Positions 1 through 64,000 of a stretch of 64,000 bases of DNA are shown piece by piece. Position 1 is the first letter of the stretch; each line of letters starts with the position of its first letter. Made by a program: the position numbers and the translations under genes. This stretch comes from Candidatus Desantisbacteria bacterium CG1_02_49_89 (lineage in GTDB: Bacteria; Desantisbacteria; UBA1551): assembly GCA_001871075.1 (NCBI GenBank), contig MNUP01000033.1, positions 1 through 64,000 on the forward strand, in the 5' to 3' direction. Below the pieces are notes generated by a model that saw only the letters and a program-made list of their open reading frames with translations, ran no database searches and was not told where the DNA came from.

Positions 1-942
1 TTTAATGGTAAGGTAGTCTGTTAGAATACTCGGTGTTTTCGCCGACGCTCCGGTTACGTAAACATTGCCTGAGCCGTCAACCGTAATACTGCGTCCATAA
101 TCATTCTTCCCGTTATCGTATCTTTTCTGCCAGACTGTATTGCCGTTTGAATCGTATTTGATCGTCAATTAATCAAAGTCCGCGCCGCTGTGAGAATACC
201 CGGTCACGTAAACGTTTCCCAAGGCATCTACGGCGATTTTTTGGCCGGAATCAACGTTCCCGCTGTTGTATCTTCTCTCCCAGACGGTATTGCCGCCTGA
301 ATCGTATTTGATAGTTAAAAAGTCATTTGTGCTGGTGTTAGATTCCCCGGTTACATAGACATTGCCTGTATCGTCAACGGCAACACCTTGGCCGCGGTCA
401 ATTCCGCCGCTGTTATACCTTCTCTCCCAGATGCTGTCACCGCCAGGATTATATTTAATAGTGAGATAGTCCTCGCCTGCCTCCCAGGAACATCCCGTTA
501 CATAGACGTTCCCTGTGTCGTCTACCGCAATATTCCATGCCTGGTCATCGCTATTGTTGTCATATCTTCTCTGCCAGACTGTATTGCCGTTTGAATCGTA
601 TTTAATTGTAAGGTAGTCATCGTCTATACCGTTTGAGGAATATCCGGTTACGTAAATATTGCCTGAGTCATCAATGGCTATGCCGCCGTAGCCGAAATCG
701 TGTTGTCCGCTGTCATACGCCTTCTGCCAAACTTCTTCTGCATTGCTATATTCTCCCGGGCTTGGCGTTGTTTCCCCGCTCGAAGCTTTCGGTATCACGC
801 CCGCCTCCTGCCCTCCTGTTATTACCTGCTCAGCCCCGTCGGCGCTGCCGAAGCCGACGAAGAATGCTTCGCAGGTTAAAGGTTGAAGGTTAAAGGTTAA
901 AAGGGTTAGAGCAATGACTGCTATTATCAGCTTTTTCATCAA
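1..942 (-). pseudogene. SBBP-repeat beta-propeller secreted protein, interrupted by an in-frame stop and cut by the window edge
   Basis: The likely start is the ATG at 939, with GGAG just upstream; a TTG at 942 is less likely. The product has a signal peptide and then about four copies of a ~46-residue repeat of the SBBP type, each with NVYVTG and YLTIKYDS motifs. A TAA at 169-171 ends the 257-residue reading frame, yet the same frame continues without stops to base 1 and resumes at LTIKYDSNGNTVWQ. Other repeats have Tyr at this position, so a single TAT to TAA change explains the stop. SBBP proteins are usually exported; the substrate is unknown. The gene may be decayed, or the stop may be a base error. 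The signal peptide overlaps a heptamer array at 874-901. Confidence 0.75.
874..901. repeat. Heptamer tandem array inside the SBBP signal peptide
   Basis: Four 7-bp units of the form GGTTAAA (one GGTTGAA) follow one another. They encode about residues 13-22 of the hydrophobic leader, where the peptide reads FNLQPLT. Confidence 0.85.
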
Positions 943-954
943 ATCTCCGTCCAG

Positions 955-1084
955 CGTGTCATTGCGAACCGAAGCCGCGAGCTGAAACCACGAGCAAAGC
1001 GTGGTGGGCAGCGTGGCGGGCGGTGAAGCAATCTAATGTTGCTTTATAGATTGCCGCGTCGCCAAAAGGCTCCTCGCAATGACA
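955..1084. repeat. REP-like palindromic element, copy 1
   Basis: Begins TGTCATTGCGAA and ends CTCGCAATGACA, with internal GAAGCAATCT and AGATTGC arms. It shares a long core (990-1033) with the copy at 2170-2286 in opposite orientation. The two copies flank the dehydrogenase gene. Confidence 0.85.
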
Positions 1085-1129
1085 GATAAATCAAGAATTT
1101 GTGTTACAAACCACGAACAACCAGTCGAA

Positions 1130-1180
1130 GATCCCTGTGTTTAGTCCCGAAGGGTTTGCAGGGATCGGGACTGCAGGGAT
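1130..1180. repeat. Dispersed hairpin repeat (CCCTGTGTT...CAGGGATCGGGACT family)
   Basis: Related in sequence and layout to parts of 38785-38875 and 54609-54697. It lies between the REP-like element and the stop codon of the dehydrogenase. No gene is seen in 943-1182. Confidence 0.6.
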
Positions 1181-1182
1181 AA

Positions 1183-2154
1183 CTACATTATGTCAACCAC
1201 GACCTTAATGCATTCCCCCGGCTTATACGCGCACATCTTTATGCCTTCCGCGATCCCTTCAAGTTTTATATGGTGGGTTATCAGCGGCTTTATCTTCAGC
1301 CTGCCAAGGCTTACAAGCTTCTCGCCGAACGCCATAAGCTCCCTTATCCTGTCAAGGTAAGGCATTTTGAAGCCTATGATATCAATGCCGTGATAAAGGC
1401 AGTAGTTCGAGTCGAACGTGATCCCCTCGTCAACGCACCCGTACATTATCAGTTTGCCGCGGTCCTTTATTATTTCAAGTGGAAGGTTAAAAAGGTTCTT
1501 GCCTGTCGCGTGTATCACGTCATCCACCCGGCCGAATTTTTCATTTATTACTTTGGCAACGTTTTCTTTGCCCGCGTCAACAACAGCGTCAGCTCCGAGT
1601 TCCATTGCTTTGTCCAGGCGAAGCTTGCACATATCAACGCCTATTACTTTTGAAGCTCCGGATATCTTAGCTTCCTGGACAAGGAGCAGGCCAGCCGGGC
1701 CCAGGCCAAGGACCACAACGGTTTCTCCGAGTTCCACAAGCGTGCCCCTGCACATCGTGGAGCCCAGCATTTCCATTATCGACCCTTCATCATAAGAAAT
1801 ATTGCTGCTGAGCCTGGCAATGGCGTAATACTGCGGGTAGATATCGTTGTATTCGGTAAAAGCTCCTTCTGCCTTGCACCAGAACGCGATCCTATCGCCG
1901 ATATTAAAACCCCCTTCAGCGTGTTTCCCCGCGTGCACTATCTCGCCTGAGCACTCGTGCCCGCCTATCATCGGGAATTTCAGTTCAGGATGCGCCTTTA
2001 TTATATCCCTTTCCCCTTTAAGCACTGCGCTGTCAGAACCGTTGCAGATGGACGCTCTGTGTATCTTCAGGATCAGGTTCCTGTCATCCGGCTTCGGCTC
2101 AGGAACGTCTTTTACGACTATTTCCGAAGGACCTAAAAATATCGCCGCTTTCAT
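1183..2154 (-). CDS. Zinc-type MDR alcohol/polyol dehydrogenase
   Basis: 323 residues of the medium-chain dehydrogenase family, probably a cytoplasmic NAD(P)-dependent oxidation of an alcohol or polyol. Visible are a catalytic-zinc Cys (SICNGSD, about residue 37), the GHECSGEIV motif and a Rossmann glycine motif (LGLGPAGLLLVQEA) followed by the acidic VIGVD. The four-Cys structural-zinc cluster is not seen, and the protein is shorter than the usual 340-350 residues. GGAG precedes the ATG. It stands alone between inverted REP-like repeats and has no pathway neighbours, so the substrate cannot be named. Confidence 0.85.
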   Translation of the reverse strand: MKAAIFLGPSEIVVKDVPEPKPDDRNLILKIHRASICNGSDSAVLKGERDIIKAHPELKFPMIGGHECSGEIVHAGKHAEGGFNIGDRIAFWCKAEGAFTEYNDIYPQYYAIARLSSNISYDEGSIMEMLGSTMCRGTLVELGETVVVLGLGPAGLLLVQEAKISGASKVIGVDMCKLRLDKAMELGADAVVDAGKENVAKVINEKFGRVDDVIHATGKNLFNLPLEIIKDRGKLIMYGCVDEGITFDSNYCLYHGIDIIGFKMPYLDRIRELMAFGEKLVSLGRLKIKPLITHHIKLEGIAEGIKMCAYKPGECIKVVVDIM

Positions 2155-2169
2155 TTTGTCTCCGTATCG

Positions 2170-2286
2170 GTGTCATTGCGAGGGTGAAACCCGTGGCAAT
2201 CCCATACGAGATTGCTTCACCGCCCGCCACGCTGCCCACCACGCTTTGCTCGTGGTTTCAGCTCGCGGCTTCGGTTCGCAATGACA
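2170..2286. repeat. REP-like palindromic element, copy 2 (inverted relative to copy 1)
   Basis: Starts TGTCATTGCGAG and ends TTCGCAATGACA. The stretch 2210-2280 is the reverse complement of the core of the copy at 955-1084. It lies just beyond the shortened 3' end of miaB. Confidence 0.85.
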
Positions 2287-2309
2287 TCTACAAATCTATT
2301 TTACGAAAT

Positions 2310-3461
2310 TTAATAATTACGGTTTTTCTTTATGTTTTCCGAGTTCAGGGATATCAATCTTTTAAGTCTGGATTCCTTTTCTTCCTCGGATACCTTATCC
2401 TGCATGCCAAGCGCTTTCGTATTAGGGCGGTCAGAGTATTTGAACATAAAAGCGTTGTTGAAACGCGTTCCCTTTACTATTTCAAGGGTCTGCAGGAAAT
2501 CTTCTTCGGTCTCACCCGGGAACCCCACTATTATATCCGTGCTGAAAACCGCGCCTGGTATCCTGTCTTTTATCGTCTTGATCAGGTCTAAGTAATGCTT
2601 CCTTGTGTATCCCCTGTTCATCGCCTCAAGGATCCTGTCTGACCCTGACTGCAAAGGCAGGTGGAATTCTTTTTCCATTTTATCCGATGCCGCTATTGCC
2701 TCTATCAGTTCCAGCGTCATGTCTTTCGGGTGCGCTGTCATATAACTTATTTTTTCAATTCCCTTTATCTTCTCTATTTCTTTCAGCAGTTCAACAAAAT
2801 CATTACTTTTTGACGCACGACGCACGACGCACGACGCACGACTGTCTTTATAGGAGCACACATTCTGCCCCAGCAGCATTATCTCTTTAAAACCACCTGC
2901 GGCCACCCTCTCTGCTTCCGCGATGATCTCATCTGCCGGCCTGCTCTGTTCTCTTCCGCGCAAATGCGGCACAACGCAGTAGGAGCAGAAGTTGTCGCAC
3001 CCCCTTATGATAGGCACGTATGCCATTTCCATATTTTTCCTCTCCACCGGAGGGAGAGGATTAAGGTGAGGGGGATTAAATTTCCCCGTCTCAACGATCC
3101 TTGACTTATTCTCTATCGCCTTTTTTACGAAATCGCCGGCTATACCGATGTTTCCGGGGCCAATAACAACCTGGACCCAGGGAAACCTGTTTAAAATGCC
3201 TGTTTTCTCCTGCTCAGCAAGGCACCCGCACACGCCTACCAGCAGGCCCGGTTTCTTTTCCTTGAGCTTCTTTGTTTCGGAAAGTATCGTGTAGAACCGC
3301 TGGACCGCGTGCTCTCTCACAGAACAGGTATTGAAAATTATAATATCTGCTTCATCCGCATCTTTTATCTGTCTGAATCCGTGTTCAACCAATTGCCCGG
3401 CAATGCATTGCGAATCGTATTCATTCATCTGGCATCCAAAGGTTTTTATGTAAAATTTCAT
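2310..3461 (-). CDS. miaB: tRNA-2-methylthio-N6-dimethylallyladenosine synthase, lacking the TRAM domain
   Basis: Radical-SAM methylthiotransferase that thiomethylates i6A37 of tRNAs reading UNN codons. The N-terminal MTTase domain carries three cluster cysteines (FGCQMN, NTCSVRE, GVCGC). The radical-SAM triad is CDNFCSYC. At 383 residues it is shorter than the usual 430-470: it ends at LISLNSENIKKNRNY, where the TRAM tRNA-binding domain should begin. Two repeat-derived stretches lie in frame, at residues ~130-141 (PPHLNPLPPVERK) and ~207-216 (a heptamer array). Its start overlaps the stop of the GIY-YIG gene by 4 bp. Family assignment is firm; activity without TRAM is uncertain. Confidence 0.9.
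   Translation of the reverse strand: MKFYIKTFGCQMNEYDSQCIAGQLVEHGFRQIKDADEADIIIFNTCSVREHAVQRFYTILSETKKLKEKKPGLLVGVCGCLAEQEKTGILNRFPWVQVVIGPGNIGIAGDFVKKAIENKSRIVETGKFNPPHLNPLPPVERKNMEMAYVPIIRGCDNFCSYCVVPHLRGREQSRPADEIIAEAERVAAGGFKEIMLLGQNVCSYKDSRASCVVRRASKSNDFVELLKEIEKIKGIEKISYMTAHPKDMTLELIEAIAASDKMEKEFHLPLQSGSDRILEAMNRGYTRKHYLDLIKTIKDRIPGAVFSTDIIVGFPGETEEDFLQTLEIVKGTRFNNAFMFKYSDRPNTKALGMQDKVSEEEKESRLKRLISLNSENIKKNRNY
2812..2842. repeat. Heptamer array (GACGCAC x4) inside miaB
   Basis: Four perfect 7-bp units plus part of a fifth. Read in frame they give the peptide RASCVVRRAS. Confidence 0.95.
3039..3074. repeat. Palindromic repeat inside miaB (CTCTCC...GGAGAG with CCTCACC flank)
   Basis: The hairpin CCTCTCC-ACC-GGAGGGAGAGG plus a CCCCCTCACC-type flank (minus sense) is translated as PPHLNPLPPVERK between the MTTase and radical-SAM domains. 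This resembles a common class of dispersed intergenic palindromes. Confidence 0.75.
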
Positions 3462-3751
3462 TTTAAAAACCTCTGGATGATTTTACCGCAGGTTCCTATC
3501 AATTTAATTTTTCTTTTCTTTGACATAGTTTTTATTTTTCTCTCTGTCTTCATCGCATGCCTGCGGAATACGTATACCTTAGCATATACCAGCTTCACGG
3601 GCCCCCTGCCTTTTACATATTTAGCCCCTTTGCCCGTGTTGTGCAGGGCGATCCGTTTTTTCAGGTTATTGGTATAACCCGTATAGAATGTCCCGTCTTT
3701 GCATTTAAGGATATATACGAAAAACCTTTTTATGCTTTTCGCGCGTTTCAT
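3458..3751 (-). CDS. GIY-YIG nuclease-superfamily protein (UPF0213-like)
   Basis: 97 residues, the usual size of stand-alone GIY-YIG proteins. The motif appears as FVYILKC...FYTGYTNN (V-Y and T-G-Y-T in place of G-I-Y/Y-I-G, common in this subfamily), followed by RIALHNTGKGAKYVKGRGP. Cytoplasmic; the biological target of the subfamily is not established. It overlaps both neighbours by 4 bp (ATGA type), so it is probably translated together with the phosphodiesterase upstream and miaB downstream. Confidence 0.85.
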   Translation of the reverse strand: MKRAKSIKRFFVYILKCKDGTFYTGYTNNLKKRIALHNTGKGAKYVKGRGPVKLVYAKVYVFRRHAMKTERKIKTMSKKRKIKLIGTCGKIIQRFLK

Positions 3752-4671
3752 TGGGCTGTTTCGGATGCGGTTGCGCGCGTGAAGATCGTTTCCTTAAAAA
3801 CCTCTTTTATTGGCTTGCCTGTCCAGGTATCAGGAATAACCAGGCCAAGCGCGTAGATCGCTGCGCCTGAAACGTCGCAGATAGAGACCGGAGCCTGGAT
3901 CTCGTAATCGGATTTTACGGATGCCCCTGAGCAGATAAAGGGAACACACATATCGCGCGGGTCTGTTGTCCCGTGCCCTTTCCCGTGCCCTCCGTGGTCA
4001 GCGCTTATTATAATAAAAGCCTGGTCCAGGATGCCCGCGGAACGGAGCCCGTCTAATAAAACACCTATAGCTTTGTCGCAATCCTCTACAGATTTAACCT
4101 GGTTAGCTGAACCCCAGCCCCAGCTATGCCCTGCTGAATCAGGATCAGGCAGGTGCACAAAACATAAATTAGGTTTTTCCTCAATAATATACTCGGCAGC
4201 CGCCCTGGCTATTACCCCGGCATTGCTGTTTACCCACCTGAACTTATCCACTGTTCCCGGCTTGGCTATATGCAGAAGTTTTTGTTTGCCGGTAAACATC
4301 GCGGTTTTCAGGCCGGCTGCTTTTGCCAGCTCGAATACCGTTGTCACCTGAACGTATCCTTTTTCCGGTTTGTAATCGTTCCATGTTATTTTATGCACGC
4401 TTGCCTTAACGCCTGTCAGCATTGAGGTATGGGCAGGCAGCGTCACGCTGGGCACGATACTTTGCGCCCAGAAGGTATAAGCGCCTCCGGAAGACAAAGC
4501 GCGGATATTCCTGGACTCCGCCCTGCAAAAAACTATGTCAGAACGGGCGCCGTCAATGCTTATTATAAGCACGTAGTTGAACGGTGTTAACGCAACGGAA
4601 ACCTGCGCTGCCGTGAAAACCAGCACAAAAACAAATAATCCGGCTAAAACTCTTTTGATCCGTTGCTTCAT
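3748..4671 (-). CDS. Secreted type I phosphodiesterase / nucleotide pyrophosphatase (alkaline phosphatase superfamily)
   Basis: 307 residues with an N-terminal signal peptide (hydrophobic residues 8-27). The metal-site pattern of the family is present: first Asp in IISIDGARSD, Thr nucleophile in PSVTLPAHTSMLTG, then HLPDPDSAGHSWG and SADHGGHGKGHG. The likely role is hydrolysis of phosphodiester or pyrophosphate bonds outside the cytoplasm. It follows the small Cys-rich ORF with no gap and overlaps the GIY-YIG gene by 4 bp. The substrate is not predictable. Confidence 0.85.
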   Translation of the reverse strand: MKQRIKRVLAGLFVFVLVFTAAQVSVALTPFNYVLIISIDGARSDIVFCRAESRNIRALSSGGAYTFWAQSIVPSVTLPAHTSMLTGVKASVHKITWNDYKPEKGYVQVTTVFELAKAAGLKTAMFTGKQKLLHIAKPGTVDKFRWVNSNAGVIARAAAEYIIEEKPNLCFVHLPDPDSAGHSWGWGSANQVKSVEDCDKAIGVLLDGLRSAGILDQAFIIISADHGGHGKGHGTTDPRDMCVPFICSGASVKSDYEIQAPVSICDVSGAAIYALGLVIPDTWTGKPIKEVFKETIFTRATASETAQ

Positions 4672-4673
4672 TT

Positions 4674-4926
4674 TTATTTTTTCCTTTCTTCTTCAAGTTT
4701 CTTACAGGGAAGGCAGGGGCATTTCCCGTATTTCAGCGTTGTCTTGCAGACCCAGGGGTAGTCCTTTCCCCTCACTCACTATTTTTTCGCAGAATTTGAT
4801 CTCTTCCCCAGTTAAAGGTTTCGCGTTCTGAGCGAACAGGTTCCTGATCAGCGTTTTCTCGATGAACGGCCAGGCAATGGCAAAACCCGCCGCGATACAA
4901 AGGATAACAATAAGGAAAATTTTCAT
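4674..4926 (-). pseudogene. Small membrane-anchored Cys-rich protein, apparently frameshifted
   Basis: From the ATG at 4926 (strong GGGGGAAGG ribosome site) the frame encodes an N-terminal membrane segment and then EEIKFCEKIVSEGK, ending at 4702 after 74 residues. Near 4760 a shift of one base in the run GGGGAAAGG gives a more protein-like end, KDYPWVCKTTLKYGKCPCLP followed by CKKLEEERKK. This frame stops at 4674, directly before the next start. One extra A would account for it. I do not recognise the family. A sequencing error, a true mutation or a programmed shift are all possible. Confidence 0.6.
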
Positions 4927-5007
4927 ACAGCCTTCCCCCTATGGGGTAATGAACGGCGAGTTCTTCCCGAAGCAAAGTAGATCGCAGATGACATATAAAA
5001 AAGAAAC

Positions 5008-6516
5008 TTAAATAACGAACAGGTTGGCGGAAGAGAAGTTGGCGTCCGTGGTAAGGTTTACTCCCAGTCTTTTCAGGCCGGCTTCATCGCCGGGAGTGGG
5101 TATATGGGTCATATGGACTTCGCAGCCACGGAGTTTCTCCAGTTCCTTCAGCGCGATCTCGGCAGTGTGGTTGGTGGCAGCGCTTATCGAAAGGGCCGTA
5201 AGCGCTTCATCAAGGCTAAGGCTCTCGGATTCAGCTCCGAGTATGCCTTCTTTCATTTTCGCTATGCAGCTGAGCAGGTTCGGGGAAAGAAGAAGTATTC
5301 CGTCAGGTATGTTCGAAAGCGCTTTTATAGCGTTTATAACAAGGCTTGACGCCGCGTGCATCAAGGGCGAGTTCTTACCCGTGATCATACGGCCGTCAGG
5401 CAGCTGTATTGCCGCCCCGCAGAACACGCCTTTGTTTCCCTTGCCTTTTTTCTCAGCGTCATCCGCGGCTTTGCGCGCGGGCAGGACAACGCCGCGGCCC
5501 TCCGGCTTTAACCCGAGTTCCTCCATGATCTTTTTCGCCTTCTCCACTGTTTTTTCGTTCTCTATGCCCTGGAAATATTCGCAGTTGTAACGCAGGAACC
5601 TGCGTATGATCTCCTGTTTCGCTGCTTCCTGCACGATTTCGTCGTCTATTATCCCGAAACCGACCCTGTTCACTCCCATATCGGTCGGGGACTTGTACGC
5701 GGACTCCCCGAGGATCTTCTGCAGTATTTTCGCGAGTATCGGGAAACTCTCAACATCCCTGTTGTAATTAACGGAAACCTTGTTATAGGCGCTGAGGTGG
5801 AATGGGTCAACCAGGTTGAAGTCAAGTATATCCGCGGTTGCAGCTTCATACGCGATATTGACCGGGTGCTTCAGAGGCAGGTTCCAGATCGGGAAGGTCT
5901 CGAATTTCGCGTATCCCGAATGCATGCCTTTCTTGTGATCGTGGTACATCTGCGAAAAACAGGTTGCCAGCTTGCCGCTGCCCGGGCCGGGCGCCGTGAT
6001 TATCACTATAGGTTTTTTGGTGGGTATGTATTCGTTTTTACCCAGGCCTTCGTCGCTGACAATAGCGTCCGTGTCAACGGGATAACCTTTTATGACCCCG
6101 TGGGTATATACCTTTATTCCCCTGCGCTCCAGCTTGTTTTTGAACTTCACAGAAAGAGGCTGGGAATCGAACCTGGTGATAAGCACAGCGGTTACGTCCA
6201 GGTTCCATTTGCGAAGGTCGTCCATAAGCTTCAGGGTCGCTATGTCATACGTAATGCCGAAATCACCCCTTATCCTCCCCTTCTCTATGTCACCCGCAAA
6301 AATGCACAGGATTATCTCAACCTTTTCCTTAAGTTCCTGCAGGAGCTTTATCTTAACGTTGGGGTCGTATCCGGGCAGGACCCTTGCGGCGTGATAATCG
6401 TAGCACAGCTTTCCGCCGAATTCAAGGTAAAGCTTGTTGTTGAACTTCCTGACCCGGTCAAGTATCTCCGCCGTTTGCTCTTTCAGGTATTTTTCGTTGT
6501 CAAACCCGGTCTTCAT
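5008..6516 (-). CDS. DUF1846 (UPF0371) family protein
   Basis: 502 residues, matching the ~490-500 of the family. The opening (MKTGFDNEKYLKEQTAEILD), the LYLEFGGKL block and the glycine-rich APGPGSGKLATCFSQMYHD block are family-typical. The last resembles a nucleotide-binding loop. Cytoplasmic; I know of no established reaction for the family. It lies 12 bp after thrS and is probably cotranscribed with it. Family assignment is confident, function open. Confidence 0.85.
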   Translation of the reverse strand: MKTGFDNEKYLKEQTAEILDRVRKFNNKLYLEFGGKLCYDYHAARVLPGYDPNVKIKLLQELKEKVEIILCIFAGDIEKGRIRGDFGITYDIATLKLMDDLRKWNLDVTAVLITRFDSQPLSVKFKNKLERRGIKVYTHGVIKGYPVDTDAIVSDEGLGKNEYIPTKKPIVIITAPGPGSGKLATCFSQMYHDHKKGMHSGYAKFETFPIWNLPLKHPVNIAYEAATADILDFNLVDPFHLSAYNKVSVNYNRDVESFPILAKILQKILGESAYKSPTDMGVNRVGFGIIDDEIVQEAAKQEIIRRFLRYNCEYFQGIENEKTVEKAKKIMEELGLKPEGRGVVLPARKAADDAEKKGKGNKGVFCGAAIQLPDGRMITGKNSPLMHAASSLVINAIKALSNIPDGILLLSPNLLSCIAKMKEGILGAESESLSLDEALTALSISAATNHTAEIALKELEKLRGCEVHMTHIPTPGDEAGLKRLGVNLTTDANFSSANLFVI

Positions 6517-6528
6517 TGACCTTTACTC

Positions 6529-8256
6529 CTATTCTTTGAGTTCTCCCTCGAACTTACCGACAAACTCCTCTATTTTTATAGCGCCCGCGTTGCCGCCTTT
6601 CTGGGAACGGACCGAAACAGTGTTTTCAGAGACTTCCTTGTCCCCTATTACCAGCATATACGGGACCTTTTCCATCTGCGCGAGCCGTATTTTCGCCTGC
6701 AGGGTCTGGTTGTCCTCATCGATAGCAACTCTTGCGCCCTTTTCTGCCAGAGTTTCCTTTACTTTTCTTGAGTATTCGTTATGCCTGTCAGCTATGGGTA
6801 TCAGTTTTACCTGGACAGGGGCAAGCCAGAGCGGGAAAGCCCCGTTGTAGAATTCGATCAGGATCGCCATGAACCGCTCAAAAGAACCCAGTATGGCGCG
6901 GTGTATCATTATCGGCTCGTGCTCTTTGCTGTCCTCGCCCACATAGGAAAGCTTGAAAGCCGCGGGAAGGTTGAAATCCACCTGTATCGTGGTGCACTGC
7001 CATTCCCTGTTAAGCGCGTCCTTGATCTTAATGTCTATTTTAGGCCCGTAGAAAACGCCTTCGCCCGGGTCGATCTGGTATTTTGTCTCGTTTTTTTCAA
7101 GCGCTGTCTTCAAAGCGGAAGTGGCAACCTCCCAGTTCTCAAGTGTCCCCACGTATTTCTCAGGCCTGGTGCTGACATACATCACGTAATCCTTGAAACC
7201 GAACTTTCCCAGGAAAAACGAAGTGAGCTTGAGCACGCCTGATACTTCGTCCTCTATCTGGTCTTTCCTGCAGAAGATATGCGCGTCGTCCTGCGTGAAG
7301 CCGCGCACCCTGAGCAGGCCGTGCAGGACGCCCGGTTTTTCGTAGCGGTACACCGTACCCATTTCAGCCCAGCGTAAAGGCAGATCCCTGTAGCTGCGGG
7401 TCTGTGTCTTGTACACCATAATATGGCCGGGGCAGTTCATGGGCTTGAGCATGTAACTTTCATTCTCGAACTCCATCGGCGGGTACATGTTTTCCTTATA
7501 GAAATTAAGGTGGCCGCTTGTTTTCCACAAACCGGTCCTTGCTATGTGCGGTGAGTAGATCAGATCGTAGCCGTTCTTTAAATGCGTTTCAACCCAGAAA
7601 TTCTCTATTATCCTGCGTATCAGCGCGCCCTTAGGATGCCAGTAGATCAGGCCGGGCCCAGCTTCCTCCTGATGTATGCTGAAAAGGTCAAGTTCCTTAC
7701 CGAGCTTCCTGTGGTCCCTTTTTTTGATCTCTTCCAGCCTCTGGATGTATTCGTCCAGTTCCTTCTGGGAGTAGAACGCGGTCCCGTATATGCGCTGCAG
7801 CATCGGGTTCTTCTCGCTTCCCCTCCAGTACGCTCCTGCAACGCTGAGCAGTTTGAACGCCTTGATCTCGCCCGTTGACGGAACATGGGGTCCCCTGCAC
7901 ATATCCGAAAAATCCCCGCATTTATAAAATGTCACCTTCTGGCCGGGTATTTCGGCCAGCAGGTCAAGCTTGTACGCCGCGCCGGCGTCTTTAAGGTTTT
8001 TTTCCGCTTCCTTGCGGTCAACCTCGATCTTCTCAAAAATGCTGTCCGCGTTGATGATCTCGCGCATTTTTTCTTCTATTTTTACCAGGTCTTCTGTCGC
8101 AAAAGGGTCCTGCCGGTCAAAATCGTAGTAGAAACCGTCTTCTATGGAAGGGCCTATCCCGAATTTCACGCCAGGGAAAAGCTCTTTTACCGCGTATGCC
8201 AGTATGTGGCTCGCGCTGTGCCTGTAAACGTCAAGAGGATATCTTTCCTTGCTCAT
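6529..8256 (-). CDS. thrS: Threonyl-tRNA synthetase without the N-terminal TGS domain
   Basis: Charges tRNA-Thr. The protein starts directly in the second-additional (editing) domain, with HSASH near residue 13 and CGDFSDMCRGPH near residue 115. The class II core follows, with motif 2 around YRYEKPGVLHGLLRVRGFTQ and motif 3 around MIHRAILGSFERF, and then the anticodon-binding domain. At 575 residues it is about 60 shorter than E. coli ThrS; the missing part is TGS. The start at 8256 has AAAGAGG upstream, and the tRNA-linked repeat block begins about 35 bp before it. Confidence 0.95.
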   Translation of the reverse strand: MSKERYPLDVYRHSASHILAYAVKELFPGVKFGIGPSIEDGFYYDFDRQDPFATEDLVKIEEKMREIINADSIFEKIEVDRKEAEKNLKDAGAAYKLDLLAEIPGQKVTFYKCGDFSDMCRGPHVPSTGEIKAFKLLSVAGAYWRGSEKNPMLQRIYGTAFYSQKELDEYIQRLEEIKKRDHRKLGKELDLFSIHQEEAGPGLIYWHPKGALIRRIIENFWVETHLKNGYDLIYSPHIARTGLWKTSGHLNFYKENMYPPMEFENESYMLKPMNCPGHIMVYKTQTRSYRDLPLRWAEMGTVYRYEKPGVLHGLLRVRGFTQDDAHIFCRKDQIEDEVSGVLKLTSFFLGKFGFKDYVMYVSTRPEKYVGTLENWEVATSALKTALEKNETKYQIDPGEGVFYGPKIDIKIKDALNREWQCTTIQVDFNLPAAFKLSYVGEDSKEHEPIMIHRAILGSFERFMAILIEFYNGAFPLWLAPVQVKLIPIADRHNEYSRKVKETLAEKGARVAIDEDNQTLQAKIRLAQMEKVPYMLVIGDKEVSENTVSVRSQKGGNAGAIKIEEFVGKFEGELKE

Positions 8257-8289
8257 ATGGCCTCTTTAATAAATAGATTAAATATATAA

Positions 8290-8450
8290 TATAAAACCTG
8301 AAAATAGAGAATTGAAAATTGACCACAATCTCGCAATCTCCTTTATCTATTGCTCTATTTTCTATTGCTCCAGTTTTCCGCAGTGCATATCAAAAAGACA
8401 GAAAATAGAAAATTGAGCAATAGACCGTCCGCCAATCATGCTGGGCGGAC
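8290..8450. repeat. tRNA-linked repeat module 3' of tRNA-Val
   Basis: Contains CTATTGCTCTATTTTC-type tracts at 8335-8370 and their inverse (GAAAATAGAAAATTGAGC) at 8400-8421, so the block can fold on itself. It ends with a hairpin, GTCCGCC...GGGCGGAC, at 8427-8450. Similar modules accompany the other tRNA loci. Confidence 0.8.
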
Positions 8451-8453
8451 TCT

Positions 8454-8476
8454 GATTTTTCGCAGAGCGAAAAATC
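8454..8476 (-). other. Hairpin abutting the 3' end of tRNA-Val
   Basis: Perfect 10-bp stem GATTTTTCGC / GCGAAAAATC with a 3-nt loop, ending at the base next to the discriminator. No T-run follows in the tRNA sense, so it is not a classical terminator. A processing or stability role is inferred. Confidence 0.75.
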
Positions 8477-8550
8477 TGGGCGGTACCCGGCTCGAACGGG
8501 TGACCTCCACGATGTCAACGTGGCACTCTAACCAACTGAGCTAACCGCCC
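8477..8550 (-). tRNA. tRNA-Val(GAC)
   Basis: Complete cloverleaf on the minus strand: acceptor GGGCGGT/ACCGCCC, discriminator A, anticodon stem CCACG/CGTGG with loop TTGACAT, so the anticodon is GAC. CCA is not encoded. A partial copy of its own 5' part lies just upstream (8562-8645) and a hairpin directly downstream. Confidence 0.95.
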
Positions 8551-8561
8551 GCACATTCAAA

Positions 8562-8645
8562 CACTCTTAGCGAAGTTGAAAACTGCGACCACAGGGAGTC
8601 CCGCATCTCCGATGGTACATCGGAGCATCGGGGAGCTAACCGCCC
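8562..8645 (-). pseudogene. Partial tRNA-Val 5' copy interrupted by a palindromic insert
   Basis: 8633-8645 matches the first 13 bases of tRNA-Val (acceptor strand and D-stem start) and 8562-8567 matches the D-stem end. Between them (8568-8632) lies unrelated DNA with the 8-bp hairpin CTCCGATG-GTA-CATCGGAG at 8607-8625. The short matches make this the weakest of the three such cases. Confidence 0.55.
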
Positions 8646-8654
8646 GTTTTAATA

Positions 8655-8727
8655 CAGTTAAAAGTTGCCCGCCCCGACAACCATCGGGGCGAGGTCTCGC
8701 CCTGATTGAAATCAGGGCGGAAAAGCT
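8655..8727. repeat. Double-hairpin repeat, near-identical to 59170-59242
   Basis: About 72 bp, starting ACAGTTAAAAGTTGCCCG. It contains the stems CCCCG/CGGGG and CCGCCCTGAT/ATCAGGGCGG (minus sense). The other full copy lies upstream of the tRNA-Pro remnant, and a diverged copy lies inside fumA. Confidence 0.85.
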
Positions 8728-8780
8728 GAAAGTTAAAAACTAAAATAGCCTGATAGAAAATAGAAAATTGAGAATAGACC

Positions 8781-8801
8781 GTCCCGATGTAACATCGGGA
8801 C
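8781..8801. repeat. GTCCCGATG-type hairpin 3' of tRNA-Phe
   Basis: GTCCCGATGT and its inverse ACATCGGGAC around one base. Related hairpins lie at 53868-53886, 58432-58452 and 58821-58840, each 3' of a tRNA. Confidence 0.8.
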
Positions 8802-8805
8802 TCCA

Positions 8806-8832
8806 CCACTTTTCCCTTGTTGGGAAAAGTGG
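8806..8832 (-). other. Hairpin abutting the 3' end of tRNA-Phe
   Basis: Stem CCACTTTTCCC / GGGAAAAGTGG with a 5-nt loop. Its architecture resembles the Val hairpin but the sequence differs, and both arms differ together. Confidence 0.75.
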
Positions 8833-8906
8833 TGCCAAGGGGCGGAATTGAACCGCCGACGCACGGATTTTCAGTCCGTCGCTCTACCAGACTGAGCTAC
8901 CTTGGC
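8833..8906 (-). tRNA. tRNA-Phe(GAA)
   Basis: Acceptor GCCAAGG/CCTTGGC, discriminator A, anticodon stem ACGGA/TCCGT with loop CTGAAAA, anticodon GAA. CCA is not encoded. Upstream lies a partial copy of its own 5' half carrying an insert. Confidence 0.95.
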
Positions 8907-8943
8907 ACATCCTGGTTAATGATAAAGAAAAGATTGATGAACC

Positions 8944-9056
8944 TTTCAGTCCGTCGCTCTTCCTGGGTGATCTGCATAAAAGAATGCGCGTCGCTTTGCT
9001 CTTCCACCCGTCGAAGACATAAGTGATGTCTTCGACCCAGACTGAGCTACCTTGGC
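8944..9056 (-). pseudogene. Partial tRNA-Phe 5'-half copy split in the D-loop by an insert
   Basis: 9037-9056 repeats the tRNA-Phe 5' end through the D-loop CTGG. 8944-8960 repeats AGAGCGACGGACTGAAA, from the D-stem to the anticodon loop, and then the match ends. The 76 bp between (8961-9036) are foreign. No 3' half is present, so this cannot be a working tRNA. Confidence 0.85.
8961..9036 (-). mobile_element. Palindrome-bearing insert in the tRNA-Phe remnant
   Basis: In tRNA sense it follows CTGG and starts with an 11-bp hairpin, GTCGAAGACAT / ATGTCTTCGAC, with loop CACTT (9010-9036). It ends ATCACCCAGGA, so CTGGGT/ACCCAG form short inverted ends. Related to the inserts near tRNA-Pro at 58944-59042 and 59061-59142. 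It encodes no protein. Confidence 0.65.
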
Positions 9057-9192
9057 ACGTTAAATACAGTGATGAGTGAAAAGTGTCGCCCCTTCGGCGA
9101 CCCGCCGTTGAGGCGGGAAAAGTCAAAAGATCATACAACAGACTGCCTGTCCGTAATTACTGATATTCGCTTAATTGATTGACGCTTTTTAT

Positions 9193-9268
9193 TGTCATTG
9201 CGAGCCCGAAGGGCGCGGCAATCTCGTCGTTAAAAGCGAGATTGCTTCGCTGTCGCTCGCAAAGACAG
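9193..9268. repeat. REP-like palindromic element, copy 3
   Basis: TGTCATTGCGAG at the left end, CTCGCAAAGACA at the right, with inner inverted arms GCAATCTCG and CGAGATTGC. Same family as 955-1084 and 2170-2286. Confidence 0.85.
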
Positions 9269-9296
9269 TTGTCAAGGTATTATACGATTCTCAGTA

Positions 9297-9368
9297 GATA
9301 ACTGGATAACTTGACGATTGGATAACTGGTTACTGCTAATCGTCCGATAATCTAATAGTCTAATTGAC
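9297..9368. repeat. Degenerate octamer array (GATAACTG type)
   Basis: About nine consecutive 8-bp units, the first four being close variants of GATAACTG and the rest drifting (TAATCGTC, TAATAGTC). Confidence 0.7.
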
Positions 9369-9434
9369 TAAAATATTATACCATATATTTAATCTATGTC
9401 AAGTTTTTAGATAATTTTAACAGGTTCAAAATAA

Positions 9435-9464
9435 AATAGGCAGACTTTTTAAGGTCTGCCTATT
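9435..9464 (-). terminator. Rho-independent terminator after the 9500-11188 kinase gene
   Basis: In the minus sense, AATAGGCAGAC pairs with GTCTGCCTATT around a short loop and is followed by TTATTTT. It lies about 35 bp after the stop codon. Confidence 0.8.
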
Positions 9465-9499
9465 TCTTTTGCCCTTTTATTCTTTTTCCCGGCCCGGTC

Positions 9500-11188
9500 C
9501 TACATCGCGGGAAGATAAACATGGAATGCCGCGCCGTCGCCAAGCGCAGATTCGGCTGAAATATGCCCGCCGTGCTTCTTGACTATGGCGAAAGCGACTG
9601 AAAGGCCCAGGCCGCTGCCTTTCGGCCTGGTAGTGAAAAACGGGTCAAATATCTTCGCGAGGTTCTCCTTCGGTATTCCTTCGCCCTGGTCTTTTACTGT
9701 TGTTTTCACGTATTTTCCGCTGCTTATTGGCAGCCCGTGCCCCTGGCCGAGTTCAACGTTCTCAGCGGTTATCCTGACTGTACCTCCTTCAGGCATTGCC
9801 TGTTCAGCGTTAATAACCAGGTTGTTTATGGCCTGGCTTATCTGTCCCTTGTCCGCGGATACGGAATACAGGTCATCCGGGATCGAGAAATCGCATTTGA
9901 CGCCTGAACCGTTCAGCGCGGATACCGCTGAATCCCTTATCAGTACTGCTATGTCAATTGGTTCTGCAATCGTAGAGTCGCCTTTTGAGAAAGTAAGCAG
10001 CTGCTGGGTCAGGCCCCTTGCGCGCAGGCACGCCTTCTCAGCCGTCGATAGCGTCTCGTATGCCTCCTCCCCTGCCCGCATGTTCATTTTAGCAAGGCTG
10101 ATATTCCCGACAACCACTGTCAGTATGTTGTTGAAATTGTGCGCGATGCCGCCGGCAAGTATGCCCAGCGATTCCAGTTTCTGGGCCTTTTTAAGCTCTT
10201 CTTCCATCGTTTTCCTTTCCGTTATGTCCCTTATCACGGCTAAGTGGCCTATGGGATTGCCGTTTTTATCCTTCAGCAGGGTAAATGACATAAGAGCGGT
10301 GAAGGTTGTCTTGTCTTTTCTGTAATGCGTTGTTTCCTCTCCCCAGCACCTTTGCAATTCATTGAAACCGCCCCTGCCTGCCGCGTTTTTTGTCTGTTCT
10401 TCTGAGTATATATCCGTGGCTTTCATCCCTATCATCTCATCAGGGGAATACCCGTGTATGCCCGCAAACGCGTTATTCACATAGGTCAGCGCGCATTCCA
10501 TATCGCATATGGCTATACCGTCTATGGACTGTTCAACCGCGGCGCTCAGCTTCCTTATTTCAGCGTCCGCTTTCTCCTGTTCGACCCGCTGAGAAGCGGA
10601 TTCAAGCGCGAACGAGATATACGCGGCTAAGTTCTTTACTGACGGTACGGCCAGTTCTGCCAGGACCGGGGCAGTCATCGCGAATACGCCGCCAACACTC
10701 CCGCGGACCCAGATGGGCGTCAGGATCGTAACTTCTTTTTCGTAACCGAGTGTCACTGATATGAGCTTCGCTATCGGCCCGGGGTACAATTCATCGATTA
10801 TATCGCTTACCTTTACGTGAAGCGTCTGCGCTTCCCTGACCACTTTGCCGTAGATCTTGGATTTATCCAGGGATATCTTGTATTTTGAAAGGCTATTCCC
10901 GGTCATTTTTTCAAGAAAACCCTTTTTGTCTGAGGAGCTTACCGAGGATACTGCAATTTCAAGATTGTCCCTGTCTTCAGCCAGGAGCAGAACCGAGCCT
11001 GTATATTTCCCTGACCCGGTAAACTCCTTTTCGACCGCGCCCAGCACTTCAGCCCTGTCCATTTTGCGGCACAAAGCTGTAGCCACTTTCTCAGAAAACT
11101 GTATTATGTTTATCAGCTCAGTATTCAGCTTGTCCTGATCCTGCCCCGGTCCTGCCGCCCCGCCCTTCCCTTTTTCATCGTAACTCAT
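9500..11188 (-). CDS. GAF-PAS sensor histidine kinase
   Basis: 562 residues, no membrane segment, so probably cytoplasmic. The first ~200 residues look like a GAF-type sensory domain, followed by PAS (about 205-320, ending DITERK). The dimerisation box GGIAHNFNNILT has its phospho-acceptor His near 350, and the ATPase has N box NNLVINAEQAM and G boxes DQGEGIP and GSGLGLSVAF. It has no receiver of its own. Its first 14 bp overlap the end of the next gene upstream (11175-12350), a kinase-receiver hybrid, so the two probably act together. The signal is unknown. Confidence 0.9.
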   Translation of the reverse strand: MSYDEKGKGGAAGPGQDQDKLNTELINIIQFSEKVATALCRKMDRAEVLGAVEKEFTGSGKYTGSVLLLAEDRDNLEIAVSSVSSSDKKGFLEKMTGNSLSKYKISLDKSKIYGKVVREAQTLHVKVSDIIDELYPGPIAKLISVTLGYEKEVTILTPIWVRGSVGGVFAMTAPVLAELAVPSVKNLAAYISFALESASQRVEQEKADAEIRKLSAAVEQSIDGIAICDMECALTYVNNAFAGIHGYSPDEMIGMKATDIYSEEQTKNAAGRGGFNELQRCWGEETTHYRKDKTTFTALMSFTLLKDKNGNPIGHLAVIRDITERKTMEEELKKAQKLESLGILAGGIAHNFNNILTVVVGNISLAKMNMRAGEEAYETLSTAEKACLRARGLTQQLLTFSKGDSTIAEPIDIAVLIRDSAVSALNGSGVKCDFSIPDDLYSVSADKGQISQAINNLVINAEQAMPEGGTVRITAENVELGQGHGLPISSGKYVKTTVKDQGEGIPKENLAKIFDPFFTTRPKGSGLGLSVAFAIVKKHGGHISAESALGDGAAFHVYLPAM

Positions 11189-12350
11189 TTTTAGCCTCCT
11201 TTATCACGCTGTCCAGCACCCTGCTTAATTTCGTAATAGTATAAGGTTTTGGGATCCCTCCGATGAAGCCGTATTCCCGGTAATGCACCATTACAGGATC
11301 GTTTGAGCCGCCGCTTGACACGATCGCCTTCGCGCCCGGGTCCGTCTTCAGGATCTCGCCGATCGCTTCTCTGCCGCCCATCCTGCCCGGCACTATAAGG
11401 TCCATTATAACAACGCCGAATTTACTGCCTGACTCCATAGCCTGCCTGTATGTTTCCGCTGCTTCCTTCCCGTCCCTTGCGGATGTTACCTTATAGCCGA
11501 TCCTTTCCAGCATCAAGGCCGCGGTATTTAATACTTCTTCCTCGTCATCCATCAGAAGGACCCTGCCCTTACCCTGCAGGATCGTTTTTTTCTGCGCGGC
11601 CGCGGTTTCCGGTTTCCCCTCTGACGCCGGAATATATATATGGAAAGAAGCGCCCATGCCTGGCCCTGACTCAGCTGTTATGTGCCCGTTGTGCTCTTTG
11701 AAGATCTCAGACGCGATATTAAGGCCTATGCCGCTGCCTTCATGTTTGGTAGTAAAAAAAGGCTCAAAGATCCTGGACAGGTTCTCGCCGGGTATCCCTA
11801 TACCGGTGTCTTTCACGGTTATTTTCACGTATTTGCCGTTTTTCAGGGGGAAAGGGTGGCCCTGCTCCAGCACCGCGTTCTCCGCGCTGACCTTTATCGT
11901 GCTCCCTTTTGTTACTGACTGCTCGGCGTTTATCACAACGTTGTTTATGGCAAGCGTGATGCGGCCGGGATCTATTTCAGCGTCCCACAGATCTTTTGGT
12001 ATTGAGAACCTGCAGCCAACGCCTGAACCGTGAAGCGCCAGCATCGCTGAGCTTTTTATCAGGCCTTCCATGGATATCGTTTCATTAACAGGAGCTCCGC
12101 GGCTTGAGAAGGCAAAAAGCCGCCTGACCAGGTCTCTTGCGCGCAGGCATGCTTTCTCCGCTCCGCCTAATACCCTGTAAGCCGCGCCTGACGCGCCAGA
12201 ATCCATTTTCGCGAGTTCTATATTACCCAGTATTATTGTCAGCGCGTTATTCAGGTCATGGGCCGTGCCCGCGGTAAATTTAATGAAGGAAACCGATTCA
12301 TCCAGTTTCTCCCGCAAGCCCCGCGAATGCATTCCTTGTTTAAGTTTCAT
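11175..12350 (-). CDS. Hybrid histidine kinase-receiver without a sensor domain
   Basis: 391 residues. H box GTAHDLNNALTIIL lies near residue 33, directly at the N-terminus, with an ATPase domain (NNVVINAEQS, DTGIGIP, GSGIGLNIA) to about 245. A C-terminal receiver has Asp in VVIMDLIVPG and Lys in PKPYT. There is no sensory region, so input probably comes from a partner, such as the overlapping GAF-PAS kinase downstream. It follows pilT by 25 bp. Confidence 0.9.
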   Translation of the reverse strand: MKLKQGMHSRGLREKLDESVSFIKFTAGTAHDLNNALTIILGNIELAKMDSGASGAAYRVLGGAEKACLRARDLVRRLFAFSSRGAPVNETISMEGLIKSSAMLALHGSGVGCRFSIPKDLWDAEIDPGRITLAINNVVINAEQSVTKGSTIKVSAENAVLEQGHPFPLKNGKYVKITVKDTGIGIPGENLSRIFEPFFTTKHEGSGIGLNIASEIFKEHNGHITAESGPGMGASFHIYIPASEGKPETAAAQKKTILQGKGRVLLMDDEEEVLNTAALMLERIGYKVTSARDGKEAAETYRQAMESGSKFGVVIMDLIVPGRMGGREAIGEILKTDPGAKAIVSSGGSNDPVMVHYREYGFIGGIPKPYTITKLSRVLDSVIKEAKNELR

Positions 12351-12375
12351 CTGTTCCTCCCCTGGCGCCTAATTT

Positions 12376-13428
12376 CTATTTTCCGTGCAGCATGTTCTTC
12401 AAAAGGCCGGGATTGCTTGACCTGGAGATCGCCTCTTCATAATCGATCAGCCCCTTTTCATGCAGTTCCTTCAAAGACTGCTCCATGGTCGTCATCCCCT
12501 GTTCCCTTCCCAGCTGGATAGCGCTGGGTATCTGGTGGGTCTTGCCCTCGCGTATCAGGTTCGCTATGGCAGCCGTAAAAAGCATTATCTCCCTTGCCGC
12601 GACCCTGCCCCCGCCTATACGGCTGAGCAGCTGCTGGGAAATGATCCCCTTAAGGGCCATTGAAAGCTGCGCCCTTATCTGCTGCTGCTGGCCGACGGGA
12701 AAAACGTCTATGATGCGGTCCACGGTCTGGGCCGCGTCGATTGTATGGAGCGTGGAAAACACAAGATGCCCTGTCTCCGCGAGAGTTATCGCGGCAACAA
12801 TGGTCTCCAGATCCCTCATCTCGCCCACCAGGAGCACGTCCGGGTCCTCGCGCAGGGCGTCCTTCATGGCGCCCGCGAAGGAACCCATGTGGACGCTGAG
12901 CCCCCGTTGATGCACTACTGCTTTTTTCTTCGGGTATATGAACTCGATGGGGTCTTCGACCGTGATAATGTGGCATTTCTTCTCGCTGTTTATCAGGTCT
13001 ATCATGGCTGCAAGGGTCGTGGATTTCCCGCTGCCCGTAGGGCCGGTCACAAGCACCAGGCCCCTGGGAAGCCTTGCAAGGTCATAAGCGATCTTCGGCA
13101 TATCAAGGCTTTCCATTGACGGAATCTTCGTGGGTATCGGCCTGAGCGCTACCGCTATGCCGCCCAGTTCCTGGAATACGTTAACACGGAACCTGCCTTC
13201 AGTGATCCCGTATGAAAAATCCAGAGAGTAGTTCTCCTCGAACATTTTTGCCTGGTTTGTGCTCATCATGCTGTAAGCCAGGTTTTTTGCGTCAGCTGTG
13301 GTGAGATCCGTTTCGTTCATGGGGATAAGCTCACCTGCCAAACGGACCATCGCGGGCATGCCCGCGCTCAAATGGATGTCTGAAACTCCCTTTCTAACGC
13401 TCTCCTTCAGAATATCGTTGATGTCCAT
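12376..13428 (-). CDS. pilT: Type IV pilus retraction ATPase
   Basis: Hexameric cytoplasmic ATPase that drives pilus retraction and twitching. It is 350 residues, the normal PilT length. Walker A is GPTGSGKST (about residue 133), followed by an Asp-box region, Walker B DVLLVGEMRD and the His-box HTIDAAQTVDRIIDVFP. The PilT-typical AAREIM segment is also present. AAGGAGG precedes the start. No pilin or other pilus-assembly gene is in the window. It lies between a receiver-HD-GYP gene and the hybrid kinase, a link between surface motility and signalling. Confidence 0.95.
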   Translation of the reverse strand: MDINDILKESVRKGVSDIHLSAGMPAMVRLAGELIPMNETDLTTADAKNLAYSMMSTNQAKMFEENYSLDFSYGITEGRFRVNVFQELGGIAVALRPIPTKIPSMESLDMPKIAYDLARLPRGLVLVTGPTGSGKSTTLAAMIDLINSEKKCHIITVEDPIEFIYPKKKAVVHQRGLSVHMGSFAGAMKDALREDPDVLLVGEMRDLETIVAAITLAETGHLVFSTLHTIDAAQTVDRIIDVFPVGQQQQIRAQLSMALKGIISQQLLSRIGGGRVAAREIMLFTAAIANLIREGKTHQIPSAIQLGREQGMTTMEQSLKELHEKGLIDYEEAISRSSNPGLLKNMLHGK

Positions 13429-13452
13429 GCTTCCTCCTTATTCCCTTATATA

Positions 13453-14589
13453 TTACTCCGATTTCTTTTCCGGATCAGGCAAAATATCTCCGTTGTCACC
13501 GCCCGGGGAGCCTGACGGTCCCTGCCGGGTGTCTTTGAATTCCTCAGCGGTCTTTCTTACTTTTTCTATCGAACCGAGAAAGACCTTAAGGATCAACGGG
13601 TCGAAATGCCTGCCTGCCTCGCTGCCCATTATTTCAACCGCTTTTTCAATAGTGTAAGACGGTTTGTAGACCCTTCTGGAAGTAAGCGCGTCAAATACAT
13701 CCGCGATGGCCGCTATCCTGCCGAAAACAGGGATGTCCTCGCCGGATATGCGCCTGGGGTAACCGGTCCCGTCGAATTTTTCGTGATGCACGAGCGCGAT
13801 ATCCCTTGCCGGCTCCAGGATCTCGTTGCCTGAACCCGAGAGGATCTGCGCGCCTATGAGCGGGTGCCTTTTCACTTCCTCATACTCCTCCGCGGTGAGC
13901 TTGCCCGGTTTCAGCAGAGTTGATTTGCATATCCCTATCTTGCCTATATCGTGCAAAGGAGAAGCGTATTTTATAAGCTCCGCCTGTTTCTCGGTAAGCC
14001 CCAGGCTTCTCGCGATAATAACGCAGTAATCTCTCATCCTCAGCAGGTGGCCGCCTACCAACCCGCTCGGGTATTCGGCGATCGCGCAGAGCTTCAGGAT
14101 GGTCTCTGAGATCGCGTCCTTGTTCTCCCTGGCAAGCTTGCTGGTTTCCACATCGGAACATACCAGTTTTTTCATAAGGGATCTTTCCCATTCGATATCG
14201 CCCCTCTGCTCTCTCTGCTCAAGATGGCTGTCCACGGTCATGCGCAGCGACTGCGCGTCAAAAGGTTTCACGATATAATCACAGGCTCCGGACTTGAAGA
14301 TCCTTATCGTGGAATCAAGCGCAGGAAAGCCGGTCATCACTATAACGTCTGTTGAGGGCGAGACCGCCTTTGTTCTTTTCAGCAGTTCTTCCCCGCCCAG
14401 CCCCGGCATTTTTATATCCGTCAGCATTAAGGCAAACTTAACCCTCTGGATGTATTCAAGCGCTTCCATCCCGCCTGACGCGGCGTAGGTGCTGATCGAA
14501 GGTTTCTCAAGGGCGCGCCTGCAGAAATTCCTTATATCCTCCTCGTCTTCAACTATCAGTACGTTCTCGTTTTTTTTATGCCCTGCCAT
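13453..14589 (-). CDS. Response regulator with HD-GYP output (c-di-GMP phosphodiesterase)
   Basis: 378 residues. The N-terminal receiver has phospho-Asp in LTDIKMPG and Lys in IVKPFD. The C-terminal HD-GYP domain has HDIGKIGI, then HHEKFDGTGYP and DVFDALTS, so the catalytic HD and GYP signatures are complete. The likely reaction is hydrolysis of c-di-GMP under phosphorylation control. It sits between pilT and the GGDEF gene. Confidence 0.9.
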   Translation of the reverse strand: MAGHKKNENVLIVEDEEDIRNFCRRALEKPSISTYAASGGMEALEYIQRVKFALMLTDIKMPGLGGEELLKRTKAVSPSTDVIVMTGFPALDSTIRIFKSGACDYIVKPFDAQSLRMTVDSHLEQREQRGDIEWERSLMKKLVCSDVETSKLARENKDAISETILKLCAIAEYPSGLVGGHLLRMRDYCVIIARSLGLTEKQAELIKYASPLHDIGKIGICKSTLLKPGKLTAEEYEEVKRHPLIGAQILSGSGNEILEPARDIALVHHEKFDGTGYPRRISGEDIPVFGRIAAIADVFDALTSRRVYKPSYTIEKAVEIMGSEAGRHFDPLILKVFLGSIEKVRKTAEEFKDTRQGPSGSPGGDNGDILPDPEKKSE

Positions 14590-14613
14590 TTTAAGCCTCC
14601 TTATGCCATATTG

Positions 14614-16482
14614 TTAATTTTCACTCGGCTGAACCCTTTTATCTCCGGGTTGTCTTTTGTAATTCACAAGCACCTCGTTTATCAGTTCCCCGAAATTCAT
14701 TGGTTTAAAGATAAAATCGCAGGCGCCCAGCCTGAACGCTTCCTCGGCAAGGTCTATGTTGTCATACGCCGTCATCATAATAACAGGCGCCTCGCATCCG
14801 GCATCCTTTATCAGGCCCAGAGTTTCCACCCCGTTCATCTCAGGCATCCTGATATCCAGCAATATAAGGTCTATCGGCAGGTTTTTTATCATCCTTAATG
14901 CTTCGCGGCCTGAATTCGCGGTTTCCGCGTCAAATCCCGCTTTATCCAGCATCTCCTTTAAAATAACCGCCACATCCGCGTCGTCGTCCACTACAAGGAT
15001 CTTCATATCGATCTTTTCCTTATTATTCACAGGCGCAACCGTTTGCCCCTTATCCGTTCCGTCATTCAAAAGCCTGTTGCGGCCTGCGTAAACATTATTT
15101 CCGCCGAGTTCTTTTGCCTTGTACATAGCCTTGTCCGCCGTTGCCGCAGGGTCGCATCCTTCAATATACTGAACTGTTCCAATGCTGATGGTAACGCCGC
15201 TTGAAGGAAAGATCTGTTCCTTTACTATTACCCTCAGTTTCTCGGCCAGCGCTATCGCGCTTTTGACGTCTGATCCGGGCAGCAGAACAAGGAACTCATC
15301 CCCGCCGCGCCTGAACGCCTTATCAACGCCCGCCCTGATCTCCTCATTCAGCATTCTGCCGAACCTTTGAAGGACCCTGTCGCCTGCCTCATGCCCGTAA
15401 CGGTCATTGCACTTCTTGAACCCGTCCATGTCAATAGAGAGCATCGAGAATGGCTTTCCTGTCCCGGCGCTCCCGGCTTTCTCGGATTCAAGCGAGATGA
15501 AGAACTGCCTTGAGTTATATAACCCGGTAAGATAATCAACCCTGCTCAGCCTCTGGACCGCGTCCATCATCTTCCTCTGGCTCGTAACGTCCACCAGGAC
15601 TATTTCCACAGCCGGCTCGCCCTGGAAAGAGATAAGCTTGTTATTTATGATCATGTCTATAAATGTTCCATCTTTCCTTATTAAGCTCAGGTTATACCTG
15701 GGCACTTCCGCGCCTTCAAGGGTTTCCCTTACCTTCTCCGAGAACATTTCTTTGTCTTCGCGCTTTATTATCTCCCTGATATCGAACTTTCCGGGAACCA
15801 GGTCTCCGTCTTTATATCCCAGCAGCCTTTGCACGGCCCCGTTGATGTAACTGACGGTCGACCGCCGGAGGATCGCTATAATGTTCGGTGATGTTTCCAC
15901 AAGCATCCTGAATTTTTCCTCGGATTTCTTCAGATCGTCCTCTACCCCGCCTATCTTGACGCCCTCACCCCACATCATATATGAAGTGAAGCCAAGGTAG
16001 GGAAGCCCTATTGCCACAAGGAACATCATCGCGCCTTTTTCGTTCATCACGATCCAGCCGGGGATGAAATCAAAACGCTGGCCGAGGAACAGAATAAGGA
16101 AAAGAAAGGCGCTCAGGCCTGCAAGGAAAGGTATGTTCTTCCTTCCGGTGAGCCTGGTAGCGATGATGATGGGCCATATGTAGGCGATGAAAAAGGCGGT
16201 GCGGATGCTGCCCATAAGATAAAGGAACAGCGAGACAAAAAGCACGTCCAGGACAAAAGGCACGTAATTCACCCTGTGTATGATCCTGCTTGAAGCCATA
16301 TACCTGTAAACAAGGCTTTCCGCGAATTCCACTATGCCCAGCACAAGCAAAGGAAGAAGCATCTCGGCATGCATTACCAGGCGCAGTATTATAATAAGGA
16401 TAAGGAAAGAACCCGTGACCGCAAGGCGCACGCGGATGAATTTTTTCCAGGAATCAGGCGTATTCAGTGTTTCGTTCCTCAT
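14614..16482 (-). CDS. Membrane PAS-GGDEF diguanylate cyclase with a C-terminal receiver
   Basis: 622 residues. Roughly six hydrophobic segments fill the first 180 residues. PAS follows (about 190-320), then a GGDEF domain with intact RRGGDEF (about 445), and a receiver (about 495-610; LLDIRMPEMNG, FKPMN). The inhibitory RxxD I-site five residues before GGDEF reads AGVD, so product inhibition may be lost. Its start overlaps the stop of the secreted-protein gene upstream by 4 bp. Expected role: c-di-GMP synthesis. Confidence 0.9.
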   Translation of the reverse strand: MRNETLNTPDSWKKFIRVRLAVTGSFLILIIILRLVMHAEMLLPLLVLGIVEFAESLVYRYMASSRIIHRVNYVPFVLDVLFVSLFLYLMGSIRTAFFIAYIWPIIIATRLTGRKNIPFLAGLSAFLFLILFLGQRFDFIPGWIVMNEKGAMMFLVAIGLPYLGFTSYMMWGEGVKIGGVEDDLKKSEEKFRMLVETSPNIIAILRRSTVSYINGAVQRLLGYKDGDLVPGKFDIREIIKREDKEMFSEKVRETLEGAEVPRYNLSLIRKDGTFIDMIINNKLISFQGEPAVEIVLVDVTSQRKMMDAVQRLSRVDYLTGLYNSRQFFISLESEKAGSAGTGKPFSMLSIDMDGFKKCNDRYGHEAGDRVLQRFGRMLNEEIRAGVDKAFRRGGDEFLVLLPGSDVKSAIALAEKLRVIVKEQIFPSSGVTISIGTVQYIEGCDPAATADKAMYKAKELGGNNVYAGRNRLLNDGTDKGQTVAPVNNKEKIDMKILVVDDDADVAVILKEMLDKAGFDAETANSGREALRMIKNLPIDLILLDIRMPEMNGVETLGLIKDAGCEAPVIMMTAYDNIDLAEEAFRLGACDFIFKPMNFGELINEVLVNYKRQPGDKRVQPSEN

Positions 16483-17099
16483 TTTGAACCTCCCGCGATT
16501 TTCTTCCTTGGAACCACATAGATGCGGAGCCCGGTCTCAAAAGTAACATTACCCAGCCCGAACGTGACATCTGAACCCGCTATGTCCGTGCTCATCATTG
16601 TGTAACCGTACCCAAGGCCGCAGTACACACAAAGCGCCTCATCAATGCCGATCTCGATCCCTGCTTTTGCTTCCACACCCCACAGCACTGTCTTGCCGGC
16701 GCCAAGCCCGTATGACTCAAGTATTGTTATCGCTTCTTTACCGCTGCCGATAAGGAACGGCAGAACATCATTGAATAGTTCATCTTTTGTATTAGTTTCC
16801 TTATAATACTTAAGGTCAATGCCGATGAACGGGCTTATGAACTTCTGCTTGATCCTCGTCTGGAATCCCACTGTTACCGGAGTCATCTTGATACGCCCTT
16901 CGCTATCCACGCACCATCCCGGCACTATCCTTAGTGAACCCATCAGGATCTCGATCTGCCACATACCGGTCATAGAACCGATCCCTCCCGCGCTTCCCAA
17001 AACAGCGTGACTTGCGCCGAGCGCAAAACCGGACACATTTCCGCTGAACCCCAATCCGAGAACACCCGCGACTGCCACTGCCGCCAACAATCTTTTCAT
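16479..17099 (-). CDS. Secreted barrel-like protein, paralog A
   Basis: The start is the ATG at 17099, which has AGGAGGAGTT before it; an ATG 12 codons upstream has no such site. The signal peptide MKRLLAAVAVAGVLGLGFSG is followed by alternating hydrophobic stretches consistent with an outer-membrane or periplasmic beta protein of ~206 residues. It shares GIGSMTGMWQIEILMG, ISPFIG(I/L)DL, KDELFN and GLGYGYTMMS with the next gene, so the pair is a tandem duplication. The family is not recognised. Confidence 0.8.
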   Translation of the reverse strand: MKRLLAAVAVAGVLGLGFSGNVSGFALGASHAVLGSAGGIGSMTGMWQIEILMGSLRIVPGWCVDSEGRIKMTPVTVGFQTRIKQKFISPFIGIDLKYYKETNTKDELFNDVLPFLIGSGKEAITILESYGLGAGKTVLWGVEAKAGIEIGIDEALCVYCGLGYGYTMMSTDIAGSDVTFGLGNVTFETGLRIYVVPRKKIAGGSK

Positions 17100-17141
17100 A
17101 ACTCCTCCTGCTTTAAACGTTTGTTCTATCCGCATTCAGGA

Positions 17142-17789
17142 TCATTTCTTCACGCCGGGCACCGCGGGATTATTCCCGTGCTCATCCTTAGGCCTGCCGA
17201 TAAGATAAAGACGGAACCCTGTTTCCCATGTCACGCTGCCTATACCGAAGGTTACGTTGCCTGAACCAAAGTTTGCACTTATCATTGTGTAGCCGAAGCC
17301 TATGCCGGTGTAGATCCTGACCGCTTTATCCAGGCCGAATTCCACGCCTGCCTTTGCCTCAATTCCCCACAGAGTGGTGTAGCCGTCTCCAAACCCGTAT
17401 TTCTGGATCTCTGCCATCAGGTCCGTGCTGCAGCCGATTATCTTCGGAAGAACCTTATTGAACAGTTCATCTTTTGAACTGGTTTCCGCGTAATACGTAA
17501 GGTCCAGCCCGATATAAGGGCTGATGAAAGGCAGGGGCGCTTTCGCGATAAAACCAAACGTGAACGGGGTCATCATTACTCTTCCCTCGTTGTCTGTAAG
17601 CCAGCCCGGGGTAATGCACAAGGGCCCGACCAAGACCTCGATCTGCCACATACCGTTCATGGAGCCTACCCCTGAAATGTTTCCCAGCCCGGCATGCCTT
17701 GCGCCGATGCTGACATCCAGAGCTTCCGCCGCCATACCGAAACCTGCTACCGCTGCTAAAACCAGCATAACCGTTAACACCTTCTTCAT
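17142..17789 (-). CDS. Secreted barrel-like protein, paralog B
   Basis: 215 residues with signal peptide MKKVLTVMLVLAAVAGFGMA. It parallels paralog A along its whole length (GVGSMNGMWQIEVLVG, ISPYIGLDLTYY, KDELFN, GIGFGYTMIS). AAGGAGG precedes the ATG. It is the first gene of the set and lies 62 bp downstream of a sigma-54-like promoter. Function is unknown; a surface or periplasmic structural role is a guess. Confidence 0.8.
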   Translation of the reverse strand: MKKVLTVMLVLAAVAGFGMAAEALDVSIGARHAGLGNISGVGSMNGMWQIEVLVGPLCITPGWLTDNEGRVMMTPFTFGFIAKAPLPFISPYIGLDLTYYAETSSKDELFNKVLPKIIGCSTDLMAEIQKYGFGDGYTTLWGIEAKAGVEFGLDKAVRIYTGIGFGYTMISANFGSGNVTFGIGSVTWETGFRLYLIGRPKDEHGNNPAVPGVKK

Positions 17790-17850
17790 AAAACCTCCTT
17801 AAAAATTTTGTTTTTGTCTGCGACGCAACCTTCTTGTGTAACAATAAAAG

Positions 17851-17866
17851 ACAACAAACGTGCCAA
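17851..17866 (-). promoter_or_regulatory. Sigma-54 (-24/-12) promoter candidate for the secreted paralogs
   Basis: Minus-strand TTGGCACGTTTGTTGT against the consensus YTGGCACGNNNNTTGCW. The -24 half is perfect, the spacing is exact, and the -12 half has TTGT for TTGC. The next upstream gene on this strand is an NtrC-type activator. Confidence 0.6.
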
Positions 17867-18088
17867 CATCGTCCGTTAAGGAGCGGTTTTCTGGGTATTT
17901 TAATGTTTTCCCGTCGGTAAAACAAAAATAGAAGTTTAATTTTGGTTCATGGAAGGCGGGCTGACGCAGGGCGGAAGTGAATACCGGAAATATGCGGCAA
18001 TAAGCGGAAAAAACAGGGAATCAGGTATTCTGTGTATGAAAAAAATGAATATATTTTTTGTTCACTGAATATCGGCTTTAAAATAAAA

Positions 18089-18115
18089 AATCCCCCTTTT
18101 CTAAAAGAGGATTTG
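18089..18115 (-). terminator. Possible second terminator
   Basis: Minus sense: AATCCTCTTTT-AG-AAAAGGGGGATT followed by TTTTATTTT. It may back up the terminator at 18189-18213. Confidence 0.55.
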
Positions 18116-18188
18116 GAGTAGGGGCTTTAGCCCCGTTTTTTACGACCGTAAAGGGTCTATTCCAAAAGAATGAGGGCTGTCAAAATAA

Positions 18189-18213
18189 AAAACCGCCCTT
18201 ATTCAGAGCGGTT
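18189..18213 (-). terminator. Rho-independent terminator after the NtrC-family gene
   Basis: Minus sense: ACCGCTCTGAATAAGGGCGGT followed by TTTTTATTTT, about 65 bp after the stop at 18277. GC-rich stem with a clear T-run. Confidence 0.75.
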
Positions 18214-18276
18214 AGTTCCTATGTTCCCATGGTTCACGTTTAACAATTTACATTTTGAATTTTGCATTTTGCATTT

Positions 18277-19677
18277 TTAATTATATTCCTCCCTCCTCCT
18301 TATCCCGTGTTTCCTCATAAGCGAATGGAAATTCTGCCTTTTCATTTTCACTTCCAACGCGGTCCTGCTGACGTTCCCGTTGTTCCTCTCCAGGGCGCTG
18401 GAAACAAACAGCTTTTCCAGTTCTTCAACAGCCTTTGCCCTCAGGTCTCTTTTTGCCTCTTTCAGCTTGTCGCTGCTCCTGGGGACCTCAGCCGATAACC
18501 GGACTTCATCTTTCCGGAATTCATTGGGAAGGTGGTTAGGCAGCACGGATTCATCCGCGACTGTAACTGCAAGCCTCTCAACAAGATTCTCAAGCTCGCG
18601 CACGTTGCCCGGCCAGTTATATTCCATCATCAGGTTCATTGCCTCAGGGGAAAATGACCTGACTTTTGAGCCTTTCCCGCGTATCGAAAGGAAATTCTCT
18701 ATGAAGAGCGGTATGTCCTCTTTCCTTTCTCTAAGGGGAGGGATGTGCACCGGCACCACGTTCAAGCGGTAGAAAAGGTCTTCCCTGAAACTGCTGTCCT
18801 TCACCATTTTTTTAAGGTTTTTATTCGTCGCGGCGATGATACGCACGTCCGCCTTCTTATTTACCACGTCCCCGACCCTCTTGAACTCCTTTTCCTGGAG
18901 CACCCTCAGCAGCTTTGCCTGGACACCGAGTGTGATGTTGCCTATCTCATCCATGAAAAGAGTGCCGCCTTCGGCTGTTTCAAAAAGGCCTGGTTTATCC
19001 GCAGCTGCCCCGGTAAAAGAACCCTTCATATGGCCGAACAGCTCGCTTTCCATCAGGTTCTCGGAAAGGCTGCTGCAGTCAACGGATACGAAAGGCCTGC
19101 CTTTCCTTGGGCTGTTATGGTGTATGGCGTGCGCCACAAGCTCCTTTCCTGTCCCGCTTTCTCCGGTTATCAGTATGGTGCTGTCAGTGCAGGACACCTT
19201 TTCAAGCAGGTCGTATATTTTTTGCATGGCCTGGCATTTTCCCATTGCTTTTCCGAACGCGTATCTGTCTCCCAGTTCTTTTTTAAGCCTCTTGTTCTCT
19301 TTGATCATACCTTTGGATTCCAGCATCTTGGATACCTTTACGCGCAATTCCTCAGGCATGAACGGCTTGGGTATGTAGTCTGAAGCCCCAAGTTTCATTG
19401 CCTCCACCGCGTCGCCTACAGTGGAATAGCCTGTGATCAGCAGTATGCTTATTTCCGGATACGCCTTCTTCGTCCGCCTGAGCAGTTCCATGCCGTTCAT
19501 TCCCGGCATATTCACGTCCGCGATCACGATATCCGGGACTTTTTCGCCTATTTTCCTGAATGCTTCCGCCCCGTTCAGAGCTGTCTCGATAATGTAATCG
19601 CAGCTCTTCAGGATCGAAGCGCAGGCATCGCATATTTCCTTCTCATCATCCACGATCAGGATCCTGTATTTCTCCAT
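18277..19677 (-). CDS. NtrC-family sigma-54-dependent response regulator
   Basis: 466 residues: receiver (Asp in VIADVNMPGMNG, Lys in PKPFM), AAA+ domain (Walker A GESGTGKE, GSFTGA loop in place of GAFTGA, Walker B GGTLFMDEIG) and a Fis-type HTH (NGNVSRTALEVKMKRQNFHS). It opens sigma-54 promoters after phosphorylation. It follows the PAS hybrid kinase by 8 bp, its likely partner. A sigma-54-like promoter lies about 410 bp downstream. The Ser in the GAFTGA loop is a tolerated variant. Confidence 0.95.
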   Translation of the reverse strand: MEKYRILIVDDEKEICDACASILKSCDYIIETALNGAEAFRKIGEKVPDIVIADVNMPGMNGMELLRRTKKAYPEISILLITGYSTVGDAVEAMKLGASDYIPKPFMPEELRVKVSKMLESKGMIKENKRLKKELGDRYAFGKAMGKCQAMQKIYDLLEKVSCTDSTILITGESGTGKELVAHAIHHNSPRKGRPFVSVDCSSLSENLMESELFGHMKGSFTGAAADKPGLFETAEGGTLFMDEIGNITLGVQAKLLRVLQEKEFKRVGDVVNKKADVRIIAATNKNLKKMVKDSSFREDLFYRLNVVPVHIPPLRERKEDIPLFIENFLSIRGKGSKVRSFSPEAMNLMMEYNWPGNVRELENLVERLAVTVADESVLPNHLPNEFRKDEVRLSAEVPRSSDKLKEAKRDLRAKAVEELEKLFVSSALERNNGNVSRTALEVKMKRQNFHSLMRKHGIRRREEYN

Positions 19678-19685
19678 ATATTCCT

Positions 19686-21569
19686 TTATTTCATTACCTT
19701 AAGGATCGCGTTGCTCAGTTCTTCCCCTGTGTATGGCTTTGCTACCACTCCCTTAAAACCGTATTTCCCGTATTCTGACATTATCGGGTCATTGGAATAC
19801 CCGCTGGATGCTATTGCCCTGACTTCCGCTTCGATCTTGATCAATTCCTTGATCGCGTCCCTGCCTCCCATGCCTCCGGGTATTGTCAGGTCCATAATGA
19901 CCGCGTCAAAAGGATTGCCTGATCTTTTCGCCCGGCTGTATAATTCAACGGCTTCCAGGCCGTCAGCCGCAAGTTCCGCCTCATATCCCAGACTCCTCAG
20001 GATGCAGCCGGTAGCTTGCCTGATCTGCTCTTCGTCATCCATCAGCAGGATCCTGATCTTCCCGGCGCTATTCTTCTTAGGCGCGTAACTGCCCGGATCA
20101 ACCGGCCTGTTTTCCATCGCCGGAATGTATATATAAAAAGTTGTCCCTGTCCCTTCCTTAGACTCAACCCTGATATACCCGTTGTGCTTCTTTATGATCG
20201 AATAGGCGGCGGACAGCCCCATTCCGCTTCCCTTTTCTTTTGTCGTGAAAAAAGGATCAAATATCCTGGACAGGTTTTCTTCGGGTATTCCCTTTCCGTT
20301 GTCATTCACGGATAATTTCACGTATTTTCCTTCCTTCAGCGCGATCTCCCGGCAGGTACCTGCATCCACGTTCTCCGCACTCAGGTTTATTACACCCCCT
20401 TTCGGCATTGACTGCTCAGCGTTGATAATAAGGTTGTTCATCACCTGCTGCATCTGTCCCTTATCCACCTCCGCATCCCACAGGTTGCCGGGAATGCGGA
20501 ATTTGCATTTGACATTTGAACCGCTCAACGCGAAATCCGCTGACTCTTTAATCAGCGCGGCTATTGATGCCGATTCCTTGATGGGCACGCCTGCCTTAGA
20601 AAAAGTAAGCAGCTGCTGGGTCAGGCCCTTAGCGCGCAGAGCTGCTTTCTCGATCCTGCCCAGCGCTTCAAAAGCATCTCCTTCGGGTTTGATCTCCGTT
20701 TTCATTGAAAAAACGCTGGTAATGATGACTGTCAGCATATTGTTAAAATCGTGTGCAATGCCCCCGGTGAGTATGCCCAGTGATTCAAGTTTCTGGGCCT
20801 TCAAAATTTCCTCATTCATTTTTTTACGGTCTGTAACATCCCGGAAAAATCCTACGTTCAGCAGCCTTCCTCCCATCCTTATGGGCCTTGACCCTATATC
20901 GGCAAAAATAACTTTCCCGTTTTTCCTTAAACAGGGCATGTCCTCGGCGATCGCGATCTCGCCTTTAACCTGTTTTTTGAACGCTTCCGTCACATGTTTC
21001 AAGCTGCCTTTGGGATGTATGTCGTTCACTCCCATATTCACCAGTTCTTTTTCTTCATAACCCAGGAAACGGCATATTGCGGGATTGGCGAATTTTATCT
21101 TCATTGTCTCCGCGTCTGCCGCGAGTATCCCGTCCACAGCCCCTTCAAATACCGATCTGAACTTTCCCTCGGATTCCCTGAGCTGTTCTTCCACGGCTCT
21201 GCGCTCCATAACCTGTCTTATCAGGGACAGGATCGAGTTCATGTCAACCGGCTTGGTTTCGTAACTTACTATATCCTTTTTTCTTACAGCCTCAACCGCG
21301 CTTTCTATTGAGGCATAACCCGTAATAACTATATATTCCGTTCCCTGAGCTTGCAGGGAAAGCCTTTCGATCAGCTCAAGCCCTGTCATGTCAGGCAGTT
21401 TTATATCGACAAGAATAAGGTCAAACAATTTTTCGCCGCAAAGTTTAACCGCGGCCTGCCCGTTATCCGCGGTATCCGCCGTATAACCCTCTTCCTGCAG
21501 GATATCCCTCATATTATAAACGAAATCTTTATCGTCATCTATGATCAGTATATTGGGCTTTTTCCTCAT
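19686..21569 (-). CDS. Receiver-PAS-histidine kinase-receiver hybrid
   Basis: 627 residues, soluble. N-terminal receiver (LILVDIKLPDMTG; Lys in ETKPVD), PAS (about 130-250), H box GGIAHDFNNMLT near 275, ATPase (NNLIINAEQSM, DNGKGIP, GSGMGLSAAY), C-terminal receiver (AVIMDLTIPGG; Lys in AKPYTG). A receiver at each end suits a phosphorelay node. It lies 8 bp before the NtrC gene and 18 bp after a double-receiver protein, so all three are probably one pathway. Confidence 0.9.
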   Translation of the reverse strand: MRKKPNILIIDDDKDFVYNMRDILQEEGYTADTADNGQAAVKLCGEKLFDLILVDIKLPDMTGLELIERLSLQAQGTEYIVITGYASIESAVEAVRKKDIVSYETKPVDMNSILSLIRQVMERRAVEEQLRESEGKFRSVFEGAVDGILAADAETMKIKFANPAICRFLGYEEKELVNMGVNDIHPKGSLKHVTEAFKKQVKGEIAIAEDMPCLRKNGKVIFADIGSRPIRMGGRLLNVGFFRDVTDRKKMNEEILKAQKLESLGILTGGIAHDFNNMLTVIITSVFSMKTEIKPEGDAFEALGRIEKAALRAKGLTQQLLTFSKAGVPIKESASIAALIKESADFALSGSNVKCKFRIPGNLWDAEVDKGQMQQVMNNLIINAEQSMPKGGVINLSAENVDAGTCREIALKEGKYVKLSVNDNGKGIPEENLSRIFDPFFTTKEKGSGMGLSAAYSIIKKHNGYIRVESKEGTGTTFYIYIPAMENRPVDPGSYAPKKNSAGKIRILLMDDEEQIRQATGCILRSLGYEAELAADGLEAVELYSRAKRSGNPFDAVIMDLTIPGGMGGRDAIKELIKIEAEVRAIASSGYSNDPIMSEYGKYGFKGVVAKPYTGEELSNAILKVMK

Positions 21570-21587
21570 ATTATCCTTTTTCTGCGT

Positions 21588-22355
21588 TTAATTTCTATCA
21601 CGTTTCCCGAGTCCGCCCCTGGTTCTTTGCTCTCTTATGCCGTCAAGCAAAGAAATGAGGTATTCCATATTTACCGGCTTCTCAAGACAGATATAAGCGC
21701 TTTCCTCCAGCGCCTGCTTTACAGGCCCTGACATCTCTTTCGGGTACCCGGTTACGAGGATAGCAACGATCTCTCTGCGGATATCCCTTACTGAAAGGTA
21801 GGTATACAGCCCGTTAAAGGGCGGAAGTTTCATGTCCAGGAGCAGGACATCAAAATCATTCTCTCTTGCCTTTTCCAGCGCTGTTTCGCCGTTGCAGGCC
21901 ATAGTGACACTGTAACCCTTATCGCTAAGCACGTCCCTGATGTTTTTGCAGAATGCCTCGTCGTCATCAGCTACCAGCACGAGCATTCTTCCGGAAACTG
22001 CATTTTCAATGACATCAAACAGTCTGTCAAAATTCAACGGTTTTTTCAGGAAGCCGAATGCTCCCTCCTGCAGTGTTTCCTTGATAGACCTTTCCATCTC
22101 GTAAGCCGTGATCATTATCACCGCGGTATCCGGCGATATTTTTTTTATTTTCCTGAACGCCTCAACGCCGTTCAACAGCGGCATCTTTACATCCATCAAT
22201 ATAAAAGCATAGCTGTTCCTCCGCGCGGAATCAACCGCCTCTGATCCGTTATGGGCAATTTCCACCTCATAACCCTTCAATTCTATGATGTCTGCCACGT
22301 TCCTGCAGAATTCCTCGTTGTCATCCGCAACAAGAACTTTGTTTTTTTCATCCAT
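21588..22355 (-). CDS. Tandem double-receiver protein
   Basis: 255 residues made of two receiver domains and no output domain. Receiver 1: ILMDVKMPLLNG, KKPLN. Receiver 2: LLLDMKLPPFNG, EKPVN. Proteins of this type pass or divide phosphoryl groups. It overlaps the membrane kinase upstream by 8 bp, which suggests translational coupling and a direct partnership. Confidence 0.9.
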   Translation of the reverse strand: MDEKNKVLVADDNEEFCRNVADIIELKGYEVEIAHNGSEAVDSARRNSYAFILMDVKMPLLNGVEAFRKIKKISPDTAVIMITAYEMERSIKETLQEGAFGFLKKPLNFDRLFDVIENAVSGRMLVLVADDDEAFCKNIRDVLSDKGYSVTMACNGETALEKARENDFDVLLLDMKLPPFNGLYTYLSVRDIRREIVAILVTGYPKEMSGPVKQALEESAYICLEKPVNMEYLISLLDGIREQRTRGGLGKRDRN

Positions 22356-23868
22356 TGCCCTTACCTCCGTTACCGGTATATTCCGGAGGTAATCGTATAA
22401 ATACGGTAGTCCCCCTGCGCGGTTCAGATCTAACCTCTATCGTGCCACCGTGCCTTTCTATTATCATCTTGGAAATAGACGCGCCGAAACCTATGCCCTT
22501 TGCTTTTGTGCTGAAAAACGGCTCAAATACCCTGTTGATATCCTCAGGCGCGATGCCTGAGCCTGTATCGGTAAAGGATATTTCAATCCTTCTATCCGCA
22601 AGGCTGCGGACATCAACAGTCAGCGAGCCTTTCCAGTCCATTGCCTCCGCCGCGTTTGTTATTATATTTTTTAAAGCTATCTGCAGCTGCCCCTTATCGG
22701 CTTTGACCATTATTTTTTCAGACGGGAAGTTTCTTGCGATATTTATCGAAGGCGGTAATTTAGAAGCGTTTATTAAGCCTGACAAAAATAATGATATGTC
22801 CATCCTTTCAAAACGCGCTTCTTCGATCCTTGTCAGGTTAAGGATGCTCTGTATGATGGAAGCGGCATCTTCAGTGCTGGATTTGATCCGGTCAAGGTGC
22901 TGGCTTACCTTTTCTCCGGCGCTTTCCAATTTTGTTTTCAGGTAGAATGCTGAACTGTCTATCGTGGCAAGCGGATTTCTCAGTTCGTGCGCTATGCCGG
23001 CCGCAAACTGGCCGATAGCTACCAGCTTTTCTTTGCTCAACAGCTCTTCCTGGGCCGTCCTCAGGTCAACCGCCATCTTCTCGAACGAACGGGCCAGATC
23101 CCCGATTTCGTCCTTCTTTTTTGCCAATACCGCATCGATTTCCACGCGGGCATCGCCCTTGCCTATCTTATCCGCCATTTCGTGCAGTTTTTGTATAGGC
23201 CTGGTTATGCTCAAAGTTGAAAATATAATAATAAAACATAAAATAAGAAATGAAAAAACAGCGGTCAGTAAAGATACTTTCAGCCTGTTCTTTTCAGCTT
23301 TGTCGGATATATTTTTCGTTTCCTCAATGCTTCTCATGCACTCTTCGTAGATCATTGCCATGGCAAGGGATACCTTATCTTCCGCGGGGGTAACTTCGTT
23401 TCCTATCATATCAGCGGTCTTTCTAACCGCGTCCGGGTTCCAGACAGAAACAGCCATCCTTGATATTATTGCCGTATATAGAGTGTCTTCTGCCGATATT
23501 GCGTCCTTCAGATCCTTTGAAAGCTGAGTATTGAGTTTTATTTCGGACTGAGTAAACACTTCGCCCAGCTTCTGCAGTTCAGCCTGCCTTTGATCTCTCA
23601 GCAATGTGCTTTTCCGGATCAACTTTTGAAGCCCCTCTTTATCGCCTTTCTGCAGGGCTATAACCGCCTTTCTTATCAAGGCAGCAAGTTCTGTGTTAAT
23701 GAACTGCAGACCGGAACTGACGCTTAACTTTTCTATTGCGGGCATTATAATAGAATTTCTTAAATACCTGCCTTTTTTTACGGAAATAAAAGAACTCAAG
23801 GTCTGATATACGCTCAGGATAAGCAGGGGCAGGATGATAAACAGCGCTATCCTATTTCTCAGGTTCAC
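22348..23868 (-). CDS. Membrane sensor histidine kinase with HAMP
   Basis: 506 residues starting at GTG with AAGGAG before it. One membrane segment near the N-terminus and another near 205-225 enclose a helical extracytoplasmic sensor. HAMP follows, then a coiled linker, H box FAAGIAHELRNPLATIDSS and ATPase (NIITNAAEAMD, DTGSGIAPED, GIGFGASISK). G2 reads GIGFG. The ligand is unknown. It is coupled to the double-receiver gene. Confidence 0.9.
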   Translation of the reverse strand: MNLRNRIALFIILPLLILSVYQTLSSFISVKKGRYLRNSIIMPAIEKLSVSSGLQFINTELAALIRKAVIALQKGDKEGLQKLIRKSTLLRDQRQAELQKLGEVFTQSEIKLNTQLSKDLKDAISAEDTLYTAIISRMAVSVWNPDAVRKTADMIGNEVTPAEDKVSLAMAMIYEECMRSIEETKNISDKAEKNRLKVSLLTAVFSFLILCFIIIFSTLSITRPIQKLHEMADKIGKGDARVEIDAVLAKKKDEIGDLARSFEKMAVDLRTAQEELLSKEKLVAIGQFAAGIAHELRNPLATIDSSAFYLKTKLESAGEKVSQHLDRIKSSTEDAASIIQSILNLTRIEEARFERMDISLFLSGLINASKLPPSINIARNFPSEKIMVKADKGQLQIALKNIITNAAEAMDWKGSLTVDVRSLADRRIEISFTDTGSGIAPEDINRVFEPFFSTKAKGIGFGASISKMIIERHGGTIEVRSEPRRGTTVFIRLPPEYTGNGGKGNG

Positions 23869-23939
23869 CTGGTCTCCTTTTTGCGTTGTATCATAAATTT
23901 ATACCCGCTTGCCATTGTCCCCGGAGAAATATTCTTATT

Positions 23940-26042
23940 TCATCCAGGGAAAATCCTGGACGGCAGGCTTATAAGGAACTTCGCGCCTTTACCGGGCCTG
24001 CTGTGCACTTCTATCCTGCCGTTATGCGCCGTAACTATGTTATTGATAATGAACAATCCCAGGCCCACACCATTTTTCTTCGTGGTGGAGAATGGCTGGA
24101 ATAACTTGTCCTTGTCCTCGTGCCTGATCCCTTCCCCTGTGTCGCTGAATTCTACGCAGACCATCCCGTTGCTGCTGAAGGTCGAGATATTCAGCTCCCC
24201 TCCGTCAGGCATTGCTTCGCTCGCGTTCGTGATCAGGTTAATAAAGGCCTGCTCAAGCATCGCGCTGTCGCCGCTGACAGGCGGCAGGGAACGCTCGAAC
24301 TGGCCTATGGTCGCAATGCCTTTCATGAATTTCTGCTTTTCTGTCAGGCTGATCGCGCTCTTCAGCACTCCGTTTATATTTATCTTACCGAATTTCAGCT
24401 CAGACGGCTTTGAAAGCCTCAGAAGATTCTCGATTATTTTCGCGATATGCCCTGCCCCCTCATCGATCGCCTTCATATCTTCCAGGACCTCGGAGCTGAA
24501 GCCTTCTGTTTTCAGCAACAGCTGGATCCTGCCCGTGATCGCGGAAAGCGGGTTTCTTATGTCGTGCGCGATGCCTGCCGCAAGATGGCCTATGGAAGCC
24601 ATCTTGTCTGACTGGACCAACTGCCTTATAAGCTCCTTCTGCGTCTGGAACAGCTCCGCATTCTCAACTGCTATCGCTATCTCATAACCCAGGGAAGACA
24701 AAATCCTGAAGTCTTCCTCGTTATACATCAGGCCTGAAGCTTTTCTGTCCAGCGTAAAAATTCCCGTAAGCCCTGCCTTGCCGATAATGGGGATACTTAC
24801 GTAAGCTCCGATCGAATCAAGCAGTATCTTATTTTCCAATCTTTGTTCTGTCTTGTATAAACCGCTCCTGCTCTCGCCTTCCTCTCTTACAAGTATTTTG
24901 CCTGTTGACAGGAACTTTACTATTTCGTCCTCTTTCCTGAAAACAACGCTTCCCGCAAGCTCAGACAATAAACCCGCGCTGAACTTCATCACAAACCCAT
25001 TTTTCACATTATTGAACAGTATCATGGAGCCTTTCTCGACGCCGATTATGCCTGCCAGACCCGTAACGACTTTCTCCGCAAGCTCATCCGGATCTATGGT
25101 TATGGCAAGTATCCTGCCGAAAGACTGAAGGGTTTTCTGGTAATCGTACCTGCCGGCGAAGATCAGCCTGTCAAAACCTTTTTCTATCCTTTCTTTTAAA
25201 GTAAAGATAATAAGAACAGTCAGGCCGGTTGCACCCATCATTAAGAGCGCCGCTTCAGGCAGAGTCATAGATTCCCCGATTAACTGCCTGTATATATATA
25301 TTATGGGCAAATAAATTCCTATTATAATGGTAAACAAAGCCGTGTATGAAAGCGTCTTCTTCAGCACAATGGTAATGTCCAACAGTCTATACCTGAGTAT
25401 AGCATAAGTGACAATTCCTGTATAAAGAACATTAAATAGATAGCCTATGGGATAAAAAGCTTTTCCGGCAACAGTAAATACATTTATCGTTCCTCCTATA
25501 ATGCCTATCCCGATACCAAGGAGAACGTAAGCAAGCTGGTTATGTTTTACATCAAAGCTTTTCTTGTAACCGTTCCACAGAACATGAAGACTGTCATATC
25601 CAAAAAATAGCAGAAAAAAATTAAAAAAGACTCCGGCAGGGCCAATTTGCGGATACCAACCCCAGGAATGGTAATAAATATCCGAAAAGAAAAGTTTGGT
25701 AAACCAGATAAATGGAAGAAATGCGGCGCTTATCAACAGACCGGCTATTTTGAACCTCTGCCTTGCAGCTCCTTCGCTCTCTGTTATAGAAAGAGAAAAA
25801 AGATAAGTTAAGGAAGGTATAAAAACTAATCCAGTTCCGTTTATTCTGCATGCAAGCGCTGCTATTTTGGGGTTTGAAGCTAAAAATGATAAAAATGCCC
25901 CCATATTCCAGGTAAACACAGATAAACCGCCAAAAATAAAGGCAATGCGTGCGGCATCTTTCTTAGCCCTGAAATATACTAAAATAACCAGAAATAAATT
26001 TGTAAGGCTGGCAACCAATGGTATTAAACTGTATACTGTCAT
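23940..26042 (-). CDS. Multi-pass membrane histidine kinase with GAF domain
   Basis: 700 residues. Eight or so hydrophobic segments occupy the first 280 residues, resembling the N-terminal membrane module of PrsK-type kinases. A GAF domain follows (about 300-460), then H box LAAGIAHDIRNPLSAITG near 485 and ATPase (NLITNASEAMPDGG, DTGEGI, GVGLGLFI). Only a weak ribosome site (CAGGGG) is seen. It lies 2 bp after the ketoacyl synthase and may be cotranscribed. PrsK pairs with an NtrC-type regulator; one lies 4.3 kb downstream. Confidence 0.9.
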   Translation of the reverse strand: MTVYSLIPLVASLTNLFLVILVYFRAKKDAARIAFIFGGLSVFTWNMGAFLSFLASNPKIAALACRINGTGLVFIPSLTYLFSLSITESEGAARQRFKIAGLLISAAFLPFIWFTKLFFSDIYYHSWGWYPQIGPAGVFFNFFLLFFGYDSLHVLWNGYKKSFDVKHNQLAYVLLGIGIGIIGGTINVFTVAGKAFYPIGYLFNVLYTGIVTYAILRYRLLDITIVLKKTLSYTALFTIIIGIYLPIIYIYRQLIGESMTLPEAALLMMGATGLTVLIIFTLKERIEKGFDRLIFAGRYDYQKTLQSFGRILAITIDPDELAEKVVTGLAGIIGVEKGSMILFNNVKNGFVMKFSAGLLSELAGSVVFRKEDEIVKFLSTGKILVREEGESRSGLYKTEQRLENKILLDSIGAYVSIPIIGKAGLTGIFTLDRKASGLMYNEEDFRILSSLGYEIAIAVENAELFQTQKELIRQLVQSDKMASIGHLAAGIAHDIRNPLSAITGRIQLLLKTEGFSSEVLEDMKAIDEGAGHIAKIIENLLRLSKPSELKFGKININGVLKSAISLTEKQKFMKGIATIGQFERSLPPVSGDSAMLEQAFINLITNASEAMPDGGELNISTFSSNGMVCVEFSDTGEGIRHEDKDKLFQPFSTTKKNGVGLGLFIINNIVTAHNGRIEVHSRPGKGAKFLISLPSRIFPG

Positions 26043-26044
26043 TT

Positions 26045-27286
26045 TTACCCCTGAAATTTTCTGAAAACTAAGGCGGCATTTAATCCTGAAAAACCGCAGC
26101 CATTTTGAAGAACGGCATCCACTCTGGCGCTGCGTGCTTCATTCGGAACGCAGTCAAGGTCACAGGCAGAATCAGGATGCTCATAATTTATTGTGGGCGG
26201 TATCAGGCCGTTTTCTATGGTTAAAACCGAAGCCACAGCCTGAATAGCCCCTGCCCCGCCGAGTGCGTGGCCTATCATTGATTTTATTGAATTAACAGGT
26301 ATTCTGTATGCATTTTCACCGAAAACCTGCTTTATTGCCATAGTTTCAGCCACTTCATTCAACGGGGTTGAACTCCCATGGGCATTTATATTGTCGATCT
26401 CCCCGGGCTTTACCCCGGCGTCATCAAGCGCAAGTTTCATTGCCCTTGCCGTTTCTTTCGCATCCTCTGTAGGCGCGGTCATATGAAAAGCATTGCAGGT
26501 GGCGCCGAATCCTGCGATCTCGGCGTATATATGGGCATTTCTCCTTAATGCATGCTCGAGTTCTTCTAAGAGAAGAATGCCGCATCCCTCTGCCAGAACA
26601 AACCCATCTCTTTCCTTGTCAAAAGGCCTGGATGCCTTTTCTGGTTCGTCATTTCTGGTTGAAACAGCATGGATCACGCAAAAAGATTGCAGGACAAAAG
26701 GAATAAGAGGGGATTCGGTGCCTCCGGCTATTGCCATATCGGATTTTCCTAAGCGGATATCATTCAGGGCAGTGCCGACGGCAGTATGCCCTGACGTGCA
26801 GCCGGTTGAAAGAGTGGCGCTTGAACCCTTGATGCCGAATTCAATGGAAATAAAACCCAGGTGCGAACAGGGGAAAAAAGCGATCCCCATAAAGGGACTG
26901 ATGCTTTTAATTCCCTTTTCATAAAAAGACATGATCTGTTTTTCAAGAAAAACAGGGCTGCCTACCGCTGAGCCGACAAAGAGGCCTATGCGTTCAGGAT
27001 CTTCACGGGAAAGGTCAATACCGCTGTCCTCTACGGACATCTTTGTAGCGGCTATGGCATACTGGCTGGAAACATCCATCCTGCGTATGTTTTTCGGATT
27101 TTTAATATATTCCCCGGGTTCAAAACCTTCCACTTCGCCTGCGATCTGAGAAGACAGTTCCGAAGCATCGAATTTCGTGATTTTGCGAATGCAGGATCTC
27201 CCCCCTGTCATTGACTTCCAGAAATCGTCTTTTCCAATGCCGGCAGGACTAACCACTCCAATACCAGTGATTACAACGCGCCGCAT
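26045..27286 (-). CDS. Beta-ketoacyl-ACP synthase (FabF/KAS II-like)
   Basis: 413 residues, normal length. The catalytic Cys is in STGCTSGHTAVG, first His in NAHGSSTPLNE, second His in SMIGHALGGAGA, so the Cys-His-His triad is complete. It condenses malonyl-ACP with an acyl chain. No fabD, fabG or acpP is nearby. Instead it precedes an ICMT-like methyltransferase and an SRPBCC protein, which hints at a specialised product rather than bulk fatty acids. That is inference. Confidence 0.9.
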   Translation of the reverse strand: MRRVVITGIGVVSPAGIGKDDFWKSMTGGRSCIRKITKFDASELSSQIAGEVEGFEPGEYIKNPKNIRRMDVSSQYAIAATKMSVEDSGIDLSREDPERIGLFVGSAVGSPVFLEKQIMSFYEKGIKSISPFMGIAFFPCSHLGFISIEFGIKGSSATLSTGCTSGHTAVGTALNDIRLGKSDMAIAGGTESPLIPFVLQSFCVIHAVSTRNDEPEKASRPFDKERDGFVLAEGCGILLLEELEHALRRNAHIYAEIAGFGATCNAFHMTAPTEDAKETARAMKLALDDAGVKPGEIDNINAHGSSTPLNEVAETMAIKQVFGENAYRIPVNSIKSMIGHALGGAGAIQAVASVLTIENGLIPPTINYEHPDSACDLDCVPNEARSARVDAVLQNGCGFSGLNAALVFRKFQG

Positions 27287-27331
27287 TAGGATACCCCATA
27301 AATATTATAACACAAACAATCGAATTTTATT

Positions 27332-27925
27332 TTATGCTCCAGAAAATTTACCTGCCTTTCTGAAAAAAGGAATAAAAGCAGGAACTAATTTTTTATATTT
27401 CAGATATTCTTCTCCTATCTCTTTGCTTAATATTTTCTCCTCATAAGACATTCTCATGAGGAGCACGGGAATATAGCACAGGAACAAAAAAACGAGGGAA
27501 AGATATGAATTCGGAACCAGGCACAGACCTGTGCTTTTTATAATCATTGAAAGGTATGCGGGATGCCTTACGTAAGCATAAGGACCTTTCCTGATAATGC
27601 TGTGCCCCTGCCTGATTTCGATATCCCCGCTCCAATATTTCTGAAGAGTTTTAACAGCATAGCTCCTGCCCCACAAGCCAAGCAGAAACAGAGCAAGGCC
27701 TGCAAACGATACCCAGATATTGATTTTTCTTTTAATAATAAAGTATTCGGCAACCGCCAGCATGTTCAGCGTGTAATATGTCAGCGTAATCAGCATATGC
27801 GTCCATTCAAAATAGGTTTTACCCCTATTTTGCGAAGAAGCTTTATCCACCCTTCTTTCCGCAAACAGCTGATAAAATACAGCAAACCCAAGAAAAAAGA
27901 GATAAAAAACTGTGTATATTTTCAT
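27332..27925 (-). CDS. Isoprenylcysteine carboxyl methyltransferase-like membrane protein
   Basis: 197 residues with about five membrane segments. The C-terminal family signature is present: GPYAYVRHPAYL and later YEEKILSKEIGEEYLKYKK. Such bacterial enzymes methylate small lipids, isoprenoids or unknown acceptors with SAM. It overlaps the SRPBCC gene upstream by 4 bp. The acceptor is unknown. Confidence 0.85.
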   Translation of the reverse strand: MKIYTVFYLFFLGFAVFYQLFAERRVDKASSQNRGKTYFEWTHMLITLTYYTLNMLAVAEYFIIKRKINIWVSFAGLALFLLGLWGRSYAVKTLQKYWSGDIEIRQGHSIIRKGPYAYVRHPAYLSMIIKSTGLCLVPNSYLSLVFLFLCYIPVLLMRMSYEEKILSKEIGEEYLKYKKLVPAFIPFFRKAGKFSGA

Positions 27926-28365
27926 TTTTCTTTTTCTATATTCTCCTTAAGGCTTCTCAGCGTGTTTTTTGCTGATTTTGACACATAATTCCCGGCAGCA
28001 TACAGTTCCAGCAGCTTCCCTATCACAGGCACCTTAAAAACCACGTTGTGCGTTATGGTAAGCTTCGTGCCCTCAGGCACCTGCTCAAAGATCCACTCGC
28101 CGGTCATGCCTTTCAAAGGCCCGTCAACCTGCTGAAACCAAAAAAGCGAGTTTTTCTCTTCAAAAACGATGGAGCCCAGCCAGGAAAATACCTTTCCGTT
28201 AATTTCGGCTGTGCGCTCCACGAAAATATGGGTGCCGTCTCTTGCCAGGACCCTGCACTTCTTGAAATACGGGATATATTTCGGGTGGTTTGCCACATCG
28301 CTGGCAATGCGGTAAACCTCCTCCACCGGCCTGTTTATAATTACGGAATCACTTAAATGAACCAT
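27922..28365 (-). CDS. SRPBCC (polyketide cyclase/START-like) protein
   Basis: 147 residues with the cyclase opening DSVIINRPVEEVYRIASDVANHPKYIPYFKKC and a closing amphipathic helix. The fold binds hydrophobic ligands; members act as aromatases/cyclases or as lipid carriers such as COQ10. The 4-bp overlap with the ICMT-like gene and the nearby ketoacyl synthase suggest a shared lipid or polyketide-like substrate. No catalytic motif proves this. Confidence 0.8.
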   Translation of the reverse strand: MVHLSDSVIINRPVEEVYRIASDVANHPKYIPYFKKCRVLARDGTHIFVERTAEINGKVFSWLGSIVFEEKNSLFWFQQVDGPLKGMTGEWIFEQVPEGTKLTITHNVVFKVPVIGKLLELYAAGNYVSKSAKNTLRSLKENIEKEK

Positions 28366-28433
28366 TTGTCTCTCCGAAAGTTTGCCCTACTTTCAAGCGC
28401 GATGAATCGCGCCGCTACATAAACATAGCAGTA

Positions 28434-28461
28434 ACTTGACACTTGATACTTGACTCTTGAT
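28434..28461. repeat. Heptamer array (ACTTGAC/ACTTGAT x4)
   Basis: Four 7-bp units alternating in the last base, in the gap between the cyclase-family and SRPBCC genes. Confidence 0.9.
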
Positions 28462-28574
28462 ACTAATTTAACCACGGATTCTCACGAATTTCCACGGATT
28501 TTCAAATTGAATTAACTTGTAAACTACACTTAAACCTTAGGTTAACACTGTTTTAGATAAAATCTTTGTCGTTG

Positions 28575-28597
28575 ATTCATAACTCATAATTCATAAT
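28575..28597. repeat. Heptamer array (ATTCATA/ACTCATA x3)
   Basis: Three units running up to the stop codon of the cyclase-family gene. The last partial unit supplies part of that stop. Confidence 0.85.
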
Positions 28598-29421
28598 TAG
28601 TCTTCTAGTATTGCGACCGGCCTGACCCAGCCGGCGCTTGCCCCCTTGATTTTTACCGGAAAACACATTACACTGAAACCGTGAGATTTCGGTATCCTGT
28701 CAAGGTTCGCCATTTTCTCGATGTGGCAGTATTCCTTCTTTCTCCCGGCGAAATGCGCGGGCCAGAGGAAACTTTTGTCCTTTGTGCGGGTATAGTCATC
28801 CATCATGTTCCTGAAAGGCCGGTCAAGCCCGTACCCGTCAGTGCCGATTATTTTAACTCCCCGGTCTAACAGCCACAGGACCGCGTCCCCGCTTAATCCG
28901 GGGTGGGAAAAAAAATAATCTTTCCTGCCCCAGTGCTTGTCAGCGCCGGTCATTATAAGGACGATATCGCCTGCGCTTATTTTATAATCTATTTTATCCA
29001 GCGCGGACCGAAGGTCGTCCGCGGTAATAAAATCCCCCTGCTTTTTTGCCCTGAAATCAAGCACGACGCCGTTTCCCGAGCACCATTCAAGCGGGACCTC
29101 ATCTATAGTTTTGGATGGCCTGCCTTCCGATAACGGCCCGAAATGATAAGGAGCGTCTAAGTGGGTTCCCGTATGGGTATCCCCGTTTATGGTTTCCCAG
29201 GCAAGGCCCATTCCGTCAGGAAAGTCCCTGTGTGTCACCTTCTTTATCCCGGTTAAATGCAATAAAAGGTTCTTAAGGGTGATAAATACCGAATGCCCGG
29301 AAATAAGAGCGGCAAGCCCAAGCAGGTCCGCTCCCTGTTTATGGTTAAGGTATTTTATCCTGGCAGGTTCCGGCTCAACCGGGGAATCATCAAGCGCAAC
29401 GCTCAGATCAATGAATTTCAA
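28597..29421 (-). CDS. Cyclase-family (kynurenine formamidase-like) metal hydrolase
   Basis: About 274 residues of the cyclase/formamidase family. The metal-site motif HTGTHLDAPYHFG is present, with GTDGYGLDRPF and a later His-rich AHFAGRKKEYCHIEKM. I prefer the TTG start at 29421 (KFIDLSVALDD), because GGGGAGGATT sits just before it; an ATG at 29436 lies in front of that site. Family members hydrolyse cyclic or formyl amides. There is no tryptophan-pathway neighbour, so the substrate is open. Confidence 0.85.
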   Translation of the reverse strand: MKFIDLSVALDDSPVEPEPARIKYLNHKQGADLLGLAALISGHSVFITLKNLLLHLTGIKKVTHRDFPDGMGLAWETINGDTHTGTHLDAPYHFGPLSEGRPSKTIDEVPLEWCSGNGVVLDFRAKKQGDFITADDLRSALDKIDYKISAGDIVLIMTGADKHWGRKDYFFSHPGLSGDAVLWLLDRGVKIIGTDGYGLDRPFRNMMDDYTRTKDKSFLWPAHFAGRKKEYCHIEKMANLDRIPKSHGFSVMCFPVKIKGASAGWVRPVAILED

Positions 29422-29891
29422 GCAAATCCTCCCCATAACCCACGCTTTAAAACGTGTCAGCGTGTCAACGTATCAACGGGTCAGAGCCCCGCCAGCTCCT
29501 AAGGAGCTTAACGGCGGGACCTGCGCCCGCCAATAATCGTGGCGGGCTACGGACGAAAACACTAAAGAAATTATTTACAGGGAACTTAAGAGAACTTAAA
29601 AGGCTATAAGATATTTTTCACAGGGATTTAAAGAGATTTAAAAAAATCAGCCACGGATGTCCACGTATAATACTCACTTGTCAACTATATAAACTGCATT
29701 TGCAACCACGGATTCCCACGGATTTTCACAGATTACAACTTTGCAAACTCTGTAAACCATGTAAACTGTATTTGCAACTACGCGATTTCACTCGATTTTC
29801 ACAAGATTAGTCTTTCACTGGACACTGGCCACTTAAAGTGAGTCCCCCTTCTTGCTTTTCTGAGAAAGCAGGGGGGCAACTGGACACTGAA
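29422..29891. other. 470-bp repeat-rich gap without a gene
   Basis: Holds an octamer array (CGTGTCAG type, 29453-29484), an inverse copy of the GCCCGCCA...TGGCGGGC element (about 29517-29555), stacked CCACGGATTCCCACGG-type tracts (29640-29810) and a short ACTGGAC/ACTGGCC heptamer pair near 29820. Confidence 0.75.
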
Positions 29892-32003
29892 TTAATCACG
29901 TCTGCCTTTAACTACCCCGTGCATTACACTGCTGATCACATCCACAGAACAGGGTTTTGGTATGGCGGCCGCGAAACCGTATTTTTTATAATCGGAAATA
30001 ACCGGGTCATCGGAATAACCGGTGGTCACCACTATCCTCGCGCCCGGGCTGATCTTGAGCAGTTCCACGGCAGTTTCTTTGCCGCCAAGCCCTCCTGGGA
30101 TGATCATATCAACGATAACCGCGTCAAACGGATCTTTTGAATTCAGGGCTTTACTGTACAGATCGATCGCTTCTCTTCCTTCCCGCGCAAAGCTGACGCT
30201 GTATCCGAAATGCATAAGCACGCGCCCCATCGTATTCCTTACCTGCTCCTCATCGTCCATCAGCAGTATATTCCCTTTCCCTTCATAGAAAGCCTTCGCG
30301 GTTTCTTCTGTTTTAGTTCCGTTACTCGACGCGGGTATGTATATATTAAAAGTTGTGCCCCTGCCTGTTTCTGATTCAACAGTGACGGCGCCGTCATGCC
30401 TTTTTATTATTGAATACGCGATCGAAAGGCCCAGCCCGATCCCGCCTTTTTTGGTCGTGAAAAACGGGTTAAAGATCTTCCCGATATGCTCTTCGGATAT
30501 TCCGGGGCCTTTGTCCTGGATCCCTATTTTTACGTACCTGCCTTCCTTCAGCCCGTTCTCTCCCTGTCTGACAACCGCATTATCGGCTCTTATTGTTATG
30601 AGCCCTCCCCCTTTCACTGCCTGCCTTGCGTTGAGTATAATATTGCTTATTGCCTGGTTTATCTGCCCGGAGTCTACTTCTGTCTGCCAGAGGTCTTTCT
30701 GTATTAAAAATTCGGGTTTCAGGTCTGAGCCGTGAAGGGCAAAATTCACAGAGTCTTTTATCAGTTTTACTGTCTTGGCCGGTTTCTTTACCGGCTCCCC
30801 TCCTCTCGCAAAAGTAAGAAGATGATGCGTAAGTTCTTTCGCGCGCCTGCCCGCGTTTTCGGCTTCTTCCAGCAGCTCTTTTTCCTCTTTTCTGCTGGAA
30901 TGCCTGATCTTAAGAAGCCCGATGTTCCCGAGTATCGGTGTGAGCATATTGTTGAAATCGTGCGCTATCCCCCCGGCGAAAATCCCCAGCATTTCAAGCC
31001 TTTCTGTTTTTTCGAGTTCCGCTTCGATCCTCCTGCGCTCCGTGATGTCGCGTATGACCCCTACCATATACGCGGTTTTTCCCTCGCTGCCCGCAATAAA
31101 CCTGCTTATTGCCTCCATAAACGCGATATTCCCGTCTTTTTTTAGAACACGGAAAATATACCTGGGTCTGAGCTCGTTCTCCGCCACATTACTTAAATTA
31201 TTTCTTATTGACTCCCTTTCGTCCGGATGGATGAGCTGCAGCCAGTCCCCTCCCGTAACATCTTCCTGTTTATACCCGAGCAGCTGATAAATGTTGGGGC
31301 TTATAAAATCCACCTTGCCGCTTGTGTCGAAAGAGAAAATAATGTCGCTGCTGTTGTCAACGACCATCCTGTATTTTTTCTCGGCTTCATCAAGCTTTCT
31401 TTCTTCTTTCTTAAATAAGCGGCTTCCCAGAACTTTCCACTCATTATCCTGCCTGATAACGGTAAACTCGTGGTTTTGAATAACGTCCAGCACTTCAGAT
31501 GCTTCGCATTTTTTAAAAGGATACGCGCAGAAAGCTATCATCCTGTATTTTTCGATAACGCCGTTGATCGCTTCCTCGTATTTCCTGAAGCTTTCCCAGT
31601 GCTTTTTTTGAAGCCATGCCGTATCCCCCGCAGCCCTTATTCCTTCATAGCCGTCTGCAAGCGCCTGGCCCAGCACCTTATCCCATAACGCCATAACTCT
31701 TTCGGCATCAAACTCATTGTTTATCAGATACCATTCATCATAGGGAATTATCTTGAACCGGCCCTTTTTTATATACTCATCAAGATCAGGCATAACCTTT
31801 TGCATTGCCCCGCTGATCTCGTTCTCTTCCGGTGTTCCGGAAGCGATCCACATGCAGAGCTCATTATTCTCAAGCCCTGCCCTGAAATAGGGGGCGAGTA
31901 TCTCAAGAAGGTCATCTTTGCCTGAATAAAGCTGGCAGATATGGGTCCCCCACGGTATATCACCCAGGAAAACAATGCCTGATCTCCTATTATTACCTTT
32001 CAT
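29892..32003 (-). CDS. MEDS-PAS-histidine kinase-receiver hybrid
   Basis: The start is the ATG at 32003, with AAGGAAAGG before it. The N-terminal ~190 residues match the MEDS sensory domain (PWGTHICQLYSGKDDLLEIL, then IIPYDEWYL), known from DcmR-like regulators of methanogens and methylotrophs. PAS follows (about 210-330), H box GGIAHDFNNMLTPILGN, ATPase (NIILNARQAV, DKGPGIS, GIGLGLSIAY) and a receiver (VIVDMIIPGG, PKPCS). It is soluble. It follows a receiver-HTH gene by about 30 bp, a likely partner. The signal is unknown. Confidence 0.9.
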   Translation of the reverse strand: MKGNNRRSGIVFLGDIPWGTHICQLYSGKDDLLEILAPYFRAGLENNELCMWIASGTPEENEISGAMQKVMPDLDEYIKKGRFKIIPYDEWYLINNEFDAERVMALWDKVLGQALADGYEGIRAAGDTAWLQKKHWESFRKYEEAINGVIEKYRMIAFCAYPFKKCEASEVLDVIQNHEFTVIRQDNEWKVLGSRLFKKEERKLDEAEKKYRMVVDNSSDIIFSFDTSGKVDFISPNIYQLLGYKQEDVTGGDWLQLIHPDERESIRNNLSNVAENELRPRYIFRVLKKDGNIAFMEAISRFIAGSEGKTAYMVGVIRDITERRRIEAELEKTERLEMLGIFAGGIAHDFNNMLTPILGNIGLLKIRHSSRKEEKELLEEAENAGRRAKELTHHLLTFARGGEPVKKPAKTVKLIKDSVNFALHGSDLKPEFLIQKDLWQTEVDSGQINQAISNIILNARQAVKGGGLITIRADNAVVRQGENGLKEGRYVKIGIQDKGPGISEEHIGKIFNPFFTTKKGGIGLGLSIAYSIIKRHDGAVTVESETGRGTTFNIYIPASSNGTKTEETAKAFYEGKGNILLMDDEEQVRNTMGRVLMHFGYSVSFAREGREAIDLYSKALNSKDPFDAVIVDMIIPGGLGGKETAVELLKISPGARIVVTTGYSDDPVISDYKKYGFAAAIPKPCSVDVISSVMHGVVKGRRD

Positions 32004-32035
32004 ACCTGTCCTTTCCTTTAATATATAAACCACAC

Positions 32036-32554
32036 CTATTCTTTTTTAATGGTTCTTTTTGATTCCTGTTCAACCCATTTTTCAAGCAGATCCCTGCTTA
32101 TACGCCACTGCTTGCCTATTTTGGAAAAGGGTATCTTTCCCTGCTGGGCAAGGCGGTATACCGTAAAATGATGCAGTTTAAGATACTCTGCGACTTCCCT
32201 TATATTCATAATTTTGCCTATGTCATCAAAGGGTTTTGGTATGAATTCCTGCGCCCCCATTTCAAGCGCTTTATCAATATCCTTGCCTACATCATACCCG
32301 CTCATCATAACCACTATAGCATCCGGGTTTAGTTTTTTGATATCCCGGAGCAGCTCTACCCCTTCGATTTTGGGCAGTTTTACGTCAAGGAATATAAGAT
32401 TATATCGCAGATGGTGCAGCATACGCAGAGCCTCGATCGCATCAAGGGCAACACTCAAAGAGCTCTGTGTCCCGAACAACCTCGCAAAAAAAGCAAGGAT
32501 AGAAGGGTCGTCATCCACTACCATTATAGAAAGTTTTTCCTTTTGGTCAGGCAT
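32036..32554 (-). CDS. Receiver fused to an excisionase-type HTH, paralog 1
   Basis: 172 residues. The receiver fills 1-120 (IMVVDDDPS, FLDVKLPKIEG, PKPFD). A compact excisionase/MerR-like HTH follows: MNIREVAEYLKLHHFTVYRL, then AQQGKIPFSKIGKQWRISRD. The fusion suggests a phospho-controlled DNA-binding protein, not a real excisionase, since no integrase or phage gene is nearby. GAGAGG precedes the ATG. Partner: probably the MEDS kinase just downstream. Confidence 0.9.
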   Translation of the reverse strand: MPDQKEKLSIMVVDDDPSILAFFARLFGTQSSLSVALDAIEALRMLHHLRYNLIFLDVKLPKIEGVELLRDIKKLNPDAIVVMMSGYDVGKDIDKALEMGAQEFIPKPFDDIGKIMNIREVAEYLKLHHFTVYRLAQQGKIPFSKIGKQWRISRDLLEKWVEQESKRTIKKE

Positions 32555-32683
32555 ACATACCTCTCTTTCTTTCTTTAAGTATGCTATTATATACTATTTT
32601 ATCAAAAAGTCAAGAAAAAACAACAAACGATAATAGAATTTAATAAAATTAACAATATTCCATATTCAGCCTAAAATAACAAA

Positions 32684-32720
32684 AGGCGCTGTGTCTGTAT
32701 GAATTCAGACTTTCAGCGCC
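32684..32720 (-). terminator. Rho-independent terminator after receiver-HTH paralog 2
   Basis: Minus sense: GGCGCTG...CAGCGCC with an inner GTCTG/CAGAC stem, followed by TTTTG and TTATTTT, about 35 bp past the stop at 32753. Confidence 0.8.
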
Positions 32721-32752
32721 TTATATTTATTGCTTAAATCCCGCTTATTTTT

Positions 32753-33283
32753 TTAATCCTTTCTTTTGCCGGCTTTATGCCCTATCCTTCCCGCCTCCTG
32801 CTTTACCCACTTGTCAAGCATATCTTTCTTTATGCGCCAGGACCTGCCGATCTTGGAAAAGGGGATCTTTCCCTTCTGCGCAAGGCGGTATACCGTCAGA
32901 TGGTGGAGTTTTAAGTATTCAGCTACTTCCTTAATATTCATTATCTTATCCACGTCAACAGGTTTTGGCAGGAATTCCTGGGCTCCCTTGCTAAAAGCCT
33001 TCTTGATCTCCCGTGATATATCATACCCGCTTATAAGAATAACTATTGCTTCAGGATTTGTCTTTTTCAGATCTTCAAGCACGCTTACGCCGTCTTTATC
33101 CGGAAGCATATAATCAAGGAATATAAGGTTGTAGAGCTGGAATCCTGCCATGCGCAGCGCTTCATCAGCGGACATAGCAATGCTTAAGGAATGCTGGTTC
33201 CCGAATATCCTTTTGAAAATACCGAACACGGACGGGTCGTCATCAACAACCAGTATGTTCAACCTGCTTTTTTCTTCCTGCAT
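32753..33283 (-). CDS. Receiver fused to an excisionase-type HTH, paralog 2
   Basis: The start is the ATG at 33283 with AGGAGGATAAAT before it; a start seven codons upstream lacks a site. About 176 residues. The receiver has FLDYMLPDKDG and PKPVD, followed by IKEVAEYLKLHHLTVYRLAQ and IPFSKIGRSWRIKKDMLDKW. It is closely similar to paralog 1 over both domains, with the HTH most conserved, so both may bind the same site. It has its own terminator. Confidence 0.9.
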   Translation of the reverse strand: MQEEKSRLNILVVDDDPSVFGIFKRIFGNQHSLSIAMSADEALRMAGFQLYNLIFLDYMLPDKDGVSVLEDLKKTNPEAIVILISGYDISREIKKAFSKGAQEFLPKPVDVDKIMNIKEVAEYLKLHHLTVYRLAQKGKIPFSKIGRSWRIKKDMLDKWVKQEAGRIGHKAGKRKD

Positions 33284-33322
33284 ATTTATCCTCCTGAAAA
33301 CCAAGATATAGACGGAATCTTG

Positions 33323-33350
33323 TTGACATTATCGGGAATTATGGTATTAT
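33323..33350 (+). promoter_or_regulatory. Sigma-70-type promoter for the cNMP-binding gene
   Basis: TTGACA at 33323-33328 and TATTAT at 33345-33350 with a 16-bp spacer, about 50 bp before the plus-strand start at 33402. It is the clearest housekeeping promoter in the window. Confidence 0.7.
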
Positions 33351-33401
33351 ATAGTTGTAATTTAGCGGCAAAAGCGTGATCGCAGCGATCAAGGGAATAA
33401 A

Positions 33402-33854
33402 ATGCTTTCGGATATTGAAAAAATAATCTGCCTGAAAAAAGTGTCCCTGTTCGAGAACCTGACCGAAGAGGAGCTGTTCGCGCTGGAAAAGGTTTCTTTC
33501 GAAAAAATCTTTAAGCCGGGCGAGGCTGTCCTGACAGAAAACGAGTCCGGGCATGAGCTCTACATCGTTGTTTCAGGCGAGGTCGAGATCAGTAAGAACC
33601 GCGAAGGCAGAAAGTTCTCGCTCGCGAAAATGGGGCCTTTCAATGCCATAGGTGAAATGTCTCTTTTCGACGACCTGCCGCATTCGGCAACCGCTGTTGC
33701 CTTAAAAGAAACGAACGTTCTGATACTTCCCGAAGAAGCCGTGCGCGACGTGGTCCTTGAATTCCCCGAGATCGGCCTTGCCATAATAAAAGCGCTTTCA
33801 AAAAAATTGCGAAGCGCCGATGAAAAAATCGGGGATCTGTCTAAGAACCCTTAG
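33402..33854 (+). CDS. Stand-alone cyclic-nucleotide-binding domain protein
   Basis: 150 residues, the only convincing plus-strand gene. One cNMP-binding beta-roll: LFENLTEEELFALEKVSFEK, GHELYIVVSGEVEI and a phosphate-cassette-like FNAIGEMSLFDDLPHSATA. The cassette ends H-S-A-T-A; the usual Arg is His here, so cAMP binding is uncertain. There is no HTH. AAGGGA precedes the ATG. It converges with the MFS-HEAT gene and the stop codons overlap by 4 bp. Related domains occur fused to MFS-HEAT proteins in other bacteria, so a functional pair is plausible. Confidence 0.85.
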   Translation: MLSDIEKIICLKKVSLFENLTEEELFALEKVSFEKIFKPGEAVLTENESGHELYIVVSGEVEISKNREGRKFSLAKMGPFNAIGEMSLFDDLPHSATAVALKETNVLILPEEAVRDVVLEFPEIGLAIIKALSKKLRSADEKIGDLSKNP

Positions 33855-36475
33855 AGCCCTTCCAGCAGATATGCGGCGCACAGCCTCAAGCCCTGTAATT
33901 CACCCTCCCCTTCGCCAAACGCATGTCGAAGACCCATCTTTATAATAATGTCCGTATCTGTCATTTCAGCAAAATCCCACAACCTTTTTGCTTCAGCCGC
34001 TTTTTCATGAAGTGTTGTGTCGTCTATAAGCGGAAGGAGAAGGTTTACGATCTTGCTGCCCGCTATGCCTTCTATTATCTCAATGGCATTCGCCCTCGCC
34101 TCATGGTTGCGGTAGTCCCTCAGCCTCCTGACCGCGACTGTGAACGCATGCGATTTCTCGAACGCGCTCATGAGCCTGAGCACCTTGAACAATTTTCTTT
34201 CGTTCCTCATGTTAATGGAATGCAGGATAAGGCTGAATACCTCTGCCCTTGTTCCGGAACCGCCGCGCGCCAGTTCTTCAGATCTGCTCAAAATGTTAAG
34301 GTAAAAAATATTTTCGTAGATCAGTCTGATCTCATGGGTGCAGTAATCGATTATAGCCGGCAATGTACCGCTGTCGTTCCTCTTTATAAGTATAAAAGAC
34401 AACTCTTTCCTGGCAAGGCTGCTTCCGCCCTTCATTGAATCCAGCAGGAGCCTGGAAACGGTCACGTCCATCTTTTCCAGCGCCCTGGAAGCTTCCCGCC
34501 TTACCACCCTGTTTTTGTCGCCCAGGATCCTTATTAGCAGCTGCGCCGATTTTAACCCCCCTATTTTTTCAAACGCTCTCACCGTATAAAGCCTTACCTC
34601 GTCATCCGGATCGTCAACCATCTGTTCCATCAGAGGCAGTATCTCTGTGCCGCCTAATTCGCTCAGGGCGTAAAGGGTCCTGACCCGGTTTTCAGGGTCC
34701 GCGTCTTTCATCATTTTAGAAAGCACGCTCAGGCCCTTTTCCCTGTTCCCGTATTTCCAGAAGATAACAGCCGCGTTCGTTCTTACCCTGGGATTTTCAT
34801 CAACAAGCAGGGGCTCAGCGATATCCCTGGCGATCGTGGGGTCAAACCGCCCTATCGCCTCAACGGCGTTTGCCCTTATCCTCGGGTCCCGGCTGTTCAC
34901 AAAAGGAATGATGTCAAAAACACCCGTGAAATCAGCGGTATTGCCCAGCGCAAGTATGGCGCTTGCCCTGCGCCTCGGGTCACTGTTTTCATCCTTCAGG
35001 AAATCCAGGATTATGTCCGTGGACTGCTTTTTCCTTATCTTGCAGAGCATTTCCATGGCGAACAAGCTAACTTTTTCATTTTCGTCATAAAGAGCGGTTT
35101 TGAGGACATCCATACTTCTTCCCGTGCCCAGGTGTGAAATTTCATTCAGATAATCAGTCCGCTCGAAATAGCTCCTGTCCTCTATGCTCTGTATGAAGCT
35201 TTTCATGTAATTTTCTTTGACCCTGAACGAATAGTATATCCATCCGGCGCATAAAATTGTCCCTGTAATGATCAGGCCGGAAGTGCCGGCCGATCTTCCG
35301 AAGAAAAATATAAAAACGCCTGCCGCGAGCATTCCCGCCGGAACTATGAAACCTTCGTTGAACGTCAGGGCTTCTCTCCTGGCTTCTTCGGCAAGCGGAA
35401 GGAATATCAGCGGGTAAGCCGATTCGAATAGAGAGCCGCCGATCGCGTCCCTGAGGAACCTGACCGCGACAACAGGCATGAATCCCCGGTGAAAATTGAG
35501 CAACAGGAAACCCGCCCCTATCGTAACGGGCATCACAAGCATTGCGTTACCCACCCCCATGGTCTTTATAAGCTTTGAAACCACCAAAAGGACCAGGACA
35601 AGCGTTGCCGCGTAAAAATAACCGTAATAAGAACCGTAATAGACGGCCAGCCCGGTTTCCGACGGGAAAGCCCTGTTCAACTCTGTGTTGAACTGGAAAT
35701 CAAGTATTGTAGTTGCCGCGATAAAAAACAGGAAGCTCAAGCCTATGGCAACAAGCAGGCGGGACCTGCGGAACTGCGCTAACATCCTGCCGAAGGACCC
35801 AAGAACAGTTTCGGCGCGTGCCTGCCGCGCTGTTTTTTCCTCTGTCCCGGCTATCAGGAACCCCTGGGTGTATTTCATGACAAAAGCAATGGCAAAAAAG
35901 GAAAAAGACCAGAGCAGGACCAGGTTATTGGGGCTTGTAAGCGGGGCGATCGCCCTGGTCAGCACTCCACCCGTGCCTCCGCCTATCAGGCCCGCGCTTA
36001 CCACAAAGGCGAAAACACGTTTCCCTTCCCTTATATTGCAGATCCTCGTTGCCAGGGTCCAGAACTGCGTGTAATAGATCCATACAAAAAAAATGGCAGC
36101 CAGGTACAGTACCGTATAAAACCATTTGAAATGCAGCGCGATGCCCAGGCGGGCAACGAGTATGGAGAAAGCGAGGACCAGGAATGTGTTCTTAAGGATC
36201 GTGGTCTGCTTGAAGCGCGATATGAAAGGGAAATAAAGGAAGGAACCTGCCGCGATGAGCAAACCGTTCATTATGTAGATAGAGGGCAGGGATGACACAC
36301 CGACGTTCTTAAGGAAAAGGGATGTGGCGACGCTCATCCCGACCGTGCTGCCGAGCATCATTATGAAATTGAGTATGGAAAGATAAAAAAGCTTTTTCCA
36401 GTCCCTTTCGTGTATCTGGAAAACCCGGAGCGGGTAGTCCTTTAAGAATCCCAGCCCTTTTTTCAGGAAGTTCAT
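33851..36475 (-). CDS. MFS/nucleotide-transporter-like membrane protein with C-terminal HEAT repeats
   Basis: About 874 residues from the ATG at 36475; a TTG five codons earlier is less likely. The N-terminal ~430 residues hold about twelve membrane segments of MFS or ATP/ADP-translocase (Npt) character. The rest is soluble HEAT repeats (DFLKDENSDPRRRASAILAL, SRDPRIRANAVEAIGRF, DDPDDEVRLYTVRAFEKIGG, GDKNRVVRREASRALEKMD). No transported substrate is evident. It overlaps the convergent cNMP-binding gene by 4 bp. Confidence 0.85.
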   Translation of the reverse strand: MNFLKKGLGFLKDYPLRVFQIHERDWKKLFYLSILNFIMMLGSTVGMSVATSLFLKNVGVSSLPSIYIMNGLLIAAGSFLYFPFISRFKQTTILKNTFLVLAFSILVARLGIALHFKWFYTVLYLAAIFFVWIYYTQFWTLATRICNIREGKRVFAFVVSAGLIGGGTGGVLTRAIAPLTSPNNLVLLWSFSFFAIAFVMKYTQGFLIAGTEEKTARQARAETVLGSFGRMLAQFRRSRLLVAIGLSFLFFIAATTILDFQFNTELNRAFPSETGLAVYYGSYYGYFYAATLVLVLLVVSKLIKTMGVGNAMLVMPVTIGAGFLLLNFHRGFMPVVAVRFLRDAIGGSLFESAYPLIFLPLAEEARREALTFNEGFIVPAGMLAAGVFIFFFGRSAGTSGLIITGTILCAGWIYYSFRVKENYMKSFIQSIEDRSYFERTDYLNEISHLGTGRSMDVLKTALYDENEKVSLFAMEMLCKIRKKQSTDIILDFLKDENSDPRRRASAILALGNTADFTGVFDIIPFVNSRDPRIRANAVEAIGRFDPTIARDIAEPLLVDENPRVRTNAAVIFWKYGNREKGLSVLSKMMKDADPENRVRTLYALSELGGTEILPLMEQMVDDPDDEVRLYTVRAFEKIGGLKSAQLLIRILGDKNRVVRREASRALEKMDVTVSRLLLDSMKGGSSLARKELSFILIKRNDSGTLPAIIDYCTHEIRLIYENIFYLNILSRSEELARGGSGTRAEVFSLILHSINMRNERKLFKVLRLMSAFEKSHAFTVAVRRLRDYRNHEARANAIEIIEGIAGSKIVNLLLPLIDDTTLHEKAAEAKRLWDFAEMTDTDIIIKMGLRHAFGEGEGELQGLRLCAAYLLEGL

Positions 36476-36511
36476 TTCTGCCTGCGGCAACCGGCGCTAA
36501 AAGCGCTATTT

Positions 36512-37327
36512 TTATTTTACCGGCGGGCAATAAAGACCCGAGAACCACTTGGTATACAGTTCGTCGTATTTGCCGCTCAATTTCAGGTCTGAAATGAAAT
36601 AATTGAGCCATACCAGGAACTCCATATCCCCTTTGGGGACCGCTATCGAATAAACCTCATAGCTGAGCTGCTGCTGTAAAACTTTCCAGTTTGGGTGGGT
36701 CATGCACAGAGACTCAATGAAAGGCTTGTCGTAGATGAACGCGTCAACGTCCTTCCTGGTCAGCATCTGCACGGCTTCCGCGTCGCTTGCCGCCCTTATG
36801 ATCTTCGCTTTGTCGAATTTCTTATCCGCGACATCCTGGCCGGTTGTTCCTTCCACTGATACAATTTTCTTGCCCGGAGCGTTAAGCTGTCTCCAGTTGT
36901 CGATCTTCGTGTTCTTCTCGTTGACTATAACCATCAATCCTGTCGTGAAGTAAGGGTCGGTGAAGTTCACAAGGAACGCGCGGTCAAGCGTCCTTGTCAT
37001 GCCCGAGATTACCAGGTCAATTTCCCCTCCCAGCGCGGAAACAAGGTCCTCGTATTTCCCGTAATCCTTGATGACCAGTTCAACCTTAAGTGCGTTCGCG
37101 AGCTCCTTCGCGATATCCACGTCAAATCCGATGATCTCGCCGCTTTCATTTTTATACTCAAACGGCTTGAACCCGGAGCTCAAACCCACCCTGATCTTTC
37201 CCATGCTGCGTATATTGGAAAGGAGCTGGGGCACTGTCTGCGAAGTCTGCGACCGTGAGGTCCCGCACCATCCCGCGGCAATCACCGTAAGCAGTAAAAC
37301 TACCGCGATCTTCATGTTTTTTCTCAT
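36512..37327 (-). CDS. Periplasmic amino-acid-type solute-binding protein (SBP family 3)
   Basis: 271 residues with signal peptide MKIAVVLLLTVIAAGWCG. The family 3 pattern is clear: IRVGLSSGFKPFEYKNESGE, IIGFDVDIAKELANAL, NFTDPYFTTGLMVIV and a closing DELYTKWFSG. It should bind a polar amino acid for an ABC importer or act as a sensor partner. No permease or ATPase gene is adjacent. AAAGGAGGGACAGG precedes the start. Confidence 0.9.
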   Translation of the reverse strand: MRKNMKIAVVLLLTVIAAGWCGTSRSQTSQTVPQLLSNIRSMGKIRVGLSSGFKPFEYKNESGEIIGFDVDIAKELANALKVELVIKDYGKYEDLVSALGGEIDLVISGMTRTLDRAFLVNFTDPYFTTGLMVIVNEKNTKIDNWRQLNAPGKKIVSVEGTTGQDVADKKFDKAKIIRAASDAEAVQMLTRKDVDAFIYDKPFIESLCMTHPNWKVLQQQLSYEVYSIAVPKGDMEFLVWLNYFISDLKLSGKYDELYTKWFSGLYCPPVK

Positions 37328-37417
37328 CCTGTCCCTCCTTTAAACTTTACCTGGTTCTGCTTCATTTGTGAAAAAATGAGCCTTTTATTTATCGCAGTAG
37401 CGGATATCACCTCCCCG

Positions 37418-37627
37418 TTATTTTATTTTTTTCAGTTCCACATTAACCCACACGCCGCATTTCTGGCATTTAAATTTACCCCATACCGCTCCTTCATGTT
37501 CGTATTGCTCGACAGGCAGCAGCCTTCCCCCGCAGTCAGTTTTATAAAAAGCGCCGCTGCTTGCATCCTGCATCCTGCCCGTGTGGTAGTGTATATACTG
37601 TATCTGGTCTTTTTCAGGGACTTTCAT
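37418..37627 (-). CDS. Small zinc-ribbon-like protein
   Basis: 69 residues with TDCGG and CQKCG, a pattern suggesting one metal site. GGAG lies 8 bp before the ATG, which supports translation. A GCATCCT heptamer pair (about 37563-37576) lies in frame and gives GRMQDASS. The family is not recognised. It might be spurious, but the paired cysteines and ribosome site favour a real gene. Confidence 0.5.
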   Translation of the reverse strand: MKVPEKDQIQYIHYHTGRMQDASSGAFYKTDCGGRLLPVEQYEHEGAVWGKFKCQKCGVWVNVELKKIK

Positions 37628-37738
37628 AATTTTCTCCGCCCGAAAAAATGATTACACCGATTACGCAAGATGATTACGCGGATTCGATCTTGGTACTAAA
37701 CACAACTATGGATTTATACTTTGTAAACTTTGAAAACT
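37628..37738. repeat. Short intergenic repeat tract (GATTACACCGATTACGC, TGTAAACTTTG)
   Basis: Holds GATTACACCGATTACGCAAG and AAACTATG/TAAACTTTG motifs also seen near 29680-29790 and 62978-63050. Confidence 0.55.
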
Positions 37739-38689
37739 CTATAAACTATGTAAACTTGTTATCGTGGTTTTCCGTGCGAGCCTGCTTACGTCGGCAGGGC
37801 GGCAAAGCGCTGTTCCCTTGCGGATCGACGAAGCTGTCCCGCAGGCAATGCCCTGCCGCAGGCTTTCCTCGATCCCCTTATTATTCATATATGCGTGCGT
37901 GAAACCCGCTACAACCGCATCACCGGACCCCACTCCGCTTCTTTTCAGCCTTACGGGCGGCCGAAGGCGCCACAACCTGCCTTTTGACGCTGCCATTATG
38001 CCCCTTGCTCCCCAGGAAATTATCGCTATTTCGCTGTGGCATGCAAGAATGCATGCGGCTTCCGCAAGTTCTTCTTCAGAACATATCCTGAAAACTCTGC
38101 CTGTGATCCTTTTAAGGAGCCTTTCGGCTTCGAATATGTTCGGTTTGATCAAAAAGGGTTTTTCTTTTACCCCTCTGAAAAATGGCTCACCGTCGCTGTC
38201 AAGGACCGTTTTTGTACCCGTCCGGCGCATCAGCCTGATGATGCGGGCGTAAATATCTTCGTCTGTCCCCGCGGGTATGCTGCCTGATATTATAAGGCAG
38301 TCCCTTCGGGTAAGCGCTGATAGTTTTGAAAACAGCTTCCTGAAATCGCCTGCCTTGACAGAAGGCCCGTCTTCGTTTATTTTTATCTGCCCGCGTTTCC
38401 CGGTTATTTCTATGCTGATGTTGGAGCGGTTATCGCCTGCTATCCTGACAAAATCAGTCCGGACGCCTTCTTTTTTCAACAGTTCGCAGATCTTGGTTCC
38501 CGTGTACCCGCCTATAAATCCGTATGCAACCGTGCTTCCTTTAAGCCTGCGGATAATGCGGGAAATATTAATTCCCTTTCCTCCGGGATCCCTCTGTATC
38601 TCAGGTACCCTGTTTATATCCCTGAGATCGACTTTTTTCAAAGAAGCTGTCAGGTCCAAAGATGGGTTGAGCGTTAAGGTCGCTATCAT
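37739..38689 (-). CDS. PfkB-family 1-phosphofructokinase/tagatose-6-phosphate kinase
   Basis: 316 residues, normal size. It starts MIATLTLNPSLDLTASL like FruK/LacC. The first signature is RDPGGKGINISRIIRRL and the second includes SGVGSGDAVVAGF with the catalytic Asp. It phosphorylates a sugar phosphate (fructose-1-P or tagatose-6-P) with ATP. No PTS gene is near, so the exact substrate is open. The C-terminal tail runs into a repeat tract. Confidence 0.85.
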   Translation of the reverse strand: MIATLTLNPSLDLTASLKKVDLRDINRVPEIQRDPGGKGINISRIIRRLKGSTVAYGFIGGYTGTKICELLKKEGVRTDFVRIAGDNRSNISIEITGKRGQIKINEDGPSVKAGDFRKLFSKLSALTRRDCLIISGSIPAGTDEDIYARIIRLMRRTGTKTVLDSDGEPFFRGVKEKPFLIKPNIFEAERLLKRITGRVFRICSEEELAEAACILACHSEIAIISWGARGIMAASKGRLWRLRPPVRLKRSGVGSGDAVVAGFTHAYMNNKGIEESLRQGIACGTASSIRKGTALCRPADVSRLARKTTITSLHSL

Positions 38690-38697
38690 AACTTCAG

Positions 38698-38728
38698 ATC
38701 CTGGATACTGGATGCAAGATGCTGGATA
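38698..38728. repeat. Heptamer array (ATACTGG type x4)
   Basis: ATCCTGG, ATACTGG, ATGCAAG, ATGCTGG, then ATAAAAT. Confidence 0.85.
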
Positions 38729-38784
38729 AAATCAATTTGAAGGTTGTGTGGGAATAAAAACCGAAAATAGAACAATGGAAAATA

Positions 38785-38875
38785 GACCGTCCCGACCGTA
38801 GCCCGCCACGGTTATTGGCGGGCGCAGGTCCCTGTGTTAAGTTCCGGATTTATAGGAACTACAGGGATCGGGACT
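38785..38875. repeat. 91-bp composite hairpin element, copy 1
   Basis: Near-identical to 54609-54697. Contains GCCCGCCACGGTTATTGGCGGGC and AGTTCC/GGAACT stems. Both copies sit 3' of a tRNA. Confidence 0.9.
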
Positions 38876-39013
38876 CCAGATTCTTCGCGGAGCGAATGCA
38901 AGTAAGCAAACACTGAGAATAGAGAATTGAAAATAGACCGCAATGTCGCTTTGTCTTTTCTATTCTCGATTTTCTATTGCTCCATTGCTCTAGTCCCGAT
39001 CTTATATCGGGAC

Positions 39014-39095
39014 TGCCGAGGGCGGGATTTGAACCCGCAAGGGTTACCCCATACGCCCCTTAAACGTACGTGTCTGCCAGTTCCACCACCTCGGC
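39014..39095 (-). tRNA. tRNA-Leu(AAG)
   Basis: Acceptor GCCGAGG/CCTCGGC, discriminator A, long variable arm GGGG/CCCT, T-arm GCGGG/CCCGC. The anticodon stem TACGT/GCGTA closes with a T-G pair, leaving loop TTAAGGG and anticodon AAG. Bacteria usually have GAG here. Leu identity is firm; the anticodon depends on the T-G closing pair. Confidence 0.85.
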
Positions 39096-39143
39096 TAATA
39101 ATCTATTGCTCTATTTTCTATTGCTCTGCTTGAAGGGGTTTAT

Positions 39144-40121
39144 CTAATAATTAATACATCTTACGAAGTGTCCTTTACTAACTTCTTTAAAGTCAATACT
39201 ATTGCTTTTGCATTTATCCGAAGATTTTTGGCATCTCCCGTAGTACTTACAGCAGCAGTCTTCGAAGGTCTTGTCCGTATCTCCGGTATCCGTATTTATT
39301 CCTACTCCTTTTTCTTCTGCCAACCCCCCGGCGCTGGCAAGCAGGAGTTTTGTATAAGGATGGAGCGGGTTATCGTACATTTCGGAAGCAGGCGCTGTTT
39401 CCATTATCCTGCCTGCATACATGACCGCGATCCTGTCGCTTATATACCTTACAACCCCCAGGTCGTGCGATATGAAAAGGTAAGTCAGAGAAAATTTCCT
39501 CTGCAGTTCGACCATCAGGTTTATTATCTGCGCCTGAATGGATACGTCCAGAGAGGAAACAGGTTCGTCAGCCACAATAAATTCGGGGTTTATAGCAAGG
39601 GCTCTTGCTATACCGATCCTCTGGCGCTGGCCGCCGGAGAACTCGTGGGGATACTTATTCATGTCGTTCCTGTCAAGCCCCACAAGGTCCAGCAGTCCGC
39701 AGGCCCTATTCTTGATATCCGCCGGCGGAATGCCGTGAACGCGCAGTATCTCATTCAGAACCGATTTCAGGGTGAGCCTTGGGTTCAGAGAGGCGTAAGG
39801 GTCCTGAAAAATGATCTGCATCCTGCCGCGGATCTTTCTCAGATCTTTCTTGCTCAACTCTCTGAGATTAACGCCATCAAAATAAATATCCCCCTCATCA
39901 GGCTCAATGAGCCGCAGGATCAGCCTTGCAAGCGTTGATTTCCCGCAGCCTGACTCCCCTACCAGTCCCAGGGTTTCGCCCCTGGAAATATTGAGCGTTA
40001 CCTTGTTAACAGCCCTGACAAACCCTCTGTTCCCGCGGAGGTTTTTTTCAACAGGAAAAAATTTGCTGAGATCCCTTGTTTCTAACAGAAAACCATTGTT
40101 GCCGGAACCGTTGTTCTGCAT
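39144..40121 (-). CDS. Oligopeptide/dipeptide ABC transporter ATPase (OppF/DppF type)
   Basis: 325 residues. Walker A GESGCGKST, Q-loop FQDPYASLNPR, signature FSGGQRQRIGIARAL, Walker B FIVADEPVSSLD. It ends with the oligopeptide-specific C-terminal extension rich in Cys (CCCKYYGRCQKSSDKCKS), which often holds an iron-sulfur cluster. It energises peptide import. The partner permeases, OppD and binding protein are absent from the window. It ends 48 bp before tRNA-Leu. Confidence 0.9.
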   Translation of the reverse strand: MQNNGSGNNGFLLETRDLSKFFPVEKNLRGNRGFVRAVNKVTLNISRGETLGLVGESGCGKSTLARLILRLIEPDEGDIYFDGVNLRELSKKDLRKIRGRMQIIFQDPYASLNPRLTLKSVLNEILRVHGIPPADIKNRACGLLDLVGLDRNDMNKYPHEFSGGQRQRIGIARALAINPEFIVADEPVSSLDVSIQAQIINLMVELQRKFSLTYLFISHDLGVVRYISDRIAVMYAGRIMETAPASEMYDNPLHPYTKLLLASAGGLAEEKGVGINTDTGDTDKTFEDCCCKYYGRCQKSSDKCKSNSIDFKEVSKGHFVRCINY

Positions 40122-40135
40122 AATTGCCGTAAGGC

Positions 40136-41005
40136 TCAGCCGTTACCAAGCGTTTTTAAAAGGGCTTTTCGCATAATATCGACAGGCGCCTGCCGGCCTG
40201 TCCAGATCTCAAATGCGAGAGCGCCCTGGTATAAAAGCATGCCCAGACCGTTGGAAGTTTGTATCCCGCATGAAGCCGCTGTCCTGAGAAGCCTGGTTTT
40301 CGCGGGGCTGTAAATAACGTCATAGACCAACTGCAAAGAACCGGCTTTTTTAAAAAATTCGCACGGGAGAAGAACAGGATCGTCTGCGTGCATTCCTACC
40401 GGAGTGGTATTGACCAGAAGGTGGATCCGGCCTGCTTCCGCGACAGGCACTGATCTGCCGAGAAGGAAAGTTCTTATATTTATTCCCAGGCGTTTTTTTA
40501 CATCGCCTGCCAGCTGTTTTAACTCCTGTTTTATGGGGCTTGTGACAGTGATCTCACCGGCTCCGCATGATGCCAGTTTTATTACAACCGCCCTTGCTGC
40601 CCCTCCTGCCCCGAGTATCAGGACATTCTTTTTGCGGGGGTTGAAATTACAGTCTTTCTTCAGGGAAAGGATAAAGCCTTTCCCGTCCGTGTTATACCCG
40701 AAAAGACCGCCCGCATTTACCTTTACCGTATTTACCGCGCCGATCAATTTTACCTCTCTGTCCCGCCAGCTGAGGTATTTTAAGGCATCCACTTTATGCG
40801 GGATCGTCAGGTTCACTCCCTTTATATCCAGCGCAAACAGACCCTTAAGGGCTATCCCGAGGCCTGATCTGCTCACGTGGAACGGAACATAGGCATAATC
40901 GAGGCCCAGGCTGCGGAATGCGGCATTGTGCATAGAAGGAGACAGGCTGTGCTCAACCGGGTCCCCGAAAATCCCTACAATTCTGGTCCTGCCGCTTATA
41001 TCCAT
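40136..41005 (-). CDS. aroE: Shikimate dehydrogenase
   Basis: Reduces 3-dehydroshikimate to shikimate with NADPH in aromatic amino-acid synthesis. 289 residues. Substrate site SLSPSMHNAAF, catalytic Lys in NLTIPHKVDAL, Asp in YNTDGKGF and cofactor loop GAGGAARAV are all present. No other shikimate-pathway gene is here. It lies between the bactofilin and oppF genes with short gaps, so one transcript is likely. Confidence 0.95.
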   Translation of the reverse strand: MDISGRTRIVGIFGDPVEHSLSPSMHNAAFRSLGLDYAYVPFHVSRSGLGIALKGLFALDIKGVNLTIPHKVDALKYLSWRDREVKLIGAVNTVKVNAGGLFGYNTDGKGFILSLKKDCNFNPRKKNVLILGAGGAARAVVIKLASCGAGEITVTSPIKQELKQLAGDVKKRLGINIRTFLLGRSVPVAEAGRIHLLVNTTPVGMHADDPVLLPCEFFKKAGSLQLVYDVIYSPAKTRLLRTAASCGIQTSNGLGMLLYQGALAFEIWTGRQAPVDIMRKALLKTLGNG

Positions 41006-41006
41006 T

Positions 41007-41348
41007 CTATTGATGTTCCTTTTCTTCTGATCTTAACTCGCACTTGCCGGTGAAATAGGCACCTTCCCTGATCGTGGAACTGCTTGCCCTGATGTCCCCC
41101 CTCAGTTCGCCGCCCGGCTGTATCTCAACGCCCTGTTTCGCTTCGACATTGCCGTCAAGCTTTCCGTAGATTATAAGGTTAGAGCATTTGACATCGGCTT
41201 TTATGACAGCGGTTTTCCCTATGATTATAGTGCTTCCTATGATATTCCCCGCAAATTTCCCGTCCAGGCGTATCATGCCGTCGCATATAAGCTCGCCGTT
41301 CAGGGTTGTTCCTTCGCCCAGGATCGTTTCGAATTTCTCTCCGTTCAT
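41007..41348 (-). CDS. Bactofilin
   Basis: 113 residues, a polymer-forming cytoskeletal beta-helix. It shows the regular hexad pattern with IIGSTIIIGKTAVIKADVKC, LIIYGKLDGNVEAK and ELRGDIRASS. It lies 1 bp after the M23 peptidase gene, a common pairing in which bactofilin positions a peptidoglycan hydrolase and so shapes the cell. Confidence 0.95.
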   Translation of the reverse strand: MNGEKFETILGEGTTLNGELICDGMIRLDGKFAGNIIGSTIIIGKTAVIKADVKCSNLIIYGKLDGNVEAKQGVEIQPGGELRGDIRASSSTIREGAYFTGKCELRSEEKEHQ

Positions 41349-41349
41349 T

Positions 41350-42267
41350 TTAGTAGAGGTATTTAAACGGGTTCACGTGTTTGCCGTTCACCCGTATTTC
41401 ATAATGCACGTGCGGACCTGTAGTGTGCCCGCTTGTCCCGACTTTTGCTATAATTTCGCCTTTTTTTACGAACTGCCCGGCTCTAACGGTGTTTGCGGAA
41501 TTGTGGCCGTACCAGGTCTGTATGCCTCTTCCGTGGTCGATCACAACCAGCCTTCCATAGCTGGCTTTCCACCCGCTGAACTCCACCATGCCGTCAGCCG
41601 CCGACCTTATGGAAGAGCCGTATAATGTAGCTATATCTATTCCCGAATGGAACTCCCTGTTGCCCTTGAATGTCCTCCAGCCATACCTGGAAGTTATCCA
41701 TCCCCTTATCGGCCAGCGGTTGGGCGTTACCTTTATGAAAGAGACTTGAGATTTCAGGAATTCGGTAAGGTCTGTGAGGACGTTCCTGCTGCCACGCAGC
41801 TCTTTTTTCAGCTTGTTGATGTCCTCGTCCAGTCTTTTTACAAGTTCGGGGTCGGGAGCGTCTGTTCCGCCGGTATAGGCGCCGATGCCCATTTTTTCCG
41901 CGCTTCTGGAATCCGCGTATGGAAGCGGCGGGGAAGGAGCTTTGCTGCGCTTCAGCACTCCTTTAAGGTCGCTTGCTTTTCTGTCCAGGTTCTTCAGCTC
42001 TCCCATCTGTTTCTTCAGACTTTCCACCTCTCTTGCGAATTCAAGGGTTTTCTGGACCTGGTCCTTGTAGATCTCCTCCCTTACGCGCAACTCGGTAACC
42101 TCGTTTTTAATGATCTTGTAATTTCTGGCAAAGAAATACGTGCCGAACGCCAGGCCTATCAAAACGTAAAGGAATATCCTGCCTGTGCTGGTGGGAAGCT
42201 TCAGGTTGAATATCTTTTTGTTGTCATGCGGAACAATAAGTATCGAAAAAAATTTCTTCTCTGCCAT
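41350..42267 (-). CDS. M23 (LytM-type) peptidoglycan endopeptidase, membrane anchored
   Basis: The start is the ATG at 42267 with AAAGGAGATTGG before it; a TTG nine codons upstream is spurious. Cytoplasmic tail, one membrane segment (about residues 23-43), a coiled coil (60-180) and the M23 domain. The zinc ligands are in FHSGIDIA and GPHVHYEIRV, plus the GHN loop. It cleaves peptide cross-links in the periplasm. It pairs with the bactofilin. Confidence 0.95.
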   Translation of the reverse strand: MAEKKFFSILIVPHDNKKIFNLKLPTSTGRIFLYVLIGLAFGTYFFARNYKIIKNEVTELRVREEIYKDQVQKTLEFAREVESLKKQMGELKNLDRKASDLKGVLKRSKAPSPPLPYADSRSAEKMGIGAYTGGTDAPDPELVKRLDEDINKLKKELRGSRNVLTDLTEFLKSQVSFIKVTPNRWPIRGWITSRYGWRTFKGNREFHSGIDIATLYGSSIRSAADGMVEFSGWKASYGRLVVIDHGRGIQTWYGHNSANTVRAGQFVKKGEIIAKVGTSGHTTGPHVHYEIRVNGKHVNPFKYLY

Positions 42268-42364
42268 CCAATCTCCTTTATGTAACCTTATCAATTAATA
42301 TAGTATTCTTATATTATATATGCTTTTTTCTGTCTGTCAAGAGAAAAAATCATCCAGCGATTGT

Positions 42365-43336
42365 TCAGCCCAGCCTTACGCTCTTGCCGGTCTCCATGGA
42401 TCTGTTCGCTGCCAGGGTCACTTCAAGGGTTTTTGCAGCATCCTCATAAGGAGACCTGATCTTTGAACCATCCCTTGTCCTTACCGCCTCAATGAAGGTA
42501 CTGTCGATCGCAACACCCGTGTTGTTCCCCAGCGGGAATGATTCATCGCGCCCCTGCCCGACTATCCTCAGCGAATTCCTTTCCTTGTATTCAATATAAA
42601 GGTCCTCTGTGTAAATATCAAGCCCGACCTTTGATGCCGGATAATCGAAGAAATCCGCGGAGAAGATGGTAACCACCGGGCCGCTTTTCATCTTAAGCGT
42701 GACCGCTGACGCGTCTTCAATATCGCACTTCTCTACCTTAGGCGCCATTATGCCCTTTGATCCTGCCGCGTAAACTTCCGAAACTTCGCCGAACAGGTAC
42801 CTTGCCAGGTCGAAAGTATGTATTGTCTGCTCTACTGCCTGGCCTCCTGAAAGTTTCTTTTCCCTCCACCAGTATACCATGGGAAACCCGCCCATAAAAT
42901 ACCCCATCACAAGGCCTACTTTCTTGTTCTTAAGCAAACCTTTTATCCTGTCCACGTTGTCTTCGTACCTGTCCTGGTGGCCTACAGCCGAAAGCACCTT
43001 GTTCTTTTTTATCGCCGCTATGACCTTTTTTGCCTTATCCATGCTCAGGGCCGTGGGTTTTTCCACGAAGATATTAATGCCTTTTTCGCATACCGCTATT
43101 TCCTGGTCTTCATGCGCGAAAGGAGGCAGGCATACGTAGCAGGCGTCCATCTTTTCTTTATTCAGCATGTCCTTGTAGTTTGTATAATGGGGGCATTTGA
43201 ACTCTTCCGCCATTTTCTTCGCCTTTTGTTCATCCACGTCGCAGAAAGAAACAAACTGCACGTCTTTCACCTGCTTCAGGTTACTCACATGGAACTGCGC
43301 GATCCCGCCGGACCCTATAAAACCTACCCTTGTCAT
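42365..43336 (-). CDS. Gfo/Idh/MocA-family oxidoreductase
   Basis: 323 residues. Rossmann start VGFIGSGGIAQFHVSNL, the EKP motif in NIFVEKPTALS and a dinucleotide-binding pattern typical of inositol or glucose-fructose dehydrogenases. It oxidises a sugar or polyol with NAD(P). The gene upstream encodes a hydroxypyruvate-isomerase-like TIM barrel, and such pairs occur in sugar or inositol catabolism. The substrate is unknown. Confidence 0.9.
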   Translation of the reverse strand: MTRVGFIGSGGIAQFHVSNLKQVKDVQFVSFCDVDEQKAKKMAEEFKCPHYTNYKDMLNKEKMDACYVCLPPFAHEDQEIAVCEKGINIFVEKPTALSMDKAKKVIAAIKKNKVLSAVGHQDRYEDNVDRIKGLLKNKKVGLVMGYFMGGFPMVYWWREKKLSGGQAVEQTIHTFDLARYLFGEVSEVYAAGSKGIMAPKVEKCDIEDASAVTLKMKSGPVVTIFSADFFDYPASKVGLDIYTEDLYIEYKERNSLRIVGQGRDESFPLGNNTGVAIDSTFIEAVRTRDGSKIRSPYEDAAKTLEVTLAANRSMETGKSVRLG

Positions 43337-43442
43337 TTCTCTCTCCTTTTATTTGATGTCAGCGATAAAAATAGATTTCAGCGATTTAAACCCATTTTAA
43401 TTCATCGCTGCCATCGTTTCTGCTATCGCTGTAATCAATATT

Positions 43443-44216
43443 TCAGTCGCAGACGCCTTTCCCAGCGTCTATGCAGCTTTGCAGCGCTTCTTTTGAAGGC
43501 TTCAAAGGCAAGAACTCAAGCCCGATGTAGCCGCTGAAGCCAGTTTCCTTTATCTTTTGGATTATGTTCCTGTAGTTAAGCTCCCCTGTTCCGAACTCGT
43601 GCCTGCCCGGGACATCCGCCGAATGGAAATGCCCTATAAGGCCTATGTTCTCCGCTACGTTCTGTATTATGTTCCCTTCCGTTATCTGCTGGTGGTAAAT
43701 GTCATAAAGCAATTTCACGCTTTTGCTTCCGGTTTCTTTTATAACCTGGAACCCTTCAAGTGAAGTGCTCAGGTAATATCCCTTGTGGTCCACCAGGATG
43801 TTAAGCGGCTCCAGCACAAGCGTTACCCCCGCGCTTTCCGCTGCCGGTGCGGCTGCTTTCAGCGAATTGACGATGCTTTCATGCTGCGCCTGCCTCGGAA
43901 CTCCGGCCATTTCTTTGCCGGTCGTCACGATCAGGGTTGTCACGGATAATTTCTTTGCGGCAGTAATTGTTTCTTCAACTGCTTTCACGAACGCACCCTT
44001 GTTTTTCGGATCTACTATCTGCAGGAACGGGTCAATGCCGAAACTGGAGATCTTCATCCTGTTTTTTTCAATTTTCCGCAGGATCCCTTCCATATCCTTG
44101 TTCTTCCAACCCCAGAACTCGCATGCGGAAAAACCCATTTTGGCATAAGCGTCTATCCTGTCCGTAAACTCCAGTTCCCTGAAAATTATTTCAGCGCACG
44201 GCGAAAGCCTGAGCAT
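43443..44216 (-). CDS. Sugar phosphate isomerase/epimerase (hydroxypyruvate isomerase-like TIM barrel)
   Basis: The start is the ATG at 44216 with AAGGAG before it; an ATG seven codons upstream overlaps that site. 257 residues of the AP-endonuclease-2-like barrel, with metal ligands in LVLEPLN, LLYDIYHQQ, GHFHSADVPGRHEFGTGE and IGLEFLP. It isomerises or epimerises a sugar acid or keto-sugar. Probably works with the adjacent Gfo/Idh oxidoreductase. Confidence 0.85.
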   Translation of the reverse strand: MLRLSPCAEIIFRELEFTDRIDAYAKMGFSACEFWGWKNKDMEGILRKIEKNRMKISSFGIDPFLQIVDPKNKGAFVKAVEETITAAKKLSVTTLIVTTGKEMAGVPRQAQHESIVNSLKAAAPAAESAGVTLVLEPLNILVDHKGYYLSTSLEGFQVIKETGSKSVKLLYDIYHQQITEGNIIQNVAENIGLIGHFHSADVPGRHEFGTGELNYRNIIQKIKETGFSGYIGLEFLPLKPSKEALQSCIDAGKGVCD

Positions 44217-44229
44217 AACACTCTCCTTT

Positions 44230-45471
44230 TTACACACCTTCGGCTGTTTTTAATATTATCCCGGCCAGCCTTGCGGCTGCACCGCCCTCTCCCATTACTT
44301 CCTTTAACCTGGCAGACATACCGGCCCTGAGCTCACTGTTCCTGATCAATTCCGATGCCTTCTCCAGCACCATACCAGGATCTACAAAATCCTTTATTTC
44401 GGGCACGACTTCCTGTCCGGCTTTCTGATTTGGTATGGCGGTATATTTCAGCCGCATGCCGAAATCCAGCACGAGTTTTTTCTTAAGGATCCTGCCTATC
44501 AGGGGTATATACTGGACGTATCCTGCGATCCCATCAAGCGGTATTTCTTCGGGTTTGTTTAAAGGCACCACTACGATCATGGGGCAGCCTGCTGCCGCGA
44601 TCTGCGCCGTATTTGTGCCCGGTATGGTCAATATAAGGTCGCAGGCGTTCATTACGTCATACGGCATTTCCTGGGCCCGGATGACCCTTGTTCCGTCTTC
44701 CGTTGTTATCAGGCCGTCCGCGAATTCCGCTTTTATCCCTTCAAGCGCGCCGTTCTGTCCCCCGGCCTTAACGGCTTCTGACAGCTGGCTGTCAGTTACA
44801 AAGGAAGCGCGGCTCAGGACAAACCTGCTTTCCGGGAATTTTCCGCGGATCAGGCTGCAGCATTTAAGAAAAAAAGATGTCATGTGTTTTATCTGGTAAG
44901 GCCTGCTTCCCGGAAATATCCCTACCAGGATCTCGTTTTTTGCAGCACCGCACCTGCTTCTTGATTCTTCTCTGGAAAGACCGGGTTTCACGGCTTCAAC
45001 GAAAAGATCTCCCGCAATTTCTATCTTTCCCGCATCAATACCCTTTTCAGAAAGCCTCTTTTTGCTGTTTTCGTCAGTGACAATGAATTTTCTAAAAAAC
45101 GCGTTATAGAACCTGCCGGCGTCATGGGTGTATGCCACGGCCGGGTAACCGAGGCGCCCGGAGATCAGGACCGAGTGCATGTAATCGCTTCCGAGGTGGA
45201 CAAGAACGCCCTTCTTTGCGAACCCGCCCTTTACCCCTTTGTTAAGGAAAAGGAATTTTAGGTATTCACCCGGGCTGAAGACATGATCGACCCCGGGAAT
45301 ATTTTTCGCTATCTCTGTTTCTGTCCCGCTCGCATACTGGCAATACGGTATAAATATAATTATCCTGTCACGTTCGACGTCCGACGTTCGACGTTCGACG
45401 ATTTCTTTAACAACAGGCGTCACCCACCCTTTGATCTCGCCGGGGCTGTTCGTCACGATCACTATATCCAT
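44230..45471 (-). CDS. Lipid-A-disaccharide synthase-like glycosyltransferase (GT19-type)
   Basis: 413 residues. The start MDIVIVTNSPGEIKGWVTPV and the blocks VGIFPGSRPYQIKHM and LTIPGTNTAQIAAAGCPMIV match LpxB-like proteins, which transfer a sugar between lipid and nucleotide carriers in lipid A synthesis. Divergence leaves the acceptor open. A heptamer array (45372-45402) is read in frame at residues 24-33 as VERRTSDVER. lptE and the UDP-GlcNAc genes lie nearby, which fits an envelope role. Confidence 0.75.
   Translation of the reverse strand: MDIVIVTNSPGEIKGWVTPVVKEIVERRTSDVERDRIIIFIPYCQYASGTETEIAKNIPGVDHVFSPGEYLKFLFLNKGVKGGFAKKGVLVHLGSDYMHSVLISGRLGYPAVAYTHDAGRFYNAFFRKFIVTDENSKKRLSEKGIDAGKIEIAGDLFVEAVKPGLSREESRSRCGAAKNEILVGIFPGSRPYQIKHMTSFFLKCCSLIRGKFPESRFVLSRASFVTDSQLSEAVKAGGQNGALEGIKAEFADGLITTEDGTRVIRAQEMPYDVMNACDLILTIPGTNTAQIAAAGCPMIVVVPLNKPEEIPLDGIAGYVQYIPLIGRILKKKLVLDFGMRLKYTAIPNQKAGQEVVPEIKDFVDPGMVLEKASELIRNSELRAGMSARLKEVMGEGGAAARLAGIILKTAEGV
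45372..45402. repeat. Heptamer array (GTTCGAC x4) inside the lpxB-like gene
   Basis: GTTCGAC, GTCCGAC, GTTCGAC, GTTCGAC, in frame. Confidence 0.95.
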
Positions 45472-45472
45472 T

Positions 45473-45512
<40 letters not shown>

Positions 45513-45576
45513 ATTATAATTATTTCATAATTTCTATTTCTAACAAACTATAAAACGAACCAACTAACAAACTCTA

Positions 45577-46710
45577 TTAGTCCTGGACCCCGATCACCCA
45601 TTGCCTGGCAAGCCAGGAACGGTCTATCCTGTATGCTTTTTCCGGGCACAGTTCATGGCAGCAGTAACAGCTGATACATTTCTTGTAGTTTATGCTTGCC
45701 TTTCCTTCAACCATTGTGATGGCCTTGACCGGGCAGTTCAGGAAACAAACCTTGCATCCGGTGCATTTTTCCCTGATGACAGCCGGATGCACCCACAGTA
45801 ATTTTGTGGTAAGGAACTGGAAAAAGGGATAAACGAACCTTGGGACTCTTTTTAGTATCTTATTGGCGTTGTCGACGCGCTCGAAATCAGGCACTTTACA
45901 ATCCCGCAGGTTCTCGCCTTTTATTTCTATCTTTTCCAGCCTTCCCTCCCCTATCCCTTTCTGGTGGGCTATGCGGGTGGTGTCTATGTCCAGCGGGTTA
46001 TAACCTATGATCTCCGAGGAAACAGCGTCAAGCGAAACGCAGTCATAGCTCGCCATGATAAGCCCTATTTTTTTCGGTTTCCCGCCGGACGGACCATGGC
46101 CTTCCATCCCATATACCGCATCCATTACACCAAGCACGGGTTTTTTAATGGAAAAAATTTCAACCATTCTTTCAGCGAAATCCTCGGGGTGCGGGTTTTT
46201 ACAATGTATCTCGCCTTTGTAAAAACCCGGAAGTATGCCGAACATGTTCTTTATGCATCCCGTGAACAACGTCAGGTTGTGGGTTTTGAGCTTCGGCAGG
46301 TCTATGATCGCGTCCATGCCGAAGATCGTATCTGCTACGTAGAAATCTCCGTGCTTTACGGGTTTCGCAAGGCTCAGCAGCTCAGCTCCCTCTTCGAGCG
46401 CGACGTTCCTGAATCCCGCCACTTCCAGGGCTTTTGAAACGTTGGCGTAGGCGTTGCCGCAGTTGTCGCCGATAAAAGGCCTGGCGCCGCATTCCTTCAC
46501 TATCCTTGTCACCGCGCGCAGCACCGACGGGTGCGTGGTTATGGCGCTGTCCGGCTTGCCTGCCAGAAGCAGGTTCGGCTTGAGAAGGACCTTCATGCCG
46601 GGCTTTATTTTTTCTTTAAGGTCGCCTATAAGAGAAAGAGCGTTTCTTACTGCCTTCTCGATCCTTTCGTTCTCATAAGTGTCACACCTGATGATCGATA
46701 CAGTGCTCAT
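45577..46710 (-). CDS. DUF362 protein with two 4Fe-4S clusters
   Basis: 377 residues. The N-terminal DUF362 region includes MKVLLKPNLLLAGKPDSAIT, IDLPKLKTHNLTLFTGCIKN and GMEGHGPSGG. The C-terminal ferredoxin pair is CTGCKVCFLNCPVKAIT and CISCYCCHELCPEKAYRI. Members are poorly characterised redox proteins; no reaction can be named. It follows the lptE-like gene by 16 bp. Confidence 0.9.
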   Translation of the reverse strand: MSTVSIIRCDTYENERIEKAVRNALSLIGDLKEKIKPGMKVLLKPNLLLAGKPDSAITTHPSVLRAVTRIVKECGARPFIGDNCGNAYANVSKALEVAGFRNVALEEGAELLSLAKPVKHGDFYVADTIFGMDAIIDLPKLKTHNLTLFTGCIKNMFGILPGFYKGEIHCKNPHPEDFAERMVEIFSIKKPVLGVMDAVYGMEGHGPSGGKPKKIGLIMASYDCVSLDAVSSEIIGYNPLDIDTTRIAHQKGIGEGRLEKIEIKGENLRDCKVPDFERVDNANKILKRVPRFVYPFFQFLTTKLLWVHPAVIREKCTGCKVCFLNCPVKAITMVEGKASINYKKCISCYCCHELCPEKAYRIDRSWLARQWVIGVQD

Positions 46711-46726
46711 AGCGGGATCCTTTGCG

Positions 46727-47248
46727 TCATGTCCAGCCGTCTATTACCCTCTTGACCACCCTCTTAGAAAGCTTCTGGATAACCTCTTCTATTGCGTCAT
46801 TTTCCAGTTCTACCTCCAGACCGCCTGTTAAGGATGAAACCGTGGTGAAATTCTCCAAGTTATCCTCACGCCACAGGACATTGTTTTCTTTTACGTCCTT
46901 CAGCCAGAAAGACAGCACCATGCGGACCTTATATTCCTGCACCTTCATCTGCTCCGTGTAAGACAGGGGCTGCAGGTCATACCGGGAAATTTCCCCGTAA
47001 AGAACTGCGTCCGCTTCCTTTTCGCCGGCAACGGTCAGCCTTCCGTCAATAATGAACTCCCTGGTAACTGACTGCAGTATTTTTTCCGGGAGGTCGGGCC
47101 TGTAGCTCTTATTTTCAAACCCCGTTATGCAGATCTTTTTTATATAAACAGGAAGAGGGAAAAACGTATCATAGGTGCAACCGTTTAAAAACAGCGCCAG
47201 GCAACAACTGACAAGTAACAAGTAGATACCGCGGGATTTCGTACTCAT
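46727..47248 (-). CDS. lptE: LptE-like LPS-assembly lipoprotein
   Basis: 173 residues with a lipoprotein signal peptide ending LFLNGC. The mature part matches the LptE fold (VYIKKICITGFENKSYRPDL, then LVGE-like ADAVLYGEI and VLSFWLKDV). LptE plugs LptD in the outer membrane for lipopolysaccharide export. The signal peptide contains a heptamer array. It overlaps pth by 1 bp. Symbol by family resemblance. Confidence 0.75.
   Translation of the reverse strand: MSTKSRGIYLLLVSCCLALFLNGCTYDTFFPLPVYIKKICITGFENKSYRPDLPEKILQSVTREFIIDGRLTVAGEKEADAVLYGEISRYDLQPLSYTEQMKVQEYKVRMVLSFWLKDVKENNVLWREDNLENFTTVSSLTGGLEVELENDAIEEVIQKLSKRVVKRVIDGWT
47204..47224. repeat. Heptamer array (ACAAGTA type x3) in the lptE signal peptide
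   Basis: ACAACTG, ACAAGTA, ACAAGTA on the plus strand, translated as about residues 9-15 (LLLVSCC region). Confidence 0.8.
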
Positions 47249-47820
47249 TACTCCCTCCTGTTATATTTATTCATCGCTTTTTCAACACCATCGCTGATCA
47301 TCGAAGCAACGGATCCGGATGCCGTTGAAACGGCTTTACTTATTTTCTCGCTGTCGTCCGCCCGCGCGCTTCCCAGCACGTAACCGACGGCGGTTTCCCG
47401 CCCCGGAGGAGGTTTGCCTATTCCCACGCGGACCCTCACGAAATCCGGGGTACCTACGCATGCTATTATAGATTCGATCCCCTTGTGTCCTGCGCTGCTG
47501 CCGCCCTGGCTTATCCTTATCCTTCCGGGCTCAAGGTCCATGTCATCGTGGATCACTATCAGGTCTGAGGCCGGTATCCGGTAATAACCGAGAAGGTATG
47601 CTACCGGGCCTCCGCTGTTGTTCATAAAAGCCGACGGCTTGGCAAGTATTACGTCCTCTTCCCCTATTTTTCCCTTTCCCGCAAAACCCCGGGCTTTTTT
47701 TGACTCGGAAAAAGTGACCGAATACTCAGACGCAAGCCTGTCCGCGACCATGAAACCGATGTTGTGAAGGGTATTTTCGTATTTCTTGCCAGGATTTCCC
47801 AGACCGACAATAAGCTTCAT
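47248..47820 (-). CDS. pth: Peptidyl-tRNA hydrolase
   Basis: Releases peptide from stalled peptidyl-tRNA. 190 residues, standard size. VGLGNPGKKYENTLHNIGF carries the catalytic His and Asn. Also FMNNSGGPV, VIHDDMDLEPG with the catalytic Asp and GGSSAGHKGIESI. It lies 12 bp after the L25 gene, an order common in bacteria. Confidence 0.95.
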   Translation of the reverse strand: MKLIVGLGNPGKKYENTLHNIGFMVADRLASEYSVTFSESKKARGFAGKGKIGEEDVILAKPSAFMNNSGGPVAYLLGYYRIPASDLIVIHDDMDLEPGRIRISQGGSSAGHKGIESIIACVGTPDFVRVRVGIGKPPPGRETAVGYVLGSARADDSEKISKAVSTASGSVASMISDGVEKAMNKYNRRE

Positions 47821-47832
47821 AGGCTGTGTATT

Positions 47833-48573
47833 CTATTCCTTTTTCTTTTCTTCCTTGCCTGTTCCGGTTTGCTTTTCCGCTCCCTCTTTCTTTTCACCCG
47901 CAGCCGCTGAAGAAGCTTTTTCGCCTTCCTCGCCCTTTTCTCCTTCCTCGCCTTCTTCTTTTTCCTTGCCGATAAGCTCGGGTTCCGCGACAACCTCTTC
48001 GACAGGCTTCTCTTCCTTCAGGATCGTAGGCGCTATAACAACCACGACCAGCGAATCCGGCGGCGTAAGTATCTCGACCCCGGTGGGAACTTTCAGGGCG
48101 CCCGCAAGCACTGAATCTCCGATATCCAGCTGGGTTACTTCAATAAGCAAGGTCTTCGGTATGTCTTTTGGGAGGCACCTTACTTCGATCTCGCGCAGTA
48201 TTTCATCCAGCACCCCTCCCTTTTCCGTCACTCCTTTCGGCACCCCGGTTATCTCTATGGGAACGTTTATGTTGATCTTTTCCTGAAGCGAAACGCGGTA
48301 GAAATCCGCGTGTACTATCACGTCCTCAACGGGATCGTATTGCAATTCTTTCACCATGGCGGTTTTTCCCTTACCGTCAAACTTGATGCTGAGTATGACG
48401 TTTTCGCCCTTGGAAATAACCTTGCACAGATCGAGGAGCGATACTTTCAGGTGCACCGGCTTCTCACTCCTTCCGTACAGCACGGCCGGTATGAAACCGT
48501 GCATGCGCATTTTCCTGGATTCCGAAGAACCCAGGTTCTCTCTTACAGATGCATCCAGTTCAATCTGTTCCAT
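47833..48573 (-). CDS. rplY: 50S ribosomal protein L25 (Ctc form)
   Basis: 246 residues. The N-terminal 5S-rRNA-binding part (ASVRENLGSSESRKMRMHGF, IPAVLYGRSEKPVHLKVSLL) and the C-terminal Ctc domain (INVPIEITGVPKGVTEKGG) are present. It then has a low-complexity Glu/Lys/Gly tail of about 50 residues, longer than usual. It binds 5S rRNA in the large subunit. Confidence 0.95.
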   Translation of the reverse strand: MEQIELDASVRENLGSSESRKMRMHGFIPAVLYGRSEKPVHLKVSLLDLCKVISKGENVILSIKFDGKGKTAMVKELQYDPVEDVIVHADFYRVSLQEKININVPIEITGVPKGVTEKGGVLDEILREIEVRCLPKDIPKTLLIEVTQLDIGDSVLAGALKVPTGVEILTPPDSLVVVVIAPTILKEEKPVEEVVAEPELIGKEKEEGEEGEKGEEGEKASSAAAGEKKEGAEKQTGTGKEEKKKE

Positions 48574-48673
48574 TTTATTTCTCCTTACTTATTGTCTTTT
48601 TATCTTTAGACCGTAATTCGTCGTTTATCTGCAATAATCACCGTAATCTCAGTTTAAATCACTGTAATCATTT

Positions 48674-49612
48674 TTAAACGAAGAGTGATGAGACCGATTC
48701 TTCCTCATGGATGCGCTTTATGGCTTCCGCGAGCAGGGGCGCTATCGAAAGGACCGTTACTTTCTTTGACTTCCTGCTCCTGGTAAGGCATATAGTATTT
48801 GTAACTATAACTTTTTTGATCTTGGATTTTTCAAGTTTGCTGATGGCTTCACCCGAGAATACGGGATGGGTGCATACCGCGTACACGGTTTTTGCGCCCT
48901 TGTGCATAAGCACTTCCGCCGCCTTTACTATACTCCCGCCGGTATCTATCATGTCATCCAGAAGTATCGCGTTCTTGTTGTGGACGTTCCCGACAACGTG
49001 GTGTATTTCCGCGATATTAGGGCCGGGGCGCCTTTTGTCTATTATTGCCATTGTCGCGTCCAGTCTTTTTGCGAACGCCCTTACCCTTTCCGCGCCGCCG
49101 GTGTCCGGGGAAACAAATACAAGGTCTGAAAGCTTCATTTTTCTGATGTAATCTATGATAACGGGAGCCGCGAAAAGGTTGTCCACGGGTATATCGAAGA
49201 ATCCTTGTATCTGCCCGGCGTGCAGGTCCATGACAAGGACCCTGTTCACGCCCGATATTGTGATCAGGTTTGCTACAAGCTTGGCAGTTATGGGCACTCT
49301 GGGCTGGGATTTCCTGTCCTGGCGCGCGTAACCGTAATAAGGTATCACCGCGGTTATCTTATCTGCCGAGGCACGCCTGATCGCATCCACCATAATAAGC
49401 AGTTCCATAAGGTTCCTGTCAACCGGCGGGGATGTGGGCTGGACCACGAAAGTATCAGCTCCCCTTACGTTGTCGTTGATCTTGATCTGGATCTCCCCGT
49501 CGCTGAAAGTTTTGACGTCCGCGCTGCCAAGCTGTATGCCAAGGCAGTCGCATATTTCCCTTGCAAGCGCGGGATTCGCGTTTCCTGTAAAAACCTTCAA
49601 CTCTTTATGCAT
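48674..49612 (-). CDS. prs: Ribose-phosphate pyrophosphokinase
   Basis: Makes PRPP from ribose-5-phosphate and ATP. The start is the ATG at 49612 with GGAAAGGAGAAAAA before it; an upstream start nine codons earlier lacks a site. About 312 residues. [39 protein letters not shown] and the PRPP loop [14 protein letters not shown] are intact. It overlaps the glmM-like gene by 8 bp. Confidence 0.97.
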
Positions 49613-51107
49613 TTTTTCTCCTTTCCAATGAATAAGCAATAACTTTCAGCATGGCTGTAAGCTTTTTCCTGGTCGTTTCCTCGTTCTCTTCTATTTTTGC
49701 CTCAGCGAAGATCCTGGTAATGGGTTCTGTGTTTGACGGCCTGAGCTGGACCCATGAGCGGTCGCCGAAGATCACCTTGCACCCGTCCCTGGTATCAATT
49801 TTTGCGCCTTTCAGGTCCAGCATGCGGATAGCGGATCCCATACTTTCCTTGGTAGCCAGAGCCGGTATTTTATCCTTTATTAACATGTATTCCGGGATCT
49901 CTTTTTCGAGCTCTGCCAGAGTTTTTCCTGACCACGCAAGGTATGACAGAATAAGCGCCATGCCTGTTGCCGAATTCCTTCCGTAGTTCACATCCGATAG
50001 TATGACGCCCCCGTTTCCTTCAGCCCCAAACATGGACCCGTGCTCCAGCATCGCTTCGATAACGTTTACCTCGCCTATTTTGGTGCGGATGATGTTTATC
50101 CCGTATCTCTCCGCTGTTTCCTCCCAGGCCGATGTCGAAGACAGGTTGACCGGTATCTGTTTCAGGGGTTTTGAGGGATTGCCAGCCTGCAGCTCCATCA
50201 GGAACCTGCCGCACAGCAGAGGTGTAAGCTCCTCGGTCTTCAGCGGCATTATGACCAGCCTGTCCTGGTCAGGGTCAAACGCAAAGCCGATGTCGGCTTT
50301 TTTTTCGATTACCGCCTTCCTGAGATTTTCAAGGTTCTGCGGCGCGGGTTCCAGGCTGCGCCTGGACCTTTCTATTTTTCCTTTATTTATGACCGTGATC
50401 CTGCTTCTTTTAACACCCAGCTCCAGAAGGAACCGGACGGGTATTTCCGCGCTTTTTCCGCTGCAGGCGTCAACAACTATCCTGAAATTGCGTTTCCTGA
50501 TCTTTTCCAGGATCCTGCTGCCGGCGCCTTTCGCCCCGGTTACGCGGTCAAGGGCGCGCGAAACCCCCGCCCTTACGTGCACGCAGAACTGCTCCAGGTA
50601 TTTCTTTGCAGGCGGGCTGTGCGGCGGAACGTTTTTTGCCGGAGCGCGCGGGCCGGAGCTGGATGCCAGCCGCCTTCCGATCTCCCTCATTTCTTTTTCC
50701 CTTAAGAGTATGCCGTCATTACCAAAGAGCTTTATGCCGTTCCATCCAACCGGATTGTGGCTTGCCGTGATATTGATCCCTCCGGCTGTTCTATAATGTT
50801 TTACCGCCCATTCTGTCGCAGGCGTAGATGCTAAACCGAGGTATATTACGTTTATTTTTCTGCCTTCAGCTACGGAGATCTCTTTTGCGGCAAGCACTAC
50901 GCCCGGCACAAGGCCTTCACCCGAGGCCTTATCGTCCCTGGAAAGCACTATATCCATTTTCCGCTTGCGTGCCGCCGCAGCGTCAGGGATTTTTTTTAAG
51001 TACACGTCATAAAAAATGCGGGTGATCCTGCATACTTCAGAAAAAGTCAGGGTCTTCCCGACCTTTCCCCTTATCCCTGAAACCGAGCATATAAGCCTCT
51101 CCATCAT
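49605..51107 (-). CDS. Phosphoglucosamine mutase-like phosphohexomutase
   Basis: 500 residues, alpha-D-phosphohexomutase family. The phospho-Ser loop is [15 protein letters not shown], metal loop [12 protein letters not shown], sugar loop GAEGNGGVI, phosphate loop [14 protein letters not shown]. The neighbouring glmU-like gene argues for GlcN-6-P to GlcN-1-P conversion (GlmM), though phosphomannomutase or phosphoglucomutase cannot be excluded. A Pro/Ala-rich insert near residue 155 makes it longer than GlmM (~445). Confidence 0.85.
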
Positions 51108-52576
51108 TATCGAAGATCCTCTATGGAATCCAGTCCTTCAGGAAACGGCAGTATGTATCTGACAGGCTTGACGGTTCCGTCCTTGTTCCTGGCGCATTTG
51201 ATGCGCTTGTTCTTCAGGACCGAATGCTCGATCCAGACGTTATCCTCCACGATCGAACCGAAAATGTAACTGGTGCCTTTTATAAGGACGCCGTTCCCTA
51301 TGCGGACAGGGTTTTCATCGCTCCCGGTCATATTCACGGATGATTCTATGCGCGAGTTCCTTCCTATCTCAAGGTTTCCCTTGATGATGTCCCCCTGCAG
51401 GACCTCGCTCCCGCTGCCCACCTTGAGCGTCTGGCCGGGGTAGGCTGAAAGATGCGCCCTTTCCCCTATGCTCACGTTTTCCGCAAGCCTGACGTTCCCT
51501 TCAATCCTGGCGTTATCCTTGATCACAACGCCTGCGCCCAGGCTGACACCCTTACCAACATAAGCGCCCTTTCCGATCTGTATGTCCAGCATTTTGCCTT
51601 TTTTGTCAAGCTCAATTATTTCGCTGACAACTTCGTCCGCGATAAAAAAGTCCTCTCGGTTCTTGAGCGTGACTATATTTTTCAATTTTTCATAAACCCT
51701 GTCACGCGCTATTTCCTCCATCCTTTTTAGAGCTGATTTGTCATTGAAGGCGAATACAACGTCATTCACGTTGGCCGTCACCACGCCCACAGGCAAGCGC
51801 TTGCCGTTCAGTATCTGGACCATATCAGTAAGGTAAACTTCCTTTTGGACATTGTCCGGTTTTATGCTGCCTATGAAACTGAGAGCTTTTCCCTTGAGCG
51901 CGTAAACGCCGGAATTGAATTCTTGTATGTCCAGCAGGTATTCCCTGGCAAAAGAATATTCTTTTTTCCCGAACTTTGTTTTATAAGGTTTTCTGAGGCT
52001 GAGAATATCCTTGAACTCTTTTATCTCTATTATCCTCCCGAAAGCCTTCCTATCTTTTGACGGGACCCTAAGCATCCTGCCATACACATTCTCGAGCGGG
52101 TTCCCGCTGTAGATCCCTGAAAGTACCATCATATCGTATTTTGACTTTTCGAATTCATCATGAAAATCCCGGGTTGCTTCCGTTGTTATGAGGCCCATAT
52201 CGCCGGGAAACACGTATATATTTTCAGGGCTGAACTGCTCTTTCTGCATATATTTTATGGCAATCTGGACAGCGTGGCCCGTGCCTTTCTGCTCTTCCTG
52301 GTAAACAAACGCCCTGCCCCTGCCCTTGCCTATGGTAGCGGCGATCTCCAGGGCATTTATCCCTACTACTACTATCTGGTTTACCGATCGCAGGCCCGTT
52401 CTTGTCGCGTCGGAAACACGCACAACGGTCGGCACGCCCCATATTTCATGCAGCATTTTCGGGGTATGGGATTTGATCCTTTTGCCGTGGCCTGCCGCAA
52501 GGATTATCGACAGATCCCTGCAGCCGCGGTCAAAACCGGATGACAGTTTCGCAAGTTCTGTTTCAATGCCGCTCAT
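51107..52576 (-). CDS. GlmU-like UDP-GlcNAc pyrophosphorylase with left-handed beta-helix
   Basis: 489 residues. The N-terminal nucleotidyltransferase has the signature LAAGHGKRIKSHTPKMLHEI. Hexapeptide repeats of a beta-helix fill about 325-455 (IQIGKGAYVGKGVSLGAGVV and on). The acetyltransferase catalytic residues of GlmU are not clearly recognisable, so only the uridylyltransferase step is supported. It overlaps the glmM-like gene by 1 bp, and both probably supply UDP-GlcNAc. Confidence 0.85.
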   Translation of the reverse strand: MSGIETELAKLSSGFDRGCRDLSIILAAGHGKRIKSHTPKMLHEIWGVPTVVRVSDATRTGLRSVNQIVVVGINALEIAATIGKGRGRAFVYQEEQKGTGHAVQIAIKYMQKEQFSPENIYVFPGDMGLITTEATRDFHDEFEKSKYDMMVLSGIYSGNPLENVYGRMLRVPSKDRKAFGRIIEIKEFKDILSLRKPYKTKFGKKEYSFAREYLLDIQEFNSGVYALKGKALSFIGSIKPDNVQKEVYLTDMVQILNGKRLPVGVVTANVNDVVFAFNDKSALKRMEEIARDRVYEKLKNIVTLKNREDFFIADEVVSEIIELDKKGKMLDIQIGKGAYVGKGVSLGAGVVIKDNARIEGNVRLAENVSIGERAHLSAYPGQTLKVGSGSEVLQGDIIKGNLEIGRNSRIESSVNMTGSDENPVRIGNGVLIKGTSYIFGSIVEDNVWIEHSVLKNKRIKCARNKDGTVKPVRYILPFPEGLDSIEDLR

Positions 52577-52577
52577 T

Positions 52578-53768
52578 TCATCCTTCCTTTACCTTGAACT
52601 TGAACAAAATAAAAAAGACAACCGCGGAAATAGCCATCGCTGAACCGAACAAAAACGCTATCCGGGGACCCATTCGGTCCCATAACATCCCCATTATAAG
52701 GCTTGAAGGCAGCGCCAGGAACCCAACTGTTGAGTGGTACATTCCGAAAGCGGTAGCCCTCTGTTCAGGCGGGACCAGTTTGGAAACAAACGCCCTGCTC
52801 ACGCCGTCAGTAAGACCGTAATAGAATCCGTATATGATAAAAAGCAGCCAGGTCAGCCATGCTGACGAAACAAACGCAAATCCCGCGTAAACTATCGCGT
52901 ATATCAGGAACCCGCAGGTTATAACGCGCTTTGAGCCTATCCTGTCCGAAAGAACTCCTGCCGGGAAAGCCGAAAGCGCGTATGCCAGGTTGAACGCAAC
53001 CCACAGCAAAGGCACGAATGCCGCATTTATGCCCGTGCTGCCCGCCCTGAGGATAAGGAACGCGTCGCTTGAATTTCCCAGGGTAAAAATCACTATGACA
53101 AAAAGGAACTTTTTAAGATCTGAAGATAACGACAGATCTTTTTCTTTATGCTGCCCCTTAGCGGCCGGTTCGGCCGAAGGAGAAAACTGGGGTTTCTGCT
53201 CTCTGGTAAACAGAACCAGCACAACAGCCAATACCGCAGGTATAACCGATATTAAAAATATATTACGGTAACTGAATTTACAAAAATAAAGGAACAGAAA
53301 TGCCAGGAGCGGCCCTACTACAGCACCTGCGGTATCCATAGACCTGTGGAAACCGAAGGCTTTTCCCCTGGTGCGCTCTTCGCACGAATCAGCTATAAGC
53401 GCATCCCTGGGCGAGGTTCTTGTTCCCTTTCCGATCCTGTCCAGAAACCTTAAGCCTAAGACGTGCCAGCCTTTTACGGCAATAGAAAGAAAGGGTTTAC
53501 TGAATGCTCCTATGCTGTAGCCTGCAACAACGAAGATCTTCCGTTTCTTAAGCCTGTCTGACAACCATCCGAAAAAAACTTTTAAAAAACTCGCTGTTGT
53601 CTCGGCTATTCCTTCAACCAGGCCTATGAATGCCTTGTTGACCCCGAGTATATTTGCAAGAAAAAGGGGCAAGATCGAATAATTCATCTGACTGGACACG
53701 TCCTCAGAGAAACTCGTCCAGCCAAGCAGTTTAATATTTTTGTTCAGCTCTTTTTTGTTTTCATCCAT
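52578..53768 (-). CDS. MFS transporter
   Basis: 396 residues with about twelve membrane segments and the MFS motif GWLSDRLKKRKIFV after segment 2, and a second, GVLSDRIGSKRVI, in the C-terminal half. The central cytoplasmic loop (FTREQKPQFSPSAEPAAKGQ) is polar. Substrate unknown. It lies 1 bp before the glmU-like gene, so it is probably in the same transcript. Confidence 0.9.
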   Translation of the reverse strand: MDENKKELNKNIKLLGWTSFSEDVSSQMNYSILPLFLANILGVNKAFIGLVEGIAETTASFLKVFFGWLSDRLKKRKIFVVAGYSIGAFSKPFLSIAVKGWHVLGLRFLDRIGKGTRTSPRDALIADSCEERTRGKAFGFHRSMDTAGAVVGPLLAFLFLYFCKFSYRNIFLISVIPAVLAVVLVLFTREQKPQFSPSAEPAAKGQHKEKDLSLSSDLKKFLFVIVIFTLGNSSDAFLILRAGSTGINAAFVPLLWVAFNLAYALSAFPAGVLSDRIGSKRVITCGFLIYAIVYAGFAFVSSAWLTWLLFIIYGFYYGLTDGVSRAFVSKLVPPEQRATAFGMYHSTVGFLALPSSLIMGMLWDRMGPRIAFLFGSAMAISAVVFFILFKFKVKEG

Positions 53769-54022
53769 TTAATATAGTCAGATATATAAATAGAATTGAG
53801 AATTTAAAAACGGGTCGGCTTCGAACCATATTTAAAAGCTGAAAATGGATAATAGAGCAATAGACCATCCCGATGTAACATCGGGACTCTATTTTTTCGC
53901 TCTGCGAATGCTCAATACTGAGAATGGAAAATAGAGCAATAGACCGCAATTTCGCAATTCCTTTCTCTATTTTCTATTGTTCTATTGCTCCATTGCTCTA
54001 TTTTTTCGCTCTGCGAAAAAAT
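53769..54022. repeat. tRNA-linked repeat block 3' of tRNA-Gly
   Basis: Two GAGAATGGAAAATAGAGCAA-type tracts, the hairpin TCCCGATGT/ACATCGGGA (53868-53886), CTATTTTCTATTG tracts, and the hairpin ATTTTTTCGC/GCGAAAAAAT (54000-54022) one base from the tRNA. No gene. Confidence 0.8.
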
Positions 54023-54023
54023 G

Positions 54024-54095
54024 AGCGGGAGACGGGATTCGAACCCGCGACATCTACCTTGGCAAGGTAGCACTCTACCACTGAGCTACTCCCGC
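54024..54095 (-). tRNA. tRNA-Gly(GCC)
   Basis: Acceptor GCGGGAG/CTCCCGC, discriminator T as usual for Gly, anticodon stem CTACC/GGTAG with loop TTGCCAA. CCA is not encoded. Confidence 0.95.
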
Positions 54096-54103
54096 TTAAA
54101 ATA

Positions 54104-54136
54104 CAGTTGTCAGTTGTCGGTTCTCAGTTGTCAACT
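54104..54136. repeat. Heptamer array (CAGTTGT type x4)
   Basis: CAGTTGT, CAGTTGT, CGGTTCT, CAGTTGT, CAACT, directly upstream of tRNA-Gly. It contains TTGACA on the tRNA strand. Confidence 0.9.
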
Positions 54137-54207
54137 AAAAATCAAACTCTTTGATCTATTTTCAATTTTCCTTTGCTCGATTGCTCTGATCCCGATTTTA
54201 TCGGGAT

Positions 54208-54226
54208 TTGCGAGGGAGAGGACTTG
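54208..54226 (-). pseudogene. Degenerate tRNA 3' remnant
   Basis: The minus strand reads CAAGTCCTCTCCCTCGCA, close to the T-arm and acceptor 3' part of tRNA-Leu(TAG) (CAAGTCCCTTCCCTCGCA). It is followed by a hairpin ATCCCGAT/ATCGGGAT like that of the intact tRNAs. The rest of the gene is replaced by palindromes. Confidence 0.6.
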
Positions 54227-54360
54227 GTCCTTTGTGAATCTTCGCCAGAACCGGGTGAAGTCTCAGATTCACCCGGAGCCGGGGAATTTTGCTGACGCCC
54301 CGATGGTAGTCATCGGGGCTTTACCAGTGGCGCAAAATTCCTTTCAAGTCTTTGTCAAAA
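54227..54360. repeat. Nested palindrome cluster
   Basis: Stems GTGAATCT/AGATTCAC, CCGGGTGAA/TTCACCCGG, GGAATTTTGC/GCAAAATTCC enclosing GCCCCGATG/CATCGGGGC, and CAAGT/ACTTG. It replaces the body of a tRNA. Confidence 0.75.
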
Positions 54361-54465
54361 CTTGAAAATGGAAAATTGAACAATAGACCGCAATCTCCTT
54401 AAGTATTTATCTATTGCTCTATTCTCTATTTTCGATTGCTCCGATTTTTCGCCTCGCGAAAAATC

Positions 54466-54547
54466 TGCGAGGGAAGGGACTTGAACCCCTAAGCCTTTCG
54501 GCATACGGTCCTAAGCCGTACGCGTATACCAGTTCCGCCACCCTCGC
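54466..54547 (-). tRNA. tRNA-Leu(TAG)
   Basis: Acceptor GCGAGGG/CCCTCGC, discriminator A, anticodon stem TACGG/CCGTA with loop CTTAGGA, long variable arm GCC/GGC. CCA is not encoded. Confidence 0.95.
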
Positions 54548-54608
54548 TTACAATCTATTCTCCATTTTCTATTTTCGGACTCTGAAAATAGAACAATAGA
54601 GCAATTGA

Positions 54609-54697
54609 CCGTCCCGACCGTAGCCCGCCACGGTTATTGGCGGGCGCAGGTCCCTGTGTTAAGTTCCGGTTTTATCGGAACTACAGGGATCGGGACT
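54609..54697. repeat. Composite hairpin element, copy 2
   Basis: Near-identical to 38785-38875, differing mainly in the loop around 54668-54676. Located 3' of tRNA-Lys. Confidence 0.9.
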
Positions 54698-54699
54698 CT

Positions 54700-54722
54700 G
54701 ATCTTTCACCTCGTGAAAGATC
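54700..54722 (-). other. Hairpin abutting the 3' end of tRNA-Lys
   Basis: Stem GATCTTTCAC / GTGAAAGATC with a 3-nt loop. Compared with the Val and Leu hairpins, paired changes keep the stem. Confidence 0.75.
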
Positions 54723-54794
54723 TGCGCTGCGCCGGATTTGAACCAGCAACCTTGTCCTTAAGAGGGACCTGCTCAACCGTTGAGCTAGCAGCGC
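54723..54794 (-). tRNA. tRNA-Lys(CTT)
   Basis: Acceptor GCGCTGC/GCAGCGC, discriminator A, T-arm GCTGG/CCGGC, anticodon loop CTCTTAA giving CTT. The outermost anticodon-stem pair is a G-A mismatch. Confidence 0.9.
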
Positions 54795-54889
54795 ATATTA
54801 CTACGATGAAAGAAAATAGAAAATGGAAAATAGACCACAATCTCGCTATTCCTTAATCCATTGCTCTATTCTCTATTGCTCGATTGTTC

Positions 54890-54911
54890 TGTTTTTCCCG
54901 AAGGGAAAAAC
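54890..54911 (-). other. Hairpin abutting the 3' end of tRNA-Arg(TCG)
   Basis: Stem TGTTTTTCCC / GGGAAAAACA with a GAA loop. Confidence 0.7.
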
Positions 54912-54985
54912 AGCGCCCGGGGCGGCTCGAACGCCCGACCTGCTGCTTCGAAGGCAGCCGCTCTATCCATCTGAGCTACGGGCGC
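54912..54985 (-). tRNA. tRNA-Arg(TCG)
   Basis: Acceptor GCGCCCG/CGGGCGC, anticodon stem GCTGC/GCAGC with loop CTTCGAA, anticodon TCG. The base at the discriminator position is T, unusual for Arg. Confidence 0.92.
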
Positions 54986-55100
54986 ACGCATTCGTCTACA
55001 CCCAACGCCCGGAGCGAACTTCCATTAATACCCTCAGGGTCCATTAATAAATATATTAGTATATCATAAATAATAAAAAATGTCAAATAAAACCAGGAAG

Positions 55101-55547
55101 CTATTTATTTTTATAAAATAATGATGTAAGTGTTTTTTTCAGCGCCGCAACGCCCTTTTCGTCATCGATCTTGTAGCTGTTTATAAGGAATTCCGCTATG
55201 GATTGCGCCATTGCGCTCGCCTGGTTATTCTCAATAGACAGATAGTCAACCCCGGTCTGCATTTTACCGGGCTCTGTCTCTTCGGACCACACTACCCTTC
55301 CGATCGCCTTTATTTTGTGCTCGGGAAACGCCAGAATAATTTCCAGTATCGTATTGGGAGGTATTATCTCATTTGTAACTATGCACAGCCCGCTCGTGCT
55401 GAAATTCTTTGTGGAAGTATTATAAATTTTTTGCCCAAGGTTCTCAAAATCTTCTTTTGATATGTTAGAGAGCGCGCGGTATTTCACCGGGATTTTGCCG
55501 CTTATGCGGGGGAATGTTCTCCTTTCTTCGCCCTTCCAGTCTCCCAT
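55101..55547 (-). CDS. PilZ-domain protein (c-di-GMP receptor)
   Basis: 148 residues. The c-di-GMP-binding pattern is complete: RRTFPR near the N-terminus and NFSTSG near residue 50. A C-terminal helix (about 115-148) follows the barrel. It probably senses c-di-GMP made by the GGDEF protein and degraded by the HD-GYP protein elsewhere in the window. It stands alone, downstream of a heptamer array. Confidence 0.9.
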   Translation of the reverse strand: MGDWKGEERRTFPRISGKIPVKYRALSNISKEDFENLGQKIYNTSTKNFSTSGLCIVTNEIIPPNTILEIILAFPEHKIKAIGRVVWSEETEPGKMQTGVDYLSIENNQASAMAQSIAEFLINSYKIDDEKGVAALKKTLTSLFYKNK

Positions 55548-55569
55548 TTCGCCTCCAGCTTTCTAATAC

Positions 55570-55601
55570 AGTAACAAGTAACAAGTGACAAGTAACAAGT
55601 T
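55570..55601. repeat. Heptamer array (AGTAACA x4)
   Basis: AGTAACA, AGTAACA, AGTGACA, AGTAACA, immediately upstream of the PilZ gene. Confidence 0.95.
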
Positions 55602-55672
55602 TACAGCTTTTAACTGGATACTGGTCGCCACTACGGTCACCACTTCGGCGACCTGCCGACGCGGCATGGCGA

Positions 55673-55743
55673 CCCGCCGTAGTGTCAGCAAACTCTTTGC
55701 GAATAGCAAAGTTTTGAGTTTGCTGAGCATTCACGCAGGCGGG
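55673..55743. repeat. MITE-like inverted-repeat element, copy 1
   Basis: Outer ends CCCGCC...GGCGGG, inner stem AGCAAACT/AGTTTGCT and CTTTGC/GCAAAG around GAATA. Related to 58660-58730. Confidence 0.75.
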
Positions 55744-55768
55744 ACACTGGCTACTGGTCACTGATTTG

Positions 55769-57418
55769 TTATTCGTAGGGCACGACTGCGGGTTCGCCGG
55801 TTTTTGAGGACTTTTCCGCGGCTTCTATCACCCCTATGACCCTGCGCGCCTTTTCTGCAGTTATCTCAAGTTTTTCACCGAGCATCAAATGATCGGCAAC
55901 GTTAACATAATACTCGTTCCAGAAAGAAGGTTTGTACTTAATATCGGATTCAGAGCGAACTCCCTGGATCAACGAGCTCATATGGAAGGAACCCTTGCCC
56001 CATTCATCTGTTATTCCGCCTGTTTCTCCCAGTATCCTCCATCTTGGCTTGCCTATCGCGGCAATACTTGAAACCTGGATATCGGCATACGCGCCGTTCT
56101 CAAACCTGATAATGGCCTGCGTCTGGTCCTCGACGGTAACCGAGTGCCATACCCTCTTATGGAAAAATCCGGTTACGTTTTTTATCCCGGATGGTATCAA
56201 ACCAAGGGTCCAAAATATAAGGTGGGCCCCCCAGTCATAAAGAGCGCCTCCCGAGATCTTCTTGTCGGACCTCCACCAGTATCCCGGATGCCCGTAGCCG
56301 CCTATGAATATTTCCGTGTGGAAAATATTTCCGATCATGCCTTTTTTCACCACTTCTTCTATTGCGAGGAAATCCCCGTCCCATCTCCTGTTGTGGAAAA
56401 CTGACAGCATAACTCCGTTCTTTTTTGCCGCCCTTATCATTTCCGTTGCTTCTTTTGTCGTCAGGCACATTGGTTTTTCAAGAACAACGCTCTTACCCGC
56501 GGCCAGGCAGTCCATTGCTATCGGGGCATGAGTATTATGGGGCGTAATCACGCTGACCAGCCCTATTTCCTTATTCTTAAGCATTTTTTTGTAATCGGTA
56601 TACGTGGTTATTGCGGGGAAATCTTTCTTTACCGCCTCCATTCTTCTGGCATTCAAATCGCACGCGCCAATGCCTTTTATCCCGGCTGCGTTCATCATAT
56701 CAAGATGCGCCTTGCCCATATTGAATGCCCCGCCGTATCCTATAACCGCCCCGCTGACCGTTTTATCCTCCCTGAAACCGGTTACAAAACGCGCGGCCCT
56801 TCCGACTATTTTCCGGAACGACGGATGCAGAAGCGCTGCGCCATCGTGGCCCAGGGCAACATAACAAACCTTCCCCTTTCCGCATTCTTTTATATAAACC
56901 ATTGGCTGGGATTTCCCCTGCCAGAACGCAGTTGCCAGGATATGGACCGCCGGGTCATGATCAACAAAATACAACTCGTCTGAAACGCTGAAATCCTGGA
57001 GCCTTTTTGTCACAAGGCTGTCTCGGTCTGCGATATTTACCTGAAACTCCTGGTAAGGCGCGTGGCCTTTGAATTCGCATCCGAGCATAGCCAGGTAATT
57101 CTTATTGCCTTTAAAGATTGAAGCGCAGTGGATTCCTACAAACCCGCCGCCCTTTTTAACGAAAGACATTAATAAGGATTCCTGCTCCGCTGTTAATTTA
57201 CCCCGGCTGTATCCTTCCACCGGACCGTGCGCGTAGAAAATACACGCTTTAAAGGATCCCAGTTTTTCCGGAGTAATCGCGTCCATCCGCTCAACCAGCT
57301 CTGCGTCAAATCCCTCATCCTCTTTCAGGATATCCCTCAGGATAACTCCGGTTTTATGAAAATCGTGGCTCCTGGCATCCCCTTCAGCCACGATCAATAT
57401 CCTTCCCCCTTCTGTCAT
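55769..57418 (-). CDS. ThuA-like domain fused to Gfo/Idh/MocA oxidoreductase
   Basis: 549 residues. Residues ~1-195 are a ThuA-type (trehalose-utilisation, class I amidotransferase-like) domain: ACIFYAHGPVEGYSRGKLT, GFVGIHCASI, CYVALGHDGA. Residues ~200-549 are an oxidoreductase with VIGYGGAFNMGKAHLDMMNA, VVLEKPMCLTTKEATEM and a catalytic-region His in DWGAHLIFW. The two domains are usually separate genes acting on sugars. It overlaps efp by 4 bp. Substrate unknown. Confidence 0.9.
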   Translation of the reverse strand: MTEGGRILIVAEGDARSHDFHKTGVILRDILKEDEGFDAELVERMDAITPEKLGSFKACIFYAHGPVEGYSRGKLTAEQESLLMSFVKKGGGFVGIHCASIFKGNKNYLAMLGCEFKGHAPYQEFQVNIADRDSLVTKRLQDFSVSDELYFVDHDPAVHILATAFWQGKSQPMVYIKECGKGKVCYVALGHDGAALLHPSFRKIVGRAARFVTGFREDKTVSGAVIGYGGAFNMGKAHLDMMNAAGIKGIGACDLNARRMEAVKKDFPAITTYTDYKKMLKNKEIGLVSVITPHNTHAPIAMDCLAAGKSVVLEKPMCLTTKEATEMIRAAKKNGVMLSVFHNRRWDGDFLAIEEVVKKGMIGNIFHTEIFIGGYGHPGYWWRSDKKISGGALYDWGAHLIFWTLGLIPSGIKNVTGFFHKRVWHSVTVEDQTQAIIRFENGAYADIQVSSIAAIGKPRWRILGETGGITDEWGKGSFHMSSLIQGVRSESDIKYKPSFWNEYYVNVADHLMLGEKLEITAEKARRVIGVIEAAEKSSKTGEPAVVPYE

Positions 57419-57996
57419 TTATGCTCCTTTTTTGGTTCGTGCAGCCTTTCCATGTATTCTCCCGTGTGCGTGTCCACTATCACGGTTTCTCCGGAACTCA
57501 GGAATTGCGGCACTAATATTTCGGTTTTATTTTCCAGGACCGCCGGTTTCATCACGTTACCCGAAGCGTTTGTCACTGAAGGCAGCGTGCTTATTATTTT
57601 CATCTGAATGGTTGGAGGCATTTCCACACCCATCATTTCGTCCTTGAAATAAAGCGCGTCAACCTCCATGTCAGGTTTTAAGAACAAAGCCCCCTTGCCA
57701 AGCTGTCCTTTTGTGACGCTTAACTGCTCGTAAGTTTCCTTATCCATGAAAACATATTTTTCCCCGTCCGCGTAAAGGAACTGATTTTTTCTGCGGTCGA
57801 TCTCGACGTCATTAAATTTGTCCGTTGGTTTGAAGGTGTGCTCCGTGATATTTCCTGTCCTGACGTTCCTCAATTTTACCTTTGTTATGACTCCGGCTTT
57901 TGGCCCAGAAGTCTGCTGCTGGATCCAGATTATTGAGTAGATCGCTCCCTCGAGTTCAAGAACAAGGCCTTTCCTGAGCTGAGACGTCGTAACCAT
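57415..57996 (-). CDS. efp: Elongation factor P
   Basis: The start is the ATG at 57996 with AAAGGGGGGTGTGC before it. About 193 residues. It relieves ribosome stalling at polyproline. The tip loop reads SGPKAGVITKVKLRN, so the usually modified Lys is kept. C-terminal OB folds end with VIVDTHTGEYMER. No modification enzyme (EpmA, EarP) is in the window. Confidence 0.95.
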   Translation of the reverse strand: MVTTSQLRKGLVLELEGAIYSIIWIQQQTSGPKAGVITKVKLRNVRTGNITEHTFKPTDKFNDVEIDRRKNQFLYADGEKYVFMDKETYEQLSVTKGQLGKGALFLKPDMEVDALYFKDEMMGVEMPPTIQMKIISTLPSVTNASGNVMKPAVLENKTEILVPQFLSSGETVIVDTHTGEYMERLHEPKKEHK

Positions 57997-58256
57997 TGCA
58001 CACCCCCCTTTAAAAACGGTGTCAAGCGGCAAGTGTCAGAATGTCAGAGCAGAATTATGGCTCTTTGACTTATATCTTCAATACTTTTTAATCAAGCCGC
58101 GTTTTCCTTTCTATATTTTCAATTGCTCTGTTTTCAGCTCTGCGAAATAAAATCTGAAAATGGAAAATAGAGCAATAGACCGAAATGTCGCTTCTTTTTT
58201 CTCTATTTTCTATTGTTCTATTGCTCCATTGCTCTGATTTTCCCTGCGGGAAAATC
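57997..58256. repeat. tRNA-linked repeat block 3' of tRNA-His
   Basis: AATTGCTCTGTTTTC, TGGAAAATAGAGCAATAGACC and CTATTGTTCTATTGC tracts, ending in the hairpin GATTTTCCC/GGGAAAATC (58236-58256). No gene. Confidence 0.75.
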
Positions 58257-58335
58257 TGGGGTGAGCGAGGGGATTTGAACCCCCGGCCACTTGGGCCACA
58301 GCCAAGTGCTCTAACCGGACTGAGCTACGCCCACC
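58257..58335 (-). tRNA. tRNA-His(GTG)
   Basis: G-1 and C73 identity bases present, acceptor GTGGGCG/CGCTCAC, anticodon stem CTTGG/CCAAG with loop CTGTGGC. It is the only tRNA here with CCA encoded (58257-58259). Confidence 0.95.
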
Positions 58336-58431
58336 ACCTAATAATCCATTTTCTATTTTCTATTATCGATTACTCGATTGCTCTGTTTTTCCCGCTGGTA
58401 CTGCCTGAGAATAGAGAATGGAACATAAACC

Positions 58432-58478
58432 GTCCCGATGTTACATCGGGACTCTGATTTTTCGCTTCGCGAAAAATC
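58432..58478 (-). other. Tandem hairpins 3' of tRNA-Arg(TCT)
   Basis: GTCCCGATGT/ACATCGGGAC (58432-58452) followed by GATTTTTCGC/GCGAAAAATC (58456-58478), which abuts the tRNA. Confidence 0.75.
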
Positions 58479-58552
58479 TGCGCCTGGCCCGATTCGAACG
58501 GGCGGCCACCTACTTAGAAGGCAGGTGCTCTATCCAACTGAGCTACAGGCGC
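58479..58552 (-). tRNA. tRNA-Arg(TCT)
   Basis: Acceptor GCGCCTG/CAGGCGC, discriminator A, anticodon stem CCTGC/GTAGG with loop CTTCTAA. CCA is not encoded. Confidence 0.95.
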
Positions 58553-58566
58553 ACACCCATAAAAAC

Positions 58567-58601
58567 AGTGTCAAAGAGTCAGAGTGTCAGAGTGTCAAAG
58601 T
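58567..58601. repeat. Octamer array (AGTGTCAG type x4)
   Basis: AGTGTCAA, AGAGTCAG, AGTGTCAG, AGTGTCAA, upstream of tRNA-Arg(TCT). Confidence 0.85.
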
Positions 58602-58659
58602 AAAAGATAAGAATCCTTAGATATTTGGAGCGAAGGGAAACTGCCTGTCCGCCGACTTG

Positions 58660-58730
58660 CCCGCCGTAGCACCAACAAACCTTTTTCGAATAGAAAAATA
58701 TTAGGTTTGTTGGGTATCTGCGCAGGCGGA
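58660..58730. repeat. MITE-like inverted-repeat element, copy 2
   Basis: Outer CCCGCCGTAG...CGCAGGCGGA, inner CCAACAAACCT/AGGTTTGTTGG around TCGAATAGA. Same plan as 55673-55743, with paired base changes in the stem. Confidence 0.75.
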
Positions 58731-58820
58731 AGCATATTGCGGCAAACCCACGACGTTTAGTTAATACACAAATACCCTTAAACAAAAAGAACTAGAGAAT
58801 AGAAAATTGAGCAATAGACC

Positions 58821-58866
58821 GTCCCGATGTCACATCGGGGCTCCAAATTTTCGCGTTGCGAAATTT
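58821..58866 (-). other. Tandem hairpins 3' of tRNA-Pro
   Basis: GTCCCGATGT/ACATCGGGG (58821-58840), then AAATTTTCGC/GCGAAATTT with one bulge (58845-58866), 2 nt from the tRNA. Confidence 0.7.
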
Positions 58867-58868
58867 TA

Positions 58869-58943
58869 TCGGGAAGGTGGGATTTGAACCCACGGCCTCC
58901 TGCTCCCAAAGCAGGCGCGCTAGCCAGGCTGCGCTACTCCCCG
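58869..58943 (-). tRNA. tRNA-Pro(TGG)
   Basis: Acceptor CGGGGAG/CTTCCCG with one G-T pair, discriminator A, anticodon stem CCTGC/GCAGG with loop TTTGGGA. CCA is not encoded. A 5'-half copy with inserts lies upstream. Confidence 0.95.
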
Positions 58944-59042
58944 TCGCCTGCTTTGCTCGCCCAGGGCATTCTGCAGGCGAACAAAGCGTTTGTTCGTTCC
59001 ACTCACTCCATGCCCGTGAACGACATAAGTGATGTCGTTCAC
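58944..59042 (-). mobile_element. Palindrome-bearing insert B between tRNA-Pro and its remnant
   Basis: In tRNA sense it begins with the hairpin GTGAACGACAT/ATGTCGTTCAC, loop CACTT (59016-59042), then GGGCATGGAGTGAGTGGAAC, a CGAACAAA/TTTGTTCG stem and a GCCTGC/GCAGGC stem. About 99 bp. Related to 59061-59142 and 8961-9036. Confidence 0.65.
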
Positions 59043-59162
59043 CCCAAAGCAGGCGCGCTAATCCTGTGTGCTATGCAATAACGGAAGTGTGGCTCGTTCC
59101 ACTCGCATCGCACCCGTAAACGACATAAGTGATGTCGTTTACCCAGGCTGCGCTACTCCCCG
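59043..59162 (-). pseudogene. Partial tRNA-Pro 5'-half copy split in the D-loop by an insert
   Basis: 59143-59162 repeats the tRNA-Pro 5' end through the D-loop CCTGG. 59043-59060 repeats TAGCGCGCCTGCTTTGGG up to the anticodon. Between them lies insert A. Copy and intact gene match exactly in both pieces, and the copy stops at the anticodon as in tRNA-Phe. Confidence 0.85.
59061..59142 (-). mobile_element. Palindrome-bearing insert A in the tRNA-Pro remnant
   Basis: In tRNA sense it starts after CCTGG with the hairpin GTAAACGACAT/ATGTCGTTTAC, loop CACTT (59116-59142), then GGGTGCGATGCGAGTGGAAC, and ends ACACAGGAT. Same insertion point as in the tRNA-Phe remnant. Confidence 0.65.
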
Positions 59163-59169
59163 CGTCTAA

Positions 59170-59242
59170 ACAGTTAAAAGTTGCCCGCCCCGATAGCCAT
59201 CGGGGCGAGGTCTCGCCCTGATTGAAATCAGGGCGGAAAAGA
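59170..59242. repeat. Double-hairpin repeat, near-identical to 8655-8727
   Basis: Starts ACAGTTAAAAGTTGCCCG and ends ATCAGGGCGGAAAAG. Differs from the other copy by about two bases. Confidence 0.9.
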
Positions 59243-59253
59243 TAAAAATTAAA

Positions 59254-59844
59254 TTAAAACAGTTTCGAAAGAACCTTTTTTACTTTCCGAAGGGCTTTTG
59301 CGCGGTGGCTGATCCTGTTCTTTGTTTTCATACCCAGCTCTGCGAAAGTTTTGCCGTATCCTTCCGGGATGAAGACCGTATCATAGCCAAAACCTTCCGT
59401 TCCCTTTATTTCCGCGGATATCCTGCCTTTGCATATCCCGGTAACTGTTTTTACCGGTCCTTTTGATCCGGCTAAAGCAACAATGCATGTAAATCTTGCT
59501 TTTCGTTTGCCCGGTCGCATGTCCTTCATTAACCTTAGCAGTTTCCTGTTATTATCAGCGTAAGTGCAATCCTCTCCAGCGAACCTTGAAGAGCGAACTC
59601 CCGGCTTGCCCTTAAGCGCCCCTACCACCAAACCTGAATCATCGGCAAGGGCCATTCTGCCGGTTTTCCGGGAGATCACAGTTGCTTTTTTAACCGCGTT
59701 AGCCCTGAAAGTCCTGCCGTTTTCCACAACTTCAGGCATCGGTGGAAAATCCTTCAGGGTCAATATTTTTATTTTAAGCCCCCTAAGGATCTTCTTAATT
59801 TCGCGAACTTTGTCAAAATTGTTTGTTGCCAGCACCAGTTCCAT
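59254..59844 (-). CDS. rdgB: dITP/XTP pyrophosphatase (RdgB/HAM1 family)
   Basis: Removes non-canonical purine triphosphates. 196 residues, standard. LATNNFDKVREIKKIL (substrate start), LADDSGLVVGALKGKPGVRS, GFGYDTVFIPEG and SHRAKAL are conserved. It lies downstream of rph, the usual order, but separated by a repeat-filled gap. Confidence 0.95.
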   Translation of the reverse strand: MELVLATNNFDKVREIKKILRGLKIKILTLKDFPPMPEVVENGRTFRANAVKKATVISRKTGRMALADDSGLVVGALKGKPGVRSSRFAGEDCTYADNNRKLLRLMKDMRPGKRKARFTCIVALAGSKGPVKTVTGICKGRISAEIKGTEGFGYDTVFIPEGYGKTFAELGMKTKNRISHRAKALRKVKKVLSKLF

Positions 59845-59849
59845 ATTTA

Positions 59850-59946
59850 ATTATGAATTATGAATGCTGAGTTATGAATCAACGGCAAGGATTTCAATTT
59901 AAATTAAATTCCTTGACTCATAATTCATAACTCATAACTCATAATT
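59850..59946. repeat. Inverted pair of heptamer arrays between rph and rdgB
   Basis: ATTATGA-type units at 59850-59880 and the inverse ACTCATA/ATTCATA units at 59916-59946, joined by CAAGGATTTCAATTT...AAATTCCTTG. The whole gap can fold on itself. Confidence 0.85.
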
Positions 59947-59951
59947 TACTG

Positions 59952-60680
59952 TTATTTCCCAACAATTTCACCGAGTATTGATCTCTGGATCTCGATAATT
60001 TCCTTTATGCCCTTTTCTCCGAGTAAGGTAAGCTTGTCCATTTGTTCTCTGCTGAATGGTTTTCCCTCGGCAGTGCCCTGTATCTCTACGATAGTGCCGG
60101 CTCCGGTCATGACAAGGTTCATATCCACTTCCGCCTTTGAATCTTCCTCGTATGAAAGGTCAAGCATCAGCGTTCCGCTGACTATCCCAATGCTGATACC
60201 TGCTACAAAATCCCGCACAGGCCAGCTTGAAAGCATCTGGCTTTTTTTCAGATAGGAAAAAGCGTCGCAGAGAGCTATGAACGCTCCGTTTATCGAGGCG
60301 ACCCTTGTTCCGCCGTCAGCCTGGATAACGTCGCAATCTATAGTTATGGTCTTTTCTCCGAATGTTTTAAGATCGGTCACGGCCCTGAGCGACCTGCCGA
60401 TAAGCCTTTGTATTTCATGGGTCCTGCCTCCTGTTCTGCCGCTGTGTCCTTCCCGGGGGATCCTTGTCGCGCTTGACCTCGGCAGCATGCCGTATTCCGC
60501 AGTGACCCAGCCCTGTCCCGAGTTCTTAAGGAAAAAAGGGACCTTTTCGTCAACCGTCGCGGTGCAGATCACCTTGGTATTCCCCGTTTCTATTAAAACC
60601 GAACCCTCAGCATATTTCATATAGGGTCTTGTGATCTTTATATTCCTCAGTTTATCGTTCATCCTTCCGTCTAAACGCAT
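59952..60680 (-). CDS. rph: Ribonuclease PH
   Basis: Phosphorolytic 3'-exonuclease that trims tRNA 3' ends and rRNA. 242 residues. Start [16 protein letters not shown], phosphate-site [40 protein letters not shown] and the C-terminal [16 protein letters not shown] are intact. It is of interest because most tRNAs here lack encoded CCA and carry 3' hairpins. Confidence 0.95.
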
Positions 60681-60858
60681 TAAACCTCCGTTTGATTTAA
60701 TTATGAATTATGAATTATGAGTTATAAGTTATGAATCAACTGCAAGGAATCAAATTGTAACTCAGGGCTTTAGCCCTGATTCATAACTTTGCCCTTCGGG
60801 CAACATTCTCGTGTGGTTTTGCAGAATGTTTTCGAATTCCATAACTCATAATTCATAA
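60681..60858. repeat. Hairpin-rich gap with inverted heptamer arrays
   Basis: ATTATGA x3 and GTTATGA variants at 60700-60736, then hairpins CAGGGCTTTAGCCCTG and TGCCCTTCGGGCA, AACATTCT...AGAATGTT, and an ACTCATA/ATTCATA array at 60842-60858. Confidence 0.85.
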
Positions 60859-61383
60859 TTATTTGTAGATACTTTTACCGTATGAATTAATCCCGACCAA
60901 AACAGGGAAATCTTTCAGTTCAAGCTCATATATCGCTTCCGGACCCAGATCCCTGAAAGCGATCACTTTCGCTTTTGTTATTCTGCGGGAAAGCAGTGCC
61001 CCTGTTCCGCCAACAGCCACAAAATAAACCGCGCCGGATCTTATTATGGCCTTTTTTACGTCTTCTGAACGGTTACCCTTGCCTATCATTCCTTTAATAC
61101 CGAGTTTAAGCAATAGCGGAGTGTAACGGTCCATCCTGGAGCTTGTTGTCGGGCCGCACGAGCCGATCGGCATGCCTTTCGGAGCCGGTGCCGGTCCCGC
61201 GTAATATATCGTCTGTCCCTTCCAATCTATCGGCAGTTTCCAAGCTTTGAGCTTTGAGCTTTGAGCTATTCTTTTATGCGCAGCGTCCCTTGCTGTGTAT
61301 ACTGGTCCCGTCAGCAGAACCTTTTCGCCTGCCCTTAATTTCTTTATGTCAATATTATTTAATGGAAGTATTATTTTTTTCAT
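60859..61383 (-). CDS. Fumarate hydratase class I, beta subunit
   Basis: 174 residues, the C-terminal half of class I fumarase. LRAGEKVLLTGPVYTARDAA, IYYAGPAPAPKGMPIGSCGP and TTSSRMDRYTPLLLKLG are conserved. It hydrates fumarate to malate with the alpha subunit. A heptamer array (61243-61269) is read in frame at residues 38-47 as AQSSKLKA. Its alpha partner is 1.7 kb away, with a glycosidase gene between. Confidence 0.9.
   Translation of the reverse strand: MKKIILPLNNIDIKKLRAGEKVLLTGPVYTARDAAHKRIAQSSKLKAWKLPIDWKGQTIYYAGPAPAPKGMPIGSCGPTTSSRMDRYTPLLLKLGIKGMIGKGNRSEDVKKAIIRSGAVYFVAVGGTGALLSRRITKAKVIAFRDLGPEAIYELELKDFPVLVGINSYGKSIYK
61243..61269. repeat. Heptamer array (AGCTTTG x3) inside the fumarase beta gene
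   Basis: Three perfect 7-bp units and a partial fourth, in frame. Confidence 0.95.
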
Positions 61384-61389
61384 CTTTTA

Positions 61390-61417
61390 ACTTGTTACTT
61401 GTTACTTGTTACTGGAT
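61390..61417. repeat. Heptamer array (ACTTGTT x3 + ACTGGAT)
   Basis: Fills almost the entire gap between the fumarase beta start and the glycosidase stop. Confidence 0.9.
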
Positions 61418-61418
61418 A

Positions 61419-62963
61419 TTAAAACTCAATATGCACTTCCATTCTGCCGCTTCCCTTATGGATAAAATCTACGTAGCTGCTTTTCTCGATCTTCTGCGTG
61501 GTAAATTGCGGGATCTTTCCCGCGCATACAACTTTCTTCGCCTTTTTACCTTCGGGGATCATCACGTGAAATTCTATCTCGCGCGTCTTGCTTCCTTCCA
61601 CAACCATAGAAATTACTGAACCTTTCTGGGAATATTCGTAATTTACGGATTGTTCGGAAGCTCCGTATGCGGCGCTCACGCTTGCCTGTTCTTCTTTTAC
61701 CGAGACCCACTTCGGAGAGAGCTTAATACGCTCAAAAAGGCACGACTGGTCTTTAATACCTGCCAGCCCTTCGATTATTGCTGAAATTATCGCGGCCGCC
61801 CCCCAGCCCCTCGGTCCTCCGCCCTGATCTTTTCCGTCAGGTGTATAGAGAAAATAAATGGTTCCGTCTTTTTTCCATAATGCCTGCAATCTGTCAAGTA
61901 TGTCCAGCGCGTAACTTTCAAATCCGTGGTCAAGGGCTGCTTTTGCCAGCTCGCCCGCTACGAAACCCGCAGGTCCCCCGTTTATGTATTGTTCTGCTTT
62001 GTATCCGCTGAATTCCGGGTATGGCGGGTTGATGCTGAACCATTCCGCAAAATATTTTCCCTGAGTATCCTTCCGCCTCTTGATGTATTCGTTAATTATG
62101 CTCGCTGCCATTTTTTGGTCAGGCAGGCCGCGGTTAATATCATAGGTATTGCTGAGGCTGAGTATATCTTTTTCATTAACTCCTGTATCAAGCGGCGTTC
62201 CCATATGAACCTGGTGGGTATAGTATTTGCCGTTCCAGCACACTTTGTTCGTCCTTAACTTGAAATCCTCTGCTTTTTCCTGCCAGTATTTAACCCTGTC
62301 AAAACTTGCGAACTCGGCGAACATTTTTGCCAGCAATACGCACGCTTCGTAAATTCCGCTGTTGTCGCCGTGCATTATCGCCATGGGGGTTGAATCTTCG
62401 ATCCTTCTGTTATTATTAGGCACGCCATATGTAAAATCCCATGTGTCTATTGTGAAGGCTCTCTTGACAAGAAGGTGGCCTTTGCAGAAACGCTTCTGGT
62501 CGTTCAGGCAATATTCAATCCCTTTTTCGACCCTGTCAACCTGTTCCCTGAGCCAGTCGGTGTCTCCGGTTGCCTGCCAGGCTGAATAAACGCCTTCAGC
62601 CATAAGATATTCAACGTCTGCCTCGATTTCAAGCCGCACGTACCCAAGGCTGTTTTTCTCATCGATCTGAACGCATTCAGGCGTTACCATCCTTGTGTGG
62701 ATATCGTCTTTTCCTACTATCATTTCATAGAAAAACCCTTTGGGGGTCTGCCTTTGCAGGAAATGGTCAAGCCCTGATCTGACTTCTTTCTCCCAGTATT
62801 TGTAACCCTTCATTTCATGGACGTGGTCTCTCAGCCAGCATGGGTTCATGTTCACTGTTTTGCCGTCCACGGTAAATGACTGCCTGTCTCCAGCCACTAT
62901 TTTTTTTAAACCTTCTAAAAAATCATCATACCTCTTGGTGCCTGTCGTGATCTTCGTCTCCAT
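61419..62963 (-). CDS. Six-hairpin glycosidase / amylo-alpha-1,6-glucosidase-like protein
   Basis: 514 residues, no signal peptide. The alpha/alpha-toroid pattern is visible: MNPCWLRDHVHEMKGYKYWE, YSAWQATGDTDWLREQVDRV, WDFTYGVPNNNRRIEDSTPM and PRGWGAAAIISAIIEGLAG. Asp and Glu residues in the second and third blocks are candidate acids. It probably acts on a cytoplasmic oligosaccharide or glycogen-like substrate. It separates the fumarase subunits. Confidence 0.75.
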   Translation of the reverse strand: METKITTGTKRYDDFLEGLKKIVAGDRQSFTVDGKTVNMNPCWLRDHVHEMKGYKYWEKEVRSGLDHFLQRQTPKGFFYEMIVGKDDIHTRMVTPECVQIDEKNSLGYVRLEIEADVEYLMAEGVYSAWQATGDTDWLREQVDRVEKGIEYCLNDQKRFCKGHLLVKRAFTIDTWDFTYGVPNNNRRIEDSTPMAIMHGDNSGIYEACVLLAKMFAEFASFDRVKYWQEKAEDFKLRTNKVCWNGKYYTHQVHMGTPLDTGVNEKDILSLSNTYDINRGLPDQKMAASIINEYIKRRKDTQGKYFAEWFSINPPYPEFSGYKAEQYINGGPAGFVAGELAKAALDHGFESYALDILDRLQALWKKDGTIYFLYTPDGKDQGGGPRGWGAAAIISAIIEGLAGIKDQSCLFERIKLSPKWVSVKEEQASVSAAYGASEQSVNYEYSQKGSVISMVVEGSKTREIEFHVMIPEGKKAKKVVCAGKIPQFTTQKIEKSSYVDFIHKGSGRMEVHIEF

Positions 62964-63096
62964 CTGTTCTCCTTTATATGATTACACCGATTACAAAACC
63001 GATTACACCGATTTAAAAATGATTACTGTGATTTCAAAAGAGATTACGGTGTTACTGCATTCAACTTTTAACGTTTAACTTTTAACGTTTAACTGG
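62964..63096. repeat. Repeat gap: GATTACACCG tracts and TTTAACG heptamers
   Basis: GATTACACCGATTACAAAAC-type repeats at 62978-63050, then AACTTTT/AACGTTT heptamers x4 at 63063-63093 and the palindrome GGCTACAAC/GTTGTAGCC over the fumarase alpha stop codon. Confidence 0.8.
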
Positions 63097-63984
63097 CTAC
63101 AACGTAGTTGTAGCCTTACGCAGAGCCCAGCAGGATATATTGATCGCTACAGGCAGTCCTGCTATATGGGTCGGAAAGGTTTCTATATTTACTCCGAGGG
63201 CAGTTGTCTTACCCCCGAATCCTCCCGGCCCTATCCCCAGCGCATTTATTTTTCTTAATAGTCTATTTGCTAATTCTGACACTTGACATCCGCCCCGATC
63301 AATGTCGGGGCGAGACCTCGCCCTGCCTTTGCGCAGGGCGGGCTGGACTCTTGACACTGGTTTAAGGAGTGCTTCCTTCGCAATCACCATCGCTTTCTCG
63401 GAAGTTCCGCCTATTCCCACTCCAACGATCAGAGGCGGACAGGCATTCGGACCGAATTTCTTAACCGTTTCGACTATAAAATCTTCTATTGCGCCGGATT
63501 TTTCACCGGGCAGGAACATTCTGATCGTACTTGTATTTTCGCTTCCGAAACCCTTGGGCAGTACCGTAATTTTTATCCTGCTGCCCGGAACGACTTTTGT
63601 GTGGATCACGGCTGGAGTGTTGTCGCCTGTATTTACGCGTTTCCCGAAAGGATCTTCCACAACCGAAGCACGCAGGCAGCCTTTTCTATACCCGGAACGC
63701 ACGCCTTCCTGTATTGCTTTTTCAAGATTTCCCTTGATATGAAGATCCTGCCCTATTTCCAAAAACACCACAGCCATCCCGGTATCCTGGCACATCGCGA
63801 TGGATCCTTTTTCCGCTATCTCAATATTTTTGAGGATTGAATCCATAGCGTATCCGGCAAGACCTTTTTCTCTTTTTGCCGCTTTCTGTATGGCTTTTTT
63901 TACATCAGGCCGTAATGTATAATTCGCCCTCATGCACAGTTCCGCTACGGTATCGGTTATTTTAGAAGCATTTATGATTTTCAT
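63097..63984 (-). CDS. Fumarate hydratase class I, alpha subunit, with an in-frame palindromic insertion
   Basis: 295 residues. Cluster cysteines lie in SIAMCQDTGMAVVF, GPNACPPLIVGVGIGG and NISCWALRKA. The REGYRKGCLRASVVEDP-like block is present. Residues ~208-236 (SRVQPALRKGRARSRPDIDR and GGCQVSEL) come from a dispersed double-hairpin repeat (63275-63360). They add about 16 residues where relatives have a short linker before INALGIGPGGFGG. No ribosome site is seen before the ATG, and the window ends 16 bp upstream. Confidence 0.9.
   Translation of the reverse strand: MKIINASKITDTVAELCMRANYTLRPDVKKAIQKAAKREKGLAGYAMDSILKNIEIAEKGSIAMCQDTGMAVVFLEIGQDLHIKGNLEKAIQEGVRSGYRKGCLRASVVEDPFGKRVNTGDNTPAVIHTKVVPGSRIKITVLPKGFGSENTSTIRMFLPGEKSGAIEDFIVETVKKFGPNACPPLIVGVGIGGTSEKAMVIAKEALLKPVSRVQPALRKGRARSRPDIDRGGCQVSELANRLLRKINALGIGPGGFGGKTTALGVNIETFPTHIAGLPVAINISCWALRKATTTL
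63275..63360. repeat. Palindromic repeat inserted in frame in the fumarase alpha gene
   Basis: Stems CCGCCCCGA/TCGGGGCGAG and CGCCCTGC/GCAGGGCG, a diverged relative of 8655-8727 and 59170-59242, bordered by TCTGACACTTGACA and CTCTTGACACTGG heptamer-like ends. Confidence 0.85.
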
Positions 63985-64000
63985 TTGTTTGTTTTATCTT

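Follow-up and report, generated by a model that had tools for sequence, protein, structure and literature searches.

What process leaves a partial copy of a tRNA gene, interrupted twice by related hairpins, directly upstream of the intact gene? The question is raised by 219 bases on the minus strand (59162-58944) of the window, by which we mean the whole 64,000-nucleotide stretch of Candidatus Desantisbacteria bacterium CG1_02_49_89 DNA analysed here; they lie immediately 5' of an intact tRNA-Pro(TGG) gene (58943-58869). In tRNA sense, the initial annotation had read the region as a remnant 5' end, an insert A, a stretch from D-stem to anticodon, an insert B and then intact tRNA-Pro, and this order proved exact to the base:

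59143-59162, minus strand: tRNA-Pro remnant nucleotides 1-20, CGGGGAGTAGCGCAGCCTGG, from the 5' end to the D-loop GG, by identity with 58924-58943 of the intact gene
59061-59142, minus strand: insert A, 82 nt (covariance model E 3e-18), predicted to fold as a closed domain
59116-59142, minus strand: hairpin of insert A, with an 11-bp stem and loop CACTT; a second stem accompanies it
59043-59060, minus strand: tRNA-Pro remnant nucleotides 22-39, D-stem to anticodon loop, by identity with 58905-58922 of the intact gene
58944-59042, minus strand: insert B, 99 nt (covariance model E 1e-10)
59016-59042, minus strand: hairpin of insert B, which also has a stem GGGCAT/ATGCCC
58869-58943, minus strand: intact tRNA-Pro(TGG), found by ARAGORN and by Rfam RF00005 at 66.8 bits

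Insert B entered the anticodon loop, again directly after a GG. Its predicted fold has a z-score of -4.18, with 0 of 200 shuffles equally stable, and its 3' end pairs over 11 nt with the anticodon strand of the remnant (58945-58955 with 59045-59055). In Rfam searches at gathering and relaxed thresholds the intact tRNA alone reached threshold, and no described RNA family, such as a group I intron, was matched.

The tRNA-Phe locus (9056-8830, minus strand) follows the same plan but with a single 76-nt insert; its point of entry after the D-loop GG (remnant 9056-9037, insert 9036-8961) is the same as that of insert A, as had been proposed. A tRNA-Val remnant in the window carries an unrelated hairpin:

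9037-9056, minus strand: tRNA-Phe remnant nucleotides 1-20, by identity with intact tRNA-Phe
8961-9036, minus strand: 76-nt insert in the D-loop of the tRNA-Phe remnant, with its hairpin at 9010-9036 (covariance model E 2e-24)
8944-8960, minus strand: tRNA-Phe remnant nucleotides 22-38, by identity with intact tRNA-Phe
8830-8906, minus strand: intact tRNA-Phe (ARAGORN)
8607-8645, minus strand: tRNA-Val remnant nucleotides 1-13 (8633-8645), then the unrelated hairpin (8607-8625), upstream of intact tRNA-Val (8477-8550)

A survey of all 43 tRNA genes of the 2.48-Mb genome found remnants with other hairpins also at Cys, Met, Pro(GGG) and Val. Another family of inserts, CCCGCCCAGCAAGATTGGCGGGTAAACTCC, is represented three times at one D-stem site, in the two tandem remnants at Pro(GGG) (L049) and in the one at Pro(CGG) (L040). 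On the other side of most tRNA genes in the window, 3' of the gene, lies a terminator-like hairpin, often GTCCCGATGTNACATCGGGAC, followed by AT-rich repeats of the GAAAATAGAGAATTGAGCAATAG type (for example at 8781-8834 and 58432-58478). The window also contains perfect 78-nt inverted repeats 1.17 kb apart (957-1034 and 2209-2286), which may represent an insertion sequence or a flanked cassette, and, at 50-620, a unit of about 147-150 nt repeated in tandem as four imperfect copies.

Nine copies of the insert are known from pattern search and covariance model together: eight in this genome, with E values from 1e-10 to 2e-24, and one in Ca. Desantisbacteria CG1_02_38_46, the sole other genome of the phylum in the comparison. 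Run over 386 genomes, the model found no copy in the other 384, and a pattern search of the genome collection returned one contig with the insert; no exact insert pattern occurs in the viral contigs. All nine copies lie inside tRNA 5' fragments, namely those of Phe, Pro(TGG) (twice), Pro(CGG), Tyr, Ser(GGA), tRNA-Ser at C35 and at C113, and a tRNA-Ser-like fragment in CG1_02_38_46. Entry is directly after the D-loop GG in eight, and after the anticodon-loop GG in the remaining copy, insert B. Three copies have no adjoining intact tRNA (L059 on C35, L060 on C113 and L065, G001:C91). The tRNA-Ser fragments at C35 and G001, which end in or just past the anticodon arm, are candidate integrase attachment sites.

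The insert is built from an 11-bp hairpin, a second stem GGRTG/CAYCC and a covarying 2-bp mini-stem, and ends 3' in CAGGA in most copies. The three hairpins of the window share ACAT-CACTT-ATGT, and their outer arms are altered in matched pairs (GTCGAAG/CTTCGAC, GTGAACG/CGTTCAC and GTAAACG/CGTTTAC). The initial annotation had described these arms and had suggested covariation as a check on whether such paired changes hold across copies; they do, significantly, over all nine, with double-sided changes in 13 of 18 pairs and no match among 500 shuffles. In the nine-copy alignment 96.9% of cells are paired, a figure favoured by fitting the alignment to the model's own structure, while only 22-46% are paired in slid controls. 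The Ser(GGA) copy has an entirely different hairpin (GTCCCGATAAC/GTTATCGGGAC), and pairing is still kept. Preservation of the stem through selection and preservation through copying both fit these changes and are not separable by them, because template-switch correction of imperfect palindromes also yields paired changes.

In this genome, a Pfam search detected seven small GIY-YIG ORFs, together with a weak match inside a longer frame. tRNA genes (Met, Cys, ProCGG, SerGGA and SerTGA) are found no more than about 500 bp away from five of the seven; three tRNA-linked free-standing ORFs score 61-68 bits against PF01541. At the Cys and Met loci the order is remnant, GIY-YIG ORF, intact tRNA, and the Met frame extends into the intact tRNA gene and terminates within the anticodon loop there. 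At Pro(CGG) the GIY-YIG ORF abuts the 5' end of the remnant that holds the 76-nt insert, and the ORF stop codon is inside the remnant. At the tRNA-Pro(TGG), Phe and Tyr loci we found neither a GIY-YIG ORF nor a recognisable piece of one. Two side observations belong with these genes. At L055 (C122) a stretch of the GIY-YIG ORF, approximately its final 27 bases, recurs upstream of the tRNA-Met remnant, which resembles a SegB-type tandem duplication, and the preceding tRNA-Leu(TAA) apparently has a 3' remnant too. The window itself holds a GIY-YIG ORF beside a miaB-like gene (3497-3724, minus strand), which belongs to a clade without tRNA linkage.

The association of such ORFs with tRNA remnants extends well beyond this phylum. 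A protein search of 290 diverse genomes found relatives in 69, and 32 of the 73 matches examined lie at most 200 bp from a tRNA, where roughly 1% would be expected from tRNA density; this linkage of 44% holds for that part of the GIY-YIG family only, because the matches were gathered by their resemblance to a tRNA-linked ORF. On the GIY-YIG tree, linked ORFs group together (11 changes against 25.4 in shuffles, 0/500), and the clade of the window's ORF at 3497-3724 shows almost none. Every one of the 32 linked ORFs is on the strand of its tRNA, 18 upstream and 14 downstream, and 25 of them have a partial copy of that tRNA on the side facing away from it; the chance of an 11-base match within 220 bp is estimated at about 0.003 per locus. 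ORFs upstream of the tRNA have its 5' part as this far-side remnant, ORFs downstream have its 3' part, and several upstream remnants end at the T-loop. Protein searches of viral contigs returned nothing, and among phage and plasmid records the GIY-YIG relatives were distant ones only.

Hairpins are characteristic of these remnants as well. A perfect palindrome of at least 6 bp is present in 21 of the 25, compared with 20.7% for control windows (p 2e-11); for at least 7 bp the corresponding figures are 16 of 25 and 6.8% (p 2e-13). The palindrome takes the place of the anticodon arm at L097, L101, L115 and L120 and of the T-arm at L112 and L144, and it splits the D-loop at L087, L093 and L096; D-loop hairpin inserts thus recur in other genomes.

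Among 37 tRNA-linked proteins, 14 have their nearest GIY-YIG relative at a tRNA of the same isotype, where 2.5 are expected (0 of 5,000 permutations). The matches include Cys and Pro(CGG), shared between this genome and other families, and also Asn, Gln, Asp, Ala and Arg. At two Asn-type loci (L092 and L102) the ORF stop codon is made from identical remnant bases (GGCTGTTAA), and a hairpin follows in the corresponding place with a different sequence in each. This sharing of isotypes would fit isotype-specific GIY-YIG lineages with transfer between bacteria; a less likely explanation is very ancient vertical descent accompanied by frequent losses. In a search for a never-invaded, syntenic site of the tRNA-Asn element, family relatives proved to have tRNA-Asn, but the matches span only the tRNA itself.

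One pair of congeners differs by the ORF. G086 has remnant, ORF and intact tRNA-Ala, and G226 has, at the same locus, remnant and intact tRNA with the ORF absent, which is the layout of the window's tRNA-Pro and tRNA-Phe; the hairpin arms of the two differ by matched changes (AGCCGAT/ATCGGCT against TCCCGAT/ATCGGGA). Alternatively, the ORF may have been gained between a remnant and a tRNA already in place. No never-invaded site was found, G086 and G226 both having the remnant, and we therefore infer the order of events.

Taken together, we consider it probable (roughly 0.6) that the tRNA-Pro(TGG) arrangement goes back to an element that invades tRNA genes and has a small free-standing, SegB-like GIY-YIG nuclease gene at its core, of which it would be either the relic or a non-autonomous offshoot. 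The nuclease would cut a tRNA gene of its own isotype, and repair of the break would bring the element in, accompanied by a tRNA segment; one flank would thereby regain an intact tRNA while the opposite flank kept a partial copy, and that resulting architecture is the one observed. The remnant gains palindromic hairpins that replace or interrupt its D-, anticodon- or T-arm, here the two-stem insert of 76-99 nt. Loss of the GIY-YIG ORF would then leave remnant with hairpin followed by intact tRNA, as we suppose for tRNA-Pro and tRNA-Phe and as the sister species with and without the ORF illustrate elsewhere. Several candidate reasons may account for a remnant's gain of a foreign hairpin: closure of the half-tRNA in a fold of its own, splitting of the direct repeat against loss by recombination, a shield against renewed cutting, or a by-product that palindromes generate through mutation. 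The hairpins may well disarm the remnant, in that they keep the duplicated half-tRNA closed as a fold and interrupt the direct repeat. A folding test of such disarming or shielding gave no support, as in the predicted fold the acceptor strand of the remnant can pair with the tRNA 3' end with or without the inserts.

The strongest competitor, possible but rather unlikely in our estimation, makes the insert a separate small mobile element of two hairpins that targets tRNA D-loops after GG, the GIY-YIG elements only supplying tRNA pieces or mobilising it in trans; it would be seen only in duplicated tRNA pieces because insertion into functional genes would be lethal. The insert may indeed be such an element, because it is longer and far more conserved than the other remnants' palindromes and is confined to two genomes of one phylum. 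That a single insert sequence occurs in Phe, Pro, Tyr and Ser remnants, that all nine entries follow a GG and that the second site is the anticodon loop of the same remnant all speak for it, whereas the lack of any copy outside tRNA fragments, and the failure to find either a transposase or terminal features, speak against it. So do the remnants of other genomes, which hold hairpins of unrelated sequence at the same D-loop place, so that the acquisition of hairpins appears to be general. The paired changes would also be expected if the remnants were simply decaying: replication slippage would give partial tandem tRNA duplications, the dead copy would gather palindromes because template switching perfects inverted repeats, and only interrupted repeats would escape recombinational deletion. 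The breaking of remnants into short repeats and the free variation of hairpin sequences between genomes agree with this account, which nevertheless leaves unexplained the GIY-YIG ORFs between remnant and tRNA, the strict rules of strand and side, the isotype clustering and the same 76-nt insert at eight places; we regard it as improbable.

Two familiar routes seem far less probable still. Scars of phage or island integrases at tRNA attachment sites could account for some tRNA-Ser fragments (C35, G001), which stop in the usual crossover region in or just after the anticodon arm, but the duplicated part is the 5' half, adjoining the intact gene with nothing between, many isotypes are involved and the inserts are left unexplained, making this a very poor candidate. 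The least credible origin is as REP-like palindromes spread by a RAYT-type Y1 transposase. The genome has ten Y1-transposase matches and palindromic repeats are common in it, so a REP-associated tyrosine transposase, which the initial annotation had suggested looking for, could have been linked to the insert; none of the five loci inspected is flanked by the insert hairpin, however, and one has a different palindrome pair. The insert is restricted to tRNA remnants (9/9 copies) and is not a dispersed intergenic repeat. With these insert-free flanks (5 of 10 loci) and a pattern search without copies elsewhere, a REP/RAYT origin finds no support. L172 (C83) has a Y1 transposase in a 150-aa frame between two CCCCGCGGCTTGCCGCGGGG copies, likely a RAYT/REP pair unrelated to the insert.

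The closest known system, and a tested precedent for the initial steps proposed above, is SegB of phages. This GIY-YIG enzyme makes its cuts inside tRNA genes and promotes the tandem duplication of tRNA and segB, for which microhomology shared by the 5' region of the tRNA and the 3' end of segB is the proposed route (PMC13096335). The enriched motif of SegB is RAWTSGAAC (PMC13096335), whose reverse complement, GTTCSAWTY, we would equate with the tRNA T-loop consensus. In T4, segB sits between tRNA-Arg and tRNA-Ile (PMC2988022), and T-even phages carry SegB with other free-standing GIY-YIG homing endonucleases (PMC2988022; PMC13096335). Both systems have a small GIY-YIG gene adjoining tRNA genes. 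The units described here differ in residing in bacterial chromosomes of many families, in isotype-specific lineages, while the phage survey reports no isotype preference (PMC2988022; PMC13096335); they usually have a tRNA remnant with an exchanged hairpin arm, and the gene of the putative nuclease is absent from the window's inserted loci. In the open-access literature we found no description of chromosomal GIY-YIG/tRNA-remnant units.

Other short repeats offer partial likenesses. The double-hairpin and repetitive hairpin-forming elements of mitochondria (PMC2800124) are likewise short, non-coding, presumed mobile repeats of one or two hairpins, but occupy intergenic regions and some genes, whereas the insert is bacterial and found in tRNA remnants only. 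REP classes (PMC3733652) share short palindromes of conserved structure, but the insert is neither dispersed nor linked to a transposase. Partial tRNA copies in prokaryotic genomes are also the subject of work on partial tRNA genes mis-annotated as tRNAs (PMC9897764); its abstract deals with annotation error, and a count of terms gives no mention of GIY-YIG.

A bolder generalisation is one that we put forward tentatively and believe somewhat less likely to be right than wrong. Widespread chromosomal selfish elements, each lineage with one tRNA isotype and a tiny GIY-YIG nuclease, would rebuild the intact tRNA and leave behind a structure-exchanged pseudo-tRNA whose foreign hairpin is under selection; in Desantisbacteria, a non-autonomous two-stem module would have spread through pseudo-tRNA D-loops.

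tRNA genes are favoured landing sites of mobile DNA, a habit documented chiefly for integrases. In the present case the invader of tRNA genes, in many bacterial families, seems to be a nuclease gene of some 80 codons acting alone and leaving partial tRNA genes, and the near-constant presence of a foreign hairpin in the left-over half-tRNA becomes a question in itself. If true, this would suggest a function for the very common small GIY-YIG proteins of bacterial genomes and provide a chromosomal counterpart of phage SegB.
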